Positions 1 to 64,000 of a stretch of DNA of 64,000 bases are shown here, one piece after another (position 1 is the first letter of the stretch; every line of letters begins with the position of its first letter). The notes below the pieces were generated by a model. It saw nothing but the letters and a program-made list of their open reading frames with translations. It was not told the DNA's origin and ran no database searches. Made by a program: the position numbers and the translations under genes. Source of the DNA: Oidiodendron maius Zn (taxonomy: Eukaryota > Ascomycota > Leotiomycetes > Myxotrichaceae); NCBI GenBank assembly GCA_000827325.1, contig KN832876.1:186001-250000 (forward strand). Direction: 5' to 3'.

Positions 1-1136
1 CATAAGATTCGCTATCCATTTGCTTTGCTAAAAGTGTCATCTGCTTAATAACGAGCTTTGGCACAAGTTCAGACAATTTGACAATGAAGGAAGAGACAGA
101 TTTCGGCCCTTTCGTATCATTGCTATTAAATTCTTTGTTACTGAGCTCTCGGAGAATCTCATCGCAGAGTTGCTGGTAGTCGTACTGTTCTGCAAGGATG
201 TGTAGAAACTCCGCCATGGGCTCCGCCAAGTGCTCGAAATAAGTAAGATTTTGAACAATGGATATTTGTGCAGCTATTGAATCAAGTTAGTTTATTGAAT
301 GAGGTAAGACTGTGAAAACACACCATAGCCGTGTCCATGATGCTTGACAGCGATACATAACACTTTGAATGCGTGCATCCGAATGGCGGTATTCTTGACT
401 CTCTGCTCGCTTTCCAAAATCAGGTATACGGGCCTCGTGAAGAGACTGATAAAAGTATCCCTTTCCGATGTGGTCAGGAATATTTTTGAGAGCTTGAGCT
501 TCATCACTTTGCACATGATGTCCATGGCAGTCTGCAGCTGGGCAGACGAATCCCAATTACTGTCCTTAGCGTTAGTTTTGGATTTGGTGCCTTTCCCTCT
601 TCCTCGAGCCACTGGGGCTGTACTTGGCTTCTCCGCCGCTTTGGTCTCGACAGCTGCGATCGTCCATTGTAGGAGGAAGCCGAAAACTTCTAGCAGCTGT
701 TTGTGGTGGGTAACAATATCCTGTTCGTCTGCTTCAATGTCGTTATGGATGATGTCTGCTTCCGTTGATAATCCGGACACCACCAAGTCTAAAATTTTGC
801 TCAGGTCATGAGAGGGGAGTACAGCAGATGATCTAGAAAGATTGAAGAGCTTAGAATCTGACTTGTTACGTTTTGACTAGACAAAAGAGAGATCGGGACG
901 CACTTTAATAAGAACTGGAGAGAGTCGAATGTTAAGCTTCTTGTTATCGCATCAGGGCTCTCGGCCACTGAGTCTACGATGGGGTTCAGTACTGTGTTGA
1001 TTAGAGAATTGGTAAGTGATTCAGGGTCATTCTCGCAGTCGAGGAGATTCGAATCGGCCTCGGGCGTAGGCAAGGTCGTAGGATCACTCAAATAGTCCCT
1101 CAGGGCGCCGTTCAGGTCAAAGTTAATAGCATCCAT
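1..1136 (-). CDS. cnd1: Condensin complex subunit 1 (Cnd1/CAP-D2), N-terminal part
   Basis: Non-SMC HEAT-repeat subunit of condensin, which compacts mitotic chromosomes. Exons on the minus strand are 1136-904, 832-324 and 273-1; phases 2 and 1 agree across both introns. The N-terminus (MDAINFDLNGALRDYLSDP) matches the Cnd1 N-terminal domain, and the block around 380-520 carries the highly conserved stretch with MCKVMKLKLSKIFLTTSERD and RVKNTAIRMHAFKVLCIAVK. The last visible residues (KLVIKQMTLLAKQMDSES) are also typical. I chose the ATG at 1136 because it starts the conserved N-terminus; the open frame upstream of it has no family match. The gene runs off the window start, so only about the first 340 residues are present; the family is usually 1,100-1,300 residues. 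It diverges from the Cdc7 kinase gene, 287 bp away. Confidence 0.93.
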
Positions 1137-1423
1137 GACGGCAGCCGCGTCGTTGCACGATAGCGTACAAAATATCCAACAAATTGTAAGAAGTTGTCGT
1201 CGGCTCTCATGGGGAAGTCGCGCTTCGCGGTTGCTACAGACAAGATGTGTTGATAAACAGACTTCCAAATTAGGCCACGTCCCGCCCGTCGCGTCCACCC
1301 CACTGCGGCAGTACCGCCGTTCCTGACTGCTACACCCAATTATTGTCAGGCGTCCCGAGCCTGTTATTGTTTGATGCTATAGAGCCCGGGCTATATATCT
1401 CTTGCAAGCTCTTCGCCGGCAGT
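1137..1423. promoter_or_regulatory. Divergent intergenic region between cnd1 and cdc7
   Basis: 287 bp between the two start codons, so both genes must share this space for promoters and 5' leaders. It is GC-rich with several CGCG-containing words (around 1200-1300), loosely like the GC-rich MCB core, but I see no exact ACGCGT. Shared cell-cycle control is an inference from layout and gene function. Confidence 0.4.
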
Positions 1424-2878
1424 ATGGCGATAGTTCGCTCACGACACGTCAAGGAGTCTTTTGAGATCCACAACGATGAGATGGACGAGTCGTCGGGGCA
1501 CAGTGGGACTGGAGGAGACTCCAGAGCAGAAGAGGGCGAAGAGATGGAGGTCGATGGTTATTCGGAGGCATCGGACGATACGGACGAGGCTGTAGACGTT
1601 TCTGTACAACAGGATATGGACAAGTTCGAAGAGTCATTCAAGGACGTAAAGGAGAGGTTCCGACTAATAAATCGAATTGGGGAAGGCAAGCTCATTCTGA
1701 CCCCAATTCTCTCGTGGTTCCCTTACTGACTCCCCACAGGGACCTTTTCGACTGTGTACAAGGCCGAAGATCTGTTGTACGATGCCTACGTTAATGACTG
1801 GGATATGGAGGAAAAAGAAAACACTAAATGGATGTCGCCCCCTCTGAAGAAGCGTAGGACGGGAGTACAAGAACTGGATGAGTATGGCCAACCAAGACGG
1901 CGACCAAAATACGTTGCCATCAAGAAGATCTATGTCACTAGCAGCCCTATGCGGATCCTTAACGAATTGGAGCTCCTCAACACCCTCCGAGGCTGCAACT
2001 CAGTCTGCCCTCTTATCACGGCATTCCGAAGTACCGATCAGGTCGTCGCTGTTCTTCCGTACTTTCGACACACAGACTTTCGTGACTATTTCAGGCAGAT
2101 GACCATCCCTGATATGCAGATCTACTTCCGCTCGCTTTTTACAGCTCTCGCCGAAGTCCATGCTAAAGGCATCTTGCATCGCGATATAAAGCCCACAAAC
2201 TTCCTCTATGAGCCAAACAAACAACGTGGGGTGCTTGTAGACTTTGGTCTTGCTGAGAAGGAGTTCACAGACAGCAAGCCATGCCTCTGCAGAGAGTCTT
2301 CTGCGGAACGGAGACGCCGAGTCCAGTCGAGTATTGCGGCTGCAGTTGGCCCCTCCACTGGATATCCGCGTAACGACTCCCGACCATCTCGACGAGCCAA
2401 CCGGGCCGGGACTCGTGGATTCCGTGCCCCTGAGGTACTATTCAAGTGCACAGAGCAGACGACCAAGATTGATATCTGGTCAGCGGGAGTTATCCTCTTG
2501 ACAATTCTCTCAAAACGATTCCCGTTCTTCAACTCGGCAGATGATGTCGAGGCTATGATTGAAATAGCCACTATCTTCGGTACTAGGAGGATGAAGGCCT
2601 GTGCATATCTGCATGGAACCTACTTCGAGACGAGTATCCCGACAATAGGCCAGACGGGATTCTCGCTCGAGAAGATCATAATGTGGTCAACGTGTAGAAA
2701 CGGAGGGGGTGAGGGTGGAGCGGAAGTCCCATTGACGGCAGAGGAGAAGCTGGCTGTCAGCTTTCTCGATAGATGCTTCGAACTGGATCCAAGCAAGCGG
2801 ATCAGCGCTGAGGAAGCATTGGAGCATCCTTTCTTATTGGAAGTGCACCATGAGGACGATGAGATAACCCTTTTGTGA
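1424..2878 (+). CDS. cdc7: Cdc7-family (DDK) serine/threonine protein kinase
   Basis: Catalytic subunit of Dbf4-dependent kinase, which phosphorylates MCM to fire replication origins. Exons 1424-1685 and 1740-2878 give 466 residues. The glycine loop (RIGEGTFSTVYKAEDL) is near residue 85, the VAIK lysine near 146 after a Cdc7-like insert, HRDIKPTN near 231, DFG near 252, then GTRGFRAPEV and KIDIWSAGVILL. A second insert lies between DFG and the APE-equivalent motif, as in Cdc7. The N-terminal 80 residues are acidic and probably disordered. The intron has a GC donor (AAG then GCAAGC) and CACAG acceptor; only this junction rebuilds the glycine loop. The ATG at 1424 is the first in frame. Dbf4 is not in this window. 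Confidence 0.93.
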
Positions 2879-3169
2879 GATACCATGGGTGGAGTTGGTT
2901 CACTGTAGAGGCGTATAGAAGCATTTGGGGGCGTTCGCTGTACATATTAAATGCTATTGCATTTGGCGGTCTTGTCTTGGAAGCTGCGGAAAGCATAGCA
3001 GCATAGTTATACGTATGAACATAATCACATCCTGCAGCCAACAAAACAAATGGGATTCTGAAGTGTTTTCTTTTCATTTGTGTAGATCTCCCATAGCCAT
3101 AGGAGCCAATCAAGCAAAGCCCTTCACAACCCAAACTTCCATGCCATTTCCGCCTATGATGGAAAACGC

Positions 3170-3916
3170 TTATGCAACCAACTCAACGACCCCACCGGCC
3201 TCGGTGATTTTTCGCTCTGCCTCCTTGCTCACCCATCGTGCGCGTACCACCAACGGGACAGAGGGGAGTCTGCCCTTGCCCAAAACCTTGCTGTAGCCGA
3301 GAGGGACGAGGTCCAGGACGGGGACTGTGTCTTTCTTGCTGCCCTCCTTGAGGTATTCTTCGCGCTTCTCTGCTGGTACAAGCGACCAGAGCTATAATCA
3401 CATATCGAGTCAGCACTCAATCTAAATGCCCACAATGCTACGTCTTTGTCGTTCGACTCTCCCTTTCCACCCTTTCATATCACCATTGTCGAGAACATAC
3501 CTTGTCGAGGTTGATAATTGGCTTCCAGAAGTGGTTGGCTTGCCTGTGGAAATACCGCATGCCAACCTTTCCAAAGTAACCAGGATGGTACTTGTCCAAG
3601 TTCGTTCGGTGGTGGTGCTGTCCACCAGCAAGACCGCGACCACCGGGATGCTTGCGGTGCTTTCCTACACGACCTTTACCGGCGGAGACATGTCCGCGGC
3701 TACAAGATAGTCAGCTTTTCCATTCTTCTCTCGTAATGCCAGTCCAGATCGAAGCTCATTGATTTCAGATCAGTCCATCCATACATCAATAGATAAAGAG
3801 ATGTGTGACGACTGCAAGCGCCATTTCACAAGACGCGTATGGCTCTGACATAAATCTCGAGGGAATGATCTGGGGGAGACGTACTGCTTGCGGGTTTTGC
3901 TCAAATGGGTAGGCAT
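3170..3916 (-). CDS. rpl28: 60S ribosomal protein L28 (uL15, L27a)
   Basis: Structural protein of the large ribosomal subunit, cytosolic. Exons on the minus strand are 3916-3885, 3699-3501 and 3391-3170, giving 150 residues, the normal length. The first exon encodes only [10 protein letters not shown] and part of the next codon; the splice rebuilds the family signature [20 protein letters not shown], followed by [20 protein letters not shown] and the end VVELVA. Short first exons followed by long introns (here about 185 nt) are common in fungal ribosomal protein genes and often contribute to expression. The gene is convergent with cdc7 (about 290 bp between stops). A telobox-like element lies about 135 bp upstream of the start. 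Confidence 0.95.
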
Positions 3917-4676
3917 CTTGACGTTTGTAGGATGCCGGGGCGTGTGGTTGTCGTGATCTTCACTTCACCATTCGAGATTTCGAGGTATCGTCTCTTTCGC
4001 ACCCAAACGACGCTAAGGAAATTTTGGCGAGCGCGCAGTGAGGGTAAACCCTAACTTCCGGACGGAAGATATTTGGATAGAAAACCACTGAATGGAAGTT
4101 TTACTGATTTTATATTGTGTGTGAGATCGACAATCACTATTACCCAATCGCTAATTGACCAAAAGATGATCCTTTAGTACTTAATGAAAAACCCTTCGCC
4201 GTCACAATCAATATTTGCTCCGTGAGTTCATGCCATAAATATCAGGCTAAAAACCAAAACATATAATGTCACGTGAAAAAAACGCCTGACATCGGGATTC
4301 TCTAAGGTCAGTGTGTTTCAATCTCATCTGGCCGTCAGAAAGTTTATGTTGCAAATTTTAAGTCGTAATGTCATAATTTTTTTTTCAAGGATCAAGAATC
4401 CCACCCAAACGCCAGAAGAAGTGCTCCCAAGGCATGCTATGATACAGAAATGGGAACTCAACAGTGTTGGCCCAGTTCAGTATCCAACGTCATTCTTACA
4501 TGTCCATATTGGCCCTCCTTAAAGGGTGTGTTGCCGCCAGATCGAGAAAGTCGGGGCACGAGGTTGGCGGGGGTTTTAAGTCGTATTGTTGTAATATGAC
4601 CAAGCCATCTCGAGGCCAGAACTCAATGTTGGTACCTCGGGTTGGAGAGATGTGGAAATTCAGACCAGCAAAGAAA
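3917..4676. other. Intergenic region, rpl28 promoter and CCCH gene 3' end
   Basis: 760 bp. It holds the L28 promoter with the telobox-like element, a TCACGTGA octamer at 4269-4276, and the 3' flank of the CCCH gene. The middle part (4080-4400) is AT-rich. A roughly 160-codon plus-strand frame overlapping 4464-4961 is antisense to the CCCH coding exon and is not supported. Confidence 0.5.
4041..4055. promoter_or_regulatory. Telobox-like element in the rpl28 promoter
   Basis: The sequence agggtaaaccctaac holds an AACCCTAA-type core and is nearly palindromic. It lies about 130 bp upstream of the L28 start. AACCCTAA (reverse TTAGGGTT) boxes bound by Tbf1-type factors are known in ribosomal protein promoters of many ascomycetes. 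The site is seen directly; its use here is inferred. Confidence 0.5.
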
Positions 4677-6642
4677 TCATCGTGCTCCGAGAATTCTGTC
4701 CACTGCCGAACCATTCGTTCCACTAGAGACACCATTCTTCCCAGCGCCTATGATACCAAAGTTAGAAGTCTTGGAAGTGCTGCCGATTGTCCAGCCTCCA
4801 CTATTCCTCTTCTCCTTCTCCTTTTCCTTTTTCTCGCTTTCGTCCTCCATTCCATCCATGCTGAACACGAAATCACCTTGTTCTTCATCGATGGGGGTCG
4901 TAAATCTGCCGCTTCCTCCATTTCCAATACTGCTGGAACTGAGTTGTCTATCACTCGATAAACCGAGCTTGCCAGCCCCGGTTCCAATCGGGGTGCTGGA
5001 GGCACGAGTTGCACCGATAGGCAGAAGATTAGAATCGCTGCCTGTAGGTTCCGCTCTTCCAAGCCGAGTGCGTTGCAGCTGCTGGGAGATGATTGACATA
5101 GAGCTTTGGCGGGGCGGGGATGAAACATAAGGAGATGAATCACCAGAAAGACTTGTGCGAGTAACAGGTCGGGCGCTAGGGCTTGCTCCTGGATGCAGCG
5201 TGGAGTTCCGGAGAGGTGATCCAACGTGCCCAAAAGACGACACGCGGGAGGACGAGGTTGCCCTCTCCTCTTCTTCCTTTTGTTGCTGATGTCGCTGGAA
5301 CAGAGGGCCCCATCTAGAAGGGCTAGCGTTTGATGGAGAACCGAATTTGCTCGAGGCAGTTTCGTTAATTGGGGTGCCTGTGCCGCTGTGAAGAATAGGT
5401 CTTCCACCCTCATCTGCGTTGCGGGAATCTCTCCGGGCCTTCTCCTGGGGAGTCATAAGATCCTTCAACGTTTCTGGCAGATAATCCTCCTCGAACGTGA
5501 AAGAATTATCCCAATCCTGATCAACCGCCTTAGGTAAGCTTGCAGACATAGGCTTTGGCTTTGCAACGCGATGAGAGTGCATAATTCTCTTGCCAAAATA
5601 CTCCTCTGCAGGAGCTGCTGGTGGGGAAGATGGAATACCATTGAATCGATCTCTGGTGTCCTCGCCGAAAGCAGAGCTGTGTAGATTTTTCAGAGCTTCA
5701 GATGTCCTCCCATCCTTCGCTGCACCAATAGACGAGGGGGGTGACTCGAGGCCAAACTTTGCTGGCACTGAAGAAGCGATCGGGCCGTGCCTAGCAATCC
5801 ACGAAACGCCGTTACTGTCAAATGAGGCTGGCAATGGGGCATCCAAAACACTCAGCCCTTTCCCCGTAATAGGGGATAGGCCCATACCAAACCGATTCAA
5901 ATCATCCTCTCTTGGTGGGGAGCCATAGTTGGAGCCAGGGTGCGAGGCATAACTGGCGTCGATCGTAGGCACGCCTGTGATATCGATGCTGGCCCGCGCC
6001 GTCACTGGAGTTCCATCCTCCTGGCCATAGGGAGAATACCGGCCGTAGGGCGACGCAGGCACACCGTTGGCACGTATGAATGAGTTTGTCAACGCCGAGC
6101 TTTGCCCATGGTAAACATCCGGGTTGACTCGCCCGCCCAAGTTCAAATGTCCTCCTATCAGTGGTCCACCCTTGTAGTTCACCCGGCGGCCGTCTGGAAG
6201 AACATGAGCGTTCGCACATTTAGGTCCAAATTTGCAGTTTCCCTTTAACCGTTAGCTCGATAATGGAGGGTTTAGATGCTACGAACCTTGGCAAAGTACT
6301 TGCATACGTTATCGGTGGTGCTCGCGAGATCATGGCTGAAGGGGCAAGAATTCCCCGCCTGGCACGCGCCTTGACGGAAGAACTTGCATGGTACATGAGA
6401 GGTATCTACACAACGTTAGCACGACCTTCAGTCTGAATGAGAACCACCACCCTCGACTGACTCTGTTTTCCGGGTGGGCTGCGAGGCCCGTCGAATCTCG
6501 CCATCGGGCCGGCAGCATGTGGCAGGCCGTGAGTTGCGCCGTTGGGGGCTCCGGGCGGGATATTCAGCGACCCCGTACTCATATGTCTAAAATCCTGAGG
6601 GGCAGACATCGCGGTGGGCGTGCCAGCGTTGTTCAGCATCAT
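4677..6642 (-). CDS. CCCH zinc-finger protein, Lee1-like
   Basis: Putative RNA- or DNA-binding protein with two CCCH fingers. Exons on the minus strand 6642-6462, 6405-6287 and 6242-4677 give 621 residues with consistent phases. Finger 1 (CKFFRQGACQAGNSCPFSH) uses C67, C75, C81, H85; finger 2 (CKYFAK then GNCKFGPKCANAH) uses C95, C103, C109, H113. Both are C-x7-C-x5-C-x3-H and are 9 residues apart; finger 2 is split by the second intron, whose branch site GCTAACG is visible. The remaining 500 residues are Ser/Gly/Pro-rich and probably disordered, with a short charged patch near the C-terminus. This layout matches the yeast LEE1 and fungal CCCH family. The start follows an in-frame TGA, so ATG 6642 is the first usable one unless there is an upstream exon. 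Confidence 0.85.
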
Positions 6643-8898
6643 GGATGGCGTGTATCGAAATCACAATGGCGGGGTCTGCGGCGCGGGGGGGGGATAGATG
6701 CAGAAGGCTTCGAAAGCGGTACGCGCGAGAGACAGGCTGTGACACAGAGCGAAGGCAAGGAGGACTCGCGGCAAGAGTAAAACCCACCTTCAAGCAAACA
6801 CCGACTATCGTGAGAAGGAAATGGTCTTGTGTTGAGTTGCCTCGAGATTTAATGCCCAGCTCCAGTAGTACCGAGAAAGCTCAGACCGCCGGGAACTAGC
6901 GAGAGATGGGCCCCAGGCAGAGAAAAGACTGAGCGACGGCGAGCAGGAAGAACACGATGCGATCCCGTCGAGATACAAAGGCGCGAAAAGAGGTTTTGAA
7001 GACGATGCCCGCGATGCGTCCTGTTATATTGCCGGCCAGCCCTGCGAGTTGGAGCTGGAGATGGATCTGGAGCCGGATCGGGCGTTTACTAAGCTCTGGT
7101 TACCTAAAGAGGGTCGCAGCGGCTGAGTCTCTGCCTTGGGAGCGGGCGGAGAAAATCCTAGCTGCTCCCGCTGCTGGAATCTATGCCAAGATGAGGATCG
7201 CAAAGGGGCTCGTTTGAACTTCTCTGTGCTGAAGGAGCAGGAGGACCAAGTGGGATTCCTCATTGGCCACAGCATGACGACATCGTGAGCGCGGGTGAGG
7301 GAGAGACCCGGAAGGCTTCCTCGACAGAGGCTGGCGGAGTCGAGCGAGCCCTGATCACGATGTCCACCCTTCTCACTTAGGGTGACGCTCTGACGTTCGA
7401 CACTCTCTCCCTATAACTATAGTTAAGGTTCTATCGGGTTGCAGAAAGAAGAAAGCCCTCGACTGGCGGGCGGTGTTGATCATGCAGACCCTGGATGACG
7501 ATGCTCCCCTCTTTCGTCCCTGTGGGTTTCACCTCGAACACCTTTAGATCTGGCCAAAGTCGCGATGGAGCCCTTCCACTCGCACAGCCATGGTCCTTCC
7601 GATGCTCTCGTATAACAAGACATGCTTGGGCCCGGGTCTCTTGACAATCGCGGATGACTCGGGTCGTGCCATGTGAATTACCCTCCCCTTCAGTCCATTC
7701 CATCACGGGTTTCCATGTTCCACGCCCGAGTGTCTCACCACCCCACCTACAGAACTGTCAGCAGAAATCATAGTGGTGGTCGTACAGTAGTAGGTACCAA
7801 TCTACAGCATGTGCCTGCCATGCTTCGGAGATAGCGCGGGGGAGCGGGCTACTGCACATGGAATACGAGCGGGTCTGGGGCTTCCGTAGCACGACTTCAT
7901 AGTGCAGAAGGCTTCTAGAGAGCAGCTAGAGCCGTCGATACTGCTATGTTTATACGTCCATCACATTTGGCGGCTCCTGCACACTGTTTCTCGTCTTGGG
8001 CTTCAAATTAAGTCACATAATATCCCTTCTTCATAAAAGCGCGCAAATTCGGGTATCAGATGTGTACGGTGTGGCATATCGCGGAGCAAATGCCCCCAAA
8101 GTATCCCCTTTCCCTCTCAGGCGGCCCGTCTGTTTCCCCTACTAGGCTCGAAATCATATCCATTTATTGCTTAGCTTGGTATACCCTCAGCCACAGGTCC
8201 TGGTCAACTCTTGGCAAGAGACAGGTTTCAACATGTGATCACAGGAAGCTCTCCCCCAAGCTATGTGACCATTAGAGACTAGAGGTTCGAGAGTAAGACT
8301 AAAGAGTACACAGCGCTCTTTATACACCCCTGGAGACGTTATAAAGTTATATTCAAGATCTGTCATTATATGTTTTCGTCCCAACAATCATAAGTTTACA
8401 AAGGCGAACGAGTGTTGGCCGACAAACGAATGGAAGCCAGCCCGGTATATCAATAGAGGCTTCGGACGCCGGGATTTCAATGCCTACAAATGGGAGACTG
8501 GCTTTGGGGAGAAAGCAGGCAACCCTAACAAGTTATACTGCAGAATTAACTTTGTGTTACGTCAAGCATCTCTTTGATTTGTACATAGTTGCTTTGGGCG
8601 GCTACCGGAACTCTTTTAGGCGCTGCCACTTCTTACCGCGTGCCGTCCAAAAGCTGGCGCATATTTTGGCCTGTTAGAGGTATCAAATTGCTGTACATCA
8701 TATATTATAAGGGAAACACCCTGGAGTCCGGGCAATGGTGCTGAAACGTGGCTGCTAAGCGCTGGCGTATTAAAAGGCCTACTGGGATCTCTTGACAACC
8801 AAGTACTGAGATATTTCAAGCAGACCGGCCACATGGCTCAGAGCTTTTACTTGAGCTCTCGACGGTAGCTTTTTCCGGAGCATTATTAGATTGACAGG
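6643..8898. other. Large gene-poor region upstream of the CCCH gene
   Basis: 2.26 kb without a supportable gene. The half next to the CCCH gene (6650-7400) is GC-rich with a G8 tract near 6690; the far half is AT-richer and full of stops in all frames. Short frames at 6957, 7024 and 7431 lack ATG context, splice logic or family resemblance. Most likely promoter and 5' leader of the CCCH gene plus decayed or spacer DNA. Confidence 0.45.
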
Positions 8899-10046
8899 AT
8901 GGCTAAATTCTTACCGACGCATTGGATCAAGTTTCTGACATTTTCATCTGAGAGATCGAGTTCACCGGAGACTGAATTGGAGGAGGACATCAAACCGAAT
9001 ACAATACCTCCGGCCGACTTTTCCTTCTCCGAGCTTGATGATGTTGCGAAAAATTTGGACGTGGACCCGGACCTTTGGGTATTTCGACGATTTGGAAAGC
9101 TTCACCTTTTCAATCTTCTCCGCTTGCAGCTGGACCTCGTGACTCTCGAGCGAAAACTCGAGAAGCATGTGCAAGAGCAGCAAGGTCCAAGAAATATGTC
9201 ACAGAATATGTCTCACCGCGAGAAAAAAAAGTTCTTCAACAGTATCCATCGGGCGTTATCTGAATACGGTATGTCCTTCAGTCGCATTACCTCTCTCTCC
9301 CCACCCATTTCTCGACTCATCGAGATTGAACAGCTAATGTACGACCTGTTCAGATGCAGCCTTAGAGGCACAAGCAAAATTCAAATCGTATCGAAAGCCT
9401 AATGCCAATGTTATGAACAAGTTAAAAAGTTGGGCCGATAGCTCTACAGGTGATATAAATTTTTATCCGTTACGGGATGGACTTGTGCCGCCACGCCTAC
9501 GCCAAGTCTACACTGGGGAACTTGCTTCCATAGCAGCAACTCAAAAGTCATGGGTCCATGAATTTATAGATAATAATGACTGCTTGAACAAGATCTTCGT
9601 GAGTTCATCAAATCAATCCGTCTCATAGCTTTCCCAGGTATATGAGCGTGAACTAATGGAAAACAGAAACTGCCTCCACCCAAGATGTCTCATGGGCAAG
9701 GTAAGGTGGATCGAACAGTACGCCTCTACTCAGAGGACGACGCTCGACGTGCGGAGGCATTATTTCTCCATTTGAGCTTCTGTATTTTGTTGATGTGCAC
9801 AATATCTGGTCTCGAGTTTTTGCAGAGCAGGATATGGAAGCTTGTGCTTTTGGCAATCGCATTGTTAGTGGCATCAGTGCTCTGCGTGTGTTTTCTAAAC
9901 TCGACGAATACCAGGAGCCTGGCATTCTTATGCGGGTATGTCATGCATTGTTCTCAATTTAGCCCTATAGTATCCTGAATGTGCAATTAACGCTGACGAT
10001 TAATGATAGATTTGCAGCAATATTGGTTGTATATATTGGTTCTTGA
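8899..10046 (+). CDS. DUF6594-type membrane protein
   Basis: Fungal membrane protein of unknown function. Exons 8899-9268, 9354-9598, 9667-9935 and 10010-10046 give 306 residues; phases 1, 0 and 2 all close. The N-terminal half has the family signature DPDLWVFRRFGKLHLFNLLR followed by a charged helix, and the middle has DGLVPPRLRQVYTGELAS-like sequence. The C-terminus has three closely spaced hydrophobic segments: one around LHLSFCILLMCTISGLEF, one around LVLLAIALLVASVLCVCFL and a last short one after the final intron (FAAILVVYIGS). This matches the usual soluble helical part plus C-terminal transmembrane hairpin of the family. A downstream acceptor would give a different C-terminus, but only the chosen one continues the membrane segment. 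No function can be assigned. Confidence 0.75.
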
Positions 10047-10449
10047 TAAATGGGCCTGGCACGGCAGGGGGTGTCCGACACAACAGCTGGAGCAAGGGTC
10101 ATTTATTTAACAAGTATGACACTTTTTGAGTATTCACGTCCAAATCTCACCGCATTACTCAGAACGAGTGGAGAGTATAAGTTTCAAGCAAAAAGGAGGG
10201 GTTGGAAAGACTAGTCATATATAGAGAGCAATCAAATTGAACGAATACTCAAGTGTATTAAGCAAGATATTATCGTATGATCAAAGACGCCAAACTATAG
10301 AAAACTTATTACAGTAAAGGAACAAGCATGTAATACAGCAAGCAAATACAGCAACTAGATTCCTGTGGTATTGGAAGATGCACTCAGAATCTCTACGACT
10401 TGAGATGCTTAACGTCAACACTAATAATAGCAAAGAAGTTTTAACTTAA
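10047..10449. other. Convergent intergenic region
   Basis: 400 bp, AT-rich, between the stops of the DUF6594-type gene and the beta-lactamase-like gene. It presumably holds both 3' untranslated regions. I see no gene or notable repeat. Confidence 0.4.
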
Positions 10450-12189
10450 TCAGCCAACCCGAGTAAACACATCATCCAAATATAAACCCTGCCTAGTTAA
10501 GCTCACGACTTGTCCATTTTGGGTACTGAAGCCAAATTCAACAGTCTTCCAAGCTCCAAGACGATCAACGGGTCGAACATCTGTGTCAGGAGAGGAAGAA
10601 CATATCCTATATCCTTCGCCAGTGCGGATAAATCTCATAAGCGAGGATGATTTGGTACCCCCAGTAAAAAGTATTCCAAGGCGCCCATCGGGATCGTCAA
10701 GATTTACGATAGTCAATACTTGTCTAGACTTACTGTTTTGGTATTCGCCAATTATGTTTGCATGCTCTGCATTTGGTGTATCCTTTGCGGCATCCTGAAG
10801 TTCGACCATCTGGAGTGCTGGCATATTCTCAATCCTCATCTGGCGTGCTAGACTTTCACAGTACTCCCCACGCCTCTTAAGCAATGTGTCTTGATCCCAC
10901 TGGTCTATAGCACCGGCCTCAATGAGAGCAGGAGGTAGGAGGTCACACATCTGTTGGACATACATCCTGGAGACAATATCTGACATATCAACTGCACTCG
11001 TGGTATTTGTGAGCACAAAAACGTAAACGCGCCGGGTTGGAATGAGGTACACTGAATGTGCCCAACCTGTTCCGCATCCCGCTATATAAAAGGCTTCCAA
11101 CGGTTTCTCACCAGCTGGTGGTTTGCCTACTGTCTCCTTAGAGCTTTGAGAGCCACTCGATATAAGCCGATTAAGAGAGTGCATGCCGGCAAAGTTCCTG
11201 TCAAGAGTGGTACGCATGCCCACCTTCGTATAGCCGTGGGGCTGCGTTCTATCCCCAGAAAGAGTACCAACTCCCGTAAAAAGAGAGTCAATAATCGGCT
11301 TACCAAGCGGAGCATCAATTGACTCGTCATCATTGTCCAAATTCTTAAATATGTGGTCCAAGAATATCGCCAAGTCTCCAGCGGAGATATAGCCGCCGGT
11401 AACGGCCCTTTCCACACTATCCGCAAAGGAGGTGAGACAGCCTTCGGGAACCTGGTGACGATGACCATTGCTGGACGCAATGTATGGCTGTGCTCGCTGC
11501 TGGACGGAGGTTGTTGAGCTTAACTGTTCTCGGCGCATGTGTGTCTGGTTCATCTTTAACGGGTCGAAGATGTTCTCCTTTAGGAATATATCAAATGGCT
11601 GACCCGAAACCTCTTCAATGAAAAGAGCTAGAAGAATATAATTCGCATTCGAGTACACACAGCGATCGACATTATTGTGCTTTTGTCGAGTTTCTTCGAT
11701 ATATTGTGGTATCCTGTCGAGGAACTCCGCCGCCGTCAAGAGCGGGCTACCATCAGGGGCATAAAGTATGTGATTGAAATCGGGTGAGCCTTTGAAATGA
11801 CACACAAGCTCGAGAATTGTCGGGTTACCGTATAGCTGCTTGATTTTGCAATTTTTGCTGTGGTCGTTGAATACTTGTGTAAAGGTTCGATTCCAAGTAT
11901 TGTGAAGGCCACGGAACTTGTCACCATGTTGAGGACTGATGGATAACTTGTCAATTATCAAGCATACGCCGGTAGCGATGAAGAGTTTAAAGAGAGACCA
12001 TCCAAGGAATAACCGGCCATCGTCGTCGTTGCTTGCGGTACACTTTGCCTCCCCATTTTCTCCCCTTTCGTATGTATAGAAGCGCTTAGCTTTCGTATTA
12101 AAAATGCAAGCCTTGCAAAGATCTGTATTAGTGATATCAAGAATATTACATCCATAAGGGTTGAGGCGGTCGAGGAAGTCCAAACCCAT
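10450..12189 (-). CDS. Class C beta-lactamase-like / serine hydrolase protein
   Basis: Intronless, 579 residues from the ATG at 12189 (earlier in-frame codons are non-ATG). It carries the serine beta-lactamase/penicillin-binding protein motifs in order: SxxK as S65-L-F-K68, YxN as Y179-S-N181 (RCVYSNANYILLALFIEE), and a third-motif-like GWAHSVYLIPTRRVYVFVL later. The spacing fits the LACTB/esterase-type family PF00144. In fungi such proteins are usually esterases, peptidases or polyketide thioesterase-like enzymes rather than antibiotic-resistance enzymes. The C-terminal 150 residues resemble the lipocalin-like tail found in some members, though I cannot prove this. No signal peptide is evident, so it is probably cytosolic. 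Substrate unknown. Confidence 0.8.
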   Translation of the reverse strand: MGLDFLDRLNPYGCNILDITNTDLCKACIFNTKAKRFYTYERGENGEAKCTASNDDDGRLFLGWSLFKLFIATGVCLIIDKLSISPQHGDKFRGLHNTWNRTFTQVFNDHSKNCKIKQLYGNPTILELVCHFKGSPDFNHILYAPDGSPLLTAAEFLDRIPQYIEETRQKHNNVDRCVYSNANYILLALFIEEVSGQPFDIFLKENIFDPLKMNQTHMRREQLSSTTSVQQRAQPYIASSNGHRHQVPEGCLTSFADSVERAVTGGYISAGDLAIFLDHIFKNLDNDDESIDAPLGKPIIDSLFTGVGTLSGDRTQPHGYTKVGMRTTLDRNFAGMHSLNRLISSGSQSSKETVGKPPAGEKPLEAFYIAGCGTGWAHSVYLIPTRRVYVFVLTNTTSAVDMSDIVSRMYVQQMCDLLPPALIEAGAIDQWDQDTLLKRRGEYCESLARQMRIENMPALQMVELQDAAKDTPNAEHANIIGEYQNSKSRQVLTIVNLDDPDGRLGILFTGGTKSSSLMRFIRTGEGYRICSSSPDTDVRPVDRLGAWKTVEFGFSTQNGQVVSLTRQGLYLDDVFTRVG

Positions 12190-14264
12190 GACGAAGTGGA
12201 GAGATGGAACTGAGAAAGGTCGGTGGAAGATACATACAATTATTATCAATGAGAGAGGAGAGTCATACTAAGGAGTAAGAAGAGGGGACTCCAGACGGCT
12301 GTCAGCGGCTTGGCCTAGCTGGTACAAAGCAGACTAATTTCCAAGGAGTGTCCCCGCTCTCTTCGAAGGCCACCAACTGCAGTCATCCTCTGCTGCCGCC
12401 TTGGAGTGATGAATAAAAGTAACAACTCGTCAAAATTGAAATCACATGGAGAAGGACCCTAACTCTGGTGACAAAAGACATCGCGCTAAGTGAAGGCACT
12501 ACCCTCTGTCTCTCTCCGGGTCCTTCAACAACTTTTCCGAGCGTAAGACTGTTGATATGAGCCCCCAGTTCTAAGTGGCTGCTTTGGGGCTATAATTCCA
12601 TTAAACACAACGAGAGAACCAGGACATTCCGCATTAGAGTCCGTGAAAATGAACAAATTTTAGATACCAAGAAAACAGTATGAGAATTCTTCCAAACAGG
12701 ACAGTTGTGGTTATAGACCGGCTACTGTGCCAACGAAACCAGGGAGGCGTTTGCACCTCGGGCAACTTCAGGCCGTGCGGGATGTTCCAAGGATAGTTGA
12801 ATCTTGCGAATGCCGCCAGCGGCTGGACCTTGGCCCATTCAATTGTAATGGGATGACGTGAAACTATGCCTTAGAGGCCGAGACACGGAGTACTTGATCA
12901 TCATTGCAGTAACATTGGCAATTCATACCTTATATTGTGCCCGAAAAAGCCAGGGCCGCCATAATTCCTCTAGTTCATCGGCTTGTCCCTAGTGCTGTAA
13001 GGTAGGCTGGGGATCGCAAGTGGTGGGACTTGCGATGTATTTACCAACGCGCGCCGACCGCACCTTCAACCGACCACGATGGACAACTTTTGTGGTATCC
13101 ACCATCTCACGGCGCCCATGTTGAAAGTAGGTCTCTTCCACTGCAGTAGCATCATCTAGTAATGCTCCCGCTGTGGACAACTGCTGACGGCACAAATTCT
13201 TAGTAGAGCGACACTGTGTTCATTCATGACCAGGATAGAATCTTGCTAGGTAGTCCAGAATCATCCACAGACTTGTCCCATGGGATGGGAAACGAATACC
13301 AAATCACTTCAAGAGTAACTCAACGAGCACGTACCTAGAGTAATGAAAACTCTGAACAAGCCAGGCCATTTCGACAGCGTATGTGCCTCATAACGAGCGG
13401 GGCGAACCCCTATAGAAGGAGCAAGCTTCTACCACAACCATAAGGGAGAACATCGAGGCAGTTTCTGATACATGCCGGCCATCTTTATTCGAGAGTTAAA
13501 TCAGTCTCGATCTCATTTTGAGCCATCTGACACCTCGGAACCTGCTCTATTCGGGTATTTGATTAAATACCACTGAAGCTACCCGAAGATATAGAGTAAA
13601 CTTCGACAAAAGTCAGACAATGTCTTTGCTTAAGCGATATTTTCAGAAGACATATGACTATCAGCGAAGATATGGAGCCTTTGACGACAACTGCTAGGAC
13701 CGGGGGTGAGAAATAACAGCTTGCGGATAGAAGGGACCAGTTGCTACAACGCATGCAACGGCCCTCAACGTCGTTGTTGCTGTTCTATCGGATTTGGGGA
13801 GCGTGACATCCTCGAAGCATGCAGTCTGCACAGACCAATGAGAGGCGCCATAGATGGCGGCAGACAGCTAGGGTTGTATTCAGAGCAGCTCTCCGTTGAT
13901 AGGAGCCAGGCAATCGCACCCTAGCTGAGGCATCGGTCTACGAGGTATGGTGCTCGTAGAGGCAAGAGAGTACCCGGGCATCCGAGTTTGACAGTTCGGG
14001 ACCAAGCTGCAGCTGTGGATTCAACTTAGGAAGCGATTTTCAGATCAGTTATGCCACAGGTGTCGAGGATGCATGGGGCAACGGATTGGTGTGTGCGGAA
14101 TCTTTACCCGACGAGCCCTGTTTTGCACGAGCGGGATGAAGGTTCTTATACCCGCAATGCGGCGTTATTTAAGATGGAGAGCCTGCCTTTGCTGTAGAAT
14201 ATCAGCAATCTAGGCTGAGTGAAGAGACCATCTCGAGAATCCTACCATTCGATCGGCACGAGAC
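12190..14264. other. Gene-poor region
   Basis: About 2.1 kb. Only short open frames are present, none with ATG plus splice logic plus family resemblance. Composition is mixed, without obvious terminal repeats or transposase fragments. It includes the beta-lactamase-like promoter and the CAAX microprotein promoter, where a TTATTTAAG word lies near 14166. I see nothing else I can support. Confidence 0.4.
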
Positions 14265-14526
14265 ATGTCGGGTGCTGCCGCGCCGAACAAAGATGAGATT
14301 GCGAAAGAGCCAAACCAAATGTTTTCAGACTCCAGGGGAAATCTTGCTAAGCAGACAGTCGTCAAATCTTGGACCCAGGCGGGAAATGCAAGAAGCGACA
14401 AACCGCCGCAGAGCAGTTCTACTCAAGCTAAAGGAAAGAAGGATGATCCGGTAGGTAATAATATATGAAACCGACCGACTGAAGGTCTGACCATGCTATC
14501 AGGGCTCTAAATGCGTAGCCTCTTAG
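14265..14526 (+). CDS. Small two-exon protein ending in a CAAX prenylation box
   Basis: Exon 1 14265-14450 (62 codons) joins exon 2 14503-14526 in phase 0 over a 52-nt intron with donor GTAGGT and acceptor CTATCAG, giving a 69-residue hydrophilic protein. It begins MSGAAAPNKDEIAKEPNQ and ends DDPGSKCVAS. The last four residues form a CAAX box, C-V-A-S, and this is the only cysteine. Serine at X favours farnesylation by general rules for CAAX proteins. The rest is rich in Lys, Ser, Ala, Gln and Asn without hydrophobic segments or signal peptide. I do not recognise the family. It is longer and more basic than typical fungal a-factor-like pheromone precursors, so it could be a membrane-anchored microprotein. 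The ATG context (gacatgtcg) is plausible. Expression is unproven. Confidence 0.5.
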
Positions 14527-15272
14527 GCAACATGATCGCGGCAAAGGGCAAGGGGTGATCCGTGTGAGGCGTCAGTTGAGTTCAGTATTGCTTGCCCAGG
14601 AGTAGGACGGCAGGGCCCAGCGAAAGTCCTGCTATAGCTTGTGTTCAGAGATGAATGAGCCGCTGGTGGATCAGAATGTGTGCTACGTGGTAAAGAAGGA
14701 CGGACAATGACTAGTGAAGACAGTTCCCCGCTACAAGGGTAGTACGCGACGGGCCGCTTTGGAGGGTTTTGTAACTTGTAGGGTCCTATAGCGAACCCCC
14801 ACTCATTATCCCACACGTAGGCTCTTTATGTATACCCCTGAAATAAAAAGGAATTATATGCTTGTGACGAGGACGCACGGCTCCACAGCGGGCATGCCAT
14901 CCGGCGTAGGTGGTGCCAGGGAAGGAAATCGCCATCTGAGCAAGTGAATCCAATTGGCTCCGGAGAAAGCTCCAGTGGATATATCTCTTACCTGGTGTAA
15001 CACCAGCGAACGATATACCAGGCCTTTTGGTAAGCTTCTTGGCCAATAGACATTCGAGTTACGTATCCTATAGTAGCCGTGTTTAGAGATGCTTCACGGA
15101 GACTCCAGTGGCTCGCACGGTTTGGCTTGATAGTTTTGTCTTCTATCTGGTTTGCAAATAATGGGGGATATAAACTGGCAAAGGCAGTATCTACAAACAC
15201 ATTTATACCCTAAGCTTATTAGCCCTAGCAATAGTCCTGATCAGGCTTCTTTCAAGCTCCCGTTCTTGACCT
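14527..15272. other. Spacer with a possible two-exon minus-strand frame
   Basis: Mostly spacer. On the minus strand an open stretch (about 15200-14998) ends in a good donor (CCAG then GTAAGA) and joins in phase 2 to an open stretch from about 14942 that stops near 14863. Its codons include SHWSLREASLNTATIGYV, but there is no recognisable family and the only ATG is internal, near 15050. A TATAAA word lies just upstream of the frame on that strand. It could be a gene fragment or chance. Confidence 0.25.
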
Positions 15273-16167
15273 TCACTCTCCCTCAATGCCTGCCTTCTCC
15301 CATAGCTCCTCCCTAGGCATCCCCGCAAGAAAGTAATCCTCCATGACATCAAATGCCCTCTTGCGCGCCTGTCTCTTGGCATTCCAGTATCGGTACTCCT
15401 TATCCACACCCTCTATCTCCTCCTTCGATACCAGCTTCTCACTTCCACTCTTATATCCCTCCAGCTTCTTCTGCTTCTTCTCGTTCTCAGTGCGCAGCTT
15501 ATCCACCAGAATCGCCAGCTCTGAGGAGCTTGGGGTTGCTGTCAGAGTAGCTAGCTTCGTAGTTGCAATCTTGAGAGTAGACCGCAGGCCAGGTAGCTTA
15601 TTGCGGAGGATGCTGATGGTAGCATCCATTATGGAGAGCTCTTCCGGCGTGGCGGCATCATTGGGGTCCTATGTGCTGTCGATCAGCCCCTTAACTGGTG
15701 TCACGAATGGAGACAGAAGATGCCAACCTGCAGTGTCCAGAATACCCATTGGCTGCCTTTCTTGTCTCCATTCGTAGCTTTACCCATAATCTGGTTGCTC
15801 TGCTCCATCTCCTTCAGCAGCTTGTCCGCTGCCGTCTTTGTGACCTGATGGGGAAGTAAGTTAGTATAACAGTCAAAAGAGAGCATATTGACGATCAAGA
15901 ATATACATGGGAACTCACCCTACCATGAAGGTTAGCACTAACCTCGGTTGCGCTATATGGTCGATTCTGTGTCTTCAGATACTCCGCAATGAGTTCCATA
16001 GCCTGATCCCCTATAAGAGGCTTGCTCTTCTCTCCCTTCTCTCTTCCCTTCTTGTCGCTTTTGAACTTCTCTCGCTTCTCAGGCTTAACCTTGGTGACTT
16101 TTCCCTTCTCGGTTTTAGGCTTCAATGTGTGACCCTCTGGTTTGGGCTTGACTGCTCGAGGCACCAT
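15273..16167 (-). CDS. hop2: Homologous-pairing protein 2 (Hop2/TBPIP)
   Basis: Meiotic recombination factor that with Mnd1 helps Dmc1/Rad51 pair homologues. Exons on the minus strand are 16167-15919, 15844-15728 and 15668-15273, all phase 0, giving 253 residues. After a basic Lys-rich leader of about 45 residues comes the winged-helix domain (AMELIAEYLKTQNRPYSATE, then VTKTAADKLLKEMEQSNQI and GSQWVFWTLQ), followed by a coiled-coil half starting PEELSIMDATISILRNKL. The C-terminal EYRYWNAKRQARKRAFDVME replaces the animal equivalent and is typical of fungi. Intron 1 has a textbook TACTAAC branch site. The Lys-rich N-terminal extension is longer than in yeast. The Mnd1 partner is not here. Confidence 0.9.
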
Positions 16168-16618
16168 GGTAACGACGAAGGATGAGGATAATTTCGAAGG
16201 ATAGCAATAGGGATCGTGACGTAGCAGTAATATGAATCACGTACAATTAGAATTTAGGGTGCCAAACGAGACGAGAGTTTTACTCTTGCCTAAAATTTTT
16301 AAAGAGGGAAGACACCCAGTGTCTAAATTGAGAGGACGAAGATTGTCCAAAACAGAAATGACAGTCCCACGTGCCACCTGACGCTTCCCAGTAATTGAAA
16401 AATTTATGTGAACATCAACGTTGCATTACTGAACAAGCTACTTAGGAGGCTTGTATAATTTCTACCATAGTGAGGATGTGTTAATAGTCCTCGCTCATCT
16501 AATGCTCTTTGTAACGCCAGGAATGCTCCCAATCCATTTCCAGTTCCATCATCGTATGAAATCGTATTAATTTCTGGAAGCAGACACATTCGTCGGTCCT
16601 CAACTATGTCAGAAGGAA
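16168..16618. other. Intergenic, hop2 promoter and chs4 3' flank
   Basis: 450 bp. Contains a CACGTG E-box at 16368-16373 and TGACGT-like sequence near 16216, upstream of hop2. The rest is the 3' flank of the chitin synthase activator gene. No further gene seen. Confidence 0.4.
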
Positions 16619-19600
16619 TCACATTATCGTCTGTATTATCTGTAAGTATCTCTTGAAGAAACTGGAGTAGCATAGAACACTTACACAATCACTCTCGCTC
16701 TTGGCCTGTGGGATGCCCATTTCCTCGAAAGTGGATGGACCAGTCTTCTTTGGTGGAGGCGTCGGTGCTGGCTGAGAAGACGGATGTGAGGACATTGTCT
16801 GCTGTTGAAGGGGTCTTGGCGATGCTCGGCGCATGCCTGCTTGGGCTGGTGAGCTTGATCTGGAATTGTGCATTGGGCTTGCGGATCCAAATCTGTCTGG
16901 TCTCTGGTTTGGAGGACTGAGGGTAGGGTTTACTGGAGTCATCGAACTGCCTCGTTCTGGTCGTTGAAATTGATTTGCAGAGGGGTCTCGTCGAGGGATA
17001 GATATCCTCGATTGATCATGGCCATGACTTGACCCAGCGACGGGCTGTTGGTAAGGCTGATTGTAGTTTATCGGCGGCCCTTGCTGAGACCTATGGTATC
17101 CCTGATCAAAATTTTGGCCCTGAGCAGCGTAGCCTTGTTGGAGAGAAGCGTCCCGGGGCCGGAATGGAACTTGCGGTTGCGTTTCCCATCCAGCGGATAC
17201 GCTACCATCTCGGTAGTCTCTGCCAGGGGGGATCCCCCCTCGACCGTTTGGAGGGGGCATGTTCGCGGACAATCTTGAAGAGCCATTAGGATCTAGGCTT
17301 CCATTATAGTCGTAAGGTTCAGTAGGTGCATGATGTAACGGCTGGATACCAAAAGCAGACGACGGACGGTCGGCTCGAGGTCCACCAGCTGAAGACGGGC
17401 GTATGGAGCTATTGAAATAAGGTGGGTTAGGCGGTGGCATGTCATCCTCGGGATACGGCAGAGATGAGGTTGGCCTAGGGTTTCTCGGGTCGGGCATCTC
17501 AACCACATCCTCTGACATTACGGGTAATACCTCAGGACGCTGTTTGAATCGATCTGGTCGCTTTCCACGTTGGGAGCCATGCAATGACTTGATCCGTGAG
17601 ATCGCAATCTGCTCATGGTCCTTTTTCGAGAATGTGTTGTTTTTCTTTATGCTGTCGATTCTTCCAAGGGCATCCTTGTTGCCATGCTCGCCAGCTTTCT
17701 GATACCACTTTTCGGATTCGAGCAGATCGATGGATACATACATCCCGATCTCATAGAAATAACCCATAGCAAACTCTGCTGTGGCCATCTTCAACTGCGC
17801 GGCCCGTTTTGCGTATTTGAAGGCCAGTTCCTCGTTCTTCTCGAATACCCCCTCATATCCGCAGAGAAACCATTTGCTGATTGCCATATCGGCCTCTGAT
17901 TCTCCTTGACGAGCTGCCAGAGCATTATAGTGCAGCGACAGTGCGGGATCGAATTCGCAGCCGAGCTGGCATAGCTCATATGCTAGGCCCATTTTGAGTT
18001 GTGCCTTTGCAAATCCAAGGTATGCTGCCTTCTCTAGGAAGATCTTGGCTTCATTATAGTCGTAGGGAAGGAAGTGGTCGGGAATGCTTATGTTTGGCAA
18101 TTCACGGGCGAGTAATAACCCGTAAACATAGGCCCCCTGAGGGGCATTTTCGTCAGCGGTTTCCGCAGCAAATCGAATGAGGTCTATGCCTCTCTGGTAG
18201 TTCTGTTGTGCACCATGCTGTCCGAGCAGAGTCATCATGCCCAATCTGTAGTTTGCCGCCGAATCCCCCAGTGCAACTCCTTTCTGGTAGTATTCTATTG
18301 CCTTCGAAGGATTGTTGGAGCTCTCAAATTGCATACCTATTCGATATTCAGCTCGAGCATAGCCCCTCTCAGCGGCCCTTCGGTATGCAAGAAATCCCTC
18401 CTTCTTGTTTGTCTCATAGCCGAACTTCCCGAATTCGAGCCACGTGCCTTTCATAAACTCTGCCTTGGGGTGATGCTGTTCAGCAAGGAATGAAACAATG
18501 CTCAGTGCATCAACGCGCAGCTGGTGTTCTATCTCCGGGGTGCTAGGCCGCGGCGGCAACTCGTCCGATGTCTGGATGCGTGCCCAGCTTTGACTCTGCA
18601 CCTCGACCCAAGACAGAGCGTCTTGGGCCCAGGCTAGTTGCACCTCCGGATTCGTTGATTTGAGGACTATGGGCCTTGCCCTCTCTAGCACTTCCTCTTT
18701 CTCATCATCAGAGAGTGGCACATTGTCCCCAGGATTGACGAGTTTGGGAAACGGAGAAGGCTTGGGCTGGTATCCTTCGAACTGCTGCAGTGACTTGCGA
18801 TTCAAATTCTGATATGCAGAGGCATTCGTATGTTCGTAGCTTGCAGTAAAACCCGGCCCGCTCGGACGTGAAGGAAGGTTCTGCTGGGGTCCGAGGCCAG
18901 GTTGAGAAGCTCGATAGGAATCTGGACGATTAGATTGTGAGGACATTGTCGAGGTTAAACTGCCACGATTGTCTGGGGGTGGTCGAGGCTCTAGTTCGAG
19001 TTTTGCGAGGTCCTGTTGCATATTTGAGGGTACTTCTGGCATGATCCTAGGAGTCTTAAGTCAGCCCGTATTCAGCGCCCCATCTTCTCATTTGGGGAAG
19101 TGGCACAGAGGCGTGCTAGATCGGAGATGAGAATTTGCAAGAGTGTACCTCTGAGGTCTGGGAGCAACAAGTTCTGGCATAAAGAAATCGCCTTGCTCGC
19201 CGGGACTGAAGGTAGCCCCCAGGTCTGGTCTCGGCAGACGCTTTTCCCCCATGCTGTCAGCTTCGTGATGTGCGCCTGTACCGTTGTCTCCGTCCCGCTG
19301 CACCTTCTCGCGGTTGGCTGAGGGGTGAGCGGTAGTGACGCGTGGGCGTGGGCCTGCTTGCGGACAAAGACGCCTGGATTAGCCACGTACGTGAGATGAG
19401 AAAGCGATCATGACATAGGTCTGTAAGGGAGGGGGGGCGGCACACGAAGGTTGAGGAGTGAATGCGGATGTTGGGGGTGTCTCGTGCGCAAACAGACAAA
19501 GTGAGCCAGACACACAGGCACGATGGAGCTAGCCGGTGATGCTCTACTCCGATGTTGGAAAAGGTTGCTGAGAGGTGCCTGTTCGTGTTGCGTTCCTGGA

Positions 19601-19941
19601 TTTAATCTTTGTCTTGTAGTTGGGCTTGGACGGGTGGCGCGGGGAGGGGAGTGTTAAAGGGTTAAAGCGGGAGGGGGTCTATAAAAAGCTCTATAAAAAC
19701 ATGCAGTACCCGATATGTGCTGCAGGTCCATGGAGTAAATTTCGCCCACAAGGCGAGCAATGGAGATGTTCCAATAAGAAGTTCGTACAGAGCACAGATG
19801 AGAGATAGCAGAGACACACGTACTGGGAGAAGGGTAGAAGGCGTCATAGCCACGCTGCCTCCCCTGGAAAGCTTTTGCCCTGGGAACCAGCTGGGGTCGG
19901 GGGCTGCTGGCCCCGCTGCTGCTGGGTGAATCCTCGGGCAT
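16619..19941 (-). CDS. chs4: Chitin synthase activator Chs4/Skt5 with Sel1 repeats and CAAX box
   Basis: Membrane-associated activator that recruits and activates class IV chitin synthase (yeast Chs3) at growth and septation sites. My model has exons 19941-19824, 19353-19149, 19046-16685 and 16630-16619, giving 898 residues with phases 1, 2 and 0. Sel1-like repeats cover roughly residues 310-565 (motifs such as YRIGMQFESSNNPSKAIEYY and YRLGMMTLLGQHG). Flanks are Pro/Gln/Ser-rich. The C-terminus reads GPSTFEEMGIPQAKSESDC, then after a 54-nt intron TIM, making the CAAX box C-T-I-M that matches yeast Skt5 prenylation. The first two exons (MPEDSPSSSGASSPRPQLVP; GDFFMPELVAPRPQR) are supported by codon content and phase; the 470-nt first intron is long, so the start is less sure than the rest. 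A shorter start at 19042 (MPEVPSNMQQDLAK) is the alternative. Confidence 0.88.
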
Positions 19942-20765
19942 CGTATCCCTCGTTCGAGGCCGAGCCGGTATCAAGTCGTGCTCTGCCTGCCGTGTGCGCT
20001 GAGAGAGTCCTTGGAGGTCGCAGTGGGTAATCTTAAGACAGCCCTGGAAAGTGGTCGGGGCCGGAAGGAGCGGGAGTAGTCAGAATGATGGAGGAGAAGG
20101 AGGACGGGAAGAAGAGAGGTAACGGAGCAAGGAAAGAAGAGCGAAGAAGACGAAGGCGAAAACGAAGGTGCAAGAATAGATCGGGATCAATAGTGCCAAC
20201 AGATCTCTTCTTTCCCCTTTTGCCTCCAGGCTTACTCTGACCTACCTATAGCCTACGCTGGCGTCTCCTGATGGCCGTCCCTTTCACCGTCTTCTGCCCT
20301 TCACCGTCTGCTCACCCGCCGGGCTGGGCCGCCACCATTTAGTAGTCGTAATGATAATACATGGCCACTCGGGGAATTCCTGGCTTAGGCTGACTGGCGT
20401 TCATTCAAGAGTGCGGTCAGAGCGGCGCGGCCTGATGGGAGCAGAATCGAGAGGCGAGGCACGGCGAAGGGAAGTGAGATGCAACACCCTACTTCTCACC
20501 GTTTTGAGTTCAATATCGAGGGCGCCTCGGGTTGTGTGAAGATTATAAAAATAAACATGTTAATACCGACCAACTGCCCTTCGGCATCGCCAAGCTTCTT
20601 CCCACGCGCCATCCCGCGCTACTCCGCCACGTCTTGGCACGCTGCCGCAACACTGAACTCTGACTAGAAGAACATTGCTGGGCTGCTGCCACCTCCTGAC
20701 ACAAAAACCCAGCCCTACGGTGCATGTACAGCGATTCGACCCGCGAGGATTAGGCGGCTTGCACC
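19942..20765. promoter_or_regulatory. Divergent promoter region between chs4 and chl1
   Basis: About 820 bp shared by two divergent genes. The chs4 side is strongly purine-rich on the plus strand (GA/AAG runs at 20050-20170), a pyrimidine-rich leader on the coding strand, as is common for fungal promoters. No coding frame is supportable. Confidence 0.4.
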
Positions 20766-23702
20766 ATGGAGCTCATCTCCGAAATGACTTCCGATCTTCT
20801 TAGGGTTGGCAAAGCAGCCAAGAGACAAGAGACAGGCTCGACGACCAAAGACTTTCACCATCCTTACACTCCTTATGCTATCCAGGAAATCTTCATGAGT
20901 ACTGTGTATCAAGTGCTGGAGGAAGGCAAGGTAGGCATTCTGGAGAGCCCAACCGGAACTGTGAGTGCCCACCCATATTGAATATCACGTGACTACACAG
21001 CTCTCAGGGCAGGTTCAAAGAGTCCCACTGAGAGCTGAATCGGAGAGGAAAGTCTAATATGTGCTTAGGGAAAGTCTCTAAGCTTGATCTGCGGGGCTTT
21101 AACGTGGCTTCGCGAGCATAAAGGCAAAGAATTTGAGGAGGGTCTGAATTGGACTCAGGAAAGCAAGTTATTAATTCACATGCAGGAATTAAGACTGATG
21201 GGTTCTAGACTCCGCTGAACCAGAATGGATCATCGAGCAAGCCAGAGCCAGGAAAAGACGAGACGTGATTCACCATCGCAAGGACATGGAGGCCCGTCTG
21301 TCCAAGATTCGAGCAAAAGAGAAAGCGCAGCGGCAGCAATATCTACGAGGGGAGTCTGCACAGAAAAGGAGGAAGCCTGCCCCTAATCAGAGAGGTAATC
21401 CCAACGAAGATGAAGAGCAGTTTGTTCTAGATGACTATGAGAGCGATGGCGAGAATTCAAATTCCAGGAGTGGTGGGGCAGGTGTGCTGTCCGCGGCAAC
21501 ACTGGAGCTTATGGGCAAGCTTGGAATGAGCGTCGGTGCCTCAAAGGAGGATGACGAGGAAGGGGACGATGAAATAAAGGTATTTAGCATTTCCTCTAGC
21601 GCCTAACCGTTCTGACATTTCAGGTCTTCTACTGTTCTCGAACCCACTCACAACTCTCACAATTTGTTAACGAGCTTCGACGTGTGGAATTACCCCCATC
21701 AATTCTGCCAGAAGAACAGCAGACAAGCGATGATCCAGAGATAGAAGATCTAAGGCATCTTACTCTCGGATCACGGAGGAATCTCTGTATAAATCCGTTG
21801 GTCAATAAATTGAGCTCCGTAACTGCTATTAACGAGCGATGTCTCGAGCTACAGCAGCCGAGCATAACTAGGGAGCACAAATGCTCGTTCCTTCCAAATA
21901 AGGATAATATACCGCTGGTCAATGAGTTCAGGGACCACGTCCTTGCCACGATCCGCGATATTGAAGATATGGGCGCTCTCGGCAAAGAACTCGGCATCTG
22001 CCCGTATTATGCCTCCAGGTCTACGATCAAGCCTGCTGAGATTGTCACTTTGCCCTATCCTTTGTTACTGCAGAAGAGTGCGAGAGAAGCTTTAAAGTTG
22101 AATTTGACCGGCCATGTCGTTATCATTGATGAAGCACATAATTTAATGGACGCAATTGCCGGCATCGAAGGCGTGGAAGTCAGCCTTAGCCAGTTGAAGC
22201 GTGCAAGAGCTCAGCTTGGTGGCTACCTACAGAAATTCCGGAATAGGTTAAAAGGGAAGAACAGGGTATATGTGGCTCAGATTGTGCGAGTTATCGACTC
22301 TTTAGCCGCGTATCTTGAGTCCCGCTTAAAGCTTCCGGTAAGGTATTCTGCGCATCGTCTTCAATCAAACGACTAATAACTTCATTAGAAGGCCGATGGC
22401 ATTGTGGATGAGAAAGAGCTTCTTTCTGGGAAAGGAGTTGACCAAATTAACTTCTTCAAACTAATTAATTACTTACAAAAAAGCAAACTGGCGCGTAAAG
22501 TTGAAGGTTATGCCCTTCACGCTTCATCCCCAACACTTGGCCGAGTCACAAAGTTAGCTTCTGCAAAACCGGAATCTACAACACCTGTGCTCCACCATAT
22601 CTCTTCCCTCCTTTCAGCACTCACACACCCCTCAAAAGAGGGTCGACTTTTTTTCTCTAAGTCCAGCACTTCCCTCGCCGCAGATGACGATGGGGCCATA
22701 ATGCTAAGATTCCTCCTCTTGGACCCGTCTAGTAACTTTGAAGAAATTGTCAGCTCTGCACGCGCTGTGATCCTCGCTGGTGGAACGATGTCGCCTATGA
22801 GCGACTATACTTCATACCTATTCCCCTATCTGCCCAGCTCGTCCATTACCACACTGAGCTGCGGACATGTGATCCCGAAGTCTAACCTTGTAGCCTGGAA
22901 CCTGCCATCCGGACCCAGTGGCAAAAGTTTAGAGTTTGAATTCACCTATAAGAATCGCGCCAATGAGATGATGATCGAGGAACTTGGTCGGGCCATGCTC
23001 AACATTTGCACTGTGGTTCCGGACGGTGTTGTGGTGTTTTTCCCCAGTTACTCCTATCTGGAAACCATAACTAGTTACTGGGCTCGTGCTCCGAATTCTG
23101 GGCCTGGGAACAGCGAGAAGAGTATCTGGCAACGATTGGAGGCGAAGAAAATGCTATTCCGGGAGAAGAAAGAAGGCAGTGTGGAATCAGTCCTGGAAGA
23201 CTATGCCAAAGCCATTGATACGGGCAAAGGTGGACTATTGCTCAGCGTGGTAGGCGGTAAAATGTCTGAGGGGATCAATTTCTCGGACCGCCTCGGCCGC
23301 TGCGTCGTTATTGTCGGACTTCCCTTCCCAAATATCATGAGTGCGGAGTGGAAAGCTAAAATCGAATATATCGAATCCTCGACATTGACCCGTCTTCAAG
23401 CATCTGAAGATACGAAGGGACTAGATGAAGCAGAGATGACAAGACGAGCGAAGGAGCAAGGACAGCAGTTCTACGAAAACGCCTGCATGCGTGCAGTCAA
23501 CCAGAGTGTGGGCAGAGCCATCAGACATCGCGAAGACTATGCCGCAATAGTAATGATTGACAAGAGATTTTCCAATGGAAGGATTAAGAATAAGTTGCCG
23601 GGCTGGATTAGGGAAGGTTTAGTCCCTGATGCTGGGGAGAAGACCTTTGGACAGTTAATGGGAGCTCTGACAAGCTTTTTCAGGAGTAAAAAGAATGTTT
23701 AA
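20766..23702 (+). CDS. chl1: ATP-dependent DNA helicase Chl1 (DDX11/ChlR1 family)
   Basis: Iron-sulfur XPD-family 5'-3' helicase acting in sister-chromatid cohesion. Exons 20766-20960, 21069-21162, 21209-21579, 21624-22337 and 22389-23702 give 895 residues. Walker A (ESPTGTGKSLSL) is rebuilt across intron 1; [14 protein letters not shown] is motif Ia; the four Fe-S cysteines are near residues 275 (RNLCINP), 293 (INERCLEL), 307 (HKCSFLP) and 346 (GICPYYASR); DEAH is near 389 ([10 protein letters not shown]); the C-terminal helicase motifs include [16 protein letters not shown] and [14 protein letters not shown]. Intron 2 is only 46 nt and uses a GC donor (GAAA then GCAAGT). An acidic insert precedes the Fe-S domain. 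Close to normal family length and apparently intact. Confidence 0.94.
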
Positions 23703-24070
23703 ACTGCCTCATAGAGCCATCAAACATAGTGCGTGCAGGTTCTTAGTCAAAAGGTTAGCTGTACTTTAAATTATTGACATCTTATATACCATGACATGTT
23801 TTTCAATGAATACTACACTCCAGGTGGTCTTTCAAAGATATTTCTTTAAACTCTCTAAATGACAAGCTTTCAAATAATTGCAGGATGATGGAGTTTGGAG
23901 CAGAGAACGACCCTCACGTGACCGTTTTCCTTGAATCACCAGAATGGTGAATGCACCAGATTAAGTACTTTTTGTTACATAAGCGAGCCGCGTCCGTCAA
24001 CCTGCCTCAGATCAGCTCATTCCGGGAACGAAAGATAGTTATTGACAAGTACCCAACACACACTCTCAAA
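23703..24070. promoter_or_regulatory. rpn12 promoter with TCACGTGA octamer
   Basis: 370 bp between chl1 and rpn12. A perfect palindrome TCACGTGA sits at 23914-23921, about 150 bp upstream of the rpn12 start; it fits the RTCACRTG site of Cbf1-type bHLH factors. I see no GGTGGCAAA proteasome element (PACE). Confidence 0.45.
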
Positions 24071-24945
24071 ATGTCAGAACGCGATCTCCAGGATGTTCTA
24101 CGGAAGCTCAAATCCTCGCACAGCTACCAAGACTCACTCTCACTGCTCTCGAAAGCCAAAATCACACTGTTGAAGCTCCACGCTCTGACGCCGCAGCCCA
24201 CAACCTCTCCCTCCATCCTGCACGCTGCTCGAGAGATCTTTGAGGCGGGCGCTCTACTTTCCATACGAGCGAAGGACCCCGATGCATTCACTCGCTATGT
24301 GCATCAACTGACGCCCTTCTATGAGTTGCCCTCCGAGAGACTGAATCCAGCGAACAGCGAGAAGAACAAGATCACTGGGTTATACCTACTGTTGCTCCTG
24401 ACGCAGGGCAACTATTCAGGTTTCCACACGGAGCTAGAAGGCCTCGAACTCAGACAGGAGGGTGGACTGGTGGAAGATGATCGGTTCTTGGGATACCCGA
24501 TTAAGCTCGAGAGATGGCTAATGGAGGGGAGCTATGATTTAGTGTGGAAGGCCATGGCTAGTAGGGAGGTGCCAAGTGAGGAATATGGTGTCTTTAGTGA
24601 GGTAAGTTATGTCTACATTTTCCTACTTATAGTATTGGCTGCGGATTGTTGATGCGAATTGAATAGATCCTGACCTCGCAAATCCGTAACGAAATCGCGT
24701 CGTGCAGTGAAACTGCATATCCTTCACTCCCTATCTCGTCAACCAAAGACCTACTCTTCCTGGATAGTGAAGGTGCGGTGATTTCGTTTGCACAGAGCAG
24801 AGGCTGGGATATAAAGGACGGGCGGATATACTTTCCAAACCAGGCTAAGGCTGGGGTTGATGAAGAGGGCAACGAGAAGGTGCTCAGTCAAATGGCTATC
24901 GAAAACACACTAGGCTATGCTAGGGAGCTAGAGACCATTGTTTAG
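24071..24945 (+). CDS. rpn12: 26S proteasome regulatory subunit Rpn12 (PSMD8)
   Basis: Lid subunit whose incorporation completes the 19S regulatory particle. Exons 24071-24601 and 24667-24945, phase 0, give 269 residues, close to the yeast protein. Supporting sequence includes HALTPQPTTSPSILHAAREI, FEAGALLSIRAKDPDAFTRY, KLERWLMEGSYDLVWKAM and the end YFPNQAKAGVDEEGNEKV. The C-terminal half corresponds to the CSN8/PSMD8 PCI-like domain. I chose the ATG at 24071 (AAAATGTC context) rather than the earlier in-frame ATG near 23951, because family proteins start close to this point. Another lid subunit, Rpn3, is at 56.6 kb. Confidence 0.93.
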
Positions 24946-25189
24946 ACCACATTGTTCTGCTGCGCTTGGTGCAGACATTTTGTGAATGTATTCTAGATGC
25001 GGCGCCCTGGAGTACTTCAGAAATGAGAGACGGATGGCACATGATATAATCAGACTTCATCCACTTGACCTTTTTTAGTAACTAACATCTGATTGTTGAG
25101 ACCCCCTACATGCAACTATTCTACCTGTAAGCAGATAAGCAGCTGCGATCTACTATTTCCCGAACTCCATTTTGATTCCTCCCAATCGT

Positions 25190-28100
25190 TCATGCAACGA
25201 GCTTCAAGCCACTTCCATTCTTGCCCACCTCGCACACCTCACAAACGGTGCACACAGTTCCCTTGTACTTGGGCTGATACCTGCTTCCATCGAATGCACA
25301 TACTTCGAATTGAGAGCCAGAGTAGATTGGTGTGTGTGATGCTGCGCAGATTTCGAAGTCTGCAAATTGGTCAAACTCGATTTCATGTGTATCGTTAGGG
25401 TTTCGCTCGCATTGAGCCTTCGTCTTGCGAGCCTAGAATATGTTAGTTTATACATGCTACTACTGCCAGAGAACAACCTTACGTTTTCAAGAATTTTGGC
25501 ATTTCCGCCATTAGCCAACATCCTGTTTGCGAATCCCAGTGCAGAATTGTAGTTCTTGTTCATAAACGCTGCCCTCATAGCACTTGCTAGAGCCAATTGT
25601 CTATGGGATACCTCTAACTTGGGAATAGTGAAATATGCAGACAATTCCAGTGATCGCTTCAGCTTCTCTGGAGATGCGGCAACTTCCTCTGGCGTACCAA
25701 GGTTTCGGCGGGAGAGCTCAATTGCCATTGCAAGGCTGTATTCGCAGGCAGACGTGATCAGTTTCTTTGCTTCATCTACTTCTGACGCAACGGACACAGC
25801 GTTGACCAAGAGGGCATGGAGAATTCCTTTGAATATACGTGCACCGTCCTCAAGCTTGTTGGCACGCATAGCATCATAGCCTTTCTGTAGATCACCGGTT
25901 GCCAGAGACTCGATATCGCGAGGAATTATGGGTAGTATTTTGCGAGGGTCGGTTTCGTCAACTGTTCGGCGGACGTAGTTGGTAAGTGGAGGAAGACTAG
26001 CAGATGCTGGGATAAATGTCCTGGTAGCTTGGTAGATCTCCAAGAAGCGTGGCTTCAAGGGTGCAAAATTGACAGCACCCAGCTGACGGTTCAGTAGCTG
26101 CATGGCAGTTTCGAACGATCCTCCTGCTACGTGATCTGCCGCAATTGGTGAGTTGCGAGCCCACAGATCTGCTTCGCTGCTTCCGGCACCCGCCTCTGCG
26201 CTATCGACATTCACAAAATCGCTTTCGACTTCTGGGACGATGTCATCACCCATATCCCAGCCCGCAGCGTCCTCTTCATCATCTTCGATAAGATTGCCGC
26301 TTCCTTTAACTCCATCACCCTCTACCGCCTCGTCAAACCCAAATCCATTTGATGCAGCCGCAGGTTCATCCTCTAACGAAAGGCCCTCAACTTGTCCAAG
26401 CAATGCTTTTTCGAAGAAAGATTGAGACGTGGCTTTGGTGGGCCAATTAGCCTGGAATGTTTGAACGATCGGCTTTGGAGGAGAAAGCGGGGACACAATA
26501 TCTGGGAGTGTAATTTGCTCTTCGGTAAGGCCTGTAACCTCCAAAATTGATTCGCATTCCTCTGTCAGACCATTGGATTTCGCAGTAATGTAAGCAAGGG
26601 GGTCTTTGGTGCAAGTCAGCGCATGCTCAAAAAAGAGTAGATATCATTGCAACTTACAGAGGTCAATTTCCTTGAACATTTGGATCTTATCCGCTACATC
26701 TCCGAGGTATAACGCATTTTGGAATCGCGCAGTGAAGTCGCCCCGATGTTCCGCAATCTTAGCCATTCGGCTGAGCTTGGCTTGATCTCCTGTAGCAAGG
26801 TACAAGAATGAGAGTTTATCGAACTGCTTCAATTTCTGGTAGGTCATCTCCACTATTTGATGATTACCATGTGCAAGCGCTTCTGTTGTCAATCTTGACC
26901 AGAGTTTGGGTTTATCCAGTTGTTTAGCCATCTCCACCGCAACTTCCAGGTTTCCACACTCAATGGCCAACTCAAAGCGAGTAGTTGGGTCTTGAACAAA
27001 TTGCAGGGCGATCTCTGGGTACCCCTTCTTCTGTAAGTAAGAAATAATGCTTTGACCAACAAGACTTGAGTTCTTGATGATCTGAAGCATTTCCTCATAA
27101 TTGCGCTTTACAAGTGCGAGCTTGAAGCGGTACTCGGTTGGGTCAATATTCAAGATTTGAGGCTTCGCATTCCGGTCAAGGCAGTACACGCTACGAGCTT
27201 TCACTCGGACAAGGTATACAGTCTGATCCAGTGTCCGAACAATACCATTGTCTCCATTCAAAAGAGTGTATTTGATGTGATTGAGGGTGGAATAGAGGAG
27301 AACGCCGGCATCATCCCAAGTGGCGCTCTTGATCCGGATTGTTTCGTGCAGGGTGCTAACCTGCTCTAGAGTTTTGGTGGCAATGGTAACATTGTGTTTA
27401 CTCAGGAGAGCAACGTACAAGCCATCGTTTGACCACACAACATACTTCACTCCATTAACAGCCAGCTCTGCAGTACTCTTCTTTTGCTGGATGTCGTACA
27501 AATGAACAGCGGTGGGAGTGATTAGAAGAAGATTACCGGTTCCGCCAAAGTAAATATCAGTAGTGCCAGTAGGAGGTTTGATGGTCTTTGTTGTTGAATT
27601 TGAGAGATCCTTGATATCGATTTGCTGAGCTGCTACGTTGAAAACCGCGAAGCGATTTCGTGCGACAAACACAGCAGAATTCCCCAGACCTCGTTTCGTG
27701 TCTGTCGTGCCCATGGACCCCGATCCATCTCGAGGAAGATAGATCAGTTCGTAGGAGCCACCATCTGCGGGAGAAGTCACCAAAATAGCCCGCTCTGCCG
27801 GATTATAGGACAGGGACCGAGGAGGAACCCAGGGGCTGCCAAGGTTTTTCAAAGTTAAGAGGACTGGGCTCTCAACATTCTTCTGGAAGTCGTAGGACCG
27901 CACATGCTTGTCCTTCTTTGTAATGAAGAAGAGATTATTCTGATAGAAGGCTGATGCGGGTCGTTCACGTTCCAACTTGAAGACCATAACACCATTATCG
28001 TGTCCTGCAGCGAAAAGATTAATCTCTGGGTGAGCGGCAATGACCCAGAAGCGGTCATTTTCTCGCTTGAAGGATTGTACTGAGGTTCGCTTGTTGAGAT

Positions 28101-29123
28101 CCCAAACTCGGATAGTTTTATCCTCACCACAAGACAGTATTAAATCTTGGTGCGGGTGAAACAAACACCCCGATGCATTTTGGAAATGGCCGCGACACGT
28201 GTCGACCTCCCATGCCTTCGTATCGCTCATTCTCCACAGCTTGACCAGCCGATCATCGCCGGCAGAAACGATCAGGGGTAAGGTGGGGTGGAAGGCGACC
28301 CAATTCACCCCCCTATCATGGCCCTCCAATACAAATTTAACCACAGCATCGGTATTTCCAAACACATCGGCTTGATTCTGATTTCCGCGAGACATTTGGT
28401 CTTCGAAAGTCATAGATGTTGGGGCTGAATGCTTCTTGCGTAGACCAGATATATCCCAAACTCGCACCGATTGGTCCAAGGACGCAGATACTACCAAGTC
28501 TTCTTTCGGATGGAATTGCGCGCACATAGTATAGTGATTGTGACCGGTCATAGTACAGACTGGAATGCTATTAGAACAATTCGGTGAAACGAGCACACCG
28601 ACTTACTTAGAGACCTATTCTGCCAATTCCATATTCTAATCGTCTGATCGTCGGAACTGGAAATAATCCAAGGAAGCTCATGGTGGAAGAACACTGTCCG
28701 AAGATAGTCCAGATGGCCATTCAAAGTGAAGAGGCACCTCCGTGTCTGATATGACCAGACCTTGATCTTGTAATCGTCCCCGCCGGACACGAAGAGGGGT
28801 TGTGTTTTGTGAAAGTCGACGCCTCGAACCGGGCCATCGTGCTCTTCGAATCGGTCAATCAGTGTGCCCATACGATAATCCCACAGCTGGATAGTCGAGG
28901 AATGCAGGGACACTAGAATCCATGGTCTTTGAAATTGTTAGTGGGGCGTGCACAATAGGGGATTTGGCGTCGAACCTCTTAGGATGGAATGCAATGCCCT
29001 TCGCTCTCGAAGATTTGGACTCGAACTGTTGCAATTGTCAGAAGGGACGCGCTGGAAAGACAACAAGAATTTCCAGAGTGAGCATACCTTCGTCAGCATG
29101 TTTGGGGAGGAGGTGGATGCCAT
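25190..29123 (-). CDS. cop1: Coatomer subunit alpha (alpha-COP, Ret1)
   Basis: Large scaffold subunit of the COPI coat for Golgi-to-ER transport. Exons on the minus strand 29123-29088, 29025-28976, 28926-28607, 28559-26658, 26603-25483 and 25432-25190 give 1,223 residues; all five phases close. The N-terminus ([12 protein letters not shown] then [19 protein letters not shown]) begins a WD40 propeller of about 320 residues with repeats such as [19 protein letters not shown] and [21 protein letters not shown] second propeller, a helical solenoid and the COPI alpha C-terminal domain follow, ending with a Cys-rich tail ([16 protein letters not shown]). Family members also end in a Cys-containing domain, but here the last part has C-x2-C-x2-C. 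It diverges from UGGT over 500 bp; both act in the early secretory pathway. Confidence 0.95.
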
Positions 29124-29623
29124 CTTGACCGCTGCGAGACGCCTGAAGCTTACGCCTCGCGCATGAAGGGTGCGGGATTCTCAAGTTTGGCAGATCCCCA
29201 AAGATACAAAGCCTCTTTGAGAGAGGTTCTTCAGGTGGGCAGTATCAGGAGGTTCAATGTGAGGGCCGAGATGTGTCGAATTGTGTGATGCGGTGGTTTG
29301 CGATCTGTGTCCAGTTCTTGTGTGCTACGGCGGACGTTAACATCAGGCGCGCATCTGAGCTTGAACGAAGCTTTGCTAAAGGCCACCTCACAAAATCGCG
29401 ATGGGCTGTCAGCCTTGTGCAAGTTTCGAGCCTTACTTGTTCCCACCACAATTTTATGTATGCATTGTAGAAGTTAATGATGCTTCTCTTCTTTCTCCTT
29501 GATTGAATATAGATTAGGACCCCAGTCTGCTAGTGGACGCCATCCAGTATCCAACGGATTCATAGGCATCTTCCCAGTTCGATACAGCTTCATAGAAGCT
29601 TTCAGGCCCCTCCAGAGATCGAG
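29124..29623. promoter_or_regulatory. Divergent promoter region, alpha-COP and UGGT
   Basis: 500 bp between the two start codons. I looked for unfolded-protein-response elements (TGACGTGG/CAGCGTG types) and found no clear match. Short open frames in this interval have no support. Confidence 0.4.
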
Positions 29624-32600
29624 ATGAGGGCCATGAGCTTTCCATGGGGACTTACAGGAGCGTTACTAGCTTCCACGTACCTCCACTCATTATGCGTCTC
29701 TGCTAGCCCGTCAATAAATGTTGAACTGAGAGCGTCTTTCTCGTCTGCCCCATATCTCCTCGAACTATTGTCTGTACACTCCCTTGATCATTTCTGGTTA
29801 GCATTGACTAATACCTCTATAGAGAGACTGCTGGCGATGAAAATTCAACATCATACTTCCCCCTCCTTGACCGCATTGCGGATGGCCACTTCTCAAAAGC
29901 CTCGACGGATAAAGAACTCTATGATCAATTCATACAGGTCTTGAAAGAGGATGGGCACATGTCTGATCCCCATACATTATCTTCTTTCCAGTTTGCCTTG
30001 TCCATGCGATCCTCTGCTCCCCGTATTGAGGCACATTACCAATACTATCACACGTCGGCTGAACCGTATCTCCAGGCAGACCAAGAACCATCATGTTCAA
30101 TATGGGTCCTATTCAATGACAAGCAATACTGTTCCCCGCTGTTGGAGGAGGCTAATGGAGATGTTAGCGGTCACTCGTATGTTCCACTATGCACAGGTAC
30201 AGGGCTGGAAAGCTAATCCGTCGTGAAGACAAGCGCAAGAACTACAATTTGACAGGGTTCTTGGAAGCCGTTCTGCACCCGCTACTGTGCTGTACGCAGA
30301 CATTACCTCTCCATCATTTGGACAGTTTCACAAATCCCTGGTGAAAGCTGCCCTTGAGGGTAAAACTTCCTATCGAATCCGCCACCGGAATCCCACTTCC
30401 GAATTCAAACCTCTCACCATTCCTGGTTACGGTGTTGAACTTGCATTAAAGCGAACAGACTACATCGTCATTGACGATCGCGAGGACAATGAAGCTAAGA
30501 CGTCGAATTCTGACTCCGAAACTAAAGTGAAGTTTGAGGATGAAGAGTTTGCCGACCTTAAACCTCTGTCTAGCTCGGAGCTGCTCAATCTCAGTGTGAA
30601 GGCTTCAAGTTTCATAATGCAGAGCGAAGAACCATTTGATACCCTGATAAAACTTTCTCAGGATTTCCCAAAATATTCCAGCGCAATTGCCACCCACAAT
30701 GCAACAGATGGCTTTGTCACGGAGCATGAATATAATCGCGCTCAATTAGTGCCTGCAGGATACAATGTTTGGTGGATAAATGGAGTTCAACTGATTGAGC
30801 GACAGATCAATGGTCTTAGCCTCCTTGAGATTTTGCGGAAAGAGAGGAAACTTATTAAGGGTGTGACCAATCTTGGCTTCACTGTTCGAGAAGCAATCGA
30901 TCTACTTGCGCACACCGAAATTTCCACGGTGAAAGTTGATAATGAGCCTCCGAGATACGACTGGAGAGATGATATCGAGGGTGGTAGCACGATAATATGG
31001 ATGAATAATCTGGAAAAGGACAAGCGTTATGCAGAATGGCCAGAGTCTCTCTCCGCAATGCTGCAGCAAACTTTTCCGGGACAGCTTCCCTCCGTCCGAA
31101 GAGATTGTTTTACTTTAGTTGTTCCCGTTGATTTCACAGATATGCAGGATGTTTATCTCGTGGCTGATACCCTTTTGAGCTTTGTGAAACGAAAGCTTGC
31201 TCTTCGAATTGGAATTGTTCCTATAGCTAAAACGTCTAATGCCGCTGAACAAGCTGCAATAGTCTACCATCTCCTCGACACTTATGGATTGGCTGCTGCC
31301 ACCGAATACCTCGGGGTATCTTACAACTCTAAGTCGGTTGAACATGCAAGCAAGTCGAATTTTGAATCTGTCATAAAAGGAAAAGGGCTTCGTCCGGACA
31401 AAACCTCTCATCCTTTTGATGATGTACTTAAATCGGACGAGTATAAAAACCAAGTCCAGTTCTCGCAAAAATGGATTCAAAGATTAGGTGCGAACAGCGA
31501 CGTGCCGCCGATGTTTGTTAACGGTGTTGCTATCCCCCGCGATGAGAATTTCTTGCAGGCGATGAGCTCCAGGGTTTCAACTGATTTACGTGCCATCCAA
31601 GCCGAGATATTCAAGGAGTCCATTGAGCCTGATGCTTGGCTACCTAGCTATTTTCTCACGGATGCTGTTTTACACCGGAACACCCTCGTGGCGCCAGAGG
31701 ACGATAAGAGCTTGAGAATATTCGATGTCAACAAACTCATGGATGGTAGTCTGGACATACTGCAAAAACTACCCCGCGTCGAAGTCGATCCTTCGTCTGC
31801 AAAAGCCGAATGGGCCTATATGACTGTGGTCGCTGACTTGAATTCGGAGGCTGGCGGAAAACTACTCTCTACAGCTGTTTCATTTCGAAAAGCCAATCCA
31901 TCAGTTGAACTCGTCGTAGTGCATAATCCTGCCCCGGAGGCAACAAACAATACTGTCAGCAACTACTTGTTTTCTTATATGCGAGGCCGTTCATACAACA
32001 CTGTGCAAAACGCCGATGAATTAATAGCCCATTCAAATGCAGCTGCCGTGGACGGAACAGGACTATTCCAGGAAGAAGCAAACAGGTATTGGCAGACAGC
32101 GAGCTCCTTGGTCCGGTCAATCGCGTTTCAGCCTGGGCAAAATGGTCTTTTGTTAAACGGCCGTCTCCTCGGCCCGGTCCCAGATACATTAGAACTTGAA
32201 CTGGCAGACTTCGAACAACTTTTATCTTATGAGCGCTCCAATCGTATTTCTCCAGCATATGCTGCTGTTGATGCACTTGGACTTTTGGACAAAATCACGG
32301 AACCTCTTGTAGCGGCCAAAATCTCCTCCATCGTTGCACTCTCCACGATATCAGATACTCCTGATGGAATATTTGAAAAAGCTCCTACGATCAGGCTGAG
32401 CTTTAATGATGTCTGGAATTCTTCCCACACAGTTATCGAAATCGGTGATATCTCCACTGCAAGTATACAAATGACACTGCTTGTGGACCCAGCCAGCGAA
32501 CAAGGCCAAAGATGGCTTCCAATAATACAGGTGGTCTCAGAGCTGGATGGAGTCTACTTGAAGCTGTTTCTAAATCCTAAAGGGCGCCTCCAAGAGCTTC

Positions 32601-34180
32601 CAGTGAAGCGCTTTTACAGATACGTTCTTGGTTCGAAGCCAACTTTTGATGAATCTGGTGACCTTCAATCTCTGGGAGCTTCGTTCACGGGTGTTCCACA
32701 AGAGGCCTTGCTGACCGTTGGTATGGATACACCACCAGCTTGGCTCGTTGCTCCAAAGACCTCCATACACGATTTGGACAACATTAAGCTCAGCTCTGTC
32801 AAATCCGACGTAAAAGCAATATATGAGCTGAAAAATATCCTAATTGAAGGCCACTCGCGAGAAATACCTGGCGGAGCAGCACCAAGCGGCGCGCAGCTTG
32901 TTCTAGGAACAGAGCGAGAACCTCATTTTGCCGACACCATTATCATGGCAAATTTGGGATACTTCCAGTTTAAAGCAAATCCAGGTTTTTATAAAATCAA
33001 TCTTCAAGAAGGTAGGAGCTCGGAGATCTTCAAGATCGAAAGTATTGGGTCTCAGGGTTGGGCGCCTGTCCCCGGGGACGAGAGTTCGGAAGTTGTTCTT
33101 ATGAGCTTCCAAGGTGCGACATTATATCCAAGGCTATCCCGAAAGACAGGGATGGAGACTGAAGACGTCCTCGAAGCGACAGCAGACTCCCCACTGGGCT
33201 TTGTATCCCGGGGACTCAACTTTGCGCAGGGCATTCTAAGCGGCAAAACTCACGAAGTTCAGCAAGAAACACAGGCCGAAATCAACATATTCTCTGTGGC
33301 AAGCGGACATCTGTATGAACGTATGCTAAACATCATGATGGTCAGTGTCATGAAGCACACGAAGCACACTGTTAAATTCTGGTTCATTGAGCAATTCCTC
33401 TCGCCATCATTTAAGGACTTCATCCCATACCTCGCAGCTGAATATGGCTTTCAGTATGAAATGGTGACGTTCAAATGGCCCCATTGGCTCAGAAAGCAAA
33501 CAGAAAAGCAACGTGAGATTTGGGGTTACAAAATCCTTTTCCTTGACGTCCTCTTCCCCCTATCTCTGGATAAAGTGATCTTCGTGGATGCGGATCAAAT
33601 TGTGCGGACGGATATGATTGATCTCGTAAATCACGATTTAAAAGGAGCGCCTTACGGATTCACGCCAATGTGCGATAGCCGAACCGAAATGGAAGGATTC
33701 AGGTTTTGGAAACAAGGATACTGGGAGAAATTCTTGCGTGGACTACCATACCACATATCTGCGCTCTATGTGGTCGACCTCCAACGGTTCCGACAAATGG
33801 CCGCAGGCGATAGGCTTCGCCAACAATATCACTCGCTCTCAGCGGATCCGAATAGTTTGTCAAACTTGGATCAGGATTTGCCAAATCACATGCAGACTGT
33901 TCTCCCAATACACAGTCTTCCGCAAGAGTGGTTATGGTGCGAGACCTGGTGTAGCGACGAAAGTCTGAAAGAAGCACGTACTATTGATCTGTGTAATAAT
34001 CCATTAACAAAAGAGCCGAAGTTGGATAGAGCAAGACGACAAGTACCAGAATGGACAGTCTATGATGATGAAATTGCTGGCGTCGATAGGAAACGAAAGG
34101 GTCCGAAAGAACCTGAAGACAAGACTGAGAGCAAAACTGTTGGAGCGAAAGAAGGCACCAGTTCTAAAGATGAGTTGTAG
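29624..34180 (+). CDS. UDP-glucose:glycoprotein glucosyltransferase (UGGT)
   Basis: ER lumen folding sensor that re-glucosylates misfolded N-glycoproteins. Exons 29624-29769, 29823-30176 and 30229-34180 give 1,483 residues, normal for UGGT. A signal peptide covers about residues 1-28 (WGLTGALLASTYLHSLCVSA). The thioredoxin-like sensor domains fill the first 1,100 residues, recognisable by stretches like FDRVLGS and VLYADITSPSFGQFH. The GT24 catalytic domain begins near residue 1184 (EINIFSVASGHLYERMLNIM) with DxD at about 1287 (KVIFVDADQIVRTDMIDLV) and the conserved SLPQEWLWCETWCSDESLK. The protein ends in KDEL, an ER retrieval signal. Two introns are near the 5' end only. Intact. Either Gpt1 or Kre5-like naming is possible; the conserved catalytic domain argues for active UGGT. 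Confidence 0.95.
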
Positions 34181-34703
34181 ACATTGTTTCAAATAAATGC
34201 GATGTTAAATATAAACCAGATCCGGTTATCTAGAATGTGCTTGGTCGACGGATTTAAATTTCTACAGTCTTGTACAATTCGAAACCAGCTTCAATCTAAA
34301 CTCTATAAGTTATGTTTTTAAAATAGACCCACACATTTACTTTCGCTAGTGTCAACACAAAGACAGACCCAGTTCGGACCTACAATCAGAGTTCAAGAAG
34401 CTCCCACAGTGCTAATAGAACATGCTCATAATTCTGAATCGAATCCCTCTCTCATTATAGTTCTATTCTTATGCCCAGTATGTCATCTATAAAGCAGGTA
34501 TGCAAAGAAATACACTCTACAGTATATGTACGGAGGTACAGGTCGTAAAGGGAGAGGTTGCGAGATGTTGGTTGGCTTAGAGTGGTGGTGTGACTTACTC
34601 TTATGTATATAAGTACACCTGTACTGTCCTCGTTACTGCGGCTTTATCGAACGAACTCTACATTTCCTTTCCTTGGATTTTCAGACGCATAATTTCCCCC
34701 AGC
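34181..34703. other. AT-rich spacer downstream of UGGT
   Basis: About 520 bp, AT-rich, no supportable frame. Start of a 5-kb stretch of decayed or spacer DNA that continues to 39.2 kb. Confidence 0.4.
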
Positions 34704-35100
34704 ATGTTAGACAACAAAGGCGCGGGTCTGTTGCGCCCCCCTTGCTTTGGAGATATTCCTCTAGAGGAGGAGCTCCACATCTCACGACGTTTCGTGCTCG
34801 GTATCAAAGAGTGGAAGCAAGTTCTTGCCTTGTAGAATTATCACCTGCGACGTTGAGTGGGAGAACGAGGCTCCGGAATGGGTTCCATTATTTGATACGG
34901 TTCGGCGAAGACGGCTCACGAGGTACCTAGATGTGCTAGCTAATATCGAGGCCATCAAGCAAGAAAAGCCTCCCAAGGATGTAGGCAGACGAACTAGGAT
35001 AAAGTACAAGCTGCGTCTAAAGGAGGCTCAATCGAAGACCCTAGGATATTCAGACGTAGAAGGCCTTGAGCCGTTACCTGAGCCAACCCCTGACCAATAG
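34704..35100 (+). pseudogene. Disrupted reading frame of unknown family
   Basis: An ATG-initiated frame from 34704 (including CFGDIPLEEELHISRRF and VLGIKEWKQ) stops at 34833-34835. An overlapping frame shifted by one base continues to a stop at 35098-35100 with CDVEWENEAPEWVPLFDTV and RTRIKYKLRLKEAQ. Both parts look coding in composition, and no intron of plausible length joins them. The simplest reading is a small gene broken by a frameshift. I do not recognise the product. Chance overlap of two frames is possible. Confidence 0.35.
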
Positions 35101-36599
35101 ACTAAGGCAAAAGAATATTTCGAACGCCCAGAGTATTGTGGCCTCAGGCACCGTATAGGCGAGGTCCATGTTGTCAGGTTTACAAGCAATGCAGCGCTAA
35201 ACTTAATATGGCTACAACTACAACGTATCGGTAATATTCTCTACAGGTTATACTGGCAGAACAATGAACCGTAAAAGGGCACATAAATACAGCTGTAAAG
35301 GGTGTATGTGTGCATTGATTAATTAAGGATATAACCCTCTGGCTTAGGGGTTTATATGCTTCTAGGGTTGGGCTTCAATCCACCGGATTGGGTATCAATT
35401 ATATAAGCAATCTCTGACACATGTACATAGATCTCCCACGCCTTCCTTTCCCTTAGCTCAGCAGCTTCTCAAGGGATACATCATCAATGCATAGTTTCAG
35501 TCGAGTCCATCGATTCTGTTCAGTGTGGTTCCCCTTATACAGAGCCTGGCTTAGATGCGCCTATAGAACTGCCCAGAGCATGGGAGCAAAACATAGATAG
35601 GCTACTCGATCAAAAAATCAAAAGTTACTACAGTACAAGCATCCAGAACCAGGCTTGGCTTTTTTATACGACCAGTGGAAGCATAGTACCCACAGCAGGA
35701 GAGCCGTCGTTGATATGGTTACGGATGACCAATAAATCCCAACGCTACCCCTCCTAGGACTCCCCATGTGTCTTATACTGTTTGTCTGCAAGACGAATTT
35801 CGATCCCAGGGTCTTCAAGTGATCACGCGTATCCAAGGCATTTCACTAAGTCCTAAGAAACCAGAATATGCAGGAAGTATGTAGGAGCTTGCTAGGCAAA
35901 AGAACGAGCATATTGTTGCGATTGCTATGTTTGCATACGATGTATATAACGTTACTAAGAGTTACATGTCCTTCCAACAGGAGACTCACGTTGGCCAAGC
36001 TCTCTTCTATCACGGACTATATCTCTATCAAGACACACAGAATTAGAATATATACAAGGAACCAGCTCATCGGAAGTACAAGTCAGGTAGGGTAGAAGCT
36101 ATAGCCGACATCTTTGGCTTCGATCCCTATCAAATGTGTGGAGACCATCGCGTCTTTACATTACCTATATAAGAGATCGGCAAAGTGGCCCTCCCACAAG
36201 GACGGCTAATTACTTTTCCCAACACTATGGAATATCGACAAGAGCCGCTCCAGTTGGAAGATCCAACACGGCTAGGGCATTATCGGTGGGTAACGCTAAT
36301 GCTAGTGGATCCAAATTATCGCATCTGTTCTACAAGGAATGTACCACCACTGACTGGAAGGAGAAAGACGGTGAGGGGAGGAGGGATGATAGATGCTTTA
36401 GCAAGGAAGAGGCAGAGGATCATAGAAGGGAGATGGAGAAGGAGCGTGCTTGGATGCAGTATGCAAGATATAAGATGATGGGGACATTTTTCTTTTGCTA
36501 ACAACGGGCTTTTTTGGCCTTTGTTAAGGCGTACTCCCACACTATATTTATATGTATATATGTAGTTACATAGAAACTAAATGCAAAAGCCTTATGTAC
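35101..36599. other. AT-rich spacer with weak open frames
   Basis: About 1.5 kb. A plus-strand frame ending near 36501 has a Lys/Glu/Arg-rich end (CFSKEEAEDHRREMEKERAW) but no ATG-plus-homology support; a second frame over the same bases is equally open. No transposase or repeat ends recognised. Confidence 0.35.
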
Positions 36600-36965
36600 T
36601 GTTCTATCTAGGAAGTGGCAGTTGCCGATGAACAATACGCTGATCCGAAGGAGATGACGGTACTCGCAACCGCCGTCCCACAAGCACCATTTGCACAATC
36701 TCGAATGCCATAGCCAAAGTTCACGTTCTGACACAAGCAAGAAGGCTGGGGCGAGGCCACATCTCAAGGTAGAATACTAGCCAATCATGTTATTCATACA
36801 GGCCTGACCGCAAGGCGGCAGAGCAGCAATACCAGTAACAGTTGGAGTCGCGGTGAGAGTGGCAGTGGTTGGGAACGTGGTCTCGGCAGCAGTGGCAATG
36901 GAGCAGTAGGAAGAGACAAAGGCGATGACAGTGCTGGCGACTGCGGTTCCATATAGAGTTTACAC
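36600..36965 (-). pseudogene. CFEM-domain protein remnant with stop and frameshift
   Basis: CFEM domains are eight-cysteine extracellular modules of fungal GPI-anchored or secreted proteins, used in haem uptake, adhesion or virulence. Reading the minus strand from about 36955, the frame gives TAVASTVIAFVSSYCSIATA, a Thr-rich linker and ALPPCGQACMNNMIG, then hits TAG at the codon after MIG. After a one-base shift the frame resumes as PSCLCQNVNFGYGIRDCANG, CGTAVASTVISFGSAYC and a stop. All eight CFEM cysteines can be placed once both defects are ignored. The TAVASTVI...YC block occurs twice, so the ancestor had at least two tandem CFEM units, the first truncated. No intron can remove both defects. 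Hence a pseudogene fragment; an assembly error would have to explain two lesions. Confidence 0.6.
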
Positions 36966-37251
36966 TGAAGCTGATTTCGAATGTTAGTTTAACTTCCACT
37001 GCCGCCTTTGCGTAAATTCGCTCGCTGCTTTTAACCCCTTTTCTTGATTTCCCGATTGGGAACATAAAAGCATAAAACGTTAACGGCAGCCGAGATAGGA
37101 GAGCATTTGTAGTAGTTTAGGATATCTTTCTCAATGTTTGGCATCTATGGCATTTATCTGTATGGGAAAACAAATTTTCATTAATGGACTTCCACGAGTC
37201 TTCCTATATAATATAGTTGCAGATTAAGTTCTCAGTCTCAAGACTTGCTTT

Positions 37252-38012
37252 ATGGCTCAAGGAATAGCCAGTATTGAATACGATCCTTCAGGCCGGGTTG
37301 CTAAGACGCGTAAAACAACTCATTCAAAGAATATCAGCGCATCAACCCTCGTCTGGTCGAGATTTGACTTATAAGACAACACGTACGTAGATCGCGATGG
37401 TTTTAAGAGTATAATAGAGAGCACGGTAAGATTCAATGTCATTCCAACAAGCCCGAGGGGGAAGACTATCACGCTGATTACTTACTAACGGACGGGTAAA
37501 CTTGACTGCTTTCAATACTAACCGTAAAATAAATGGGTTCTCCAGAATATCCCTCCATATGCCATAGAAACAAAATACTGGGGTTAAAACCCGTACAGAT
37601 GGGTAGACAGCAATGGAGATTGACGCTCTGAAGAGTAATGCATCGCTCCTTACTCCAGAATCGATGACCAAGAAACGACGTGATGCTCTGACGGCAGTTT
37701 TTTCAAATACGAAGCCCAGAGCTCTGCAGGCCAAGCTTTCCAAGATCAGAGCCGCCGAGAGCAAGGCGGACGGAAATTCAAAGAAAGTGGAAGTCATGGG
37801 TACCTATATTGGAAATCCAGAGGGAGAGAAGGGTGGACTTGAGAACAATGGGGTCATATAATGGAGCTTTAAAAGGATTCTCGGGGTGAGGTCGGTAGGA
37901 CATTGGCCAAAGCTTGCTATACAGTGGCCAAGGATGATAATTGAAAACACTCTGCTCCTTCGACTCCGCATCGAGGCTCATATCTCATTGTGGGAAGTGC
38001 GTAGATAGTTTA
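37252..38012 (+). pseudogene. Disrupted gene of unknown family
   Basis: An ATG-initiated frame begins at 37252 (MAQGIASIEYDPSGRVAKTR) and runs through an in-frame TAA at 37372-37374 into DNTYVDRDGFKSIIEST, followed exactly by a good donor (GTAAGA at 37426). Downstream a second frame, with ATG at 37613 (MEIDALKSNASLLTPESM), passes another TAA near 37859 and continues open as WSFKRILGVRSVGHWPKL and MIIENTLLLRLRIEAHISLW to about 38010. The coding look on both sides of each stop suggests a gene killed by point nonsense changes; both could derive from CAA codons. I cannot name the family. Confidence 0.4.
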
Positions 38013-39184
38013 TAGTAGTGGAGTGAATTCCACGAAAAAATTCAGAACAGGTGGCAGAGAGGTATTACTACACTCACTTAATGTGAGCCGGCCAGAATAA
38101 CTGCCAATATATGCCAATATTTTTTTCTCCAAGTGTTTCCTTTCAAAATATATAATTTTACTCGAAGCTGTAAAATCTATTCGTATATAGAGAGAGAGAG
38201 TACTGGAGGATACTGTACTCTAATCAGTCGGACTTCATGACCTAGTAGAGTGACGACTTTAATTGCATTGCGAATCTCGGATGGAACTGACGTACAGTCT
38301 CGATCTGAAGAATAACGCAAGAAAATCACTACTATAAGACATAAGCATGAATCGATGCAGTTTGGAAGTGAAAGTGACATGTGTAGTTTCAAAGAGAGAC
38401 GGGTGAGGACTAGTTTATGGCCACGCATAACCTCCTTTCTAAGCATCTATAATAGCTCTACCAGCGCTCAGTTTCAACTCCTCTCCACAAACTCTCACAA
38501 CCACCAAACAAACGCCAACCTCTTCATCGCCACAAAGGTAGCATAGCCTTTGAACGAAACTTCAGACCCAGGTAAGAAGAAATAATGCGTTTCATTTGTT
38601 CATATCCCTCTCAAAGTCGTCATAGTTGAGGGATAGTTCCTTAGACTTCATTGAGCGGAGACGCGGCTTGTTCAAGATCTCACCGATCTAGTTGATTCCT
38701 CGTCAAGCCTAGTTAGGTTGAGAAGAGCATTGATCTTATCGATCTATGAAAGGTAAAGCCTAGAGAGCTTTCTATTAATGTCTTTCTTGACCTGTTTTGA
38801 GTTATTCTTCGAGGATATCAAGTCGCGCCTCTCTTGACGCGCCGCCCCGCGCTCTCTTCTATTGCACAGCCAATCATTCCCACTCTCTGAGTTAGTCTCC
38901 TCTGAAATTGAGTACGGTATGGCACAAGCAACTCCTCGATGGTCTATATCTTTCATGGAATATCATGCCGACCTCTAGCCCAAATCAGGTAGCTTCAATG
39001 AGAACAAGTACGTCCAGACTTAGCGCCGAACAAACTCATGTCACTTCCATCATTCTCGGCGAAATGAGATCAAAACCACTTTGTTTCCAAATGTACTTCT
39101 TAGTCCAGAGACTGGAGATATACCTTGTAAAAATATTTGGACCCTCACTAACAGTGCCTAGATCCCTCTAGGACATCCGTCAAG
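38013..39184. other. AT-rich spacer
   Basis: About 1.2 kb. Includes a short GA microsatellite near 38190 and a CA/CT-rich stretch (38460-38530) that could be leader sequence for the downstream gene. No coding frame supported. Confidence 0.35.
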
Positions 39185-40930
39185 ATGAATTGTCAGCGCG
39201 GTCACACCGGATATCGCGGCTACCATACAGGAAACATTGACCCGGCCCTTGAGAGTCCTGGTTCAAGCACCATGGCTCTCAACGCCTACGGCCCAGGAGA
39301 CAATGACCATAGCATTGATAGTTTTGGCACAAATACCACCAGTCACGGCGGCTATCGCTCTAAATATCGTAGCCAGAGCTTTGATAGTTTTGATCAAAGC
39401 AGCATCTGCTCAAGCACTACTGAGCCTAACGCCTACCGCCCAAGGGGGTATGGCCAGCGTCTTGACAACTTTGACTCAAGCACCAGTGGCCAAATCAACT
39501 ATCCCTCTACATATCCTGGCCAGAGCTTTAATGGTTTTGATCAAAACAACATTAGCTCCAGCTCCATCGACACCAGCATTTATGGATCAGCAGATTGGAA
39601 CCACAGCTATGATAACTTTTCTCAGAGCGGTACTGGTCCGGACTTCGGTCCTCATGGCACTGGGTTTGACAAGTATGGAGGAGGTAGCAATGCCATATAC
39701 AGTAATTTCAAACCCCAGCATCATGCTTATGATGCAGAATTTTAATGAGATCAGATTTGCTAACATTCAGAAATAAGCGGGGTTGGAGAACCAGATTTAT
39801 CCGTATAATCCGGATGATATGAGTAAAGTCCCTGAAGAGCATTAGATGAACAAGTCAACTGACTTCAGAAAGAAATTAGCTGGGAGATGGCTCGGCAGCA
39901 TCAATCAGCCGCCCTGAAGCACGAGTATCCCGAGATGGTCGAAAAGATGGGTCCCCTAGCTGATGTAGTGAGTTTGTTGTTCTATCTAGACCCATGACCG
40001 ATCTGACTATACACTCGTAGGCTGCGCGAGGCTTGGAAATCAATGACAACATTCCAACCATTGCAAGCGGCCCTGTGAGTATATTGCTCGACACATCGAA
40101 GTGAGTAGACTAACATATCCTTGCAGGTCGCAGATAATGATGGAGACAATAACAACACGCCATTACAGGCTAGCATAGTCAACTACACCTTGGTAGAGAG
40201 TAATGGTCGAATGGTAAAGCGTTATATTCAGCCTCGTTGGGATATGAAGACAGTGTGTAAGAGCCGTCGGCTGCTCATGACTTGGGGCTGACATGAATGA
40301 AAGGTGCAGAAGCATACACCACTTGCTCCGAGGGGTACTAAGTTTAACATTGGTGACAATCCGCATATCCTTCGCAAGCCAGTCATCAAGGGCAAAATTG
40401 AAGCTGACAAACTTCGATTCGACGTCATTGACTCTGATGGCAACCTTCATGAGCGATACTTCCATAGGATTGATGAGGAGAATTGGGGTGATGGGAAGTG
40501 GATCTCGGACGCGAATAAATGGCGCAGCCAGACTATCCGCCGCTTGTTTAAAAACGACCCCTTATTTAAAGCAAACGACACTAGGGAAAAGTGGACCGAC
40601 GAGGAAGAGAGTTATTTCAAGGCTGCCGTGCTTCGCATTGCCAAGGAGAACCGCAGAAAGCTGGCCGCCAAAGATTGGAACAAATTGGTTGTCGAGCATA
40701 ATCGAAAGTTCTTTAGTAGCGGAACAAGCCCAGATGGGGCTCAGGCGAAGGAGGGGGCTCCGGCAGTGCGAACCTCCAGCGGCCTACGGACCAAGTACAA
40801 GCGCTTCCCGGATCTCATCGCACAGGTCACGCAAATAATTAACTCGCCCCAGGAGGATACAGATAATACCGAGATCAAGCTTGAAGATGAGAAAGAGAAG
40901 AAGGTGAGCGTCGACGACAAGCACATTTGA
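39185..40930 (+). CDS. Prion-like N-terminal repeat protein with Myb/SANT-like C-terminus
   Basis: Family not recognised. Likely exons 39185-39701, 39778-39822, 39873-39967, 40021-40074, 40127-40252 and 40304-40930, about 487 residues; the second and third junctions are tentative, the last three are clean phase 0. Residues 1-170 are rich in Ser, Gly, Tyr, Asn, Gln and Asp and contain five degenerate repeats built on an F/Y/L-D-x-F-D/S core (QSFDSFDQSS, QRLDNFDSST, QSFNGFDQNN, HSYDNFSQSG). The middle has MARQHQSAALKHEYPEMVEK. The C-terminal part has REKWTDEEESYFKAAVLRIA, a Myb/SANT-type opening, then an acidic-basic tail. This suggests a nuclear protein with a phase-separation-prone N-terminus, by inference only. 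It sits at the edge of the decayed 34-39 kb island. Confidence 0.6.
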
Positions 40931-41626
40931 ATTGGTTGAGTGGTTGAGACAGCCATGTATGAGGGGGAAGACGTTGTACATGCGCGTGCAGTCTATTTGA
41001 ATCGGCATTTGTCCTGAGGATTACGGCGTCATTTTTCATTTTTCGTATGGTTGCATTTCTTCGATATTCGCGCTACGACAAGTGTATTGGCACCAGTAGT
41101 TAAAGCGTCTTGGTGCCTGCTAGATCGTTTCCGCCTCTCGGAGTCGGGTATGGTTTCTTCGGCCATGGTATTGGTGACAAGAGAGGCCGCAGGCGTACAA
41201 GGAATTCGGTATTCTAATTGCTGCAGTGAGAGTTCGGGAGCACTAAATGCAAAGGCTCTGATCTTCTGAAGCGTGTGTGCTGGGCGATGTGACATGGCTC
41301 ACGAGGTGTGTCGTTGAGATTGATCCAATCGGGGTTAGCTGTGGGTGACAAAGCTGAAAGGTCAGCAAAAACTCACGATTGCGCCCTTCTGCCCCTGCTA
41401 GATGTGACTCGAGAAGGATGGCGTATATAATCCAGTACCATTCCTTCACCTTTTCTCCTTCTTCTTGTTTTAGTCTCTGTTCTCCTTCGTCCTATAATTC
41501 TTACCACGTATATATGCGCATGCAGTAGAGCAGGCATACATGAGACAAGGCGCTCTTGTTCGCTCGAGGGGTCACATCGATTTCTCTTAATACCTATCAT
41601 TGGATCGCCTCCATTATCTCGTCACA
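40931..41626. other. Intergenic, MFS transporter promoter
   Basis: About 700 bp. A pyrimidine-rich tract (41450-41500, TTCTCCTTCTTC type) lies about 150 bp upstream of the transporter ATG, a common fungal promoter feature. No gene supported. Confidence 0.4.
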
Positions 41627-43261
41627 ATGTCGACTACCGCAACTAGCATAGAGCTCCAAGCAGGACATGCTGGCGTTGTGCAATTGGAACCCATGCGCGA
41701 CCAGATAGACGACACCGAGACAGTATCTGTGCAGAGAAGACCTGACAGCCATCGCCTCGACGAGGCGGATATCTCCTCTCAGCAATTGACGACTACCGAC
41801 AACCCAACCATCTCGAAATGGAGTGCAGCGATCCTTATTGGCAACATAGCCTGCATTACCCTTATCAACTCTATGCTGGCAGGACTGCTGGTGGTTTCTC
41901 TCCCAACCATGGCGCGTGATCTAAAGCTTTCCGACGCCTTGGTTCTCTGGCCGGCATCTGTTAACGCCCTCTCGTGTGGCTGCACCCTCCTCCTCTTTGG
42001 GTCTGTTGCGGATATTGTGGGTGGGCGGAAAATGTATCTTATTGGCACCTTTTGTCTGATGTTGACCACCATTGCCTGTTCCGTCTGTCGGACGGGCATT
42101 GAGCTCATTCTATTCCGCGCCGCTCAGGGCGTAGCATTATCTCTCTGCCTGCCATCCTCGGTAATTCTTATCACTCGCAACATTCCTACAGGCACCTGGC
42201 GCAATGCCGCTTTTGCTTGCCTTGGAGCTGGACAGCCTGTAGGCTTCTCTGTAGGCCTGGTTCTAGGAGGCATCTTCGTGGAAGGCATCGGCTGGCGATA
42301 TGGATATTATATCGGAGCCGTTTTAATATTTGTGATCTTTGTTATTTCCATCTTCGGCATTCCTCCAGATTCATCTTCTGAATATCAACCTCTTCCTTCG
42401 ACCATGAAGCGACTCCGGGATGAAATCGATTGGACTGGCTGCCTGCTTATTAGCACTTCCCTTGGCATGTTCTCGTACGTGCTCTCAGTCCTCGCAGGGG
42501 GCAGTGCCCACTTTCTGGAACCGGCATCGATCACACTGCTCTCCATCGCCATAGTTCTAATCCCGATATTTGTGTTTCATATTCACAGACAAGAACGATT
42601 TGGCCGTAAGGTAATAATGCCACCATCTCTCTGGACAAATCGGGTCTTCACATCTCTCTGTATAACTGTATTTGTCGTGTGGGGTGTTTTTAATGCGATC
42701 GAATACTTCTTGACGCTCTTTTACCAAACCATCCAATCTTTATCAGCAATCCAGACATCTATGCGCTTCCTTCCCATGGTGTTCACAGGAGCCGCAGCAA
42801 ATTTCGTTACCGGATGGCTGGTTAAGCGCGTGAGAGCTGATATCTTGATTCTTAGCTCAGGGGCAATGTCAGCAGTTGCTCCATTGCTCATGGCTATCGT
42901 GAACCCCAAGTGGTCATATTGGGCTTGCGCATTCTTCGCCACTGCCTTTACCCCAATATGTGCTGATGTACTTTTCACTGTTGCTAATCTACTCATCACA
43001 TCTGTATTTCCACCACAGACGCATGGTCTTGCTGGCGGGGTGTTCAACACCGTTAGTAATATTGGGAATAGCGTTGGCCTGGCGGTCACTGCAGTAGTAG
43101 CGTCTGGGGTGACACTGGCTGAGAAAGGACAATCAGCTGAAACCCTGATGGATGGCTATAGGGCAAGCTACTGGTTGTGCTTTGGTGCCAATGTATTGGC
43201 TTTAGTAGTTGTAGCTTTTGGATTGGGAAAGATTGGAAAAGTTGGAATCAAGATTGATTAA
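41627..43261 (+). CDS. MFS drug:H+ antiporter, DHA2 (14-TM) type
   Basis: Plasma-membrane exporter of drugs or metabolites driven by protons. Intronless, 544 residues from ATG 41627; the open frame extends a few codons upstream but without ATG. About 70 hydrophilic N-terminal residues precede the first membrane segment. MFS motif A-like GSVADIVGGRKMYLIG follows TM2, and the antiporter motif C region is GAGQPVGFSVGLVLGGIF. Around 14 hydrophobic segments can be counted, ending with FGANVLALVVVAFGLG. Similar proteins in ascomycetes are often called aminotriazole/multidrug resistance transporters. The substrate cannot be read from sequence. No biosynthetic core gene lies nearby, so a metabolite-cluster role is not supported. 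Confidence 0.9.
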   Translation: MSTTATSIELQAGHAGVVQLEPMRDQIDDTETVSVQRRPDSHRLDEADISSQQLTTTDNPTISKWSAAILIGNIACITLINSMLAGLLVVSLPTMARDLKLSDALVLWPASVNALSCGCTLLLFGSVADIVGGRKMYLIGTFCLMLTTIACSVCRTGIELILFRAAQGVALSLCLPSSVILITRNIPTGTWRNAAFACLGAGQPVGFSVGLVLGGIFVEGIGWRYGYYIGAVLIFVIFVISIFGIPPDSSSEYQPLPSTMKRLRDEIDWTGCLLISTSLGMFSYVLSVLAGGSAHFLEPASITLLSIAIVLIPIFVFHIHRQERFGRKVIMPPSLWTNRVFTSLCITVFVVWGVFNAIEYFLTLFYQTIQSLSAIQTSMRFLPMVFTGAAANFVTGWLVKRVRADILILSSGAMSAVAPLLMAIVNPKWSYWACAFFATAFTPICADVLFTVANLLITSVFPPQTHGLAGGVFNTVSNIGNSVGLAVTAVVASGVTLAEKGQSAETLMDGYRASYWLCFGANVLALVVVAFGLGKIGKVGIKID

Positions 43262-44674
43262 TTTTGTGTTGACATCGTGATAGAGATAGTCGCGAGAAGG
43301 ATCAGGTCGCCGGCCCGGAAATATGACGGTCCATACGGTACAACACCGTCTCCGTGATACAGCAATTGTCATTCAAGCCATCTAACTACGCCAGATGGCA
43401 GAAACATTGTAAGTAGCTTTATTTACCCAATTCATCACATTTTGGCATATGAGTTCATTTCCTAGAAAAATATGAGACGGATCTTAGCTTTTATATTGCG
43501 GTATTGTGCAGTTTCCTGCTCCCATTTCAGGAAGGCTCTCTCTATGTTCTTGACATGTCCAAAAGAGACTACTCTAGCTCTTCGGTTTTTCATAAATGTG
43601 GTTTCCGCCACTCGGATTCATTCCTAACCGTAACTCCTTTATATTCCTAAATAAGTACGTTTTCCAACCAAACAAAGCAAACACATCGGGAGCCCAAGGC
43701 TCTCGCTAAATCCCGATCGGGAGGACGACTCTACTACTAAGGATTTTATTTCTCGGCCTGTTGTGCCTAGCAATCAGACCACTTATTCGTAAATTGGACT
43801 CCATACAACATCTCGAGATACGAATTCCGCCTCTTGTAGTGTATAATCTGGACCATGATGACCCTGAGCGCGACTATTTCTGCAGGACTTTGGCGGATTC
43901 CATTAGTTCAACCGCTTCAAGCCTAGACCGTTGACTACACGGGGCCCATCAAGCTCAACCCATCCACAAGGGTTGCGGCTTCTAGCCGCAGTCTTTATCG
44001 GAGCCGTTTGCATTCGTCCGAGATATTGCTTACCGCGGTATACAGCGTTCTCTGCGAATTATCTCTCTCAAGGGCTTCCTCCAAGAAGACGAAGTGATTA
44101 AAATTAGATGACCTTATGCTGGCCATCAACAAAGTACAAATCGCCATGGAGTGTATCTAGCAACACAGTCGCCTTCGAGTGGTCGGATAACACTTCGCGA
44201 CCAGGTATTTTGTTTACAGGCTGCAGCCCTACGGTCCTCATCAATGATTTAGACCAGCTGGGGGAAATGCTCCAATAAGCAAGGCTTGCCGTGGCCATGC
44301 CATTCAGAGGTGAAATCCAGTAACGAGGTATTCGAGCATTGCAAACATGGGCCTAGTGAACGGTAAACATTCGAATTTTTCACCAGCTGTTAGGATCGCC
44401 ATGGGTCGATGAGCAGGAGATTATTAACATGCCAAGAGCAATTAACGGGGAGGAGAGAAATCATAGTTGTATTTGAGTTGACGGTACAATTGTACTTCCA
44501 ACAGGTATCTAGTATGGGCTGGGCAGTTGCATCGGAAAAAATGTGCATCTCAAGATGAATGAGTTCCTTCTGCCAGGCACCTTCCCCTCTTGCTCAAGCT
44601 CGAGTCATGCATCCCGACCATTAATCTCTTAGTTTGCTTCTGCTTTGCCGTCACGCATCTGTGGGATATAATTC
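43262..44674. other. Gene-poor region with one weak minus-strand frame
   Basis: About 1.4 kb. The only candidate is an ATG-initiated 64-codon minus-strand frame at 44298-44104 (MATASLAYWSISPSWSKSLM, ending DLYFVDGQHKVI). It stays open upstream to a possible acceptor (CACTAG) near 44355, so it could be the last exon of a lost gene. No family is recognised and no partner exon is convincing. Confidence 0.3.
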
Positions 44675-45711
44675 TTATTCCGCCTTTGCTAAGCTGCTTA
44701 AATTCCGAGCTGGTTTACGCACGACATAAACGCATGTCTTCTGTCGCTTGATACAATTCGAGCAAGGCTCGGGAGCTGTCTCAAAGGCATTGCAGCGAAT
44801 CTAGCACCACGGTGATTAGCTTCCTATTGCATTTAGATGCCCAGTATGACAATCTGTGTTTATTCAGTCATCTGTTAGTGGCACACGAACCTTAGCCTGA
44901 CGGCATGTCGTACATGCACTTGGACCCCTGGGCTTGTATTCTTTGGTTTCGCATTTGGGCTTTTTAGCGTCCAATTTTTCGACGTCTTGGGAACCTTCTT
45001 CCTCTTCCTCCTGTGGCCTTGTTCTTTTCGTTGTAGGCTGAGGCTTTTGAGTGTCAATTAGCTCGGGCCCTTAGAGGGAGATAAGTTGAACATACTTGAG
45101 AGCAGAGAGATGCATTTTGGTCTTTGGCATCTCCACGCTTTACTGATCTCCGCTTGTTTGACATCTCTTTCATGGCGATCTATAGACTGTTAGTCTCGGT
45201 CTCGGTCTTGGCTATTAAATAAAAAATATCATACGAATGCTTCTTCTAGCAGGCGCTGGCTTGCAGATCGTGGTAGAGCCTCAAATCGTCTCAAAGCTTC
45301 TGTGTATTCCGCCATGTGAGTTTCTGGTACCATGAGAACATCCTCATCCGCTAGAGTCTCCAGCTCATGAACAGCTGTTTCAACACGTGCTTGGGATTCT
45401 TGTCTGGCGGCACAGAAGCGGACAATTGCACCTTTTAGGAGGTGGTAGTCGGTGTTCCGATCAACAGCTTTGAGGACTGTCTTTATCCACTCTCTCTCCC
45501 ACCAGTAGAGAACTACATCAGTAGTATCTGCGTCTGGTATCTCAGTGGACTGAGCTTCTAGTGCTGAGAGTAGAATATTCATGATTATTTTGAGCTTGTC
45601 CACATTGTCGAGGTCAAGTCGACGGAGGACAGACGCGTTATTGTAGCGAACCATGTTGTAATTCTGTCTCGCCAGGTGGGCTATGAAACATATCCAGCCG
45701 TTTATTTGCAT
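44675..45711 (-). CDS. Small Zn2Cys6 protein with N-terminal helical domain (paralogue A)
   Basis: Model exons on the minus strand 45711-45235, 45186-45144, 45069-44891 and 44800-44675 give about 274 residues. The N-terminal 150 residues are mostly helical (KLKIIMNILLSALEAQ, YHLLKGAIVRFCAARQESQA). After a Glu-rich, Lys-rich linker comes a canonical fungal binuclear zinc cluster, split by the last intron: CTTCRQAK, then IRCNAFETAPEPCSNCIKRQ and KTCVYV, spacing C-x2-C-x6-C-x9-C-x2-C-x6-C. The basic RQAKIR loop suggests DNA binding. The protein ends about 15 residues later, so the cluster is C-terminal, the reverse of ordinary Gal4-type regulators. The second and third exon edges are the only tentative part: alternatives need a 26- or 34-nt intron. 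The ATG may lie further upstream. Paralogue of the next gene. Confidence 0.65.
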
Positions 45712-46204
45712 TGAAACTCGTAGGACTAAGCGCAAAGTCAAGATCGTGATCCTCGATCTGTGTTGTTGTGTGATGTAGACAAGTTCAGGGTGAACATAAC
45801 GCCCCCGTTGGGAGATCGATGCATCTCTCAGTGTTAGTTAACGAGACTATTACTTTGAAAGGAAAGTTGAAAAGGCTTAAAAACTTCAGTGAATTCTATC
45901 TTCGCTTATTCTTAATGTATATGCCTATTTTGGCGCAATACCATGCATGAAGGTTTGCTTCCCATATGATTCCTCTCCAATGTCCGCAGCACGAAGAATT
46001 AACCTGAGAAAAAGGACTTATTCTTTGAGGTGTCCCGTCCAGCTTGGTCTTCAGTAGTCTCAAAAGAAGCCGGAAAAAGCCCGACTAGTGAATCAGTAAA
46101 AGGCCCAATTTCTTGCTTCTTAGTATCTCGTTACCCAACCTCCCTTCGCCTTGTAAGTAATGCTGCCAGTGGGGCTACTGTTACTGTCGCAACTGCGTGA
46201 CTGA
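45712..46204. other. Spacer between the two Zn2Cys6 paralogues
   Basis: About 490 bp, promoter of paralogue A and 3' flank of paralogue B. A short open frame (HDLDFALSPTSFNANKRLDM) overlaps the very start of paralogue A in another frame and may be the remains of an upstream exon. Confidence 0.35.
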
Positions 46205-48165
46205 CTATCCCTCAGTCTTGACGATAATAGCATCCGCAGTCTTATTATCCTCTTCTGAATCATCATCTTCACTTTCGTCTTCGATATCCTGATCAACTTC
46301 AGCCAGGCCCACCACCTCGCTGCTCTGAGCGGTGGCATATTTGGCCCTGGCCTTCGCCTCCGCTTTCGCCTTATTTTTGGCTTGCTTCTTGCCTTGACAG
46401 CCTATACAGTATCCCACAGTAGCTCCGGGAGTCTTTGAGTGTTTCTTAGGGGCGTAGTCGGCAATCGGCTTCCAACCTTGGCACGTATTGCAGAGTTTCT
46501 CCCCTTCGTGATCTACATTTTTCCGGCCTCTGCCCGGTCGCTTTTTGGATTTACTATTGATCTTCGGTGCGATCTTGACAGCAGAATCGAGCTTTGGAAT
46601 TTTCGCAGAGTTTGGACTAGTTTCATTATCTATCTCTGCATCGCCAGCGAGGCGCTTGACACCAGAAATAAATGTATTTGTGGCCGGCTTATCAATCGTG
46701 ACATCTAGCTTCACCTTCTTCGAGGAACTAGGGCCGGCTAGCTCATTGTGGTCTTCCTGCTTCCTCTTCCAAGTCTCGGTCTGCGGGTTGACGGGAAAAT
46801 TTGGAGAATTGGCCTCGTTACCTGCAGTTGGGATCAGAGGGATGGACCTATTGTCCAATTCACCAGCGGTCTATCAAAGTCCAATTAGCCACAACCAGTG
46901 ACAACCCGAAAGAAGTGGTGGGGAATTACCGGGAATTGAAGCCTAGCAGTGGATCTAGTCACTCGATCGGATGGAGGCAGCAACTGAGAACTTCTGTTAG
47001 TCCTTGCAGAATGGATTTCAGGATAGAGAAAGTGGGAACTTACTGGCTTCTCTGGGTCTGACGCAGCTGACTTTTGGACCGTTTTCAGAGTCGCCCGACT
47101 AAGAGCTTCAGTCCGTGATGTAGTAGTCTTTAGTACGGCTGGCTTTGGGGCCGTAGTCTTCGGGACCGTTGCCTTAGGAGCTTCGGTCTGTGGTATAGTA
47201 AGCTTTAACGCTGAAGGTTTCGATGCAGTGGTTGAATGAGCGGGCTCTTGTTCTATTAGTTTCAATACCGCAGGCTTTGTGACCGTAAGCTTTGTAGCTG
47301 TTGCTTTCCGAACTGCAGGGCTCTCAGGTGAGCTCTTTAGGGAGCTTACAGCCGGGCTTGATGATTGATATGACAATGGGCTTGAACCTGGAGATTGCAC
47401 GACAGGCTCCTGGATCATACGAGAAGGAGTCGTATAAAGGCATTGACGCCAGGATGTCCTGCATGTAGTACACTTCGGCTCCTTGCAATCACAAGGCTTA
47501 TTATCCCTGGTACACTGGTAGCAAGGGCCAGAATTGATACTACGCGGCCCATCAGGAACAGGATGGGGTGCAAACTGAATGTCGCGAGGAATGTCACGCA
47601 CATCACCGAGATCACGAGCTGCCATTTTCTCGATCTCAGCCGATCGACCAGTGTGGTATATTTGTTCTCCAAAAGCGCCCGGCGCCTAGATTGGATTAGA
47701 AATGTATTAGAGATATCAAGATGTGATGCTCACCAGTTCTGCAAGGCGCTGTCGGACACGCATAATATCAATCTTGCCTCTAATCGCCGTCATGCGAACT
47801 TCCGCTGCCTTATACTCCTCAGGGAATAGGTATGGAGTTGTCAAAACTTGCTCTTCAGCAAGGTCATGGAATTCACGGGCCGCAGCGAGAACTCCTTGGG
47901 CATCACAATGTCTACCAGAGACAAATCGCAATGAGGCTTCAAGTAGCAGAGGGTACTTAGTGCCATTATTTCGAATGCAAGCCATGATATTGGCGATTAG
48001 AGCATGCTCAGATTCGCTCAAATGGCTGACTGCCTCGAAACCGACGTTCAAAATCGAATGAGTAAGGTGATACTCGAAACCTGTCATGAACTTGCGGATT
48101 TCTTCATGGTCACTCAGGTTTACTCCCTCTAAGATAGAGTAAGTGGGTGAGTCGTCGGAAGCCAT
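46205..48165 (-). CDS. Zn2Cys6 protein with N-terminal helical domain and C-terminal zinc ribbon (paralogue B)
   Basis: Exons on the minus strand 48165-47734, 47685-47044, 46983-46930 and 46870-46205, all phase 0, give 597 residues. Residues 1-144 match the helical domain of paralogue A: YPLLLEASLRFVSGRHCDAQ here against YHLLKGAIVRFCAARQESQA there, both at the same place. A zinc cluster follows near residue 180: CYQCTRDNKPCDCKEPKCTT and CRTSWRQC, canonical spacing with an extra cysteine but fewer basic residues. Then comes a long Thr/Lys/Pro repeat region (units like TKPAVLKL, TAPKPAVLKT), a basic KKRPGRGRKN patch, and a CNTCQGWKPIADYAPKK...YCIGCQGKK pair of CxxC motifs like a zinc ribbon, and an acidic tail. 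Probably nuclear; function unknown. Confidence 0.75.
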
Positions 48166-49654
48166 TTTGGAAAACTTCTTGGAATATTAGCAGATATAGT
48201 ATCTAAGACAGGGGATACGAAACGGTTTGATATTGCGTCACTGAAGCGTCTGGGTGTGTGTATTTAGGAGTGAAAGTGTCCCGGGATATAGAAGAGTGGA
48301 AGGTAATAGAGAAACTGAAACTTGCAACGAAGAGAAACGAGATTTTAGGTTCCAGGGTGATGAAAATAAGTAGAGGAAGAGCAATATAACCCCACTCGTT
48401 AGTGCATGGTCCAGAAGAAGGCGATATATTGTTGCTCGCGCCAATGTGGAGGTCGTGAGGTTGCAGTGAATACCAAGCATCATCCTACTGTTGTCAACAG
48501 AGCCTATTGTCATGGTAAAGGACAATATTAATCACAAATTCTCGGCTACAGCTAACCAGATAAATGGGCAATAGGGAGTAGCTACATATAGACAACTACT
48601 ACGAGAATAACGGCGGAATGAGAATAGTTCCCATGCGTGCAAAGAAGCTCTGGGTTGAATTTCAGACACGCTCCGTTAATTAATTTTGATAGACTTGTAA
48701 GACACTTAAAAGAGATTTCTAACGTGGATAAATGAGCGCGAGTAAAGGGACAGCAAACCTATAATGAAAGGTATCATTTCGTCCGACGTACTATATCCGT
48801 TCAAACCTTGCGAAGTCTCTTTGCCAGAGCAACCTGAAGACGAGAATTATAAACGGCTGTAGCAGCACTCTCAAAGCTACACGTAGATAGTTAGCATTTT
48901 GCGCATAAGAGAATTCAGCGCCATGTAGCTACTTATCTTGTCTCTGGATTTTGTCGGGTCTTTTATCGGCTATCAGGCGTATCGAAGGACTGTGATAGTG
49001 TAATAAAATGAGTACAGCGATGGCTGAAATATGACTCTTCCGGCCATTAATATTTCATCAATCGTTTGCTCGAATATTTCTGAGTTCTTTCCGTCGATGG
49101 GACCGCATATTTCGACAACGGAGTAAAGCAGGACATAAGGAAACTGTGCTAGATATACGAAACTTTGAAACTGCGATTGTATTTTATGTCGTATGCACTC
49201 TGTCTGTGAGACCGTGCCATGCTCCTAGTCTTGTAGAATCATTTCTCTGCGCCTTTCCTGGCTCTAAATGAAGGAAACCACCGCACTAACAGCACATGTT
49301 GAAGTGGATATTGCGAACGTGGACGGCATGTTTGTGGATAGCGGTCCAACTAAGATCGTTCATTCCGCGGCTATTGTACAACGACAGGATATCTCAAATA
49401 GAAATCGTGATATGGCCCAATTTCACTCGAGTGCAATGGTAAAAGCAGATATTTTGCTTGTCTCCACTCAGGCTGTAGCGAGGGCCTTTCCAGCGTATCA
49501 AACGCCTCAATGTTGTCATCAAGATTTCGCAAGTCCTCATCCTGTCCAAATTATAGAGAATATTGTTGATATCTTGTTCGACTCATCAGACCAAGGATGA
49601 GGTAGCAACATGTCGAACACTATATTCCAGACACCGGGCATCGTTCCGGATGGG
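48166..49654. other. Intergenic region with a weak plus-strand frame
   Basis: About 1.5 kb: promoter of paralogue B and 3' flank of spc34. A 110-codon ATG-initiated frame at 49268-49600 lacks recognisable motifs and overlaps the likely spc34 3' untranslated region on the other strand. I see nothing else. Confidence 0.35.
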
Positions 49655-50441
49655 TCACCTGAGCAGGCCACCCAAATCTCTCTCCATTCCGCTCACCCGG
49701 TCCTCTAGCTCCTTCTTTCTTCTCTCTAGATCTTTAATCTCCTCCTCCTCCCTCTTCAAATCCTCATCGGTAATTTCAAATTTCTCTTCCGGCTCAGTAC
49801 CCGTGTCCTCATCCTGAAAGTCCTCGTCGCCATACACGTCGTTTCGGTTCATTTTATCCAACTCCCTTTCCTGATTGGCCACCTTCTGCTCGTAGTGCGC
49901 CACACTGGATGACAACTGTGAATATCTAAGCCTCAAATCGTCAATGCGCTTTGGAACTCCCAGTATGGAATACACTTCATTTAACTTCTCGGCGCCACGG
50001 AGTAAGACCTCGATGTCTACATCTCCCTTTCCTTCGGATTTCCTGACCTCGGAGTGTAGTTCAGGCCCAAGTACAGCAGCTATTGCAGTATTCCTCCGGG
50101 GGGCACGGGCAGAGGTGCCCGTACCAGTTGTAACCTCTCCTGATGCGACGTTGAATACGGTTTGCCTGCGGTTGGGTTGCTTTTTTGTGTAGGAAGCAGA
50201 AGATGAGGCAGGAGGCTGTGGTGGTGGGACAGAAAAGAGAGCGCGCTCATGAGGCTCGGTGTCTCTGATCAGGGACGTGATGTCGGGTGTGGAGAGGAGC
50301 GCATTCGTAAACATCTTTGGAGGGGGAAAGCTTGGTGGGGTGAGCGACAACAGCGAAGATGCGAGAGTGGACTTACGGGAGAGTTCCTATCGATTCAGAG
50401 GACAGAGCGATCTGCTCGAGATGTCTCTCTAGCAGCGACAT
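49655..50441 (-). CDS. spc34: DASH complex subunit Spc34
   Basis: Component of the DASH/Dam1 ring that couples kinetochores to spindle microtubules in fungi. Exons on the minus strand are 50441-50377 and 50330-49655 (phase 2), giving 246 residues. The first exon encodes MSLLERHLEQIALSSESIGT and the splice creates LPFPPPKMFTNALL, followed by DITSLIRDTEPHERALFSVP, all diagnostic of Spc34. The middle includes LLRGAEKLNEVYSILGVPKR, and the last 80 residues form an acidic coiled coil (KREEEEIKDLERRKKELEDR). Using the second-exon ATG alone would remove the conserved N-terminus, so the two-exon model is preferred. It diverges from the acidic unknown gene at 51.9 kb. Confidence 0.92.
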
Positions 50442-51868
50442 GCTGCCGTGTATACTGCCCTGGTCTACGCCTATATAGTATCCAGATGTTGACTTCCAAG
50501 CTGGGGTTCTGGCTGTCGTTAGGAATACGCGACGCAATGACGACCGCGATTTCGCGCCTGAATCCAAGGGCTATCCAAGCCTGGATATCCAGGCTCCAAA
50601 CCGAAGATATTGGCAAAATTTTGTCTTCTCCGTGACGGTACATCGCGCCAGGAGGCTCTCTGCACCTCACTCAGAGCTGCATGAGATCTTCCTTCCCTTT
50701 CTCCTCTAGATACTGGTGCGCGCATGGGCGACTCCATCCGCCTCCCTCGACAATCTGCCTCGCGTCTGACGGACTGCCTGCTCCCTCCACCCGCATCGCC
50801 CACACAGTAATTGGACCAATCCACCTGCAACCAGGCACTGCCGTGAGGTCAAATCATCTGCCTCGCCCAAAATTTTCCTTCCCTCGCAGCCTGGGCTGCC
50901 AACGCATCAGAATCCTCCTTCAATTTATAAAGGAGGATAGCCATGCCGCCTGCCCGGCGCTTCACCCCTTCATTGCCTCGGAGAGAGGGCACGGCGGCGG
51001 CGCCAGCAGAGGGATCCGCGATTGCTCTCGACGCACACGAAGAAAACTGGTCCTCGGCAGCAAGGAAGGTCCTGGAGCATTGCTGCCCAAGTTGCCCGAT
51101 CACAGGCTGAAACCACTACTACCACTCTACGGAGGAGCCATCGCCAGTCACGAAATTTGGGCCCGAAACTGCGGCCTCCGGCCTCCGGCCACTTTCCATT
51201 CCAACCTTCCAGAAGCCGCCGCATGGTTGTGACGTGCAGAGCATGCCTCGTATGAGCTCAGAGCGAAAAAAAAAAAACTACCCGGAAAAAAGTATAAAGA
51301 TTGTCGCCAGGCGCCCACTCCCCACGAGACCTTTCGGCCTTGCCTGACAATCCGAGGACCTGATTCCCCACCTTACCTTTACGTTTACTATTCAACTTCA
51401 ACGCACTGGGTCAGCGCCGCCCGCTCTCCCTCACGACACCTCGGGCTCAATCCTGCTTTTTCGTCAGAGCTTACCCGTCGCAATAGCCAGGCGCATTCAG
51501 TTCCGCCATTATTGGTCGCCCTGCAATTCCTATCGACCGACTGCGACATTGCACCCTTGCAACTCCTTGTCAAGCATCTAGGATCGACGCAGCTACTAAG
51601 CAGAAACACGATACCGAAGCCACCAGCACACCTGGACGTCTTCCGACACCCCTTATAACAGTCGCGGATTAAGAGGAAGGGCTATTCAGGTACCTGTTTA
51701 AACCATACGAGGCCCATTAGCGTGCCCGAACCATCTTGCTACTTATCATGAACGGCCGTTCTCCTCGTCTCACTTCTCCCCTTTGGAGATATCTTCCGCG
51801 GCCTCTAACGCCTTGAGCCCGGCATACAAATCACGACAATTCGATTCGACACCTGGTATACGTACAAT
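50442..51868. promoter_or_regulatory. Divergent intergenic region
   Basis: 1.4 kb between spc34 and the next gene. GC-rich patches (CCGGCCTCCGGCC type near 51175-51195; GGCGGCGGCGCC near 50993-51003) and a poly-A tract near 51268-51281 stand out. Open frames here run on both strands because of the GC content and show no family resemblance. Confidence 0.4.
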
Positions 51869-52795
51869 ATGGCTACGCAACATGCAACTCCCAATTTTAA
51901 TTTTACGGGGCCCTCCTCTCCGCCTGCCACCCCTACGACCACTACCGCAACCATGAACAGTCGACGCCATGGGATGAATTTCTCTAGCGTAATATCTGCA
52001 CAGCTACGGGAAGAGATAATGCCAAATGGCAATGTGCCACCATTTCCCCGCAATCCTTTCCAGACGCTAGACTCAGAGCTCTCTCCTCGGTCATCCTCTC
52101 CTGCATCCTCTGTTCGTTCCTCATCCTCTGAAACTGACGACCCTCATCCGCGATCACGAAGTCCCTCACTAGGCGCGCAATTCGCCTCTACCCCTCCGAA
52201 TCCGAAAGTTCGTATCCGCTTCGTCAGTGAAGGAAATTTCATACTGAAGGAATTCGACGAACAAGACTACGAGACTTTTGATTCGGATGCGGAATCTATA
52301 ATCCGGCCACATCAGTATGAGGACGCGGAGTCTGACCGCGCCCATTCCGCACGAGGCAATTCTCCAGGTCGGGATATTGACACCGCAATTATACACCAGA
52401 TACGCGATCTACACTGCGATGAATCTATCACGTTGGAGGAGCGAGAACTTTGGCTAGAGAGGAGAAGGGAAGAGAGGAGGCGGAAGAGGAGGAGCTCGGG
52501 AAGTGTGCAGAAGCGAAGCTTGGCTCAGAGTATTGGGAGTGATACAGATGATGAAGACCTACAACCTGTGCAGTTTGATGCCAATGAGGCTGGCTCTAGC
52601 GCACGAAGACTGCGGCGAAAAGTGGTAGGAGAGCGGTCTAGTTTGATATTTGATGATCCGCCACCTAGGATCGACGAATTGGAGGAACCAGAGAGTTGTG
52701 AGGAAGTTGTTGATGTGGTTGATGACGAACAGGGGCTACGGCAGCTACCATACTATGAGCAAGTGATGGACGTTGATTCCGATGAGGATGGTTGA
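51869..52795 (+). CDS. Acidic Ser/Arg-rich protein of unknown function
   Basis: Intronless, 308 residues from ATG 51869. The N-terminal 110 residues are Ser/Pro/Thr-rich and disordered, with RSSSPASSVRSSSSETDDPH. A short ordered-looking core follows (NPKVRIRFVSEGNFILKEFD), then a strongly basic helix (LWLERRREERRRKRRSSG) that could be a nuclear localisation signal, and a long acidic tail with GERSSLIFDDPPPRIDELEE and DVDSDEDG at the end. Coding bias and the ordered core argue for a real gene. I do not recognise the family; similar proteins probably exist in related fungi. Confidence 0.7.
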   Translation: MATQHATPNFNFTGPSSPPATPTTTTATMNSRRHGMNFSSVISAQLREEIMPNGNVPPFPRNPFQTLDSELSPRSSSPASSVRSSSSETDDPHPRSRSPSLGAQFASTPPNPKVRIRFVSEGNFILKEFDEQDYETFDSDAESIIRPHQYEDAESDRAHSARGNSPGRDIDTAIIHQIRDLHCDESITLEERELWLERRREERRRKRRSSGSVQKRSLAQSIGSDTDDEDLQPVQFDANEAGSSARRLRRKVVGERSSLIFDDPPPRIDELEEPESCEEVVDVVDDEQGLRQLPYYEQVMDVDSDEDG

Positions 52796-53959
52796 TTGAC
52801 ACTACAATTAAGCACATTGGATACGGTTACGATATTATGAAAGGTGATGATTGACGATAATACCTGGCACCTTTGAGTCTTTTGGACGTGTACACAATAC
52901 TCACTGTATTGAAGGACATTAGCATAGCGTTTAGGACTTGGTGGTCGGCATAGCGAACTAGATAGCCTTGCTTTTTGCACTTATAAAGATATCATCTTCT
53001 TCACTGCACCCTCCTCCTGAACCAACCCTTATGTATATCAAAAAGCTTGTGATGTCTGATGTGTTTTAATGCTTCCCATATCTCGTGTTTTGAAACTAAC
53101 GGTGTGCCTCCTAAACCAACACAAACACTTTAATTCTTCTGTAATAAGTATGTTAGAATAAAACAGTGAAGCGTAAACCACTTTGGTTTTCTTAGAAACA
53201 ATTTTAGGCTCGGTCATGATCCTGTATTGTGATCGCCAGAATAATTTCAATATAAGAGATATTGGGAAACTACGGAAATTTATTTTGAGCATTCCACTCA
53301 ACTTGATTGTATTGAAGATATTCTAGAGAAAATGCCTTCCACTCCGTCTGAATTGGAATGGAATCGCGCCCATCATTGTTCTCATCATAGCAGCACGGGA
53401 GACAATTTGAGGCTCTCTTAGGAGCCAAGTTGGTCCCAACCTGGCGCCAACCATGCTCCGTAACGCATAGGTGCACCTAACACTTGTTCTGGCTCCTACA
53501 AGCAACCGGGTTAATAACAGCAGAGTGATGGGCGGCTAGACGCCTTTCATATCACATTTCGCCTTGCACGGGACTACTCAAGTGTCACTCGACTACACAA
53601 TAGGTTGCTTGATGGTAGAGGTTTCATTCTGTGATTGAATTTTTAAAGAAGTTAACCTCTATCTTCGTACAATTGTACCAAGGGTCCTCTATTGTTGATC
53701 TGTGTGAAGTTCGAAGGATCTGACTGAGAGATCGACGGGGCTCGTCAAGCTCGGCCCGCTAGATCGCGCTAGCCCTTTTGGAAGTTGGAGCGTTCATGAG
53801 CCTAACTTCAACTGACGGAAACAATACCGCAACCGCATCCTTCAAGCACACACCGTCAAACCCCCAGTGGTCGGTGTCGCCACAGGCACATACGCGTGAG
53901 GGACATATTGAGCAGTTCCCAGATCCCCTTACCCGTACTCCGATATCGACATCAGCGCC
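52796..53959. other. Intergenic region, TAF12 promoter
   Basis: About 1.16 kb, AT-rich in the first half. No supportable gene. The last 200 bp before 53960 presumably hold the TAF12 promoter and leader. Confidence 0.4.
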
Positions 53960-55850
53960 ATGAGCAGCAATGCGCAAGGTCAGCCGGCTGGCCAAACCCA
54001 GCCCAATGGCGGACAGCAGCAACCGAAACGATCTCTGGTAATGTACAAGCCAGAGCATATGCGAAACTTGCCAGAGCAGTTTACCGCAACAGAAAAGGAG
54101 AAATGGGAGAATGGGCTTAGGGCATTGTGGACTGCGATCGAGAGTAACGGGCCAGAAACGCCGCAACACCAGGACGCCAAGCGGAAACTCTTTGAGTTCT
54201 CAAAAACCCTCACGCATAGGCTGCAGACGATAAAGGCTCAGGCAGCCCAAGCTGCTCAGCAAGCTGGTGGCGCCAGACCTGCTAGTCAAGGGCAGCCGCC
54301 AGGGTCGGGAGGGGATAATACTGGCGGAAATGCTAATGCGGGCCAACAGCGACCGCAGCCCAAGGTCTCTGCAAAGATCATGGAACATATTACAAACTTT
54401 CCCTATGTTATTCCCCCGCAGTTTAACCAGGGCTCACCAGAAGCTGCAAAATGGCTCCAGGAAGCAAAGAGTAGATATGGCAAAGGTCTTGTGGCGATGG
54501 AGAGCGCAACGGCACGGATCGCTGCTCTAGAGTCTATGCAGCAGAAAAGAGTAGATGATGGAAAACCTTTCACTCCAGAAGAGGAGAAGGATTTCAAGGA
54601 GAAGAAAGAAGCTGCCCAGAAGCAACACAACGATGCAAAGGGCTTTGTGGACAACTTTCGGCAGCAGCAGAAGCTTGCTAGTCAAAAAGCAAATCAGCAA
54701 GGGAGTGGGGCACAGCAGGGCGCAGGCGGAACTACTGATGGCGGACAGGCAGCTGCTCGTCCTCAGATGAGCCAGCAAGCAGCTAATCCTGCCCTCCAAG
54801 CCTCCCAGACAGTGAATGCTGCTATTGAAGCGGCTCGGAACCAGCAGCTGGGTGGAGCAAGGCCTCAAATGCAACAGAACGGACAGTTATCCCAGGTACC
54901 CAGCACGCCGTCTATTCCGAATATTCCTCAACAAGGTGCCCAAGTACAAAATATCAAACAAGAAGCTGGAGTACCCCAGATCAACACTCAGATGCAAGGA
55001 CGTCCCGTGCAAACCAACTCCCCTCAATCAGCAGTGCCACAATCTGCACACTCGGTTGGCCCTCAATCGGCAACTGCAAGTCAAGTTCCGAGGGCTTTGA
55101 CACACCAAGCAGCACTTCAGAGTGCGGCGCGAACTTACTCGAGTGGCCAATCGTCCGGAACTCCCAATGTTATGGGACATTCGCATACACACCCTTCGAC
55201 GCCACGAGAAACCCAGAATGTCATAACGAACAAAATGCCTATCCCGAAACAGCTCCCAGAGAGAGCTGCTGCGCCACCAGGTCCCGTACCGATGCCTCAA
55301 CCACGGCCAACCTTCTCTGGAGGTCCAAGCAACGCTGGTAGCGGTGTCATGTCCCAACCAGTCCTTCAGAAGACGCCAGGATATACCATGGAAGGTGACG
55401 GCGATCGTGTTCTGAGCAAGAAGAAGCTGGATGAGTTGGTTAGGCAAGTTACAGGTGGAGGAGAAGGACTTGGCGGTGGAGAGAACCTGACACCTGAAGT
55501 TGAAGAAGTAAGTATCTGTCTGCTGTGCCCTGACAACGATGATGCGTATTACGCTCGACATAAGAGCCCACATTGTGCTAATACCTGCGTAGTCCATCCT
55601 GACCGTTGCGGATCAATTTGTCGACCAAGTTCTGCAGGCGGCGTGCAAGAACGCGAAGGAGCGCGGCTCTAAGATCTTGGAGATTCGCGATATTCAACTG
55701 ACCCTTGAACGTGGCTACAACATACGCATCCCCGGCTATGCTAGCGACGAGATCCGCACTGTTCGGAAGATCCAGCCTTCTCCAGCCTGGATCAGCAAGA
55801 TGAGTGCTGTTCAGGCTGCCAAGGTTACTGGTGGTAGGAACATGGATTAG
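53960..55850 (+). CDS. taf12: Transcription initiation factor TFIID subunit 12 (TAF12), also in SAGA
   Basis: Histone-fold subunit shared by TFIID and SAGA that pairs with TAF4/Ada1. Exons 53960-55507 and 55593-55850 (phase 0) give 601 residues. The C-terminal histone fold is clear: [15 protein letters not shown], then across the intron [20 protein letters not shown] and [20 protein letters not shown], ending [12 protein letters not shown]. The first 480 residues are Gln/Ala/Pro-rich with two charged helical blocks ([40 protein letters not shown]), as in other filamentous fungi. The intron lies inside the histone fold. The ATG at 53960 is preceded by out-of-frame ATGs only. Confidence 0.93.
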
Positions 55851-56647
55851 AGGCTTCTGGCTGGAGTTCATGGGAAGGAGAGTTTATGGACTGGCGTTGC
55901 TGGATCTGATAGGCTCTGGCATGGGATACTGGCGTTCTCTCCAATCTAGTCGTATACATTGCGCGAGGGTTTCTACAAAAGGCTTCTGGCATCGATGCCT
56001 CTTTACATAGGCTATACCTTACTTTTGCTGAGAGCAATCCGTTGTCAACTTTATCCTCTCATCTTCCTTCTGCCCGTTTAAGGGACTACTATACACCATG
56101 CAATTGTAAAGATGTAGGCACGTGATGGAATGTCAGCCTCGACGGGATAATCCATGCCAGATGAACAAGGGCAGTCAATATCGACATTTGGACGTGCAGG
56201 TGATGTCGTGGTCACGCATTTACCACTCAATCTTCTTGGTAGGCAGAGATTCCAACAATCAAACATTGCTGGACCCCAAAGGCGACCCAGACACTTATCC
56301 TACGAACAGATTTCCCTTCAATAGTATCCACTCGCTTTGTCTTGTCGCCGCCTTCCAGGCACTGCTGACTCGTCACGCGCTTAGTGCCACTGTGGACCAC
56401 TGCGGCCACCGTACTGCTCAAGCTTCGCTCAATAATCGAGAGGCAGCTTCATCATTCCTCAGCATCAAACAACCAACAGCCTGGCGAATTCTGTCTTTAC
56501 GCCATCGCCAACGACCTCTGGCACTCCTTTGGAAGTGCCCTACGATCATACACGTTTGCCCCTCCTAACCCAGAGCCGCCGACACCGTTCATCGAGATAA
56601 ACAGTCTACGTCACGAAAGGGCGCCTCTGAGACGCCCACGGGACGAT
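55851..56647. other. Intergenic region, rpn3 promoter
   Basis: About 800 bp. The rpn3 frame stays open upstream to about 56384 but contains no ATG there. A 148-codon frame at 56122 in another frame has no support. No PACE-type proteasome element seen. Confidence 0.4.
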
Positions 56648-58510
56648 ATGCCAGGCAAGACTCCTCATACGAACGGCAATGATCCTGTCGAGAATGGCAT
56701 CAATGGTGCTGAAGATATCGAGATGAAGGATGATGCGCCGAACCCGCTCAAGGCTGGAAAGGGAAAGAAGGCCAAAGAAGGCGAAGAGGAAATGACAGTT
56801 GTCGTACCGCCTTCGAAAGGTTCCAAGTTATCGGCACCTCCTCCAAAAGACAATGAAGGTGATGTGGCTATGGATGGCTTCGAGGAGGAGAGTGGAGCGG
56901 ATACAAGTGCACCCAAAGTCGACCCGGTAGCCCAGACAATAGCAGGTAGGTAAATGGGGAAGCGGCTCTTGCATCGACCTGCACTAATGCTTTATCCTCT
57001 GTGACAGATATCAAGAGCAATTTCCCATTGCTGGAACGAGCTGTAGCACTTTTTGATGCTCGATTCTCTCTTCGGGCTCTCCGATCAATCTCGTCCATCC
57101 GTAAACGACTAACGCCCGATATTCTTGCACAAGTCATCGCCGAAACATACCCATCAACAAGTCCGATTGCGAAGTCTTTACTTGTAGCACTCGACAGGGA
57201 GAATATTACGTTCGGAAAGCCAGTCTCTAGTGAAATGGAAATAGATGTCGAGTCGAAAACGAGAAACGGAAAGAAAGAACCCAAAGAGATCATTCCCGAA
57301 ATCGACGTCTTCCTTGGAATTCTCACCCAAATCTACTATCTAGACAGCAAGATTAATCAGCAAGGCGCCGTCTTCTCTTCTCGCCTCGCTGAGAGGATAC
57401 ACTCTCTCAACCGCCGAACCCTGGACTCTCTCTCTGCTCGCGTGTACTTTTATTACTCACTATTCTGCGAGCAGCTAGCGCCACTGCCACCCTCTCCATC
57501 CTCACCTGTTGTATCAATCCGACCTGCTCTACTTGCCGCTCTCCGAACAGCTGTTCTGCGTAAAGATATCGAAACTCAGTCTGCCGTCATCGTCCTGCTG
57601 CTGCGGAATTACCTCTCGACTTCCCACATTACACAAGCCGACCTACTCATATCTCACACTAGATTCCCTGAGAATGCGTCAAATACACAAGTAGCCCGTT
57701 ATTTGTACTACTTGGGCTGTATCCGGGCTATTCAACTCCGGTATACCGAGGCCCATGAGCATTTGACTGCCGCTACGCGCAAAGCTCCGTCAAGCCCTAG
57801 CGCCGCCGGTTTCTCACAAACTGCCACCAAACTTTTGCTCGTTGTTGAACTGTTAATGGGTGATATTCCTGACCGTGCCACTTTCCGTATCCCCAGTCTA
57901 GAACGCGCCCTGCAGCCATATCTTCACCTTGTTCAAGCTGTGCGTGTGGGGCTTCTGGGAGAGTTTGAAAACGTCACGAGACAATACAGCGATACCTTCA
58001 GGCGTGATGGAACCTATACCCTGATTCTCCGCCTCCGACAAAATGTCATCAAAACTGGTATTCGAATGATGTCACTCTCTTACTCGCGTATTTCGCTCCG
58101 AGATATCTGTATACGTTTGAAGTTAGAGAGTGAGGAATCTGCCGAGTACATTGTGGCGAAGGCCATTCGGGATGGTGTCATTGAGGCTTCCCTGGACCGC
58201 GAGAGGGGCTTCATGAAGAGTAAAGAGGTTGGGGATGTTTATGCAACAAGAGAGCCGGGTGAGGCATTCCATGACCGTATTCGTGCTTGTCTCACACTGC
58301 ACGACGAGAGCGTCAAGGTATGTTGATATCCCACGTGTAAGTATGACTGATGTTAATTTACCATAGGCCATGCGTTTCCCAATGAATCAGCACCGACTTG
58401 AGTTGAAGAATGCTCAAGAAGCACGAGAACGTGAACGTGAAATGGCGAAGGAGATTCAAGACGGTGACCTGGACGAGGACGATCTTGGAGGAGAATTTGA
58501 GGGAATGTAA
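56648..58510 (+). CDS. rpn3: 26S proteasome regulatory subunit Rpn3 (PSMD3)
   Basis: Non-ATPase PCI subunit of the proteasome lid. Exons 56648-56945, 57008-58317 and 58367-58510 (phases 1 and 0) give 583 residues. An acidic, Lys-rich N-terminal extension of about 95 residues precedes the family core (LERAVALFDARFSLRALRSI, LSARVYFYYSLFCEQLAPLP, QVARYLYYLGCIRAIQLRYT). The PCI domain covers roughly 350-510, with SYSRISLRDICIRLKLESEE. The C-terminal exon encodes AMRFPMNQHRLELKNAQEAR and an acidic end typical of Rpn3. The ATG at 56648 is the first in frame after a long ATG-less open stretch. Confidence 0.94.
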
Positions 58511-59146
58511 GAAGGTTTGGCAGTAAGATAGATGAGAAGAGAGAAAGCAGAGAGGGTGGTTTGGTGGCACTTCAGAAACATTGTCTTGCTAATACACCTA
58601 CAAAATCTCGTCTCCTAGATTGATAGACAACGTGGAGGATCTGTCTTTCATTCTCAAGGGGATCGAGCTGCTACACTAGTTTTGGGTCATACTCCGCCCC
58701 GTGCGGCACCGCTATGCATTGGTATGCACGGCAGTAATGGACAGAATGTTTCTCTTTGTATTTATGGTGCTCTGCTCTGTTCAACATTGGCTGAGGGACA
58801 AGAGCAGGACCTATTGGGTCACGCCACCTTGGCTGTTCTCTTGCTCTTTAAATTACTAGTTGGACCTTGAATTAGATGTATACTGGAAGTATGTTTCTCA
58901 CGTCTACCCATTTGAGACGTAATCGTTTTCTTACCGATCTAAATACGAGTAGAATGGTTTCATTTGAAAGCCCAGAATTGCCGAAATCTTAACGCGTCGC
59001 GAATCCACATTTCCCCGCGCTACATGCTTGAACGCCCTCGACGAAACTCAGCCATCACGAAGACTTACCAACTTCAGGGCAGAGAAGCTCGCATCCGGGA
59101 GATAATCTGCCACCCAAAGCTCTCTACTTCTTCGATCGTGTCGTAA
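58511..59146. other. Intergenic region
   Basis: About 640 bp between rpn3 and the MYST acetyltransferase gene. One 62-codon frame at 58682 lacks support. No repeat seen. Confidence 0.4.
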
Positions 59147-60289
59147 ATGCCCTCTCTCGAGGTTAATATCCCCACACGCCGGGCGTCCCTGGTCACACCC
59201 CATTTCCCCACCAGCCATGGCCTCGACTCTCACAAGTCACACTCAGATCGGGCTGACCGTGAGAAGGCGCTAGAGCGCAATATCGACAATGTGGTATTCG
59301 GCGATGTGATGTTCAAGAGCTGGTATCCGAGTTGGTACCCGAAGGAGATCATCGGCGAGAAGGCTCTGACTGGTGATGGGAAAGGCATTGTGGTACAGAC
59401 ATTGTATGTCTGCAAGCGGTGTTTTGCATACAGCAAGACGGCGGAGGAATGGATAAGACACTCCAAGATCTGTAGAAAGGATGTGCCAGGGAGGAGGGTA
59501 TATGTTCATGGGGCCGGTCAAGCTGTCTGGAGTGTTTGGGAGGTCGATGGAGGAGTTGATACTGTGAGTCTTCTTTTCTTTTGTCCTCCACTTATACTAC
59601 TATTAATATTTAGACCAATGCTAATACCAAACCGGGAATAGCTATTCTGTCAGAATTTGAGTCTCTTCGCAAAGCTCTTCCTCGACAACAAATCCGTTTT
59701 TTTCGACGTCTCTGGCTTTAACTACTTCCTTCTTGTACACACCTCACCTACTACGAATGAGCAACAAATAGTTGGATTCTTCTCTAAGGAGAAAATGTCG
59801 TGGGATAATAATAATTTGGCTTGCATACTTGTCTTTCCCCCATGGCAGCGAAAGAATCTTGGCTCCATCCTGATGGGCGTTTCATACGAGATCTCCCGGA
59901 GAGAGGAAATCCTTGGCGGCCCGGAAAAACCTATCAGTGATCTGGGAAAGAAAGGATATAAGCGGTACTGGGGTGCAGAAGTTGCGCGGTGGCTATTAGA
60001 AGCCAAGGAGACGGACAAGAAAAGGGAGAGTGGCTTCACAACTGTAGAACAGATTAGCAAAGAGACGTGGATCCTTGGAGAAGACTGCTTGACTGTTTTG
60101 AGAGATATGGGAGTTGTGGAGAAAGCGGGACAAGGGAAAGAGGGCGAAGAGAGAGTTAAGATCGACAAGGCAAAGGTCAGGAAGTGGATTGAGCAACAGA
60201 AACTGAGCCTCGAGAGAGTAGTCGATCCCGACGGGTTTCTAGAAGGTTATGGGTATAAAAGGGGCACTGATGATGAGGCTGAGGATTGA
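59147..60289 (+). CDS. MYST-family histone acetyltransferase, Sas2-like
   Basis: Histone lysine acetyltransferase, probably of the Sas2 type. Exons 59147-59563 and 59642-60289 (phase 0) give 354 residues. The MYST C2HC finger is C89-x2-C92-x12-H105-x3-C109 (CKRCFAYSKTAEEWIRHSKI then C). The catalytic core has VSGFNYFLLVHTSP, then NNLACILVFPPWQRKNLGSI with the candidate catalytic cysteine near 200, and GGPEKPISDLGKKGYKRYW with the catalytic glutamate near 234. No chromodomain precedes the finger, unlike Esa1. The acetyl-CoA loop reads QRKNLG, where most MYST enzymes have QRxGxG; the first glycine is Asn. The short N-terminus and divergent loop favour a Sas2-like enzyme over Mst2/Sas3. Partner subunits are not here. 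Confidence 0.88.
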
Positions 60290-61510
60290 ATTGCGGAACA
60301 TAAACGACTTTATTCGACCAACAAAATTGAGATGCACGCTCAGCATGTAACAATCATTGCTATCTCCATCTGACAGTCATCTATTCCGACACGAGTGGCG
60401 ATGTTGGACATGCTAGAATTGTTAGCTTATGTGTGATATTTTCTGACATCGGGCAATCAAAGTGGCTCTGCTGCTGCTGGCTAGGAACGATATGGCTAGA
60501 TGAATTGTGGTCTAGGCAAAACTCAAGATCCCATGGTAATAGTCCCAAAGCAGGTATGTCTGCAAGTCAATGACTATCCCTTCCACTAACTGGAAAAGAC
60601 AGACCAAGGCGATCACAGTTGCAATCTTATCCAGACAGCGATGCTAGTTAAAAAGGTAAACTAAGTCAATGATCTGGCCATCCAACTCGGAATACTCGCG
60701 GGGAGTCTTGTGGCATTCGAAATGCGAGGTATGACTACTCTGGCATGCGCTTTCGAAGAGACTGGATAGATTGCACTTCCCCTATCCGACCTTATACCAA
60801 AGAGCAAATAGTTCTCGCTTTCTCATTTGCTTTGCACTACGCAAAGAGCAAGAGGAAATATTAAGACACACGGAGCTCAAGCCTCCAAGTCTGGACGGGC
60901 TACGGAAGCCATAGGTTCCATGTATAGGATACTATGATTCGAGATGGATGAATAAAACTGATGCCGGAAAGAATATCTAGGGGAGGAGAAAATTCACGAA
61001 TGGAGTCATGTCGGGAGAACTGAAAACCCACATGTTCTCAATCATCTGATACCACGGTGACATATGTACCTACGGATTCCAGGCAGTATCCAAAAGAATA
61101 TCATGGCGCCTATTCGAGCTCCCAAATGCCAACCTATTACATCAGCCCTTGCATGACTTCCAAAATTCGAGTGTGATTGAACGAGAAAGATCATCACGTG
61201 AGGATATTGATGTAAGGTAGTAAGGTGGTTCAAACTACGTCACTACCTAAATACGACCATTGGTCACTTAGAAACTGGAATGCTAATTCTATACCCTTCA
61301 AGCCATTTAATTGGATTATCGTGGTAGGATACCTCTCAACTTAATCCCCTTGTGTCTCATGTGTGTTCAAGATCGAGACCCGGCAGCCTTTTCGTCTATC
61401 AACTAACCAAACCATAATAAACCCTACTTGATAGCAATCTGTCCGGGTTGTAAGCTGTTACCTTCATCAGATTCCTAGAGGAGCAGCTAATAATCACCTC
61501 AGCGCTCAAT
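60290..61510. other. Intergenic region with TCACGTGA octamer
   Basis: 1.2 kb without a supportable gene. A TCACGTGA octamer sits at 61194-61201, about 310 bp upstream of the next start codon. Confidence 0.4.
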
Positions 61511-62604
61511 ATGCCGACTACTCGTTCTTCACTACGACTCCAACGTGGCCGGCTAACCATGGGGACTGGGACAAAGCGGCCTTCCGAGAACAAGGCAGCA
61601 AGCAAGTCTCCGAAGCGAGGAAAGCTCTCAGAGAATGAATGGGAGAAGAAGAAGAGCGCCTCTTACAAAGATGAGCTACATGGCTCGGCAACGGAGGAGT
61701 CAGTCCAAGGGTCTGCAGACATTGGTGAAGACAAAGAATACACGGCAAAAAATGACAGAGATAAAGCAGGCATCCTATCGTCTACTCTAGAAAAGGGCAT
61801 TATCTACTTCTTCTACCGCGCAAGGGTCAACGTGGATGACGCTCATGGCACCAAAGATGTAGCACGCAGTTACATTGTTCTTCGATCTCTTGGCAATGGA
61901 GTAAAAGTTACCGAAGGTCCACTTGATGATGCTGCAAATTCTCGTTTGCTAGCATTGCCGAAGAAGATGCTGCCTAAAAAGCACGGAGATGGATTCTTGG
62001 CGATAGTTGAGAAAGCAGCCTGCTCTATCAAAGTTTTACGAGACGAACTCTCCAGCAGTGAATATGCCACCAAAACTTCCAGGTAGGTGTTTATTATCCT
62101 TCCTGTAATGTAGCTAATGAGAGCTGCAGCACAAGCCATGTACCTGCGGCGACCCCTTTTGCGGAAGGGGTGTACTCCATTACTTCTGCAAAAGGGCAAT
62201 CACACCTGGCATATCGGGTCAGAGTTCCTGACAGTGGTGCTATGCAGAATGAATTAGGAGTTCATGAAAAGGGAAGGTACATCGTCTCCGTCAAAAACCC
62301 TGACTATCCTTGGCCTGGGAACGCGCCCATTGGCAATCCCCCTGCATACCCGGAGAGCATCCAGGAGAAGTTCAAGGGATTGAGGTGGACCCCGCTGCTT
62401 CCAGAGCTCCTGGAATACCATAACACTCAGCTACTGGTTATTGGAGAAGCAGTTAATCCTACGGAGAAGCCTGCTGAAGCAGTAAGCGATCAGAAGGATA
62501 ATTGGGCAAAAACAACATCTGCTGGCGGGGATGAGCAAGGAACTCAGGTGGGTAATAACACCGCACTGTCTAAATGGAGTACTAACATAGGTTTAGATCC
62601 ATAG
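61511..62604 (+). CDS. Conserved fungal protein, often labelled BTB domain transcription factor
   Basis: Exons 61511-62082 and 62130-62604 (phase 2) give 348 residues. The N-terminal 90 residues are basic then acidic and probably disordered (TKRPSENKAASKSPKRGKLS). The core starts LEKGIIYFFYRARVNVDDAH, continues RSYIVLRSLGNGVKVTEGPL and LLALPKKMLPKKHGDGFLAI, and crosses the intron into HVPAATPFAEGVYSITS and SHLAYRVRVPDSGAMQNELG, ending in a short C-terminal domain with FKGLRWTPLLPELLEYHNTQ. I recall this core as widespread in Pezizomycotina and frequently auto-annotated as BTB domain transcription factor, though I see no clear BTB fold. Basic tracts suggest nuclear location. Intact. Confidence 0.65.
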
Positions 62605-63285
62605 ATGCGCGCCGCATCTCACGCAAGACGATCCCGTATTTGCTGACCTAGAAATAATATCCAAGGAATATCCTAAGATGCAAACTACTTGGTAGAAGGG
62701 CGCATAACTGATGTTCACAATCTTGTATCACTCTTTGCCCGAACTCTGCATGTTGCGGAGATCCTCCTCTACAGCCCCTCGCCATATCCTGCCTTCCACC
62801 ATTCCTGGTAAACAATTTCAGAAGGAATACTTGTCCTGTATTGTGGTTAGAGAGACAGCGGTTCCAAGCTCCGGTGTCAAAGAATTGACGTCTGTTACGG
62901 CTGTGTGCTGTGGCCTACGCAGAGCATCCAGCTTTGGAAAATTACTCCATAGCTGGGCACTAAGTCCGTGCCTCTGGTCACAGCACTACTCCTATGCTTC
63001 CGCTTCTGTTAAGAACCTCTCCTCTGTAGCTTAAAACCATTATCTGAATCCGTCTCGCGTTCGGGTTTCCCTCCCAGGGGTTGCCGTAAGCCTTGTCTAA
63101 CGGAGGGGCTTACTAGGCGCGTGGGTTAGAGAGCAAAAGGAAATAATTCCCATGCCCACATCTGCACGCTATATAAGGTCTTGGATCAGCACTAGGCGAA
63201 TGCTTCTCACCATGCCAGACAAGTAGTATTTCCTCTATTTTGGCAATTACGTGCAAGATTCATACTCAAACTGGCTACTAATGGG
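62605..63285. other. Intergenic region with TauD-like relic
   Basis: 680 bp between the conserved protein and the aldolase. It contains the short minus-strand TauD-like fragment listed separately. The rest shows no supportable gene. Confidence 0.4.
62843..62965 (-). pseudogene. TauD/TfdA-type dioxygenase N-terminal relic
   Basis: Reading the minus strand from about 62965, the frame gives AQLWSNFPKLDALRRPQHTA and then VTDVNSLTPELGTAV before diverging and stopping near 62843. This resembles the N-terminal region just before the catalytic part of fungal alpha-ketoglutarate-dependent sulfonate dioxygenases, where HTAVTDVN and LTPELGTA-like words are common. No catalytic His-x-Asp motif or further exons follow. 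It looks like a truncated fragment; the call rests on short similarity recalled by eye. Confidence 0.35.
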
Positions 63286-64000
63286 ATGAAGAATGGACCT
63301 CTTGCGAACCAAGTCTGCACATTGGGGATGGCTGCGTACAGAGCTCCTTCCTTATTTCAGCCTCATCGAGCTCGAGAAGCTCTGGCTGATACCCATGCAG
63401 GACGAATTCCACCGTTGATTGGATATTTTGCTGGATTATCTTCTACTGCTATCACAAGGGTTGCGGCATCCTTTGGTTATGATATTATTGTTGTCGATTG
63501 GGAACACTCTACTTTGAATTTGGAGACCATGACTCAGGTAAATATTTAAACTATGAAATATAAGAGCAAGGTTTAACGCATATATTCTAGATAGTCCATG
63601 ATATTCAATTCATGAGCGAGGGGAGATCCATGGCTTTTGTGAGGCGAGTCTTGATATCTTCCAGAAAATAGCATCATATATTTTGATTCTAACTTTAGCA
63701 GAGTTCCAGGAAGCTATCATGCGTTGATTAGCTATGCTATGGATGCAGGCGCCAGTATCATTGTCCCGCAAGTTGAAACAGTCGAGCAAGCTGGACAAAT
63801 CATCGCCGCCGCTAAGTTTGGCAGGAAAGCCAGCGGCAGCCGCTCCGCGCCACCTGACGCTTCTTACCTGGTATTACTGACGGAACGGTTGACCCATCAC
63901 TATCTTTCCACCAAAATCTCAACAGGCTGGCGGCCATTATCATCCAGATTGAAAGTCTGGAAGCTATTCACAACCTCAATGTCATCCTCGCAGAGGTGGG
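63286..64000 (+). pseudogene. HpcH/HpaI-type aldolase gene with frameshift, truncated by window end
   Basis: Class II aldolase/citrate lyase-type fold (pyruvate-releasing aldolases of sugar-acid or aromatic breakdown). Exons 63286-63537, 63591-63643 and 63702 onward. Sequence includes IPPLIGYFAGLSSTAITRVA, IIVVDWEHSTLNLETMTQ with the metal-site region, VHDIQFMSEGRSMAFV and ISYAMDAGASIIVPQVETVE with the second metal-ligand Glu. The second intron has a GC donor (GTGAG then GCGAGT) and rebuilds VRVPGSYHALI. After GSRSAPP (near 63854) the frame shifts by one base: FLPGITDGTVDPSLSFHQNL and IIIQIESLEAIHNLNVILAE continue in another frame with no room for an intron. So the gene is either a recent pseudogene or carries a one-base sequence error. 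The C-terminal part lies beyond the window. Confidence 0.7.

Follow-up and report, generated by a model that had tools for sequence, protein, structure and literature searches.

Two adjacent genes, here called A and B, lie on the minus strand of the window (the whole 64-kb stretch of DNA analysed, which sits in a 45.9-Mb genome; G000, contig C7), between genes for an MFS transporter and a DASH Spc34 subunit (Table 1). Their positions agree with those in the first-pass annotation of this sequence, which had described two neighbouring minus-strand genes in which a six-cysteine motif follows an N-terminal region, and that description holds. The introns, of 55, 52 and 90 nt in gene A and 48, 60 and 59 nt in gene B, have GT..AG boundaries and the spliced frame is open in each case. 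By a codon score whose training set was eight further open stretches in the window, the modelled frame obtained the top score in all eight exons, four from each gene, the weakest being exon 4 of gene A, which is barely positive (0.012 bits per codon). As a control, three intergenic stretches scored negatively in every frame. A and B are real genes, with clean four-exon models.

Table 1. Positions within the window of genes A and B, of their component features and of other genes with clear Pfam matches.
Feature	Position	Strand	Details
Gene A	44675..45654	-	260 aa; exons 45654-45235, 45179-45096, 45043-44891, 44800-44675 (stop included)
Gene A core domain, aa 53-127	45274..45498	-	75 aligned pairs, 25 identical to B; helices in model
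Gene A zinc cluster, first half (CTTCRQAK), aa 212-219	44891..44914	-	exon 3 end; PF00172, LEU3 2er8
Gene A zinc cluster, second half, aa 220-242	44732..44800	-	exon 4; PF00172, LEU3 2er8
Gene B	46205..48165	-	597 aa; exons 48165-47734, 47685-47044, 46983-46930, 46870-46205 (stop included)
Gene B core domain, aa 53-128	47782..48009	-	alignment to A; low-confidence helical model
Gene B six-cysteine cluster, aa 199-226	47440..47523	-	CX2CX6CX6CX2CX6C plus extra Cys; PF00172 15.9 bits
Gene B C-terminal CX2C-X24-CX2C motif, aa 503-534	46397..46492	-	seen in sequence
UDP-glucose:glycoprotein glucosyltransferase	30227-34180		clear Pfam match
MFS transporter	41591-43261		clear Pfam match; one side of the A/B pair
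DASH Spc34 subunit	49655-50386		clear Pfam match; other side of the A/B pair

Beside the MFS transporter gene, on the plus strand, are open stretches at 39152-39745 and 40301-40930; Pfam at E up to 0.01 matched neither, and the region (39152-40930) is perhaps a lineage-limited gene. Within the pair itself, retention of the first intron (45180-45234 in A, 47686-47733 in B) would lead to a stop within a few codons and to products of about 141 aa (A) and 149 aa (B) containing the core only.

The two proteins had been credited with a shared helical N-terminal domain of about 145 residues; exon 1 encodes 140 aa in A and 144 aa in B. The likeness proved to be confined to about half of this domain, a core of residues 53-127 of A and 53-128 of B which, judged by alignment, we regard as truly paralogous: the SW score is 78, the maximum after shuffling is 65 and none of 5000 exon-1 shuffles did as well. 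The matching block noted previously, YHLLKGAIVRFCAAR in A and YPLLLEASLRFVSGR in B, falls within this significant alignment. Outside the core, no likeness was detected between the first 52 residues of each protein (1047 of 5000 shuffles as good) or between the linkers (1286 of 5000), and for the remaining tail the result is marginal (250 of 5000). The first exon of each gene closes in phase 0, at 13 residues past the core in A and 16 in B.

The genome was searched with the exon-1 proteins, exon by exon, the best candidates alone being scored. At E up to 1, exon 1 of either gene retrieved itself and the other only, the cross-matches having E values of 0.0627 and 0.0535, and on those terms the 45.9 Mb yielded no further core copies. 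Similarly, across 1359 open stretches (the window plus fetched loci, minus eight loci repeating the A/B region), the next-best core scores are 44 for A and 50 for B, to be compared with 78 for the pair. Since the genes are neighbours, share the 75-residue core and account for both copies that the genome search recovered, a local duplication is the most likely origin of the core region in the pair.

The helical nature of this domain finds fair support in structure prediction for A, where the best of five models has a pLDDT of 62.9 and a pTM of 0.62 (the remaining four have pLDDT values of 48-53), and poor support for B (pLDDT 49.3, pTM 0.37). Foldseek and VIA searches with the A model returned mostly generic helical bundles. 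A PDB profile search gave weak matches only, the best being a designed protein at E 0.075, and Pfam yielded just weak, unrelated matches for the two N-terminal domains (Chalcone_2, E 0.12; DUF423, E 0.082). Profile A1 produced 157 pattern matches in viral contigs and 171 in bacterial and archaeal genome contigs, none of which was confirmed; as the collections are viral and bacterial/archaeal, this says little. No description of the A/B pair was found among the titles and beginnings of abstracts listed in literature searches, which is weak evidence that none has been published.

In both proteins the cluster comes late, at residues 212-242 of 260 in A and 199-226 of 597 in B. The earlier statement that both lack the large fungal-specific (middle homology) domain is borne out by Pfam searches of the spliced proteins, which gave no such match at E up to 5 for A or up to 1 for B. 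The genome is rich in Zn2Cys6 domains, with 150 hits scored, all above the cut-off, of 614 first-look candidates. For comparison, 37 Zn_clus hits were sampled by taking every fourth row of the 150 (35 fetched loci plus L004 and L008); L041 and L051 were printed without a full motif, leaving 35 for the layout count. In two of these 35, L023 and L024, the open frame runs for more than 140 residues ahead of the cluster. Three have no methionine before the cluster within the open stretch, so introns hide some late-cluster cases. A further late cluster, L061, was found through its similarity to A. A report on PacX (PMC4832277) describes that protein as unusual in having its coiled coil at the N-terminus and its cluster at the C-terminus, and names Ume6 and Czf1 as similar. 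With these precedents, late clusters are a known but uncommon layout; the near-universal N-terminal placement assumed by the first-pass annotation is right as to frequency in this genome, but the exceptions were already on record.

The L061 locus (G000:C5, around 610123) has a 680-aa open frame with two successive six-cysteine motifs and more CxxC pairs, followed by a Lys-rich stretch, and is possibly a multi-cluster protein. The stretches that precede the late cluster in L023, L024 and L061 were considered as relatives of the core and rejected, with scores of 17-25.

The gene A cluster matches PF00172 (Zn_clus) across the exon 3/exon 4 junction at 33.2 bits (cut-off 21), and its closest PDB chain is LEU3 2er8 (E 9.5e-7). 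As in the LEU3 alignment, nine residues separate Cys3 from Cys4, the spacing of the Leu3 type; among the 34 distinct motifs obtained from the 37-hit sample the gap is six residues in 25, five in nine and nine in none. The cluster is split by a phase-0 intron (44890-44801) that follows the loop lysine. This lysine, K219, occupies loop position 4, a site that is Lys or Arg in 30 of the 34 sampled clusters, as expected of a DNA-contacting residue. From the 2er8 alignment and the Leu3 numbering, we take K219 to be the equivalent of Leu3 Lys44. Leu3 itself reportedly recognises everted CGG half sites, as the title of a study has it. Replacement of Leu3 Lys44 by Ala lowers DNA binding about 15-fold (PMC3384613).

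When searched against the genome with itself excluded, the gene A cluster retrieved many clusters at E 5.6e-5 and weaker. The nearest among those compared belongs to L062, a Leu3-like gene spliced by eye at GT..AG boundaries, its intron being one that a six-frame search cannot cross: the SW score is 133, with 23 of 37 positions identical, and the best of 52 other clusters reaches 94. The nearest solved relative of L062 is LEU3 (E 9e-5) and, as spliced, it has both the nine-residue Cys3-Cys4 gap and the phase-0 intron after the loop lysine, as in gene A. L062 is the better Leu3-like candidate in this genome, and gene A does not qualify as a whole-protein Leu3 orthologue, its product ending 18 residues past the last Cys. 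As regards the cluster itself, the similarities point to a good Zn2Cys6 domain of the Leu3 type, and A is probably a DNA binder of the Leu3 kind.

Introns in this loop recur elsewhere in the genome. In three of five loci (L066, L068 and L069) both halves of the cluster are visible, separated by a phase-2 intron that lies one base earlier than the phase-0 intron seen in gene A and in L062, and L070 has a loop-1 lysine codon followed by a phase-2 splice site, with the first cluster half only in the stretch printed.

The gene B cluster lies whole within one exon and has six residues between Cys3 and Cys4. The first-pass annotation had called the clusters of both proteins correctly spaced; this is so, but the legal spacing in B goes with a PF00172 score of 15.9 bits for a 38-aa piece and 11.5 for the exon, below the cut-off of 21, and PF00172 is not among the matches of a full-length Pfam scan at E up to 1. 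The best other genomic matches are ordinary zinc clusters (best E 3.1e-4). In PDB, zinc clusters appear only at E 6.6 and 8; the top match there, NADH dehydrogenase iron-sulfur protein 5 (E 0.023), was taken as a chance cysteine match. Loop position 4 is Asn, as in one of the 34 sampled clusters, instead of a contact residue, and loop position 6 is Pro, where all 34 have Lys or Arg. To judge from these residues, B probably does not bind DNA as A would. It had been proposed that A kept and B lost a basic contact loop: the difference is there, but its loss from B is one possibility, the contact lysine having either been lost or never been present.

The two clusters were compared in cysteine-anchored alignments that omit the middle loop, using the 34 sampled motifs and a wider set of 53 from all fetched loci. 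The A-B score is -15. The A cluster scores 12.4 on average against the 34 sampled clusters, none as low as against B, whereas for the B cluster the mean is -9.7 and eight are as low, A-B falling below 26 of the 34. In the wider set the number as low as A-B is zero for A and 15 for B. Among random cluster pairs, 0.5% of those from the sample and 1.1% of those from the wider set score as low. By SW, A-B lies below the scores of A with all 52 other clusters and of B with 51 of the 52, a collection of which some members were fetched for their likeness to A or B. On these scores, the B cluster appears divergent from most, with the A cluster no near relative of it.

A whole-protein BLASTP alignment of A with B does run past the core and enter the cluster region (E 7e-8 overall), and the post-core regions alone score 49, a value reached by 51 of 5000 shuffles. 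Both alignments pair the first CX2C half of A with the second half of B, out of register, and therefore show no common cluster. The clusters of A and B may have separate origins. Hence the local duplication of an entire new architecture, one copy then degrading, is supported only in part: the core is duplicated (none of 5000 shuffles, adjacency, phase 0), but the clusters, with their score of -15 and gaps of nine and six residues, are possibly of separate origin. As the zinc clusters look like two different kinds, the pair looks like a modest variation on fungal regulators and not one clearly duplicated new design.

Gene B has additional parts. The second zinc motif attributed to it is present as CX2C-X24-CX2C, within a Lys/Arg-rich stretch upstream of an acidic tail, but matches no Pfam family above cut-off; no second genomic copy was found at E up to 5, and the best PDB match is at E 1.2. 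A known zinc ribbon was considered for this motif and dropped, Zn_ribbon_11 scoring 14.1 bits against a cut-off of 24. The segment KKRPGRGRKN, preceding the motif, bears what we take to be a slight resemblance to an AT-hook. A Lys/Pro/Thr-rich stretch forming the linker resembles the histone H1-like HC2 family, below cut-off. The gain of repeats that had also been attributed to B is weakly founded: Tandem Repeats Finder reported only a single 6-base array over 46000-48200, and the idea of clean repeats was given up. The Lys-rich linker, the CX2C-X24-CX2C motif and the acidic tail may point to chromatin association.

The comparisons above show a shared core and very different clusters. Our leading explanation, held tentatively, is that the core was duplicated locally, A being a DNA-binding regulator and B a non-contacting partner or relative. 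Both would be nuclear proteins, with the common core serving as an interaction module, homotypic or heterotypic. A would be a small DNA-binding regulator whose C-terminal Leu3-like cluster contacts CGG-type half sites; B would be a non-contacting partner or chromatin-associated relative, modulating A or the targets of A, a role in which its Lys-rich linker, zinc-ribbon-like motif and acidic tail could share. The cluster exons may have come from different cluster lineages through exon or module shuffling; alternatively, one cluster may have been replaced, or have diverged beyond recognition, after duplication. A bolder version, unlikely in our estimation, would see a module-shuffled pair in which the two tandem copies of a novel helical pairing domain, 75 residues long, were each linked to a zinc cluster unrelated to the other, A being a Leu3-type DNA reader and B a DNA-binding-dead, chromatin-oriented partner that controls it.

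Three other readings were weighed. Tandem duplication of a complete core-plus-cluster gene, with A keeping its cluster and B letting its own decay as it gained other parts, is a credible though somewhat doubtful account: the homologous cores, the like order of parts, adjacency and exon-1 end phase all suit it, as do the legal Zn2Cys6 spacing of the six B cysteines and the post-core score, out of register though that alignment is. It must contend with an A cluster closer to every one of the 34 sampled genomic clusters than to that of B, with the differing Cys3-Cys4 spacing, with an intron that splits the cluster in A and none in that of B, and with linkers that are unlike. The gene models are drawn from DNA sequence, and the unspliced exon-1 frames end in ...LLEEAFV and ...RLAELVSITS before a stop, so the core and cluster exons might belong to different transcripts, or core-only proteins might be the sole products; such an error in the models is improbable in view of the best-coding frame in all eight exons, the 33.2-bit Zn_clus match created by the exon 3-exon 4 splice of gene A, and introns of 48-90 nt with GT..AG ends. 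Most improbable of all is that the N-terminal similarity reflects chance, or convergence in helical composition, between two unrelated lineage-specific genes. An alignment limited to 75 residues, flanked by an unlike first 52 residues and unlike linkers and with modest genome-wide E values, would fit that idea, but the score went unreached in 5000 shuffles, the search of the 45.9 Mb gave, at E up to 1, a sole non-self match, which is reciprocal and is the same-strand neighbour, and the two first exons stop in one phase at nearly corresponding positions.

Were the core a real pairing domain, A and B would exemplify the retention, as neighbours, of a DNA reader of the Zn2Cys6 class and a paralogue whose cluster is dead, and also the exchange of cluster modules behind a conserved partner domain. 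Otherwise they are one more late-cluster zinc-cluster pair, of a layout known from Ume6, Czf1 and PacX.

Among known systems, the A cluster is most like the Leu3 type (yeast LEU3, PDB 2er8/2ere) in sequence, in its nine-residue Cys3-Cys4 gap and in its basic loop. The position is quite different from that in the Leu3-like L062, where the cluster begins about 14 residues past a methionine; in A it stands behind the core, close to the C-terminus. A Zn2Cys6 cluster is common to A and the CeGAL, or Gal4-like, regulators, which are defined by the pairing of the cluster with a middle homology domain, the cluster being generally N-terminal (PMC10141177); A and B, having late clusters and no middle homology domain match, are unlike them. 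In layout, as described in PMC4832277, the nearest systems are Ume6 of S. cerevisiae and Czf1 of C. albicans, with late Zn2Cys6 clusters, and PacX of Aspergillus nidulans, whose cluster lies toward the C-terminus after an N-terminal helical region; PacX differs in its length of 661 aa and in its 46-residue coiled coil, which is 221 residues before the cluster. For heterodimers of zinc-cluster proteins, AcuK/AcuM provides a precedent (PMC12719309).
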